Source: a virus. Taken from it: 25,847 nucleotides of DNA. This document shows, piece by piece, positions 1 to 25,847 of this stretch. Location: the IMG/VR virus record IMGVR_UViG_3300034073_000968, positions 1-25,847 of that record. The stretch is one strand, 5' to 3'. The notes beneath the pieces were generated by a model. It was not told the origin of the DNA. It made no database searches and worked only from the letters and a program-made list of their open reading frames with translations. Position numbers and translations under genes: made by a program. Positions within the stretch are counted from its first letter, which is position 1. Each line of letters opens with the position of its first letter.

Positions 1-147
1 GTCTTGACCGGGTGTCAGTGATGTGCGGTGAAAGGTTTTGCTGATCTCGTTACCGTCTTCCATGATGCGTGTTGCTTCACGGTAAAGAACGATGCCGTTC
101 TCTGTGACGGTGATCTGATCGACTGTGGTGGTTTTGGTGAGTGACAT
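1..147 (-). CDS. Hypothetical phage protein, C-terminus cut by window edge
   Basis: The reading frame runs leftward from an ATG at 145-147 and stays open to the first base of the window (49 codons, no stop seen). It begins MSLTKTTTVDQITVTENG and is rich in Thr, Ile and Val. A purine-rich ribosome binding site (AAAGGA) lies just upstream of the ATG. It follows the tail fibre gene in the same direction, so it is the next gene of the tail region. I recall similar short proteins next to tail fibre genes of environmental phages, but I do not know a function. The true length cannot be judged from this window. Confidence 0.7.
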   Translation of the reverse strand, partial: MSLTKTTTVDQITVTENGIVLYREATRIMEDGNEISKTFHRTSLTPGQD

Positions 148-190
148 TTTTGTTTCCTTTGTGTCTGGTCAAACTATTCTGGTCTGACTA

Positions 191-1339
191 TTAAGTTGCT
201 GTTACATACGAAAAATTGACAAAAATGTCAGAGCCACTGGCGAACCAGTCGGCTATTGTGTTGTCGTAAGTGGCGTTGTATGTTGCTACGATTGTTCCAG
301 AGTTTGTACCTTGTACAAAACCAATAAATCCAGAAAAGTATCCGGCTGCAGGTGCGCCAGCTCCGCTTGCGTAGAAATGAATTGACGGCCTTGTTTGACC
401 AGCCAAATCAGTAAGGTTTGCAAAGCTAAATGGTAAGTTTCCAAGTGTTACCGTTCCGCTTGGAGTGCTCGACGAACCAATAACAACTTGCCCTGTTATG
501 GTTACTACCCTGCCAATTTTTGTATATGTTAAAACATCATAAATTGAATTAAGGGTTAGGGTTCCACCTCCGCAAGTAAGCGTTGGCGTCCAAGTACCCT
601 CTTCATAATCATCCAGCGTGTTTGCGTCAGATGATGCTGATTGAGTTGCGGGGAAGGTGATGCCTGACCCAGACTGCGATGTTGCGCCTTGCAAAGCCAG
701 AGACTTGTCTTTCTCGACGGCAAGAGTCTGCGTGAACGTAACTGGGTTTCCTGATACGCCTGATGGTGCGCTGTACCAAATATGAGCGCCAGCATTTTGA
801 GAATACGCAGATGCAAATCCGTTAGCTTTATAGATGTTGTTTGTGCCGTTGTAGTAAAAGTTTTGCGACAACAAAACTGCGCTATTACTTCCTGAATACA
901 AAGCCCCACCGATGTTTTCAAGTGCTTTGAAGCCAGCGCCCCAAGCACTTGGCGTAACGCCGTTAAGTGCCACGTTTCCATTCGCATCCCAAGTCGGCGC
1001 ACCGGTAGACAATTTAGCTGTTGTAACCGAGCCATCTTGCAAAGCGGTTGTCGTTACCGTGTTCTGACCCGGTGCAATGACTTGCGTGATCGGGCTGGTG
1101 TAGTACACATAGATGTTGCTCGTACCTGCTGGGGGAGCCGATGTGAATGTGATGGTATTGCCACTGACAGTGTACGCACTGCCGGGGTTTTGGGGCACAT
1201 TGGAGATAACAGCCTGCACCTGTGCAACAGATGCCACAGGGCGTGACAGCGTGAAAGCTGTGGTCGAGCCGTTACCGTTGAAGAAATCAACAGCAGGCGT
1301 AAACGCCTGTGTGGTTGCGGTGTTACCGATGTAAGACAT
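191..1339 (-). CDS. Tail fibre / receptor-binding protein
   Basis: The 382-residue protein is rich in Gly, Ser, Thr and Asn. The N-terminal part (about 1-110) has alternating beta-strand patterns (FNGNGSTTAFTLSRPV, then FTSAPPAGTSNIYVYYTSP) ending in a collagen-free linker with TTALQDGSVTTAKLS, typical of the virion-attachment part of phage tail fibres. Near residue 245 is EGTWTPTLTCGGGTLTLN, followed by a beta-rich C-terminal domain. In many phage fibres an EGTWTP segment marks the start of the distal receptor-binding head; that is family knowledge from memory. It is the longest gene of the left-hand tail cluster, and its ATG overlaps the stop codon of the gene before it (TAATG). Binding to the host surface is inferred. 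No chaperone gene is seen beside it. Confidence 0.75.
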   Translation of the reverse strand: MSYIGNTATTQAFTPAVDFFNGNGSTTAFTLSRPVASVAQVQAVISNVPQNPGSAYTVSGNTITFTSAPPAGTSNIYVYYTSPITQVIAPGQNTVTTTALQDGSVTTAKLSTGAPTWDANGNVALNGVTPSAWGAGFKALENIGGALYSGSNSAVLLSQNFYYNGTNNIYKANGFASAYSQNAGAHIWYSAPSGVSGNPVTFTQTLAVEKDKSLALQGATSQSGSGITFPATQSASSDANTLDDYEEGTWTPTLTCGGGTLTLNSIYDVLTYTKIGRVVTITGQVVIGSSSTPSGTVTLGNLPFSFANLTDLAGQTRPSIHFYASGAGAPAAGYFSGFIGFVQGTNSGTIVATYNATYDNTIADWFASGSDIFVNFSYVTAT

Positions 1340-1668
1340 TAACTGATCTCCAGCAATGAAGCGAAGCAGTCGCCAGAAGAGGCCGCGCTATTGACGATGT
1401 ACAACACATCAGCCGCTTCCAACACAACCTTCTGGTCACCACCAACAATCACCAACGAGCCGCCAACAGGAACCGTAGCTCCTTTGACCAAGTAGTAATT
1501 AACCGCTGATCGGGTAACGTAGGCATCAGTCGTGATAGGCGAAGCCGAGGTGTTGGCCATCGACAGGCCAATCAGTGTGGTCTGTGTGGCTGCTGGGCAG
1601 GTGTAAACCGTGGCAGCCGATGTACCAACGTCTTTGCTTGCGTACGATTTAAATGTATTTGTTGCCAT
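1339..1668 (-). CDS. Small virion-associated protein
   Basis: A 109-residue protein beginning MATNTFKSYASKDVG, with a beta-rich composition (Thr, Ser, Ala, Val), no Cys pairs and no membrane segment. It lies between tail-fibre and small tail genes in one leftward array. Its stop overlaps the next ATG by one base (TAATG), so translation is likely coupled to the fibre. Composition and place suggest a decoration or fibre-attachment protein, but I recognise no domain. The start is an ATG three bases after the stop codon of the upstream gene. Confidence 0.7.
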   Translation of the reverse strand: MATNTFKSYASKDVGTSAATVYTCPAATQTTLIGLSMANTSASPITTDAYVTRSAVNYYLVKGATVPVGGSLVIVGGDQKVVLEAADVLYIVNSAASSGDCFASLLEIS

Positions 1669-1671
1669 GAT

Positions 1672-2130
1672 TTATCCTAGCGCGATTGCCATCGCAACTG
1701 CCGTACCAGCAGGGTCAACCTGCAAATTAGTTTGAGCCCCCGCCACAGTCGAAGCGCCTGTACCACCAGAAACAATCGGCACGATGCCGCCGTTTGCGAA
1801 CGAAGCCGTGGTCCCATCTACATACGCTGTACGCTCTGCTGGCTGCGTGACAAACACATCCTTTGTACCGGCAGAAAAGTTGACCAGCGAACCGCTGTTG
1901 GACGATGAAAGCACCGTGTCGCGTGACAGCGTTGTGCCCGACGAGGTGTAGGTACCAATACCCACTTCCCATTCGTTCGTGCCTTGACCGGCGATGGTGT
2001 AGTAGGTGGTGTTGGCGTTACCAATGACGGCGAACGACTGGAATCCGGTGTAAGCCCCAGCGAGAGTTACGGTGCCCGTACCCGTCGTGGTCGTGGTTTC
2101 CCGGACACGATCTGCAAGTACGAGTGCCAT
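1672..2130 (-). CDS. Phage tail-region structural protein
   Basis: A 152-residue protein starting MALVLADRVRETTTTTG and containing YYTIAGQGTNEWEVGIGTYT in its first half. I recall this N-terminal pattern from many tail-region proteins of proteobacterial phages, where it often precedes fibre-like sequences. The C-terminal third is Gly/Ala rich (GGIVPIVSGGTGASTVAGAQ), resembling the flexible linker seen before fibre domains. It may be a fibre-base or adhesin-adaptor protein. Function is inferred from the neighbours only; it sits two bases from the upstream gene and three from the downstream one. Confidence 0.7.
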   Translation of the reverse strand: MALVLADRVRETTTTTGTGTVTLAGAYTGFQSFAVIGNANTTYYTIAGQGTNEWEVGIGTYTSSGTTLSRDTVLSSSNSGSLVNFSAGTKDVFVTQPAERTAYVDGTTASFANGGIVPIVSGGTGASTVAGAQTNLQVDPAGTAVAMAIALG

Positions 2131-2132
2131 GA

Positions 2133-2651
2133 TTAAGTCGCATCCAAGCTGAAGGTGTAGGTAACAGTCAGTGTGTCACCAGACACAACTGTGCGGTCGC
2201 CGGGGGACTGGAAGTCCGAGGCAGAGAACAACACACCTGATGTACCAGAGGCGGCGTTACACAAGAACGCGCCAGCCACCACGCCACCAGAACCCGTGAT
2301 AGAGAACTGAGAAGGTGAGGCAGAGTTGGCAATCACCGAAGGGTCGGCTGTTGTTGCTGTGCCGAAGGTCACGGCTTTGCGGTTACCAGAGTAGTCGGTG
2401 AACTCAGTCCAACCTGCGTGCGAAGCCAGCGTGTCAGCAGCGGCAATCGAAGTACCCGAACCGGGGCCGGTAATCAAACCCAAGTACCAAGCGGCAGTGT
2501 ATGCACTGCCCTTGAAATACTGCGTGTTCATGTCTTGCAGACCTTCGTTCACGACGAGGTTGTGTGTGGTTTCTTCCCACTTGAAGTTACCGTCAGCGTC
2601 GTGGCAGACCACTTTGTAAACGCCGCCAGCTTTAGCTGTGTTGGTAAACAT
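2133..2651 (-). CDS. Tail-region protein of unknown function
   Basis: A 172-residue protein beginning MFTNTAKAGGVYKVVC, followed by a short charged segment (HDADGNFKWEE) and an almost entirely beta-rich remainder ending TVTYTFSLDAT. The ATG is preceded by an AAGGAGC-type ribosome binding site at 2654-2660. It belongs to the leftward run of four small structural genes between the adaptor-like protein and the tail fibre. From memory, homologues occur in the same place in environmental tailed phages, but no biochemical role is known to me. Confidence 0.7.
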   Translation of the reverse strand: MFTNTAKAGGVYKVVCHDADGNFKWEETTHNLVVNEGLQDMNTQYFKGSAYTAAWYLGLITGPGSGTSIAAADTLASHAGWTEFTDYSGNRKAVTFGTATTADPSVIANSASPSQFSITGSGGVVAGAFLCNAASGTSGVLFSASDFQSPGDRTVVSGDTLTVTYTFSLDAT

Positions 2652-2660
2652 TTTTGCTCC

Positions 2661-3089
2661 TTACGAGATACGGATGATTGCGGCAGTGCTGGTGACAGCA
2701 GGGAACTGCACAGTGAAGGTTGTGGTTGATGTTTTGTCTGCACCGAAGTCCAGCACGCAAACAGTAGGGTTTTCAACACCAGACTTGTAGATAAGCGCGC
2801 CGCGAGCTGTCAGGGCGGAAGTCCAAGTCACGTTGGCAAACGACAAATACACTGTCGCGTTGCCGGTCTGATTACCGATTGTAGGTGTTTGAGTAACCGC
2901 CAACACCTCGCCGCCCGATGTATACCCCGAAGACACGACCTCGCCTACAGACGTGTACGCAGTTGTGTCTGGGCCGATATTGGCGGAGCCTGTGTACAGC
3001 GCAATCTTGAACGTGTCGGCGTCAAAGTCGAAGTCGCCTTTTGGCAGCCCAAGCTTGAAAGTATTTGTTGCGCCTTGTGTGATAGCCAT
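2661..3089 (-). CDS. Tail-region protein of unknown function
   Basis: A 142-residue protein starting MAITQGATNTFKLGLPKG. The middle part reads DTFKIALYTGSANIGPDTTAY, a pattern I have seen in conserved uncharacterised phage virion proteins. It is beta-rich and acidic at the N-terminal end, with no membrane segment. Its ATG shares a base with the stop of the preceding adaptor-like gene (TAATG), so the two are probably translationally coupled. A tail tip or adhesion accessory role is possible, but only position supports it. Confidence 0.7.
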   Translation of the reverse strand: MAITQGATNTFKLGLPKGDFDFDADTFKIALYTGSANIGPDTTAYTSVGEVVSSGYTSGGEVLAVTQTPTIGNQTGNATVYLSFANVTWTSALTARGALIYKSGVENPTVCVLDFGADKTSTTTFTVQFPAVTSTAAIIRIS

Positions 3090-3820
3090 TACTTGACCCC
3101 GTTATTTTGCGGCAACGGAAGTACGCGGGATTGACCGCTGCGGTACGCGTCGCTGCGCTCCAAGCCGTCGCCAAGACGGGAGGCCAGTGCAAGTGCTTCT
3201 TTGTACTTGGTCTCGTACAGCGCAACCAAATCAGCTTCGCCTTTCATGAAGGTGTAGGCTTCGACCAGCGAACCGTACAACAGCACGCTGTCAAAATTGT
3301 CACCCAGCCATGTACGACCGTCAGATGCAGTGGTGATGGACTCGGGGTAATAGTAGTAGTGCAGCTCAACGCTGTAGGCTGCATCAGGTGTGGGGCCCAA
3401 AATGAAAGACAGCTCGTCGGTTATGACAGGCGACGCATCATTGGTGGTTGTCGGACCAAACAAAGCGTAGTACTTCGGGATAGCCGTGTCCGTGGGCTGT
3501 GGGTACGCCTGACGGATGAAGTTCACATCCTTGTTCAACAAATACTCGTACACGCCGGAGGCGTCAATCACAGCCATCGAGTAGACGGACAGGAAGTCGC
3601 CGGGGCACGACAGGTATTTGTTGTTTGCTGTGGTTGTGCCTGTGACGTTCTTACGCAACGACGGGAACTGCACCGTGTTGAAGATGCGCTGTTCCGCCTG
3701 CTTGATGAAGGTGTTGATCTGGGTCTCAGTGTCAACAACACTTCCATCAGCAAGATACGTATCGGGAAACGTGTTCTCCGTGTACGCTTGGATGTTTGCG
3801 TAAAGTTCGTCGTAGGTCAT
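3089..3820 (-). CDS. Head-tail adaptor-like protein
   Basis: A 243-residue protein starting MTYDELYANIQAYTENTF. The N-terminal helix, the segment TQINTFIKQAEQRIFNTVQF near residues 33-52, and the later FDSVLLYGSLVEAYTFMKGE helix resemble the helical adaptor proteins that dock below the portal in podoviruses (I recall an SU10-type adaptor family). The part between is beta-rich. The 310-residue protein encoded about 800 bases upstream may be a second connector component. The assignment rests on pattern memory and gene order; a profile search against portal-adaptor families would settle it. Confidence that it is a gene is high, and that it is an adaptor is moderate. Confidence 0.65.
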   Translation of the reverse strand: MTYDELYANIQAYTENTFPDTYLADGSVVDTETQINTFIKQAEQRIFNTVQFPSLRKNVTGTTTANNKYLSCPGDFLSVYSMAVIDASGVYEYLLNKDVNFIRQAYPQPTDTAIPKYYALFGPTTTNDASPVITDELSFILGPTPDAAYSVELHYYYYPESITTASDGRTWLGDNFDSVLLYGSLVEAYTFMKGEADLVALYETKYKEALALASRLGDGLERSDAYRSGQSRVLPLPQNNGVK

Positions 3821-3821
3821 G

Positions 3822-3977
3822 TTAGGCCATTGGTCCGCGTGCCATCACGCCTTTTGTAGCTGCGCCAGTACCGCGGACTTTGATGCCCGAAGTCTTGACA
3901 TTTTTCTCTGGGTAACCGTTGCTGCCCGTTGGCTGCTTGTTAGGCTGGGGCATGTTGGGTTTGACTTTTTCTTTCAT
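3822..3977 (-). CDS. Small basic Pro/Lys-rich phage protein (51 aa)
   Basis: Found by reading the gap between two genes. ATG at 3975-3977, TAA at 3822-3824, 51 residues beginning MKEKVKPNMPQPNKQPTG and ending KGVMARGPMA. A very strong ribosome binding site (GGAGG) sits seven bases upstream and overlaps the stop codon of the preceding gene. The protein is basic and Pro/Gly/Lys rich, so probably disordered. Its stop lies one base before the start of the adaptor-like gene. The strong initiation signal and the fit to the gap make it a likely real gene. Its role is unknown. Confidence 0.75.
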   Translation of the reverse strand: MKEKVKPNMPQPNKQPTGSNGYPEKNVKTSGIKVRGTGAATKGVMARGPMA

Positions 3978-3978
3978 A

Positions 3979-4170
3979 TTAGCCTCCACGGCCCACAGAT
4001 TTCTGGTTCTTGATCTTGGCCATATTGCGACCGTATTTCAGCATGTCGCTGTTGGTCTTGCCGCCAGCACGAAGCTTGGTCAAAGGCTTGCCGGGGTGCA
4101 TGGCTTTTTCATGCTTACCAACGGCAGCTTTAATCATTTTCTTGTCTTGCGCTAAGTCTTTTTTGTCCAT
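3979..4170 (-). CDS. Small basic phage protein (63 aa)
   Basis: A 63-residue, lysine-rich protein beginning MDKKDLAQDKKMIKAAVGKH and containing HPGKPLTKLRAGGKTN. An AAGGAG ribosome binding site precedes the ATG. It resembles, from memory, a widespread small protein of environmental phages that lies near connector genes. The high positive charge suggests DNA or RNA binding, or packing inside the virion, but no motif proves this. It is one of a set of small basic proteins clustered between 3.8 and 6.9 kb. Confidence 0.75.
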   Translation of the reverse strand: MDKKDLAQDKKMIKAAVGKHEKAMHPGKPLTKLRAGGKTNSDMLKYGRNMAKIKNQKSVGRGG

Positions 4171-4180
4171 GTTCGACTCC

Positions 4181-4609
4181 TTATGTCGTTACTACCGTTA
4201 CTGTACCAATTTCCACCAACATGTTCAAATAGTTTGGTGTCAAACCGTCGTCATCCAAGCTTGCGCCACCAACAGGGTTCCACCCCCATTGAATGTCTCG
4301 GCTACCTTCGCTTTGAAAACCTTGAGCGAGTATATCTGTGCTGTCACTGTTGATGACCTGTAGGCCAGTCGTGCCAGACGTCACATAGCTGCGATCAGGG
4401 CGGGGGTTGCGAACACCTTGGGGGTCATCCACCGGGTACATACCCAGTTGCAACTGCGGTTGATCTGGATCCCAGCACTCTGGGCACACAAGCAACTCGT
4501 AGTTCTTGGTCTTGATAACCTCGCGGCGAAGTTCTTTGAGCTTGAAGCGCCCATCGCAGCGATCGCACTGGGCGATGCTGTACTTGCCGGATGCAAACCG
4601 GTTTCCCAT
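4181..4609 (-). CDS. Zinc-ribbon-containing virion protein
   Basis: A 142-residue protein with two CxxC pairs: CDRC at residues 15-18 and CPEC at 42-45, the usual arrangement of a small zinc ribbon. They are followed by WDPDQPQLQLGMYPVDDPQG and a C-terminal beta-rich half. The start abuts the stop of the 310-residue connector-like gene with no intergenic space. I recall this family from head-tail genes of environmental phages, where it is annotated only as a structural protein. The zinc ribbon is visible; what it binds is not. Confidence 0.75.
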   Translation of the reverse strand: MGNRFASGKYSIAQCDRCDGRFKLKELRREVIKTKNYELLVCPECWDPDQPQLQLGMYPVDDPQGVRNPRPDRSYVTSGTTGLQVINSDSTDILAQGFQSEGSRDIQWGWNPVGGASLDDDGLTPNYLNMLVEIGTVTVVTT

Positions 4610-5542
4610 TTAGTACCCGCCGCCAATGAATTGCTGACGTGGCACAAAACGAACCGCGGCTTTCTCTTGATCTTCGTCGGCAGCCATGGCCCAAGCCTCG
4701 TCATACTGCGCCTTCAAAACTTGCAAGCGGTCGAGTCCACCGGGAACTTTGAGCGCCAAGTAGTAAGCCAGCCCTGCGGTCATGCAGGGGATGAAGCGGA
4801 ATGGGACGTCCATCACGTTGACACCGCCGCCGGCATCTTGCACACGGCGCATGCGCCAATAGACAAACTGGTAGCTCTGGGCGCCATCTGGTGTGGGCCA
4901 CACGGTCACGCGAGGGAGGTTCTGCACGCTCACGTTGGCGCCGGCCAAATGAGCTGCCGCAGTGGTGCCGTTTTGGCCGCGGAACACGTTGCCAAGCGTA
5001 TTGCCGTCCACGTAGCCGTAGTTGATAGTCTCGGAGCCGATTTGCACGAAGCCCGCCGCAGGCAGGCTAGACGCGTTCACGAGCGTGATCGTAGTGTCAG
5101 TAGACGAAATGCCAGACGCAAGAGTCGTTGCTGGCGCTGCCGTTTGACCATCCATGCGTTGTACCCAAACCTGAATTGGACGAGCCTGCTGAAGTTTGTT
5201 TGGTAAGGTCGCATAGGTCGAGACGCTGATGCGGGTAATTGTCAAATCGGCTTGGTTAGACTGCTGGTTGGCCTGCGTGCGAATGACGTGCTCCAGCAAA
5301 TCCACGGTGTCGTTTGGCAGCGCGTAGGTGTTGAGGCCTTGCACCAAGGGGATGGTGCCCTGCTCAAACGTCCACATATTCACGCCGCGGTTGGCCCAGT
5401 CAGCGAACAACAAGTTCAGCGAACGGCGGGCGGTCTTCAAGTCATAGCCCGTGCGCAACTCCGAGCCCACGCGCTCGAACGCCTCCTCGACCAGTTCGGT
5501 CAGGTCGAGGTTAAAACCAGTGGTTCCGGATGTTATTGCCAT
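4610..5542 (-). CDS. Head-tail connector-like protein with inserted beta domain
   Basis: A 310-residue protein whose N-terminal part (LDLTELVEEAFERVGSELRT, then TARRSLNLLFADWANRGVN) is helical and matches, from memory, a connector/adaptor-like family of podovirus-type phages. Residues about 145-190 form a beta-rich insert containing LPAAGFVQIGSETINYG and FRGQNGTTAAAHLAG. That motif recurs in unrelated phage structural proteins and behaves like a mobile Ig-like or attachment module. The C-terminal part (YLALKVPGGLDRLQVLKAQY) returns to helix. It lies between a small zinc-ribbon gene and small basic genes. A role at the portal-tail joint is inferred. Confidence 0.7.
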   Translation of the reverse strand: MAITSGTTGFNLDLTELVEEAFERVGSELRTGYDLKTARRSLNLLFADWANRGVNMWTFEQGTIPLVQGLNTYALPNDTVDLLEHVIRTQANQQSNQADLTITRISVSTYATLPNKLQQARPIQVWVQRMDGQTAAPATTLASGISSTDTTITLVNASSLPAAGFVQIGSETINYGYVDGNTLGNVFRGQNGTTAAAHLAGANVSVQNLPRVTVWPTPDGAQSYQFVYWRMRRVQDAGGGVNVMDVPFRFIPCMTAGLAYYLALKVPGGLDRLQVLKAQYDEAWAMAADEDQEKAAVRFVPRQQFIGGGY

Positions 5543-5545
5543 GGG

Positions 5546-5719
5546 TTATTTCATTTTCTTCAACGTCTGCGCCAGACGAGCACGTTGGCCCAGCTTGCCG
5601 GGGGCTTTAGCGGCCTTGGCGAGCTTTGCCGCGGGAATCTTTTCGCCCTTGGGCACGCCCATTTGCTTGTGCAAAGCGCCGGGTTTTTTAATCGCTTTTT
5701 GAATCCACTTCTCAGCCAT
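5546..5719 (-). CDS. Small Lys/Ala-rich basic protein (57 aa)
   Basis: Found by reading the gap. ATG at 5717-5719 and TAA at 5546-5548 give 57 residues: MAEKWIQKAIKKPGALHKQM, then Lys/Ala-rich repeats ending ARLAQTLKKMK. The start overlaps the stop of the preceding gene (TAATG), which implies coupled translation. I recall close relatives in many tailed phages, usually about this length and unannotated. It is strongly basic and probably helical at the C-terminus. A nucleic-acid-binding or capsid-internal role is possible but unproven. Confidence 0.8.
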   Translation of the reverse strand: MAEKWIQKAIKKPGALHKQMGVPKGEKIPAAKLAKAAKAPGKLGQRARLAQTLKKMK

Positions 5720-5952
5720 TATCGAAATCCCGCTGTTTTCTTTGCAATCGTTTTTGGCTGCGCCACAAACTGCTTGCCTGCTTTCTTACCCGCGCGTTTT
5801 GCACGGGTAGTTGCCGCGTACTCGGATGGCGTTAAAGACTTGATAGCGGCCTCGGGCAAATAGCGCTCCCCCGTCTTGGAAGACGGTTTGCCGGACTTGG
5901 TGCGCCACTTTTGGGCTGTCCAGTCCTTGAGCGATTGCTGAGGCTTTTTCAT
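5719..5952 (-). CDS. DUF5872-like small basic protein (77 aa)
   Basis: A 77-residue basic protein beginning MKKPQQSLKDWTAQKWRTKS, with GERYLPEAAIKSLTPSEYAA in the middle and a Lys/Arg/Ala-rich tail (ATTRAKRAGKKAGKQF). The pattern of a KDWT..KWRTKSGKPS head followed by RYLPE.AI..L matches, from memory, the uncharacterised family DUF5872, found in phages and large viruses. Its ATG overlaps the upstream stop as ATGA, and its own stop overlaps the next start as TAATG, so three small genes are chained. Function is unknown; the charge suggests contact with nucleic acid. Confidence 0.8.
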   Translation of the reverse strand: MKKPQQSLKDWTAQKWRTKSGKPSSKTGERYLPEAAIKSLTPSEYAATTRAKRAGKKAGKQFVAQPKTIAKKTAGFR

Positions 5953-6236
5953 GACTTATATCCGCCGCCCTTTGCTTTGTATTGCTTGGCCAAGAGCTGT
6001 GCTTTGCGAGCGCTCCACTGCCCTGCGCCGGTGCCTTGTACTGCCCGAGATTTGATTGACTCAAACAAGGACTTGCGCATGCCGGGCTTGGTGTAGTTGC
6101 CCGCTTCATTTACCTTTGATTTGACCTCGCCACCTTGCTTGTACTCGGTAAAGTCGGTGTCATCTCGGCGTGCTTTCTTCACGCCTTTAGGCATTTTGCT
6201 GGGGGCAACCGCCCCCATTCCGCGGCACGCCATCAT
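5949..6236 (-). CDS. Small basic phage protein (95 aa)
   Basis: A 95-residue basic protein beginning MMACRGMGAVAPSKMPKG and containing NEAGNYTKPGMRKSLFESIK, then GQWSARKAQLLAKQYKAKGG. I recall this last pattern as a conserved motif in uncharacterised proteins of environmental phages. Either of two adjacent ATGs (6236 or 6233) could be the start, and neither has a strong ribosome binding site. It is chained by an ATGA overlap to the DUF5872-like gene. No domain with known function is visible. Confidence 0.75.
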   Translation of the reverse strand: MMACRGMGAVAPSKMPKGVKKARRDDTDFTEYKQGGEVKSKVNEAGNYTKPGMRKSLFESIKSRAVQGTGAGQWSARKAQLLAKQYKAKGGGYKS

Positions 6237-6239
6237 GGC

Positions 6240-6431
6240 TTAGCACTTACCGCCGTAAGCCATTTTCTTGGTCATGCCGCCGGCCTTCATGCCCAGCGGT
6301 TTGCCGCCCTTCATGGCAATTTGCTTGCCTTTGGTTTTACCCTTGGCTGCAATACCGTCGCGGCTTGGAGCTGCGGTGCGAACTGAACCCATTTTGGCTT
6401 TGGTGATGCCGTTTCCAGATGATTTAGCCAT
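6240..6431 (-). CDS. Small Gly/Lys/Met-rich protein (63 aa)
   Basis: A 63-residue protein beginning MAKSSGNGITKAKMGSVRT and ending in a low-complexity stretch with MKGGKPLGMKAGGMTKK and AYGGKC. Composition is almost entirely Gly, Lys, Met, Ala and Ser, so it is likely unstructured and very basic. An AAGGAGG ribosome binding site is placed seven bases before the ATG. It follows the holin-like gene in transcription. Similar GGK/GGM-rich peptides are common next to DUF6321-type genes in environmental phages, as far as I recall. The role is unknown. Confidence 0.75.
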   Translation of the reverse strand: MAKSSGNGITKAKMGSVRTAAPSRDGIAAKGKTKGKQIAMKGGKPLGMKAGGMTKKMAYGGKC

Positions 6432-6448
6432 GTTGGCCTCCTTAAAAA

Positions 6449-6640
6449 TTACTCGTCGGTTGGTGGTTTAATACGGCCAAGCAGTCGCTGAACCGTGTCG
6501 GTTTCAAAGATGCGAATGCCTGTCCAGACAATCGTAAAGAGCGCAGCGATTGAAGGTAGCATGTCAGCAAGTGTTCCCACAACGGTCAGCACAGAAGCGG
6601 CGTCTACGATGTGTTTCGTTTGTTCTTGTACGGTTGTCAT
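6449..6640 (-). CDS. Holin-like membrane protein
   Basis: A 63-residue protein with a short polar N-terminus (MTTVQEQTKHIVDAAS), a hydrophobic stretch at about residues 15-45 that can form two closely spaced membrane helices separated by a short Asp/Met/Pro turn, and a charged tail (RLLGRIKPPTDE). Size, topology and the IAALFTIVWTGIRIFE segment match small phage holins, which form pores in the inner membrane to start lysis. No endolysin is encoded in this window, so the lysis role is inferred from the protein alone. The start directly follows the upstream stop. Confidence 0.7.
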   Translation of the reverse strand: MTTVQEQTKHIVDAASVLTVVGTLADMLPSIAALFTIVWTGIRIFETDTVQRLLGRIKPPTDE

Positions 6641-6641
6641 A

Positions 6642-6896
6642 TCAGCAATTCCATGCCCGCAGGCTCTTGTTGATACGTGAGTTAGGGTCCTTGGCGGTCT
6701 TGGCGCTTGTGAGCTTTTTCTTCATGCCTTCCATGCGTGCGCAGAAAGAATCACGTCGTTTGCCGCCCTCTGGTTGAGGCGCCTTTAGACCGGGCTTGCC
6801 CGGGTTGGCTTTGTTGTAGGAAGCGCGGCCCTTGGCGTTCAAACCGCCCTTCGGGTTTTTGCCTTCCTTACGCTGCCAAGCCGGGGTCTTAGCCAC
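6642..6896 (-). CDS. DUF6321-like small basic protein (84 aa), GTG start
   Basis: An 84-residue basic protein: (M)AKTPAWQRKEGKNPKGGLN, then GRASYNKANPGKPGLKAPQP, a Cys-containing middle (SFCARMEGMKKKL) and a C-terminal RINKSLRAWNC. The N-terminal half is, from memory, the signature of the uncharacterised family DUF6321, widespread in tailed phages. The first codon is GTG at 6894-6896, and the gene overlaps the preceding structural gene by eight bases, so initiation is probably coupled. Function unknown. The motif AWQRKEGKNP..GLN is also reminiscent of DNA-contacting loops, but that is only an impression. Confidence 0.8.
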   Translation of the reverse strand: MAKTPAWQRKEGKNPKGGLNAKGRASYNKANPGKPGLKAPQPEGGKRRDSFCARMEGMKKKLTSAKTAKDPNSRINKSLRAWNC

Positions 6897-7488
6897 AGAA
6901 CACCGTCACTTTCGTCACTTCGGTCAAGGTCATGATGCCAAAGTCGTTGTTGGTGTTGCGACCCAGCACAATACCGTCAGCAGGCAAGAACAAGCTGTCA
7001 GAGAAGGCTGTAGCCCCCGCTGGGGTATCAATCTTCAAAACCTCAGGACCGCTGGTGCTGTTGATAGTGAAAACAATCGAACCTGCGTTTGTGGTGCCGA
7101 CGTAGTAAAGGCTCTTGATACGCGTGCGTGGCAAGGCCAACGAACCGGTTGTGCCGATGCTGACGTTACCTGCCGAAGCGCCGCTTGCAGTGATGCTGTT
7201 GATGCGGGCGTAGTAGTTAACGGACGTTGCCACACCGGCGTTTGCGCCCGTAACAACCTCAGTTGTCAAACTGCCTGTCAGGTCGCCTACCTTGGTGCCA
7301 ACAATAGTGAAAGTGTCACCGCTGTCGTCGCCAGCAGAAGTGATCGACACCTTGTAACCAACACCGTTACGTCCTGCGTCAGTTTGCAGCAAGGTCAGTT
7401 GACCTGCGCCGGCGATGCTTGCCGCCGCACGGTAGTACGTCGCGCTGGTGGAGGGCGTTACCGCCCAAATGTCATACTGCATTCCCAT
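6889..7488 (-). CDS. Beta-rich virion protein (199 aa)
   Basis: A 199-residue protein beginning MGMQYDIWAVTPSTSATYY, with few charged residues and a Gly/Ser/Thr/Val/Ile composition typical of phage decoration or tail-surface proteins. No catalytic motif or membrane segment is seen. A GGAG ribosome binding site lies within the overlapping end of the preceding 56-residue gene. It is the first structural gene on the downstream side of the two beta-rich virion genes that follow the capsid. The exact place in the particle cannot be told from sequence. Confidence 0.7.
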   Translation of the reverse strand: MGMQYDIWAVTPSTSATYYRAAASIAGAGQLTLLQTDAGRNGVGYKVSITSAGDDSGDTFTIVGTKVGDLTGSLTTEVVTGANAGVATSVNYYARINSITASGASAGNVSIGTTGSLALPRTRIKSLYYVGTTNAGSIVFTINSTSGPEVLKIDTPAGATAFSDSLFLPADGIVLGRNTNNDFGIMTLTEVTKVTVFCG

Positions 7489-7642
7489 TTTCTTGCTCCG
7501 GTTCTGGCAGCTCTAAGCGTGCCAACATGCCACTCAAGACATCCATCGCCGCTTGGGCCGCAACGGCCACGTCATGTGCGTGGTCACGTTGCTTTTCCAT
7601 TTTGGCGAGTTCTGCTTGAAGAAACTCTTTTGTAATTTGCAT
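7472..7642 (-). CDS. Small coiled-coil protein (56 aa)
   Basis: Found by reading the gap. ATG at 7640-7642 and TGA at 7472-7474 give 56 residues, beginning MQITKEFLQAELAKMEKQRD and continuing as one Ala/Leu/Glu-rich helix with heptad spacing to about residue 48. It overlaps the start of the next gene by 17 bases and carries that gene's ribosome binding site. Its ATG shares a base with the stop of the 192-residue gene. Small helical proteins of this type are frequent between structural genes of phages; I do not know a function. Confidence 0.75.
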   Translation of the reverse strand: MQITKEFLQAELAKMEKQRDHAHDVAVAAQAAMDVLSGMLARLELPEPEQENGNAV

Positions 7643-8220
7643 TACAGGGCTGCGGCGCAGAGGATGAAGTAGTCGTTACCGGCAGCGTCAACAATCTTGA
7701 TGCCTTTGGTAGCGGTGGCAGTGGTGTCCTGCAACATAGCTGCGGGCACGTTCATCAAGGTGCCCAAAGCGGTAGCGCCGCTGTTAGACACACGCATGAA
7801 GGCGGCGGTTGCGGGCACGGTTGCGTCAGAAGCAATGTCGGAGTCCAACTGGAGCGAAGCGATAGTGCCGCCGGCGTTGGTAGCAGCGCCAAGGCCCAAT
7901 GTCACGCGCAAAGCGTTAGCGGCGCCAGAGATGGTGCCAGAGCCAGTGACGGACAAGGAGATGTGGCCACCGTTGATAGTGCCGCCAGCAGCAGCGCCTG
8001 CGCCGGTAACAACAGAGAACCAACGACCAGTTTCACCCGAACCAGTCGAAGTGAAAGTAAGGCGTTGATAGGTCAAACGTGTGTCGCCAGTCGCAGCCGA
8101 AGTGGTGGCGTACGAAGCGTTAACGTTGCCGGCAGTTGTAACTGCCAAGGGGGAAGCTGCCGAGCCAGTGAGAAAGCCGTTGTCTGAGGCTACTGGTCCA
8201 GAAAATCGAGTTTGTGCCAT
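7642..8220 (-). CDS. Beta-rich virion protein (192 aa)
   Basis: A 192-residue protein beginning MAQTRFSGPVASDNGFLTGS, almost free of charged residues and dominated by Gly, Ala, Thr and Ser. The pattern FSGPVxSxNGF at the N-terminus is one I recall from virion proteins encoded beside major capsid genes. A GGAG ribosome binding site lies just upstream, inside the last codons of the GIY-YIG gene, and the start overlaps that gene's stop as TAATG. This tight fit suggests the endonuclease gene was inserted without disturbing its start. A capsid decoration role is a guess. Confidence 0.7.
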   Translation of the reverse strand: MAQTRFSGPVASDNGFLTGSAASPLAVTTAGNVNASYATTSAATGDTRLTYQRLTFTSTGSGETGRWFSVVTGAGAAAGGTINGGHISLSVTGSGTISGAANALRVTLGLGAATNAGGTIASLQLDSDIASDATVPATAAFMRVSNSGATALGTLMNVPAAMLQDTTATATKGIKIVDAAGNDYFILCAAAL

Positions 8221-8810
8221 TACAAGGCTCCTTTTAAGTGTGCGTATTTTAGCGCCAAGCGCCGGGTTGAACTTGTGTCTTTTTGAACGCGCCGCGCACG
8301 CTCAGCGTAGGACATGTCCGGATTATCTAAAATAAATTTTAGCCGTGCAATAAATTTCGGGTCCGAGTGAAAGCGTGCCATCTGCGCCTCTGAAAGTGTT
8401 TTTCTATAAGTTTCGGAACGAAAGTCAAATGTTGTAGCTCGTCGCCCCAAACGAATTCGCTTTTTTGTTTCTTCACTGTGTTTTTTACCGCGCATGGGGG
8501 CTTTTGCAAAATCTGCTATGTTGTACACGGTTGGCTCGACAAACCAAGCCGCGCCTTTCAAAAAGGTTTCTTCCAACATGTCCAGTTCTTGCAAATCTTT
8601 GCATTCAACCTCAATAGCGCCGTAGAAATTCTCAGCGCCGTATTTGTTATACGCGTGCTGCAAATGCGGGTTAGTATGCGCCCCTTTGCGTAGCAGTCGA
8701 AAGTGTTCTTTGATGCGTTTTTCAACTCTTTGGGACTGCCCCACGTAGCACTGCCCGGTTGCTTTGTTAACCAGTTTGTACAGCCCGCAAGTGTTTATTT
8801 TGTATGGCAT
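8220..8810 (-). CDS. Free-standing GIY-YIG homing endonuclease with NUMOD3-like motif
   Basis: A 196-residue DNA-cutting enzyme. From the ATG at 8808-8810 the protein shows GLY at residues 9-11 and YVG at 22-24 (the GIY and YIG strands), Arg28, a glutamate pair at 80-81 that would supply the catalytic Glu, and Asn98. Residues 106-122 (MRGKKHSEETKKRIRLG) match the NUMOD3 DNA-binding motif of phage homing endonucleases, and the C-terminal basic helices may be a further DNA-binding part. The longer frame upstream runs through the terminator into the capsid gene, so the internal Met is chosen, although no strong ribosome binding site precedes it. It sits between the capsid gene and a virion gene as a mobile intruder. 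Confidence 0.9.
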   Translation of the reverse strand: MPYKINTCGLYKLVNKATGQCYVGQSQRVEKRIKEHFRLLRKGAHTNPHLQHAYNKYGAENFYGAIEVECKDLQELDMLEETFLKGAAWFVEPTVYNIADFAKAPMRGKKHSEETKKRIRLGRRATTFDFRSETYRKTLSEAQMARFHSDPKFIARLKFILDNPDMSYAERARRVQKDTSSTRRLALKYAHLKGAL

Positions 8811-8850
8811 AAAGAACTTAAAAAGGTGTTGTGTGTGCCAGTCTACCACT

Positions 8851-8876
8851 AAAAGAAAGGGGGCCGAAGCCCCCTT
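8851..8876 (-). terminator. Rho-independent terminator after the capsid gene
   Basis: Read leftward, the sequence is an eight-base-pair perfect stem (AAGGGGGC / GCCCCCTT) with a TTCG tetraloop, followed by TCTTTT. It lies 16 bases beyond the stop codon of the major capsid gene and before the GIY-YIG gene. Such a strong terminator would give an abundant short capsid mRNA and leave the downstream virion genes to read-through or another promoter. Confidence 0.9.
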
Positions 8877-8892
8877 GTAGGTTTTGCCAGAA

Positions 8893-9822
8893 TTAAGCTC
8901 CGGCGCTGCCCCAAACCCCGAGGGGGTCTGACCAGCCGAAGCTGTAACGCTCACGAGACTTGTAACGAACGTTACCAGTATCGAAGTCGCCGTCCATCGA
9001 GTTAGCCAAAGGCATACGCTCGAAGTGCTTCAAGCCGTTAGGCACGTCGGTCAACAAGAACCAAGCGTTGCTGTCTGTCAAGAAGTGGTTGACAGTGTAG
9101 CCTTCAGGGATTGCACCCATCTGCTTCAACGCGTTGATGTCGTTGTCGGCGGTTGCCACACGCAGTTCGGTGTCCAGCAAACGCTTGGCAACGAACATCA
9201 GTGCAGGAGGAATCACCAACTTGCGAGGCTTGGCTGCGATCAACAGACCACGTTCGTCGGTCCAAGCAGCGATCTGAATCACAGCGTTTTCCAACGAGGT
9301 TTCGTTCAAGTCAACACCAGTGGTGGGGCTGTTGTAGTTAACAGAACCGTTCACCAAGGGATGGCCAACACGTTGGCTGGATGAGTTGACGCCGAACAAA
9401 GACACGCCGTCGCCACCGAGGTAGTTGCCGTTGAAACCGTTGTTGACAACGGAAGCAGCTTTAACTTGCTTGGTGTAAGCCATGGCGCGGGCCAAAGACT
9501 TGGTGTAACGAGCAGACAGGCTGTCGTACAAGTTGTCTTCGATCGCTTCTTCGGTGATCGAGAAGCCCAAGGCGATGGTTTCGTGGTTGTAGCGTGCTGT
9601 GAACGCTTCTTGCGCATTGTCATAAGCAATGGCAGAACCTTCGTTCTTAACAGGAGCTGCACCGAAGCCGGCCAACTTGGTTTCTTCTTCGAAGCTACGC
9701 TCAGATTTCTCTGTTTCGTAGAGTTCTTTGTGCTCTTCGCCGTAACGTGCGTACTCCATGCCGAACAAAGCGTTCAAGCCGGGCAACAGTTCCTTGAGCA
9801 GTTGTGCGCGTGAAATTGCCAT
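8893..9822 (-). CDS. Major capsid protein
   Basis: A 309-residue protein beginning MAISRAQLLKELLPGLNALF, with FTARYNHETIALGFSITEEA near residues 75-95 and a C-terminal MDGDFDTGNVRYKSRERYSF. These blocks match, from memory, the major head protein of podovirus-type environmental phages, with an HK97-like fold presumed. Context agrees: the scaffold-like gene lies upstream, the portal and terminase further upstream, and the gene ends in the window's strongest terminator, as expected for the most abundant virion protein. An AAGGAG ribosome binding site precedes the ATG. There is no sign of a protease gene, so no prohead cleavage is evident. Confidence 0.85.
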   Translation of the reverse strand: MAISRAQLLKELLPGLNALFGMEYARYGEEHKELYETEKSERSFEEETKLAGFGAAPVKNEGSAIAYDNAQEAFTARYNHETIALGFSITEEAIEDNLYDSLSARYTKSLARAMAYTKQVKAASVVNNGFNGNYLGGDGVSLFGVNSSSQRVGHPLVNGSVNYNSPTTGVDLNETSLENAVIQIAAWTDERGLLIAAKPRKLVIPPALMFVAKRLLDTELRVATADNDINALKQMGAIPEGYTVNHFLTDSNAWFLLTDVPNGLKHFERMPLANSMDGDFDTGNVRYKSRERYSFGWSDPLGVWGSAGA

Positions 9823-9834
9823 TTAAGTTTCTCC

Positions 9835-10446
9835 TTATGCCACGCCGGTAGCGTTGGTGTACGAATGCTGAGCAATGTTGAACTTAACCAACAAGTCAGT
9901 GTAAGCGTCGCCAACTTGCGAGAAACCTTGCATGTTAACGAAATCTACGATGCGGAACGCGGCGGTGCCGGCTTGCGAGGTAGCGCTCACAGCAGACAGA
10001 GAATTGCCTGTTTGTGTAGAGCCGCCAGAGCCGTTGGTGCCGTTTTGTGCAGCAGAGAAGAACACGTTTTGGCCCAATTGGGATTGGGTAACTTGTCCTG
10101 CGGCTTGCACTTGGAACACAGCGCGGTCGTCGTCAATCACGAAAGCGATGCCGTTAGCTGCGCCAGAGGGGTAGTACTGTGAGAACACAGTTTGACCTTG
10201 GGCGTTGGTGTACGAGCAGCCCACGAAGACACCGATGGTGCCAGCAGGGAATGCGTCGCCAGTGCCGCCAGTCTCAGTCACGAGATTGATGTAGCCGTCG
10301 GTATGAATCTTCACGACTTGGCCGTAGAAGATGTTGCTGGCGTAACCAGCAGGGGTAATCAGCAATCGACGTGTCTCGCCAGCGTATGGGAGGCCGTCAA
10401 CTCGATTTACGGGTTTCAAACCGTAGGGAGAAGCGGTAGATGCCAT
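9835..10446 (-). CDS. Capsid-adjacent structural protein (203 aa)
   Basis: A 203-residue protein beginning MASTASPYGLKPVNRVDGLP, followed by a beta-rich body containing GVFVGCSYTNAQGQTVFS and a Gly/Ser/Asn-rich stretch near residues 130-150. It lies immediately upstream of the capsid gene in the same transcript, with a clear AAGGAG ribosome binding site. SPYGLKPVN starts are familiar to me from phage proteins encoded next to capsid genes; they may be decoration or vertex proteins. Direct evidence for the location in the particle is absent. Confidence 0.7.
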   Translation of the reverse strand: MASTASPYGLKPVNRVDGLPYAGETRRLLITPAGYASNIFYGQVVKIHTDGYINLVTETGGTGDAFPAGTIGVFVGCSYTNAQGQTVFSQYYPSGAANGIAFVIDDDRAVFQVQAAGQVTQSQLGQNVFFSAAQNGTNGSGGSTQTGNSLSAVSATSQAGTAAFRIVDFVNMQGFSQVGDAYTDLLVKFNIAQHSYTNATGVA

Positions 10447-10461
10447 TTAAGGACTCCTTGT

Positions 10462-10911
10462 TTACTTAGAACCTGAACCAAAACCGCCGCCGCGACTGGT
10501 CGATGACTTGCGGTCACTGAACAGCGGCATGCGAGGGTCGTTGTTTCGCATGAAGTGGTTGTCCACTGAGTCCATCTGGTTCTGCGCTTGCTGGTTGTAA
10601 TAAGCATCACGGGCGCGGGCTTGTTCGACAGTCATCTTGCAAAGCATGAGACCGCCAATTTCGACGTTGCCAGTTTTCTCGTTACCCAAAAGCATCAGCT
10701 CCGGATGGTCCTCTGCCTTCACCGGGGCCCAGCCTTCGCGCATCTTACGAGACACGTTGGTTGGTTCCGCCTGTCCTAGAACGTGGGTCGCAATCCAGCG
10801 ATACACATATCCGGGCTCAGGTGTTGGATCGGGCAGAGATGTCGGCGGTACGTATACAGCACGAACTTCTTTTTCGCGTGACACTAAATCACGAGGGTTG
10901 CGGTTAGTCAT
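10462..10911 (-). CDS. Conserved phage head-region protein (149 aa)
   Basis: A 149-residue protein beginning MTNRNPRDLVSREKEVRAVY, with Pro-rich residues 21-34, GYVYRWIATHVLGQ at about 34-47, a central REGWAPVKAEDHPELMLLG and a C-terminal Gly/Ser-rich tail. The RxGWxPV pattern is one I recall from conserved uncharacterised proteins encoded between scaffold and capsid genes. It overlaps the stop of the scaffold-like gene by eight bases and has a GGAG ribosome binding site inside that gene. Possible roles in head assembly are inferred only from position. Confidence 0.7.
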   Translation of the reverse strand: MTNRNPRDLVSREKEVRAVYVPPTSLPDPTPEPGYVYRWIATHVLGQAEPTNVSRKMREGWAPVKAEDHPELMLLGNEKTGNVEIGGLMLCKMTVEQARARDAYYNQQAQNQMDSVDNHFMRNNDPRMPLFSDRKSSTSRGGGFGSGSK

Positions 10912-11875
10912 TTGTTTTCTCCAGTTTCAAAACTTCAGCGGCGTATTTTTTCGGGTCCAAGTTAAATCGTTTCACAAGGGCTGCTTGTGTCGGAGTTAGT
11001 TGGACTGTGCGTTTACCAGTCGAGCGACTGGCGGGAGCTACAACCGATGCGGGTTTTTTAACAGGGGTCTCATTTGACCGCTGGCCGTCGTTAGTGCCAC
11101 CGAAGATTTCGGGGAACTTCGACTTAACGCGAGCATCAATTTGCTCGAAATATTCATCCGTGCGGGGGTCCACACCGGATGTCACTAGCTTCTGATGCAG
11201 CCCTAGTGCGTAGCTGGTAACGTCTTCAAACCCGCTTGCTCCGAACCACTGGTTTTTGGCTTGCCAGCGCAAGGTTTTTTCGTCCGCTTGAACATGTTCG
11301 GGTTGAACATGGCGTGTTTGTACATCACTTTCTTCGTGTTGTAAAGGGGTCGGCTTAAATTTTTTCGCTTCCTCCAATTTCCACTTGGCTTCCAGCATCG
11401 CTTCTTGGGCAGCCAGCATGGCGTCTGTGTCAAACGCTTCCGATGCCTGCTTGAATTGGGCCTTGGCTTGCTCGAACTCGCGCTCGGCAAGGGTCTTGGT
11501 CTGGGTAGCGAACTGCTCTTCACCGGTGTTGACGTGCTGTTTGAGACGCTTGTTCTCGTCCAGCAACTGTTGTGTAAGACGCTCAAGCTCCTGCTTTTCA
11601 CGCAGGGTGGCTTCCTTGGCACGGCGCTCGTCGTGACGGGCGTGTGTCAATTCTTTGATGCGCGACTTGACTTTATCCGAGTAAGACTCGATTTCGTCGT
11701 CTGTGGGGTCCTCGACTTCTTTTTCGAGGGGCTTACGGCCACGGTCCTTTGGGGGCGTGTCGTCTACGATTTCAATCTCAAATTCCTCGTCCTCAGCCGG
11801 TGGATTGGCATTAGCCGCAGCTTTTTGCTTTTCCTCGATTTCGTCCGGAAACTCGAACTTATCATCTAAGTCCAT
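10904..11875 (-). CDS. Scaffold-like head assembly protein
   Basis: A 323-residue protein: a very acidic N-terminus (residues about 1-65, rich in Asp and Glu), a long charged coiled coil (about 66-165) built of Lys/Glu/Gln/Leu heptads, a linker, and a basic C-terminal segment RSTGKRTVQLTPTQAALVKR followed by a helix. Acidic coiled-coil proteins with a basic C-terminal helix, encoded directly before the capsid gene, are typical phage scaffolds that template capsid assembly and are lost on maturation. No protease motif is seen. The start has an AAGGAG ribosome binding site. The call rests on composition and gene order. Confidence 0.75.
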   Translation of the reverse strand: MDLDDKFEFPDEIEEKQKAAANANPPAEDEEFEIEIVDDTPPKDRGRKPLEKEVEDPTDDEIESYSDKVKSRIKELTHARHDERRAKEATLREKQELERLTQQLLDENKRLKQHVNTGEEQFATQTKTLAEREFEQAKAQFKQASEAFDTDAMLAAQEAMLEAKWKLEEAKKFKPTPLQHEESDVQTRHVQPEHVQADEKTLRWQAKNQWFGASGFEDVTSYALGLHQKLVTSGVDPRTDEYFEQIDARVKSKFPEIFGGTNDGQRSNETPVKKPASVVAPASRSTGKRTVQLTPTQAALVKRFNLDPKKYAAEVLKLEKTND

Positions 11876-11884
11876 ACTTACTCC

Positions 11885-12334
11885 TTATGCGCGGGTCAAA
11901 CCGCGGGGGTCTTGCACAACAGCATCCACTTGATCGTCGTTAATCAGGCGGAACTCTTTTCCGAAAATTTTGAAACGCGTACCGGAATATGTACGCACGA
12001 GCACAAAGTCGCCCTCTTTGCACCAAGCGCCTGTGGGGAACTTGGCTGGGTCTTTGTACGCGTCTGGGCCCACGCGCAGCACGAACAGAACGGTTGTGGC
12101 GCTCTCTTCTTGTCGCATGGAAGCAGTGTCTCGAACGAGGTCGAGGCTAGTGCCGGCGATCTTTTCGTCAACCTCTGGCACAACGCATAGCAACTTCCAT
12201 CCTGTTGGGAATGGCAGCGCACCTGCTTTGGTTTCGTCGTCAGCATCCTGCTCGGGGGCATCCGCGGGCTGGATGTGTTTTGGTAGTTGAATACCGGGAG
12301 GCAGGATTAAACCCGCTTCATTCTCAGTCGTCAT
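11885..12334 (-). CDS. GroES-like head assembly co-chaperonin
   Basis: A 149-residue protein from the ATG at 12332-12334, chosen because GTGGAGAAAG lies just before it; a TTG-initiated longer form is less likely. After a disordered acidic N-terminus (about 1-45) comes PTGWKLLCVVPEVDEKIAGT, then TTVLFVLRVGPDAYKD, CKEGDFVLVRTYSGTRFKI and EFRLINDDQVDAVVQDPRG. The order of strands (a K-x-L-V-x-P-x-x-x-E start, a hydrophobic VLFVLRVGP strand, a GDFVLVRTYSGTR strand, then a regulatory DDQV) fits the Cpn10/GroES fold. Such phage proteins work with host GroEL to fold the capsid subunit. The place between portal and scaffold agrees. Confidence 0.75.
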   Translation of the reverse strand: MTTENEAGLILPPGIQLPKHIQPADAPEQDADDETKAGALPFPTGWKLLCVVPEVDEKIAGTSLDLVRDTASMRQEESATTVLFVLRVGPDAYKDPAKFPTGAWCKEGDFVLVRTYSGTRFKIFGKEFRLINDDQVDAVVQDPRGLTRA

Positions 12335-12521
12335 TAGCTTTCTCCACTTTGTCAGCAAGGTCGATGATGTAGCGCTCTGCTTGGGCTAGGCCTTGAATCA
12401 CCCCACAGAGTTTTTGATACTGGTCGTAGTTTTGGCACACTCCGCTGGCCAGATCATCAGCGTAGTTGTTTAGGTCTTTGCGTATTTGTTCGCGCAATAC
12501 GCGTGCGAATTCGGAAATCAT
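12324..12521 (-). CDS. Small helical protein (65 aa)
   Basis: A 65-residue protein beginning MISEFARVLREQIRKDLNNY, almost wholly helical (DLASGVCQNYDQYQKLCGVI, then a charged tail). The ATG overlaps the portal stop codon as ATGA, and its end overlaps the start of the GroES-like gene by 11 bases. An AAGGAG lies about 12 bases upstream, inside the portal gene. From memory, a small protein of this size follows the portal in many related phages. No function is known to me. Confidence 0.75.
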   Translation of the reverse strand: MISEFARVLREQIRKDLNNYADDLASGVCQNYDQYQKLCGVIQGLAQAERYIIDLADKVEKANDD

Positions 12522-14956
12522 TTGGTCGGCTTCTCCTTAGGTTTTGTTTGCTGGCGTTGCAGGTCTTGCTTCGCCTTGGCGATGTCGATGCCCATACGAA
12601 CACCGTCTGTACGCTCTTTTGACGCCAGCTTCGCTTGGCTGTCTTTGATCTGTGCACCCACCTTGATGCCGGCCAGTTGCTGGTCGCCGGTGATTTTCAT
12701 CTCGTCGAGCTTCAGCTTGTCGCGCTTGATGGCGACTTCCTCGGCCTTTATTTCCAATTCCTTCTGTTGCATTTGTACAACAGGGTCTTGGGCTTGTTGT
12801 TGCGCTTGCTGCATGGCAGCTTGCTGTTGGCTTTGTTGCAGCACTTGGTTGGCAGCCTGAGCCATCATGCCGGACAAGGCCACCTCGATCTCTGGCGGGA
12901 GCTTCTCGTCCTCGGGCGGCAGCGGCAAGCCGAGCTGCTGCTCGATTTTCTGGCGGTAGGCGTAGCCAACGTGCTCGGCAATGTGGGCCGTGAGCGCTGC
13001 ATTGATCTGAGGTGCACGGGGGTTCTGGCCAATCATGGCCGCCACGGTTGGGTCGTTCATCATGGCCATGTGCACGGCGATGTGCGACTCGTGGTCTTGG
13101 AACAGGAAAGCCTTGACAGGCTCGCCCTTCAACACGTCCATGTTCTCGGTCACCGGGTCGCGAGGCACCATGTCGTCAGGCAGGGGCACCAGCTTGTCAG
13201 CGTTCTTGATGCCCAGCACTTCCAACATGCGGCGGTGCAACTGGGGCAAGTCGTAGATATCCGGCGCCATCTGGGCCATCTGAATGACCGCTTGGTACTG
13301 AATGACCCGCTGAGACATCGTGGCGGCGTTGGGGTCCGACACGGGGATGATGTCCACATGGTTGTAGTCCGCTTGTTTGGCTTTGCGGCTGCCTTCTTCT
13401 GGGTCGTAGTTGTAGTCAGCGTCGGTGTAGTCGCGAATGATCGCGGCCAACAACTGCAATTCCTGCTTGAATGTGTAGTGCAGACGGGCCTGCACAGCGG
13501 TCATGACTTTGAGCTGGCGCTCCAACAAGGCCAGAGTCGTGCCCACCGGTGCCTGAGCGCTCATGTCGGCAATCTTCATGTCCGCTGTGGCGGCGAAGCG
13601 ACGGCCTTCCTCGACGATCTTGTCCATCAGGGCGGCCAGAACCGCGCTTGGCTCCTTGTAAGGAAGCGGCAAGATGGCATCGCGCATAGCGCCCGAGCCA
13701 ATGTCTACATCGCGCCACTCGCCGGGGGCAATCGGTGTGTCATCACCTTTAATGCGAAGGCCGCGTGATTTGAGGCCACCGGGCAGGTTTGACAATGTTC
13801 CCGCGTCCACCAACTGACGCATGATGCTTGTGGCTGATTTGGCGTAGCCCCCGATGAGGTGAAACAGTCCGAAGCCGTAGGCTCCGAAGCCGGGGATGTA
13901 TTGGTAGTGGACGAAGTGTTGTCGTTTGAGCTTGAGTTCATCGTCTTCTTCCCAGTTGCGGCGGATGGCCAGCACGTCGTTGGAGCCCTTGAGCATGGTC
14001 ACCACGTACGGCAGGGCGATACCGGTGGGTTCGCCGTCTTCCTTGTCTTCGTAGCCTTCCAAGTCGAGGTCAACGTGGCACTCGTACAGGGTGTAGCGGT
14101 CGTCGTTTGTGTCGGAGAAGCCGGTTTCCTTGTCCTTGGCTTTCTCGATGTCTGACTTGGCCTTGTCTGGGTCTGGCAGCTCGATCTCGCGATAGAAGCC
14201 CGCCTGCATCAGCTTGGTCAGCTCGTTCTTTGTCTTGCGCATGACGTGTGTCAAGCGGTAGCACTTGTCCAGCTCGGTGGTGCCGTAGGGCAACAGGATG
14301 TCTTCGGCTGGCACGAACATGGAGACTTGGCGGCCAAAGCTTGGGTCGTAGTAGACCTTCTTGAAAGCCGAGCCGGTGGCGGGCAAAGACCACAGCATGC
14401 GCTCGTGCTCGGGGCGGAACTCCTTCATGACCTCGGTCAACTCGTAGTTCATGTCGTCTTGCACGCGCACAGCAGCTTCTTGCTTCTGAGGCGTCTCTTT
14501 GCCAATGATTTTTGTCTTGACAGGGCCCTGTGCAGGGAAGGTTTCAGTGATGGTTTCCGACTGGAAGCGCACCACGGCCTCGGTAATCATAGGGTGGAAC
14601 ACGCCGCAGGCGCCATTCCACGGCTCGGTACGCTCTTCGTACTGCAAGCCCAGCAATTTCAGGCCCTCAACGTAGGCTTTTTCCCAGTCTTTGCGGGAAT
14701 TCTTGTCGTTTTCAATGTCTCCGTCCAGCTCACCAGCCATGGTGGCCAAGGCCGAAGGGTCCATGCTCTCGGCGAGGTTGGCACCGAAGTCGTCTTCGGT
14801 TTCTTTCCCCGGCTCGATCTCGATTTCCAAGCCGTCCATGCCGATTTTGACCTCTTCTGGGTCAACAATCTCGATTTCGATGCCATCCTCAGCTTGCGCG
14901 GCGTCACCGATGCCTTGCGGTTGTAGGAAAAGAGCTTTGTCAATGTTAGTGGCCAT
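12518..14956 (-). CDS. Portal protein
   Basis: An 812-residue protein from the ATG at 14954-14956, chosen over an upstream TTG because GAGGA lies six bases before it. An acidic N-terminus (about 15-60) precedes a helical core (EDDFGANLAESMDPSALATM, then DWEKAYVEGLKLLGLQYEER). Residues near 120-160 hold PWNGACGVFHPMITEAVVRF, and GPVKTKIIGKETPQKQEAAV follows. The C-terminal 150 residues are Gln-rich coiled coil (QQSQQQAAMQQAQQQAQDPV). Length, gene order after terminase and these blocks match the large portal proteins of podovirus-type phages, which form the dodecameric DNA entry channel. Confidence 0.85.
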   Translation of the reverse strand: MATNIDKALFLQPQGIGDAAQAEDGIEIEIVDPEEVKIGMDGLEIEIEPGKETEDDFGANLAESMDPSALATMAGELDGDIENDKNSRKDWEKAYVEGLKLLGLQYEERTEPWNGACGVFHPMITEAVVRFQSETITETFPAQGPVKTKIIGKETPQKQEAAVRVQDDMNYELTEVMKEFRPEHERMLWSLPATGSAFKKVYYDPSFGRQVSMFVPAEDILLPYGTTELDKCYRLTHVMRKTKNELTKLMQAGFYREIELPDPDKAKSDIEKAKDKETGFSDTNDDRYTLYECHVDLDLEGYEDKEDGEPTGIALPYVVTMLKGSNDVLAIRRNWEEDDELKLKRQHFVHYQYIPGFGAYGFGLFHLIGGYAKSATSIMRQLVDAGTLSNLPGGLKSRGLRIKGDDTPIAPGEWRDVDIGSGAMRDAILPLPYKEPSAVLAALMDKIVEEGRRFAATADMKIADMSAQAPVGTTLALLERQLKVMTAVQARLHYTFKQELQLLAAIIRDYTDADYNYDPEEGSRKAKQADYNHVDIIPVSDPNAATMSQRVIQYQAVIQMAQMAPDIYDLPQLHRRMLEVLGIKNADKLVPLPDDMVPRDPVTENMDVLKGEPVKAFLFQDHESHIAVHMAMMNDPTVAAMIGQNPRAPQINAALTAHIAEHVGYAYRQKIEQQLGLPLPPEDEKLPPEIEVALSGMMAQAANQVLQQSQQQAAMQQAQQQAQDPVVQMQQKELEIKAEEVAIKRDKLKLDEMKITGDQQLAGIKVGAQIKDSQAKLASKERTDGVRMGIDIAKAKQDLQRQQTKPKEKPTK

Positions 14957-14964
14957 ACCGGTCC

Positions 14965-15471
14965 TCAATAGTGTTGCATGTTCTTAGCCAACAACACTAT
15001 TTCTGCCAGCGTTGCGTTGGTCTTAATCCTGTTGGCTTTGAACGAAATGACTTTGCAGTTGTCGTGTGTATACCCGCGGGTGCTGTCAATGCGGTCTATA
15101 GACGCGCTGTTTGCGGCGCTTACGGTTGCGGCGTAGTCTAACTCGACATTGAGCAACGGGCAATGTGTTGGCGCCATGTCAATAAGTTGTTGCAGCGTAA
15201 GCGTGAACTCCCGCTTTGCTTTTTTAGCCCGTCGAGCAGCGTTTCCGTACGCTATTTTGGCCCATCGCACCCGTGGGGAGACCTGTTTTTCTTCTGCCCG
15301 TGCATTTTTTTGACGCAGTAGGCGTTCGTGGTAGGCGTCTGTTTGCTTGTACTTACGGAACTCTTCTTTCGAGCAGGTTTTACAAGCGGAGCGAAGTCCG
15401 GAGCTTGTGTGTTTGTCTTTTGAAAAAAGACTTTCAGGTAGTAGTTGTTTGCACACACGGCATGTCAGCAT
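14965..15471 (-). CDS. Free-standing HNH endonuclease
   Basis: A 168-residue enzyme from the ATG at 15469-15471, preceded by a perfect AGGAGG five bases upstream. Two CxxC pairs (C4/C7 and C30/C33) form an N-terminal zinc ribbon, followed by a basic helical stretch and an HNH-type core: C104, then SIDRIDSTRGYTHDNC with Asp126-Arg127, His136 and Asn138, and SFKANRIK with Asn147. This arrangement is typical of phage homing endonucleases, which cut phage genomes lacking the gene. It lies between the large terminase and portal genes, and its TGA stop forms part of the portal ribosome binding site, so insertion did not disturb the neighbour. Confidence 0.88.
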   Translation of the reverse strand: MLTCRVCKQLLPESLFSKDKHTSSGLRSACKTCSKEEFRKYKQTDAYHERLLRQKNARAEEKQVSPRVRWAKIAYGNAARRAKKAKREFTLTLQQLIDMAPTHCPLLNVELDYAATVSAANSASIDRIDSTRGYTHDNCKVISFKANRIKTNATLAEIVLLAKNMQHY

Positions 15472-15514
15472 AAGACCTCCTATGACGACGCAGTATATCA
15501 AAAAAATCGTCATG

Positions 15515-17053
15515 TCAGTAGTAGGCGTGTGTGCGCCGCTTAAAAAACCGAGGTTCGTCGGCTTCGTCGCTGTCAAGCGAAATAAAGCCGCCTTGTCTAA
15601 ACCGCAAAAGTGCTTGACTTAGTGTGTCCACGAAGTCGTCGTGCTCCCCAACAGGGAAAGCGGCCACTTCCTCAACGACTTCTCGCGCCCAGCGCGTGTC
15701 AGGAGCCCAGACTTTACCCGAAGAGAACAGGTCTGCCACGGCGTTAAGACGCACCATCTTATCGTTTCCGCGGCTCGGTGTAAATTCCTGAACAGGTATG
15801 CCCATGTTGCGCAGCTCTTGAATCAGTGGTGCGCCCGCAGCTTTCTTTTCAACAATGAAGGCGTCTGGGTCCCACTCTTTCCAGTGCTTGTGGGCGACTT
15901 GCTTGAGTTCTGGGAAACCCATGCGGTCTTTGAAAGCATCAAGCAAGATAAGCTGAGCTGCGTCGTTTTCTTCCTCGTTGTACCAGACCCCCCAAGTAGT
16001 ACAGGCACTGTAGTCGGAGTTGTTTTTGGTTTCAAAGGCCGTGTCCCATGACTGGATGATGTACTCACAGGTGGGCGGCTCCGCCCCCTCCCAAATGCGC
16101 CAGTGCTTTCGCGAGATGATGGCCGACATATCCGACGTCGGCTGCTGCATGTATTGGGCGTTCCAGAACCGTGGGTCCAAGTTGGCACGTTTGGCCTTCA
16201 ACTGCTCCAGCGGCCACTGCTCGGGCCACAGGCTTTTTTCCTCAGGGGTGTTCTCGTTGAGGATGGCGGGCAGCTCCACCACTTCCCACTGGTCTGCGTC
16301 GGGGTTCTTGGTCTGGTAATCAATCAGTCGGGCTGTCAGGTCAAGCAGAGACCAGCGGGTCATGATGACGATGATCGCACCGCCGGGCATCAAGCGTTGC
16401 AACGGGCCGGTTTGGAACCAGTTCCACGCCGTGTCAAACGCTAGACGTGAGTTAATTTTGACGTCTTGTTCCGAGTGCGGGTCATCAATAACAAATAGGT
16501 CGGCACCACGACCAGCCAAAGCGCCGCCAACACCGGCAGCGTAATACTGGCCACCAGCAGACGTGGACCATTTGCCGGCGGCAGACTGGTCAGCAGCCAC
16601 AGCAGTCTTTGGAAAAAGTTCTTTGTACTCATCGCTGTCTAACAGGTTTCGGATGCGCCGGCCAAAGTCTTCGGACAGGCCCGCGGTGTGAGTGCCCATG
16701 ATGATCTTCTTGTCTGGGTACTGGCCAAGGAAGTACGCTGGGAACAGGTACGAGCTGAACTCGGACTTACCCATACGAGGGGCGATGTTGATGATGACCC
16801 GCTTTTTCTTGCCCTCGATCACGTCGGTGAAGATCTGGGCTAGCTTCTTGTGGTGGGGGCCAACTTTGAACCCGGGGTAGACATACTTGGCGAAGTCGAT
16901 CATGCCCTTGCGTGCGCCGGCGACGAGGCTGCGACGCTCGCGCTCTTCCAGCATGTCGAACAGCTCCATCTTCTCGGCCACCGACATTTTCGGCAGCGCG
17001 GCTTGGATGGCCTTAATCTCCGCTGGCGTCAGTGTCAGGTTGTTCAGGTTCAT
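15515..17053 (-). CDS. terL: Terminase large subunit
   Basis: A 512-residue DNA-packaging motor ATPase and nuclease. Walker A is APRMGKS at about 91-97, Walker B is LFVIDD at about 186-191, and IIVIMTRWSLLDL near 227-239 fits the coupling motif. The C-terminal nuclease has its acidic residues in SWDTAF (Asp337), FIVEKK (Glu402) and HDDFVD (Asp473 region). The enzyme docks on the portal, pumps DNA into the prohead and cuts the concatemer. It overlaps the small-subunit gene by 41 bases and has no strong ribosome binding site, so translation is probably coupled. Length is normal for the family. Confidence 0.95.
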   Translation of the reverse strand: MNLNNLTLTPAEIKAIQAALPKMSVAEKMELFDMLEERERRSLVAGARKGMIDFAKYVYPGFKVGPHHKKLAQIFTDVIEGKKKRVIINIAPRMGKSEFSSYLFPAYFLGQYPDKKIIMGTHTAGLSEDFGRRIRNLLDSDEYKELFPKTAVAADQSAAGKWSTSAGGQYYAAGVGGALAGRGADLFVIDDPHSEQDVKINSRLAFDTAWNWFQTGPLQRLMPGGAIIVIMTRWSLLDLTARLIDYQTKNPDADQWEVVELPAILNENTPEEKSLWPEQWPLEQLKAKRANLDPRFWNAQYMQQPTSDMSAIISRKHWRIWEGAEPPTCEYIIQSWDTAFETKNNSDYSACTTWGVWYNEEENDAAQLILLDAFKDRMGFPELKQVAHKHWKEWDPDAFIVEKKAAGAPLIQELRNMGIPVQEFTPSRGNDKMVRLNAVADLFSSGKVWAPDTRWAREVVEEVAAFPVGEHDDFVDTLSQALLRFRQGGFISLDSDEADEPRFFKRRTHAYY

Positions 17054-17717
17054 AAGTTAGTGCTTGCTCACCGGCTGGCTCAACGTCTGTCACGTCTACG
17101 TCGGTCACCCCAATGAATTTGGCCAGTTTGTCCTTGATGCGTTTGTCGATTTCCGAGTCGGTCATGTCGGTGTTCTTGACCTCGATGCGCTCGGTGAAGA
17201 GGCCCACTTCGGTCACCTTGCCCAGCATGTCTAACGCTTTCAAGCGGATGCGGGCGTCGGGGTGGTTGGTCTCTTCAAGAATTTTGGCCACGGCCATGCC
17301 GCGCAGCTCCTTGGCCATCTCGACGAACTCCCAGTCGTATGCGGACAGCATAGCAACGAGGTGGCGCACGGCTTCGGGGGTTTTGATCTGGGTGAGCTGG
17401 ACCTTGGCTTCGGCAGGTGGGGCAGTGCCGGCAAGGGCCGAGAATACTTTGCGTGCGGCCTTGGCGTCGGCCTCTTTGACAATGGCGCTGTCGTCATCGA
17501 CGATGCCGAGCTTTTCCATCCACGCAGTCGTCTTGACCTGAGCGTTTAGAGTTTCATCGGGCGACGCTTTGTCCAGCAGCTTTTGTGCTCGTGGGTCGTG
17601 GGCCTCGATGTCGGGCTCAAAGTCAATGAGGTGGTCTAGCATTTCCTTGGTAGGTAGCGGGTTGCATTCCCGAGTTAAGCGGAGGGCACTTGCCTGCCGC
17701 GTTGCGTAAGTGTACAC
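17013..17717 (-). CDS. terS: Terminase small subunit (GTG start)
   Basis: A 234-residue protein upstream of and overlapping terL. The N-terminal part (YATRQASALRLTRECNPLPTKE..LDHLIDFEPD) resembles, from memory, the start of small terminase subunits in related phages. Residues about 105-165 are helical (PEAVRHLVAMLSAYDWEFVE, then RIRLKALDMLGKVTEVGLFT), the kind of region that forms the oligomeric DNA-recognition ring. The chosen GTG at 17715-17717 immediately follows an in-frame TGA that ends an 11-codon ORF with a strong ribosome binding site. The next ATG in frame, at 17640-17642, would give a 209-residue form. DNA recognition for packaging is inferred from gene order. Confidence 0.75.
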   Translation of the reverse strand: MYTYATRQASALRLTRECNPLPTKEMLDHLIDFEPDIEAHDPRAQKLLDKASPDETLNAQVKTTAWMEKLGIVDDDSAIVKEADAKAARKVFSALAGTAPPAEAKVQLTQIKTPEAVRHLVAMLSAYDWEFVEMAKELRGMAVAKILEETNHPDARIRLKALDMLGKVTEVGLFTERIEVKNTDMTDSEIDKRIKDKLAKFIGVTDVDVTDVEPAGEQALTYEPEQPDTDASGD

Positions 17718-17753
17718 TCACTTTCGGTAGTGGCGCAACTTTTTGTTGACCAT
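17718..17753 (-). other. 11-codon leader ORF directly before terS, same frame
   Basis: ATG at 17751-17753 with GGAGA five bases upstream encodes MVNKKLRHYRK and ends in TGA at 17718-17720. The next codon in the same frame is the GTG of terS. It may be a leader peptide for coupled re-initiation, or the true N-terminus of the small terminase interrupted by a nonsense change. Confidence 0.5.
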
Positions 17754-17785
17754 TGCTTCTCCTCTTTGGTTTGAAAGCCAAATTC

Positions 17786-17815
17786 GCCCCCAGCAGCAAT
17801 GTTGGGGGCTTTTTT
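17786..17815 (+). terminator. Intrinsic-terminator hairpin oriented against the late genes
   Basis: On the plus strand GCCCCCAGCA and TGTTGGGGGC form a ten-pair stem with one GU pair and a GCAA tetraloop, followed by six T. This would stop rightward transcripts. It lies one base from the 3' end of the leftward tRNA-Glu gene and before terS, where no rightward gene is known. Read leftward it is a hairpin preceded by an A-run and lacks a terminator U-tract. Confidence 0.75.
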
Positions 17816-17816
17816 C

Positions 17817-17892
17817 TGGAGCTTCGTGCGGGAGTCGAACCCAGCGTTTACGCAGTGAAAGTGCGCTGTCCTAACCGTTAGACGAACGAAGC
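17817..17892 (-). tRNA. tRNA-Glu (UUC)
   Basis: Read leftward, a seven-pair acceptor stem (GCTTCGT / ACGAAGC), a D-arm, an anticodon stem GCGCA / TGCGT (one GU) around loop CTTTCAC, and a T-arm with GGGTTCGACT. The anticodon TTC is at 17857-17859. TCCA follows the acceptor stem, so CCA is encoded and the discriminator is U. Last gene of the cluster, three bases from tRNA-Trp. Confidence 0.92.
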
Positions 17893-17895
17893 GAA

Positions 17896-17969
17896 TGGCA
17901 TCCCGGCAGGGAATCGAACCCCGGACAACGGACTTGGAAACCGCTGTGTTACCACTACACCACCGAGAA
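17896..17969 (-). tRNA. tRNA-Trp (CCA), unusual anticodon stem
   Basis: Acceptor TTCTCGG pairs with CCGGGAT except for a U1-U72 mismatch. The D-arm is GTGT AGTGGTA ACAC, and the T-arm CGGGG TTCGATT CCCTG is perfectly paired. The loop TTCCAAG puts anticodon CCA at 17935-17937, and a U-U mismatch closes the anticodon stem (GCGGT / TCCGT). Discriminator G and an encoded CCA fit tRNA-Trp. Reading a Gly UCC anticodon would need a worse stem and the wrong discriminator. Confidence 0.75.
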
Positions 17970-17971
17970 TC

Positions 17972-18057
17972 TGGGGGAGCCTGAAGGAATCGAACCCTTA
18001 CCCATTCCTGAATAGCCGGGGGTTCAAGCCCCGTTTGCACCCTGTGCGCCAAGCTCC
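17972..18057 (-). tRNA. tRNA-Ser (UGA), class II
   Basis: Acceptor GGAGCTT / AGGCTCC, perfect anticodon stem CGGGG / CCCCG around loop CTTGAAC with anticodon TGA at 18024-18026, and a long variable arm with a six-pair stem (CTATTC / GAATGG), as expected for serine. CCA is encoded. The discriminator base is C rather than the usual G, and the D-arm (GCAC AGG GTGC) has a very short loop. Confidence 0.85.
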
Positions 18058-18061
18058 AATC

Positions 18062-18137
18062 TGGCTGTCCGGGTAGGCATCGAACCTACGCACACCGCCT
18101 TAACAGGGCGGCGCTCTACCGACTGAGCTACCGGACA
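18062..18137 (-). tRNA. tRNA-Asn (GUU)
   Basis: Canonical cloverleaf: acceptor TGTCCGG / CCGGACA, D-arm AGCTCAGTCGGTAGAGC, anticodon stem CCGCC / GGCGG with loop CTGTTAA (anticodon GTT at 18102-18104), T-arm GTAGG TTCGATG CCTAC, discriminator G and encoded CCA. Four bases separate it from tRNA-Ser. Confidence 0.95.
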
Positions 18138-18147
18138 AAATTCTTTT

Positions 18148-18222
18148 TGGGGTGGCATACGAGACTTGAACTCGTACTACCAAGGTCACAGCATGGGGTG
18201 CTAACCGTTACACCAATGCCAC
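18148..18222 (-). tRNA. tRNA-His (GUG) without an encoded G-1
   Basis: A perfect seven-pair acceptor stem (GTGGCAT / ATGCCAC), D-arm GTGT / GCAC, loop CTGTGAC with anticodon GTG at 18187-18189, and one mismatch in the anticodon stem. Discriminator C and an encoded CCA are typical of tRNA-His. The base at position -1 is T, so the extra G normally recognised by histidyl-tRNA synthetase is not encoded. Confidence 0.92.
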
Positions 18223-18251
18223 ACCAAAAAGAACTTGGGGGATGGGTAAGG

Positions 18252-18337
18252 TGGTGGGGACGGCTGGATTCGAACCAGCTCAACCAGAGGTAACAGTTTT
18301 ACAGACTGCCGCGCCTCACCATCTGCGCCGCATCCCC
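18252..18337 (-). tRNA. tRNA-Tyr (GUA), class II
   Basis: Acceptor GGGGATG / CGTCCCC, D-stem GCGC / GCGC, anticodon stem GCAGT / ACTGT around loop CTGTAAA (anticodon GTA at 18300-18302), a long variable region and T-arm GCTGG TTCGAAT CCAGC. Discriminator A and an encoded CCA are as expected for tyrosine. Confidence 0.93.
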
Positions 18338-18392
18338 GTTGCAGGGATGAATCAATAACGCCAATGGCGTTCGGATGGTGATGAATTGAAAT

Positions 18393-18467
18393 TGGTCTGT
18401 GCGGCAGGATTCGAACCTGCGACCCCTCGTTTCCAAAACGAGAACGCTACCACTGCGCTACGCACAG
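18393..18467 (-). tRNA. tRNA-Pro (UGG)
   Basis: A perfect acceptor stem (CTGTGCG / CGCACAG), D-arm GCGCAGTGGTAGCGT, anticodon stem CTCGT / ACGAG around loop TTTGGAA (anticodon TGG at 18433-18435), T-arm GCAGG TTCGAAT CCTGC, discriminator A and encoded CCA. Confidence 0.95.
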
Positions 18468-18625
18468 AGGTCTTGGGTTCTGGTTGGATAGAGGTCTTCA
18501 TGATGGAGTGGATTATACACACCCTTTTCTGTTTCTTGGTAAGGGTTTACCTCAGGGTCGTCAGATTAGGACCCGAGCCTTCGGCTTATGCTCGGCAAGG
18601 CCCAGCGCTAGCGGTGGCCGTGTGG
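18468..18625. other. Spacer between tRNA-Pro and tRNA-Gly
   Basis: 158 bases without a convincing gene. It holds the leftward promoter candidate and a small hairpin around CCGAGCCTTCGGC near 18574. The short rightward frames here cross tRNA genes and are taken as chance. Confidence 0.5.
18512..18542 (-). promoter_or_regulatory. Candidate sigma70-type promoter for the tRNA cluster
   Basis: Read leftward, a perfect TATAAT (18512-18517) is preceded by TTACCA (18537-18542, four of six bases of the -35 consensus) with a long 19-base spacer. Transcription would start about 40 bases before tRNA-Pro and run through seven tRNA genes towards terS. It is a prediction from consensus only. Confidence 0.4.
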
Positions 18626-18698
18626 TGGAGCGGGTGTGGGGAGTCGAACCCCAACTGCACAGCTTGGAAGGCTGGCGGCACACCTTGTGCGCACCTGC
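18626..18698 (-). tRNA. tRNA-Gly (UCC), unusual D-arm
   Basis: Acceptor GCAGGTG / CACCCGC (one A-C mismatch), anticodon stem CCAGC / GCTGT with loop CTTCCAA (anticodon TCC at 18666-18668), T-arm TGGGG TTCGACT CCCCA, discriminator U and encoded CCA, as expected for glycine. The D-arm (CACA AGG TGTG) has a very short loop like that of the tRNA-Ser here. Confidence 0.85.
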
Positions 18699-19130
18699 AA
18701 TTTGGTTGCGGGTCGTGGTAACGCTCCACGCTCGGTATGGCTTATGAGACCAGCCGGGTCAACTTGACCTACCCGCCGAATTTTGGTCCACCGTCTCAGA
18801 TTTGCACTGAGTCACCTTCCCTTGTCGGGCCGTGCTTCGCTAGCGCACCCCCGGTGGATTTGTTGGGCAGGCTGTTTGCAACCAGCCCCGTCCGGGTTTC
18901 CAAGGTTATGGCACTAGACGGCCCCCGACCTCGATGCAGTTTGAGCGCAGCCGGGAACCCCCAACCACCTCGGTCGCATCCGTGCAACTACGTTACCCAA
19001 CAAATGCAGTGTACAGCATTAGACAAGGCTTGTGTTGAATTTTTTAGAAAATTTTTTGAGAAATCATTTGTATTGACAAAGTATTACAAAAATTGTGAAG
19101 ACGGGTGGGGAATAGTGTTCACGCTACGCG

Positions 19131-19207
19131 CCGCCGCCACGCCACAAAAGGGGTTGTGGGGGTATGGTGGGGTCGAAAGTACGCAGAATTGCCCCGCCGC
19201 CACGCCA
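19131..19207. repeat. Direct repeat pair CCGCCGCCACGCCA
   Basis: Two perfect 14-base copies at 19131-19144 and 19194-19207, start to start 63 bases, just upstream of the rightward promoter candidate. They could be binding sites for a regulator; no protein is known. Confidence 0.65.
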
Positions 19208-19221
19208 ATGTAATACCCTCG

Positions 19222-19230
19222 TGGTAAAAT
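19222..19230 (+). promoter_or_regulatory. Candidate extended -10 promoter for the rightward genes
   Basis: TGGTAAAAT fits an extended -10 element (TGn followed by TAAAAT, five of six consensus bases). No good -35 box is found 16-18 bases upstream. It lies 75 bases before the first rightward start codon, and the palindrome at 19269-19284 would be in the leader. Confidence 0.45.
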
Positions 19231-19268
19231 AGCTTTAGCGATTCGGGATTCGCTCGGTCGCATTGTTC

Positions 19269-19294
19269 GGGGTCAGTTGACCCCTTTTCTTTTT
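19269..19294 (+). terminator. Palindrome GGGGTCAGTTGACCCC with T-rich tail in the leader of the first rightward gene
   Basis: Seven-base perfect arms around GT, followed by TTTTCTTTTT. It has the look of an intrinsic terminator or attenuator placed between the candidate promoter and the first start codon at 19305. It is also the first full copy of the palindrome family of this region. Confidence 0.6.
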
Positions 19295-19304
19295 GGAGAT
19301 AGTT

Positions 19305-19709
19305 ATGACACAGAAACTTAAAACCCTCATCATCAACGCTTGCACACAACATGACGGCTTGCAAGCCACAGTGAATGACATTGCCAAGGAAGCCAAGCGC
19401 ATATCGTTCGATGCCTACCGCGCCATTGTGGTCGATGCGTTGAGCGTGAAGTACGGCGTTGAGCCCCACGAGTCGAAGTCAACCAAGAAGCTAACCTTCG
19501 TGAAGGACAGCGCGGCAGAGCAAAAGCTGTCGCGCATGTTGAAGCTACACCCCAACTACGGCGCTGGCACGAAGTCACACCGCAAAGAGGTCAAGGTAGA
19601 CAAGGCGTTGGTTGCTGGCATCGTGAGCACTGTGGTTGACGCTGGCTTGACCAAAGCCGAGTTCGATGCGCTGATTTCTCAGCTTCGCGCATCAGTGCAG
19701 TTCAAGTGA
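19305..19709 (+). CDS. Hypothetical basic protein (134 aa)
   Basis: A 134-residue protein from the ATG at 19305-19307, preceded by GGAG seven bases upstream; a TTG-initiated form four codons longer is unlikely. It begins MTQKLKTLIINACTQHDGLQ and is mostly helical with many Lys residues (EVKVDKALVAGIVSTVVDAG, then LTKAEFDALISQLRASVQFK). I do not recognise a family. It is the first gene of the rightward block behind a promoter candidate and an attenuator-like palindrome, so it may be expressed early. It ends in TTCAAGTGA, as does the next gene, and a palindrome follows at once. Confidence 0.75.
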   Translation: MTQKLKTLIINACTQHDGLQATVNDIAKEAKRISFDAYRAIVVDALSVKYGVEPHESKSTKKLTFVKDSAAEQKLSRMLKLHPNYGAGTKSHRKEVKVDKALVAGIVSTVVDAGLTKAEFDALISQLRASVQFK

Positions 19710-19711
19710 AC

Positions 19712-19742
19712 GGGGTCACTTGACCCCTTTGAAAATTTGCGG
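19712..19742. repeat. Palindrome GGGGTCACTTGACCCC plus AT-rich tail
   Basis: Perfect seven-base arms with centre CT at 19712-19727, starting two bases after a stop codon. The following 15 bases (TTTGAAAATTTGCGG) match 12 of 15 bases after the copy at 21243. The sequence after that can fold as GCGGC / GCCGC. Confidence 0.85.
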
Positions 19743-19812
19743 CGGCTCTGCCTGCGAGGGCTGGCCGCTGTTTCATTTCGTGTCTATCAATCATTTCTCA
19801 GGAGAATCAATC

Positions 19813-20058
19813 ATGCGTAACCTCTCAACACTTGCCAACACCCCAAGCATCAAGCACATGGGCACACTCAGCCTACCCATTCACGGCGAGTTCAACATCA
19901 TGTACTACTACCCCTTGGGCAAAGCGCACAAAGACTACTTCATGGTCAATGTGTACCGCAAGGGCGCAAGCCGTGGCCTATGCTTAACAGGCGAAGCCGC
20001 ATTCGAGGCGTGGCTCGAATCCATGCAAGCACCAGTGCAAACCAAGCTGTTCAAGTGA
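19813..20058 (+). CDS. Hypothetical protein (81 aa)
   Basis: An 81-residue protein from the ATG at 19813-19815, chosen for its AGGAG ribosome binding site; the open frame extends 31 codons further upstream through the palindrome. It begins MRNLSTLANTPSIKHMGTLS and has an aromatic-rich middle (FNIMYYYPLGKAHKDYFMVN). The C-terminal part (GEAAFEAWLESMQAPVQTKL) is helical. No family is recognised. Its last codons (TTCAAGTGA) repeat those of the previous gene, and another palindrome of the same family follows. Confidence 0.7.
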   Translation: MRNLSTLANTPSIKHMGTLSLPIHGEFNIMYYYPLGKAHKDYFMVNVYRKGASRGLCLTGEAAFEAWLESMQAPVQTKLFK

Positions 20059-20064
20059 GGGCGA

Positions 20065-20084
20065 AGGGGGTCAAGCGACCCCCT
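20065..20084. repeat. Palindrome AGGGGGTC AAGC GACCCCCT
   Basis: Eight-base perfect arms with loop AAGC, six bases after the stop codon of the 81-residue gene. It is a variant of the GGGGTCAnnTGACCCC family in which the arms are closed one base earlier. No T-run follows. Confidence 0.85.
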
Positions 20085-20162
20085 AATGATTTCTCACATT
20101 TCAAAACAAGGTTAAATCGCGGTTTTTCTAGGTAGGTGTGGATTTCGCAGGGCGTGCCCCAA

Positions 20163-20398
20163 CTCGGACACCTGCTAGCCCGCATGAACCCTAGAAATTT
20201 TGGCGAATCGTCCTAATAATATATCTTTTTATTTATGTATATATATAAGGGGGAGTATTTATATATGTGTGTTCTTTCGCGTCTTTATTCTTTCTTGTTT
20301 TTTGTGGCTTGCCTTGTTGCATTGCGGCACAAAGATATTAATTTCGGACAGTTGACCTTTTTATCTAGGCTTCATGCGGCCTGCGAGGTGTCCGTGTT
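20163..20398. repeat. Long imperfect inverted repeat around an AT-rich core
   Basis: The arm at 20163-20199, reverse-complemented, matches the arm at 20362-20398 at 30 of 37 positions without gaps; both contain CTAGG, TTCATGCGG and AGGTGTCCG. The arms are 162 bases apart. Outside the arms, TTTCTAG sequences recur at 20125-20131 and 20409-20415. Confidence 0.75.
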
Positions 20399-20469
20399 GG
20401 TAGCCCTTTTCTAGAAATCATTGGATACTTCATATAAAATCGTCCCATTCCTGTTTTTGAAAGTGAGAA

Positions 20470-21231
20470 ATGACTATGCGTTTACAGTATCGGCACTACA
20501 TGCACATGAATGACAACCAGATTCGTGAGCATTTCAAGAAGCTACGCCGCCACCCCGAAGCGGCAGAGCACATCATCAAAGTGGTTGAAGCACAGCGGCA
20601 CGCACTACGCGTGGCACGAGGCACCAAGTTTCAGCTCGACAAAACATGGCGAGAAATCTTAGACCCTGCCAAGTATGAGTTGCGACTGGTCGAGCGCATG
20701 CTGAAATATCCAGCGGGGTCAGGTGACCCCCGAATCGTCGCCCTCACACGCTATCGAGAGGTTATCGCCACCCTCATTTCTCACCTTTCACTGGCAAAGC
20801 GGCGCAAAGGCATGACGCCTACAAAGCTGGCGCTTGAGGTAGAGGCTAAGAACAAAGGCATGCACTGGACTGATTGGGTAGACGATGACGACCGGCAAGA
20901 GGTGATCGACCTATTCAATGCGATACCCCATAAGCGAGGGGCTAAGCGCAAGCTGCCTTTCGAGCGCACCATACCAAAGAGTGACTGGGCAAAGCGTCAC
21001 GCACGCCTACTCAAGCGCACCGAGAAAGAGTTGGTCATGGCCGGTGTCATATACAACAAGGCACGACTTGCCGATAGCGACGAGCGCATGGAAAAAGCGA
21101 CACGCACCATAGCCAAGATAAAGCAAGCCCTTGCGTGGATACGCGAGGCCGAGGAAGGCACAGACCTGCCTCCAACATGGAGTGGGTTTTATTTAGCGAA
21201 CTATTGGAAAGAGCGCGAGGGCGCTCTTTGA
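20470..21231 (+). CDS. Hypothetical basic helical protein (253 aa)
   Basis: A 253-residue protein beginning MTMRLQYRHYMHMNDNQIRE. It is rich in Lys, Arg, Glu and Leu, with long predicted helices (REHFKKLRRHPEAAEHIIKV, DWAKRHARLLKRTEKELVMA, MEKATRTIAKIKQALAWIRE). No zinc site, membrane segment or catalytic motif is seen. The net positive charge suggests nucleic acid binding. It lies directly after the inverted-repeat region, so an origin-related or regulatory role is possible but only positional. One copy of the palindrome (20715-20730) sits inside the coding sequence and encodes GSGDP. The start has a weak GTGAG-type ribosome binding site; ATG at 20476 is an alternative. Confidence 0.7.
   Translation: MTMRLQYRHYMHMNDNQIREHFKKLRRHPEAAEHIIKVVEAQRHALRVARGTKFQLDKTWREILDPAKYELRLVERMLKYPAGSGDPRIVALTRYREVIATLISHLSLAKRRKGMTPTKLALEVEAKNKGMHWTDWVDDDDRQEVIDLFNAIPHKRGAKRKLPFERTIPKSDWAKRHARLLKRTEKELVMAGVIYNKARLADSDERMEKATRTIAKIKQALAWIREAEEGTDLPPTWSGFYLANYWKEREGAL
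20715..20730. repeat. Palindrome GGGGTCAGGTGACCCC inside a gene
   Basis: Perfect seven-base arms, centre GG, identical over 16 bases to the copies at 21243 and 22370. This is the only copy located within a recognised coding sequence, where it keeps the frame open. Confidence 0.9.
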
Positions 21232-21273
21232 CGGGTGTCAAGGGGGTCAGGTGACCCCCTTCAAAGTTTGCGG
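21220..21273. repeat. Composite repeat: stop-codon element plus palindrome
   Basis: GCGCTCTTTGACGGGTGTCA at 21221-21240 contains the stop codon of the 253-residue gene. A perfect 20-base palindrome (AGGGGGTCAGGTGACCCCCT, 21241-21260) follows without a gap, then CTTCAAAGTTTGCGG-type sequence. The first element, with one extra G at 21220, recurs exactly at 25813-25833. GTTTGCG (21266-21272) can pair with CGCAAAC (21286-21292), followed by CTTTT. Confidence 0.85.
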
Positions 21274-21324
21274 GACTTGGCCACACGCAAACCTTTTATC
21301 AACTGGCCTGATAGGAGAAAGATC

Positions 21325-21444
21325 ATGATGACAGACAAAGAACTAGCCGCAACGCTACGCACAGCGGCGCAAAGCGCGGACAACATAGCACTGAAGATGC
21401 TACTCATCATGGCGGCAGACCGCATCGAGGGGGAAATGAAATGA
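21325..21444 (+). CDS. Very small protein (39 aa)
   Basis: A 39-residue protein from the ATG at 21325-21327, preceded by AGGAG at a good distance; a longer frame starting upstream lacks such a site. It reads MMTDKELAATLRTAAQSADN, then a hydrophobic helix (IALKMLLIMAADRIEGEMK), so it is probably one amphipathic helical unit. The stop is followed closely by two further small genes in the same direction. I do not recognise it. Small size keeps confidence moderate, although the start signal is good. Confidence 0.6.
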   Translation: MMTDKELAATLRTAAQSADNIALKMLLIMAADRIEGEMK

Positions 21445-21477
21445 GAAAACCACACAGACACGCTGAGGAGAACTGCA

Positions 21478-21651
21478 ATGACCGCACATGAACTACTCAA
21501 AGAACAGATGCCGCTAGTGCGGCGAGTCGAAGCCAACTTGCAAGCGTATGGATATAAGAAAGGTGACGCCGACTACAACCACGCTTTCGAGACAGAGATC
21601 AAGTACTACCGCAAGTTCGGATGGACTGTTAGCAAAGGAGAAGGTGTATGA
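21478..21651 (+). CDS. Small protein (57 aa) overlapping the next gene
   Basis: Found by reading the gap. ATG at 21478-21480, GAGGAG seven bases upstream, TGA at 21649-21651, 57 residues: MTAHELLKEQMPLVRRVEAN, then a Tyr-rich part (LQAYGYKKGDADYNHAFETE) and a C-terminal YYRKFGWTVSKGEGV. The stop overlaps the next ATG as ATGA, so translation is coupled. The strong initiation site and overlap make this a likely gene. No family is recognised. Confidence 0.75.
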   Translation: MTAHELLKEQMPLVRRVEANLQAYGYKKGDADYNHAFETEIKYYRKFGWTVSKGEGV

Positions 21652-21980
21652 ACTGCAAGCAAGGCGACTTGGCAATCATCGTGCGGGCTACCCTGCCCGA
21701 AAACATAGGCAAGATCGTAGAAGTGGTGCGCCCTTATGTAGTCGGAGATGAATTTTTTCCCATAGAAGGCCGTCCAGCGTGGCGACTACACGAGGATGCA
21801 TTTAGGGGCGCCTTTGTGTGGGTCATACGCAGTCACGGGGCACCTCTCGCATGGACAGCCGCTGGAACCAAAGAAGTCCGGCTGTTCAAAGCGCGCCCCT
21901 TCGCTGACGACTGCCTGCGACCCATCCCGCGCCTAGATGAACCCGAAGAAACTACAACCGATAAGGAGTTGACCGTATGA
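21648..21980 (+). CDS. Conserved phage protein with beta-barrel-like pattern (110 aa)
   Basis: A 110-residue protein beginning MNCKQGDLAIIVRATLPENI, followed by GKIVEVVRPYVVGDEFFPIE. The C-K-x-G-D-L-A-x-I-V-R start, a GKIVEV strand and a late RPIP block (LRPIPRLDEPEETTTDKEL) are familiar to me from small uncharacterised proteins of phages and prophages. The pattern suggests a small SH3-like barrel. A GGAG ribosome binding site lies in the end of the previous gene, and its stop overlaps the next start as ATGA, forming a chain of three coupled genes. Confidence 0.75.
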   Translation: MNCKQGDLAIIVRATLPENIGKIVEVVRPYVVGDEFFPIEGRPAWRLHEDAFRGAFVWVIRSHGAPLAWTAAGTKEVRLFKARPFADDCLRPIPRLDEPEETTTDKELTV

Positions 21981-22324
21981 AAACAAATGAACTGACAGGC
22001 GCCGCACTTGACTGGGCGGTGGCCCGCGCGAATCAAGAAGGCGAGCCGGAATTTGATTACTACATCGACCACAAGAACACCGTCATGGAGGAGAGAGGTG
22101 ACTTGTCTTGGGTGTATAGCCCATCAACCAACTGGGCGCAAGGCGGGCCGATCATTGAGAGGGAGAAAATTCAGATTCTGCCAAGAAGTGCCGATTGGGT
22201 GGCTATTCGTTTTGGCCCGGGCAAACCAATAACAGGCACAACACCACTCATCGCCGCCATGCGGTGCTTCGTTGCATCAAAGCTAGGCGACAACATCGAA
22301 ATACCTGAGGAGCTGGCATCTTGA
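21977..22324 (+). CDS. NinX / DUF2591-like phage protein
   Basis: A 115-residue protein beginning MKTNELTGAALDWAVARANQ. Hallmarks are ELTGAALDWAVA at the N-terminus, YSPSTNWAQGGPIIEREKI at about 47-65, and GTTPLIAAMRCFVASKLGD at about 86-104. This order is that of the DUF2591 family, which includes NinX from the nin region of lambdoid phages; the biochemical role is unknown to me. The start overlaps the preceding stop as ATGA. The stop TGA lies inside the shared TTGACGGGTGTCA element. Confidence in the family is high. Confidence 0.88.
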   Translation: MKTNELTGAALDWAVARANQEGEPEFDYYIDHKNTVMEERGDLSWVYSPSTNWAQGGPIIEREKIQILPRSADWVAIRFGPGKPITGTTPLIAAMRCFVASKLGDNIEIPEELAS

Positions 22325-22386
22325 CGGGTGTCAGCTCTTTTTGTATGTGGGGGGACTCTCCCACGCAACGGGGTCAGGTGACCCCC
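22315..22386. repeat. Composite repeat between NinX-like and amidoligase genes
   Basis: TTGACGGGTGTCA at 22321-22333 covers the stop codon, as in two other genes. It is followed by GCTCTTTTTG, an inverted repeat (GTGGG / CCCAC within 22347-22364) and the palindrome GGGGTCAGGTGACCCC at 22370-22385. The next gene's ribosome binding site begins 26 bases further on. Confidence 0.8.
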
Positions 22387-22421
22387 AATCCTAAAGTCAC
22401 CGTTTTAACTGGAGAAATGAA

Positions 22422-24365
22422 ATGCGTATTTACTTTGTAAACTTCATCACACCTGAGACAGGGACACAATACAACCAAGTCTTTGACCTCGAGGGCGGCG
22501 AGGGTGTCGATCGTCTCATATCAACGCACAACCGCATCGCGGTGCTCAACATCGGCAAGTTCTACTACGCAATGCATCGCAATAGCAACATGGGCGTGAA
22601 CGGTCGTATGGATATGACCGCAGAGGCTCGCGGTGTGCTTGTGGCCAATAGCGTTGATGACTACATCAACAAAATCCAAAGCGCTTGTGAGTCATACAAC
22701 GACAGGCCTTACTTTAGCTATGAGTTTCGTAGAGAGTGGCACGAGCCTGTACAGCGCGTGCGCCGTAAGCCAATGATTCGTGAGTTCGCTATCGAGCGCT
22801 ACATCAAAGAGCAAGCAATCAGTATGCACGAGTTGCTCAGCGGCATGGCCAATCGCCCCTGCGAAGGCATGTCTGGTACCACAATCAAAATACTAGGCCG
22901 CGCCTCTGAGCTTTTGTACAACCGCGCTAACTACGGAGGTGCCAGACGCATCGGGGCCTCGCGAATGGCCGGTGTTATCTCATACAAGGGGCAAGATTAC
23001 TCCGATCTTGCCTACGGCAGCGACTTGTCTCGGTTCAAGCAAATACGCAAAACAATGAAGCTGCTTGGTGAGCAGGTACGCCAGTGCATCGCGTCTGAGT
23101 CTACAGAGTACCTTGATACATTCATCCTTGAGAACTTTAGCGGACGCAGTTTAACGCATGTGGACACATTCGAGAAAGTTAGAGACCATCTGCGCCGTAA
23201 GTTCAACATACGCTTGCAAGTCATGCGGCCTGATTGCGGCCACTTCGAGCACTCTGCCAATGTGCACCATATTCAAGACACTTCGTACTGCGAGGAGTGT
23301 TACGACGAGTATGCAGTGCGGTGCGTAGATGATGACGAGATGTACCACTGTGACAATGTGTACTACTGGGATAGCGATCAGGAGTATCACTTGACGCCTG
23401 AGCCTGAGCCTGAGCCAGAGGACGACGGCGAAGACGCTAACAGCATGATGGACTACTCCACCAATGTGCTCAACCACCTCAACAAAGACACTTCGTTCAC
23501 GCCCTCACCATACGGCGAGTTGCTCATGGGTATCGAGTTGGAGATCGGCATCGGTGACCGTAGCCAGCGTCAAGCAGTCGAGGGTATTCGCTCATCCCTT
23601 GGTGAAGACTATGTTGTGTGTAAGTATGACGGTTCATTGCCCGATGACGGCATCGAGATCGTTACTGCACCACGCAAGCTAGACCACCACATCAAGCAGT
23701 TCAAAGCGTGGGATGTTCCTAGTGGCTATCGTGCATGGGACGCCAAGAAGTGCGGCATGCACATTCACATCGACTCGCGTGGCTTCTCGCGTATGACTCT
23801 CGGCAAGTTCTTTATGTTCTTCAACGCCGATTCAAACGCTGACTTCATTCGCAAGATCGCTGGCCGTCATCCACTGCACGACAACCAAGCGCGTGAGTAT
23901 TGTGCCGCTGAGCAACAACACATCCTTGTTAATCCAAGCACAGCAGTCAAAGGCAAATCGACTGAGCGCTATCGCATCATCAACACACAGAACCTCAGTG
24001 CTCGTGAGTGCAAGCGTCTCGGTCTGCCTGAGACATATGGTCGATACAACACAGTCGAGCTTCGCATCTTCCGCGCAACGCTTAACAAGGCGCGACTACT
24101 TGCACAGATGGAGTTCACACACGCTGTCGTTATGTTCTGTCGTGTTGCATCGTGGCGCAACCTCAACGGCGATTCGTTCGTGGCGTGGCTATCTACTACG
24201 CAGAATGTCTACCCTCACTTGTCTGACTGGTATGGCGTGCGCCGCAAGAAAGCCGCCAAGCCTGTTGTCCCACCGGTTCAAGACTCATGCCCTGATGCAA
24301 CACCTGCACCCGAGGCCGTGACTGCCGAACCGCGCGATGTGGCCCGCGCAAGGGGGCGTCTTTGA
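22422..24365 (+). CDS. Amidoligase (COOH-NH2 ligase) family protein with Cys/His-rich segment
   Basis: A 647-residue protein with GGAG seven bases before the ATG. Residues 1-260 form an unrecognised, largely helical region. Residues 272-310 are Cys/His-rich (C272, H274, C290, C293, C301, C310) and probably bind zinc. After an acidic Pro/Glu linker (325-336), residues 364-575 carry the amidoligase pattern: GIELEIGIG (Glu372, Glu374), KYDGSLPDDGIEIVTAP (Asp403, Glu412), CGMHIHID (His447, His449) and GRYNTVELRIFR (Glu546, Arg548). Enzymes of this glutamine-synthetase-like superfamily use ATP to join a carboxyl to an amine. The neighbouring amidotransferase may supply ammonia. The acceptor and product are unknown. 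Confidence 0.78.
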   Translation: MRIYFVNFITPETGTQYNQVFDLEGGEGVDRLISTHNRIAVLNIGKFYYAMHRNSNMGVNGRMDMTAEARGVLVANSVDDYINKIQSACESYNDRPYFSYEFRREWHEPVQRVRRKPMIREFAIERYIKEQAISMHELLSGMANRPCEGMSGTTIKILGRASELLYNRANYGGARRIGASRMAGVISYKGQDYSDLAYGSDLSRFKQIRKTMKLLGEQVRQCIASESTEYLDTFILENFSGRSLTHVDTFEKVRDHLRRKFNIRLQVMRPDCGHFEHSANVHHIQDTSYCEECYDEYAVRCVDDDEMYHCDNVYYWDSDQEYHLTPEPEPEPEDDGEDANSMMDYSTNVLNHLNKDTSFTPSPYGELLMGIELEIGIGDRSQRQAVEGIRSSLGEDYVVCKYDGSLPDDGIEIVTAPRKLDHHIKQFKAWDVPSGYRAWDAKKCGMHIHIDSRGFSRMTLGKFFMFFNADSNADFIRKIAGRHPLHDNQAREYCAAEQQHILVNPSTAVKGKSTERYRIINTQNLSARECKRLGLPETYGRYNTVELRIFRATLNKARLLAQMEFTHAVVMFCRVASWRNLNGDSFVAWLSTTQNVYPHLSDWYGVRRKKAAKPVVPPVQDSCPDATPAPEAVTAEPRDVARARGRL

Positions 24366-24564
24366 CCGGCGTATACGCGAGGAATTCCAACCCCCACCTC
24401 GACCCACAGGGGCGTCTCTGCACGAGCGCTACCGAGCGGCCCTTGCCGAAGCTACACGATGCGCCCAGCGCGGCGACCCGCGTGGCCATGCGGAGGCCAC
24501 CAACATGGCGCGTCAACTGCGCCGTGAAATTGTTTTCTCATCAACCAACCCTTCATTCATTTAA
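24337..24564 (+). CDS. Small protein overlapping the amidoligase gene (75 aa)
   Basis: A 75-residue frame starting inside the end of the amidoligase gene (29-base overlap) and ending 15 bases before the amidotransferase. The first 20 residues (MWPAQGGVFDRRIREEFQPP) are followed by a Pro-rich turn and a long Ala/Arg helix (SLHERYRAALAEATRCAQRG, then EATNMARQLRREIVF). Position between two probable partners and sensible protein composition after the overlap support it. There is no clear ribosome binding site, so coupling would be needed. It may be an accessory subunit, or the frame may be incidental. Confidence 0.55.
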   Translation: MWPAQGGVFDRRIREEFQPPPRPTGASLHERYRAALAEATRCAQRGDPRGHAEATNMARQLRREIVFSSTNPSFI

Positions 24565-24579
24565 TCAGGAGTATTTACT

Positions 24580-25824
24580 ATGTGTCTCATCATTACTGGC
24601 AACGCCGCAAAAGTTCGTTCTACTTTGCTCAACACTCACGCTCTGCTTGCAGACATCTTCGACTCAAACCCCGATGGCATCGGCATCATGTATGGCACAG
24701 CCAAGGGGTTGAAGGTCGTCAAGTCTCTGCCTCGCAACCTCGGTGAAGCGACTAACATGATTCAGCGCATGCCCACGGATGATCGTGATGTGGCTATTCA
24801 CTTCCGCTGGACTACACACGGTCACACTAACCTCGACAACTGTCACCCATATGATGTGGTGCCCGGCTATATCGCCATGATGCACAACGGTGTCTTGCAC
24901 ACAGGCAACGATGCAGACAAGGCGCGTAGCGACACATTCCACTTCATCAACGACTACTTGTCTGACTCTGTGCACAAGTATCCTGAGTTGATTCACGACA
25001 CAGGCTATCTCACGATGGTCGCTGAGTTCATCGGTGACAATCGCTTTGTGTTCATGGATGGTGCCGGTCGCATGTCCCATGTCAATCACGACCAAGGCAT
25101 CGAGCATGACGGCATGTGGTTCAGCAATACCTATGCATGGTCGCCTAGCAAACTCATCCCTCACTACTATTCCAACAAGTATGGCCGCAAGCACAAGTCA
25201 TGGGCTTTCGGTGGCCACATGGGTATGGGTGGCTGGGACGACGAGAACGACTACTACGGCTTCAAAGACTACGATGTGACTGGCAAGTCGCAACACCCAC
25301 AAGCCGCGCTGTCGTATGCCAAGAGCGCGCACCATGCCGATGCTAACGAGGACGGTGTGATCGAGGCCAAGGGCGAGGTGATTGATGGCGTTGACGCTGA
25401 TGTGGCGTGCAATGCGGCTGAGGCGGGCGCTCTGCTCGAGTATCTTCTTGATGCAGATGTGGAATCACTCACTGCTTGCCTTAGCACATTCCCTATCACA
25501 ACTATCAACACTATCTTCAAGTATTACCTTGCAACACCAGCACACGCAAAAGCCGAAGACATGACAGGCTTCGAGGCCGAGATCTTTCAAGCGGCTATTG
25601 ACGGTGATGTGGCGGCGATGCACGACTTCATCCACGAGGGCAAGAGTGCAAGCGTAATGGCTGAGGTGTTCTGCTACTACTGCTACTGGTACGAGCTGGT
25701 CGATGAGGGCGAGCAAGACCCCGTGGGTGACGGCTCTGACGGTGATGACGATGGCATCGTGGAGGACGAGGCTGACGCGCGCGCTGAAGCTGAGGCGTTC
25801 GTAGCCAACGCTGGCGCTCTTTGA
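24580..25824 (+). CDS. Class-II glutamine amidotransferase (Ntn hydrolase) family protein
   Basis: A 414-residue protein with AGGAG upstream of the ATG. After removal of Met, Cys2 would be the N-terminal nucleophile. Residues 74-81 (HFRWTTHG), 87-90 (NCHP) and 101-104 (MHNG) match the HxRxxTxG, HP and HNG blocks of GATase-II domains, which release ammonia from glutamine. The C-terminal half (about 205-414) is unrelated, beginning Gly/Tyr/Asp-rich (GGHMGMGGWDDENDYYGFKD) and ending in a very acidic tail (about 375-405). It probably works with the amidoligase encoded just upstream. Its stop codon lies in the 21-base repeat shared with the 253-residue gene. Confidence 0.82.
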   Translation: MCLIITGNAAKVRSTLLNTHALLADIFDSNPDGIGIMYGTAKGLKVVKSLPRNLGEATNMIQRMPTDDRDVAIHFRWTTHGHTNLDNCHPYDVVPGYIAMMHNGVLHTGNDADKARSDTFHFINDYLSDSVHKYPELIHDTGYLTMVAEFIGDNRFVFMDGAGRMSHVNHDQGIEHDGMWFSNTYAWSPSKLIPHYYSNKYGRKHKSWAFGGHMGMGGWDDENDYYGFKDYDVTGKSQHPQAALSYAKSAHHADANEDGVIEAKGEVIDGVDADVACNAAEAGALLEYLLDADVESLTACLSTFPITTINTIFKYYLATPAHAKAEDMTGFEAEIFQAAIDGDVAAMHDFIHEGKSASVMAEVFCYYCYWYELVDEGEQDPVGDGSDGDDDGIVEDEADARAEAEAFVANAGAL

Positions 25825-25847
25825 CGGGTGTCATTTGTAGGGGGTCA
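25813..25847. repeat. Composite repeat at the right edge, truncated
   Basis: The 21 bases 25813-25833 are identical to 21220-21240 and again contain the stop codon of the gene. Seven bases later GGGGGTCA runs to the end of the window and looks like the left arm of another palindrome of the family. Confidence 0.8.

Follow-up and report, generated by a model that had tools for sequence, protein, structure and literature searches.

A conserved amidoligase and glutamine amidotransferase gene pair in a tailed-phage fragment and its relatives

Results and discussion

The locus

Which reaction could a phage carry out with a ligase and a glutaminase encoded one behind the other? This question is raised by a tailed-phage fragment (25.8 kb) from the IMG/VR collection, a virus record of 25,847 bases which was analysed over its whole length and is called the window here. 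An initial annotation had described three consecutive rightward reading frames close to its right end, and all three were found: the gene for an amidoligase (AL), a short reading frame and the gene for a class-II glutamine amidotransferase (GAT). Their positions, together with those of further features, are given in Table 1. The source is a phage of freshwater type. Its phage origin, likewise assumed in the initial annotation, is backed by genes for the terminase large subunit (TerL), the portal and the major head protein, which together with genes for tail-type proteins occupy the minus strand in the left two thirds of the window. The right arm consists of plus-strand genes, AL and GAT among them. 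A homing endonuclease-like reading frame (8220-8954, minus strand) adjoins and slightly overlaps the major head gene.

Table 1. Position of features in the window. L002 is the closest relative; L003 and L055 are further related loci.
Feature	Position	Strand	Basis or remark
Seven tRNA genes (Glu, Trp, Ser, Asn, His, Tyr, Pro)	17817-18467	-	upstream of terminase gene
Palindrome GGGGTCA-GG-TGACCCC	22370..22386	.	about 50 nt 5' of AL start
AL, Amidoligase_2-type (glutamine-synthetase-fold) ligase, 647 aa	22422..24365	+	PF12224 above cut-off; Foldseek; BFVD
AL variable N-terminal region, residues 1-184	22422..22973	+	alignable in L002 only
Putative zinc-binding module CxH...CxxC, AL residues 265-325	23214..23396	+	invariant Cys/His, well folded
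AL catalytic domain, residues 366-606	23517..24239	+	ExE, CGxHxHxD, GRHP, ExRxFR motifs; invariant columns, Pfam match
75-residue basic protein, pI 11.0	24337..24564	+	accessory; C-terminal homologues in L002, L003, L055 only
GAT, class-II (Ntn) glutamine amidotransferase, 414 aa	24580..25824	+	PF13230 above cut-off; Foldseek
GAT glutaminase domain, residues 1-193	24580..25158	+	Cys2, RWTTHG, HNG, SDT; invariant in 25 relatives
GAT helical C-terminal domain, residues 282-373	25423..25698	+	A361, C365, W370 invariant
First half of the same palindrome, after GAT	25840..25847	.	cut by window end; complete at same place in L002 (11290)

The amidoligase

Over residues 440-570, AL matches the Amidoligase_2 profile (PF12224) with E=8.1e-5 and 23.1 bits, above the curated Pfam cut-off of 22 bits, and is thus a member of this family. 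The same profile is matched by all of its 21 relatives (E<=0.1). In PHROG, AL furthermore matches two amidoligase families (2443 and 7469) and, at 1.3e-18, family 16683. When the predicted model was compared by Foldseek, glutamine synthetase 8fbp was the best among solved structures (probability 0.98, E 4.9e-3); this match is weak, as is the one to 1tt4 (probability 0.99, E 1.0e-2). The match to a predicted phage "Amidoligase enzyme" in BFVD is strong (E 8e-15). With such E-values and a model that is confident in part, these comparisons weakly suggest a glutamine-synthetase-like fold, and the conserved ExE and ExR residues of the glutamine-synthetase/GCS-like fold are present in AL. Invariant among the 21 relatives are E372/E374 within GIELEI, C444-G445-x-H447-x-H449-x-D451 and E546-x-R548, and in the catalytic domain also K401, D403-S405 and a GRHP stretch. 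All motifs from which the first gene had initially been read as an amidoligase are among these, and the assignment now has the support of the Pfam profile, PHROG families and fold matches, the latter weak for solved structures. A PDB sequence search with the AL profile returned one chance match (E=3), and a scan of viral contigs with the single AL sequence recovered no relatives.

Residues 1-184 of AL differ from phage to phage. In loci other than L002, tblastn coverage of AL begins near residue 184-205; residues 1-128 have a pLDDT below 50 in the predicted model, and for residues 1-250 the dN/dS is about 0.45 compared with 0.26 for the whole of AL. Residues 265-325 are predicted with high confidence (pLDDT about 90) and contain the Cys/His-rich stretch noticed initially, of which C272, H274, C290 and C293 proved invariant in 21 relatives. 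From this pattern we infer that the CxH...CxxC module binds a metal, putatively zinc. It is connected to the catalytic domain by an acidic linker and a Tyr-Ser motif (Y345, S346). According to the alignment, a Cys-rich stretch precedes the ligase domain also in the proteins of the Manatee Spring, MEP401 and Marvin phages, whereas it is absent from LUZ24 gp18.

The glutamine amidotransferase

GAT scores with E=1.3e-5 and 24.8 bits against the GATase_4 profile PF13230 (Pfam cut-off 23), which is matched by 25 of 25 GAT relatives, and the PHROG families agree with this assignment. Its model matches GlmS glutaminase, EgtC and PurF in Foldseek with probability 1.00 and E-values from 1.1e-5, thus it has a glutaminase fold. 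C2, R76, T79-H80-G81, N103-G104 and S117-D118-T119 are invariant in 25 sequences; they include the Cys2 nucleophile and the glutamine-binding and oxyanion-hole residues of class II (C2, R76, THG, N103-G104, D118). Profile, fold and residues therefore bear out what the initial annotation had derived for the last gene from its motifs. The first approximately 190 residues were modelled as a mostly confident domain, and the helical C-terminal domain is a possible docking part. The initial annotation had also considered that the acidic C-terminal extension may define the substrate. This is unlikely in general: the tail occurs only in the window and in L002, and was rejected as a general substrate determinant.

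Conservation of the gene pair

A query with GAT yielded 37 related loci from viral contigs. With the AL alignment as query, 126 relatives were obtained and 80 loci retained. After duplicate fetches had been dropped, 97 distinct AL contigs or records remained (91 of them viral contigs), with 59 AL clusters at 90% identity. GAT is found downstream of AL and on the same strand in 92 of these 97. Four of the five loci without GAT are truncated, as the contig ends within 400 nt of the AL stop. The one true exception is the C. difficile (Clostridioides) phage AR1086-1, in which no GAT was detectable and the gene after AL did not align as a GATase; AL may hence be able to use free ammonia or another amine. 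Both genes are mostly 12-81 nt apart; longer gaps are restricted to Marvin and the clade of the window, and in MEP401 the genes overlap by 9 nt. The same order exists in distant phages (Marvin gp105-106, MEP401 gp05-06, MW202733, LUZ24 gp18-19), and in a Christensenellales phage about 1.1 kb separate the amidoligase from a GATase match downstream of it. Burkholderiales hosts are hinted at by two bacterial MAG contigs, with the labels Oxalobacteraceae and Comamonadaceae, that carry the pair as well. Both genes are under purifying selection, with dN/dS of 0.26 (AL) and 0.16 (GAT). Thus, the survey of co-occurrence agrees with the initial view that amidoligase and amidotransferase act together, but not with the inclusion of the small protein in the module.

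The latter had been counted as a module member. Among about 97 AL loci, only L002, L003 and L055 have counterparts of its C-terminal approximately 48 residues. The homologue in L002 has 163 residues and starts with nearly the same ones, therefore the copy in the window looks like a shortened form. On these grounds a role as third component is ruled out. The reading frame overlaps AL by 29 nt and no ribosome-binding site is visible, but with a dN/dS of about 0.2-0.3 (53-58 codons) it is probably translated. Its match to DUF6435 (19.3 bits) is below the Pfam cut-off of 26.9. In L002, the gap between AL and GAT holds a further reading frame which by eye is HNH-endonuclease-like, and in phage UFV-P2 an HNH endonuclease is located between amidoligase and GATase (PMC3890496). 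The gap therefore seems prone to insertions.

Comparison with known phage systems

The pairing of both genes has already been published for several phages, and the window is a further example with an unusual domain make-up. In Marvin (Mycobacterium phage, Marvinvirus), gp105 and gp106 follow each other on the same strand as in the window, with a Cys-rich N-terminal stretch before the ligase domain; these proteins are shorter and about 25-32% identical, and the gap is 128 nt as judged by the domain match. The glutamine amidotransferase domain named in the annotation of Marvin gp105 (L041:2491-3852) looks like a wrong label, since this protein matches the AL profile as well as, by tblastn, AL itself. 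A two-gene unit, reported as PF12224 plus PF13522 (PMC10580990), is formed also by the overlapping genes gp05 and gp06 of the OM43 phages MEP401 and MEP402 (Zobellviridae), at about 25-32% identity and with another N-terminal region. A similar layout is seen in Caudoviricetes MW202733, the Manatee Spring podovirus, where Cys-rich module, acidic linker and ligase domain are followed by the GATase (24-34% identity).

LUZ24/phiEco32-type cassettes resemble the window in having adjacent Amidoligase_2 and class-II GATase genes among the early genes (PMC3890496, PMC5498523). LUZ24 has in addition a COOH-NH2 ligase, a RimK-like and a cyclotransferase gene. The COOH-NH2 ligase (PF14395) and the AIG2/GGACT cyclotransferase (PF06094) were both found in LUZ24 but in none of ten related contigs, which may be incomplete; the window itself ends at GAT. 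A search with PF08443 (ATP-grasp/RimK) gave no matches and missed also the annotated LUZ24 RimK-like gene, the positive control. On the ground of PF14395 and PF06094, a full peptidoglycan cassette was rejected for the window group, which, as far as such a suggestive absence goes, looks like a two-gene version of it.

Proposed function and alternatives

It is established that class-II glutaminases liberate ammonia from glutamine and that ligases of the glutamine-synthetase fold use ATP to activate a carboxylate. We regard it as likely, though with considerable reserve, that AL and GAT form a two-subunit amidating enzyme of the phage, glutamine-dependent and produced early in infection. GAT would hydrolyse glutamine via its N-terminal cysteine and pass the released ammonia to AL in a complex; AL would activate the carboxylate of its substrate with ATP and convert it into a carboxamide. 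The constant pairing argues for this transfer and for carboxamide formation. The likely chemistry is narrowed to the latter by the window group, about 90 contigs with the two-gene form, apparently without other cassette enzymes. In AL, the variable N-terminus and the CxH...CxxC module are the candidate parts for substrate choice and probably bind and select the substrate, which would more likely be a host macromolecule (protein or cell-wall peptide) than a free metabolite. In the available literature we found no biochemistry on this family and no reported substrate of the pair.

Where the substrate is concerned, the initial annotation had named a protein, a peptide tag or a cell-wall peptide stem as candidates. 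The cell wall has been proposed from multi-gene cassettes (PMC5498523, PMC10580990). The pair could accordingly be a remnant or subset of a phiEco32/LUZ24-type peptidoglycan modification cassette, amidating or altering peptide stems to block superinfection, a claim on the substrate that overlaps with the amidating enzyme favoured here. In LUZ24, a single block indeed contains the genes for COOH-NH2 ligase, Amidoligase_2, GATase, a RimK-like protein and gamma-glutamyl cyclotransferase, and superinfection exclusion has been suggested repeatedly (PMC10580990, PMC5498523, PMC11318856). However, PF14395 and PF06094 are absent not only from the ten related contigs but also from Marvin, MEP401 and MW202733, with LUZ24 as positive control, and LUZ24 gp18 is too distant for the AL alignment profile (A1) and shows no Cys-rich module when aligned. 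We therefore hold this reading to be possible but doubtful. Still more speculative, and improbable as it stands, is a self-contained system for protein carboxamidation, in which the Cys/His module and the variable N-terminus would let AL recognise a specific host protein (e.g. of transcription or defence), whose acidic side chains or C-terminus it would amidate with ammonia supplied by GAT. If true, very different phages would share a post-translational takeover modification.

Ligases with a glutaminase-type partner are known from EgtA/EgtC and MurT/GatD, which are analogies only. In MurT/GatD, a Mur ligase works with a glutaminase of another, class-I-like type to amidate peptidoglycan. EgtC is an amidohydrolase, and its step in ergothioneine synthesis comes after that of the glutamylcysteine ligase EgtA. 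The main rival to joint amide formation follows the EgtC example: AL would use an amine other than ammonia to form an amide, gamma-glutamyl or otherwise, and GAT would trim or recycle the product. The top fold matches of GAT include EgtC structures, 1tt4, titled predicted glutathione synthase, is a top match of AL, and the glutamine amidotransferase of a related cassette has been read as a degradation enzyme (PMC5498523). Yet GAT has its lowest E-values with GlmS glutaminases, it has kept every glutamine-binding motif (RWTTHG, HNG, SDT), and supply of ammonia explains the fixed pairing at least as well, so that we consider such opposing activities rather unlikely. A service in the modification of phage DNA bases or nucleotides might be thought of, too, since the pair lies in the early region near replication genes and zinc-like modules can bind nucleic acid. 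But among 15 related contigs plus four named phages, none was found to have a QueC or thymidylate-synthase family gene, nor were other base-modification genes seen; this idea is not supported and appears very improbable.

At present the result is a clean but expected annotation. The pair recurs in unrelated phages, namely a mycobacterial siphovirus, OM43 Zobellviridae, Pseudomonas podoviruses and the window group, and finding the substrate would explain a widespread phage function so far unassigned.

Genomic context and possible regulation

A 253-residue protein (ORF253, 20470-21231), for which no Pfam match was obtained and no family assigned, is encoded upstream of the pair. Homologues occur within a few kb of AL and GAT in dozens of related loci, usually upstream but downstream in L031, and ORF253 is an early gene conserved in this phage group. 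Genes for DNA polymerase, exonuclease and helicase share loci with the pair in relatives. A position in the rightward arm, downstream of ORF253 and, in relatives, in loci shared with replication genes, is typical of early genes. Directly 5' of the AL unit lies a gene for a P22 NinX-like protein (21977-22324; PF10765, E 9e-23), which in L019, L027, L036 and L038 is situated after GAT instead of before AL.

The palindrome ahead of AL has the same position in L002, L004 and L049. Its core GGGTCA-N2-TGACCC is present in five copies in the right arm of the window, where 0 are expected by chance, and it never appeared in shuffles. Palindromes of the form GGGGTCA-N2 or N3-TGACCCC are placed between early genes in the window (19265-22386 and 25840-25847), L002, L004, L049, L099, L117 and L126; in related contigs they are confined to a few kb around the AL-GAT unit. 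The spacer has 2 bases in the window and L002, 3 in L004, L049 and L099, and is mixed in L117, hence it is nearly constant within one phage and differs between related ones. This pattern favours operator sites of a dimeric regulator, and the copy before AL is a probable regulatory site heading the unit. Because another one directly follows GAT in L002, AL, the small reading frame where present, and GAT probably form one transcription unit.

A second repeat, CTCTTTGACGGGTGTCA, was found at 21220-21240, 22318-22336 and 25813-25833, with a variant near 24353. It is placed at the stop codons of several genes of the right arm and recurs in related phages.
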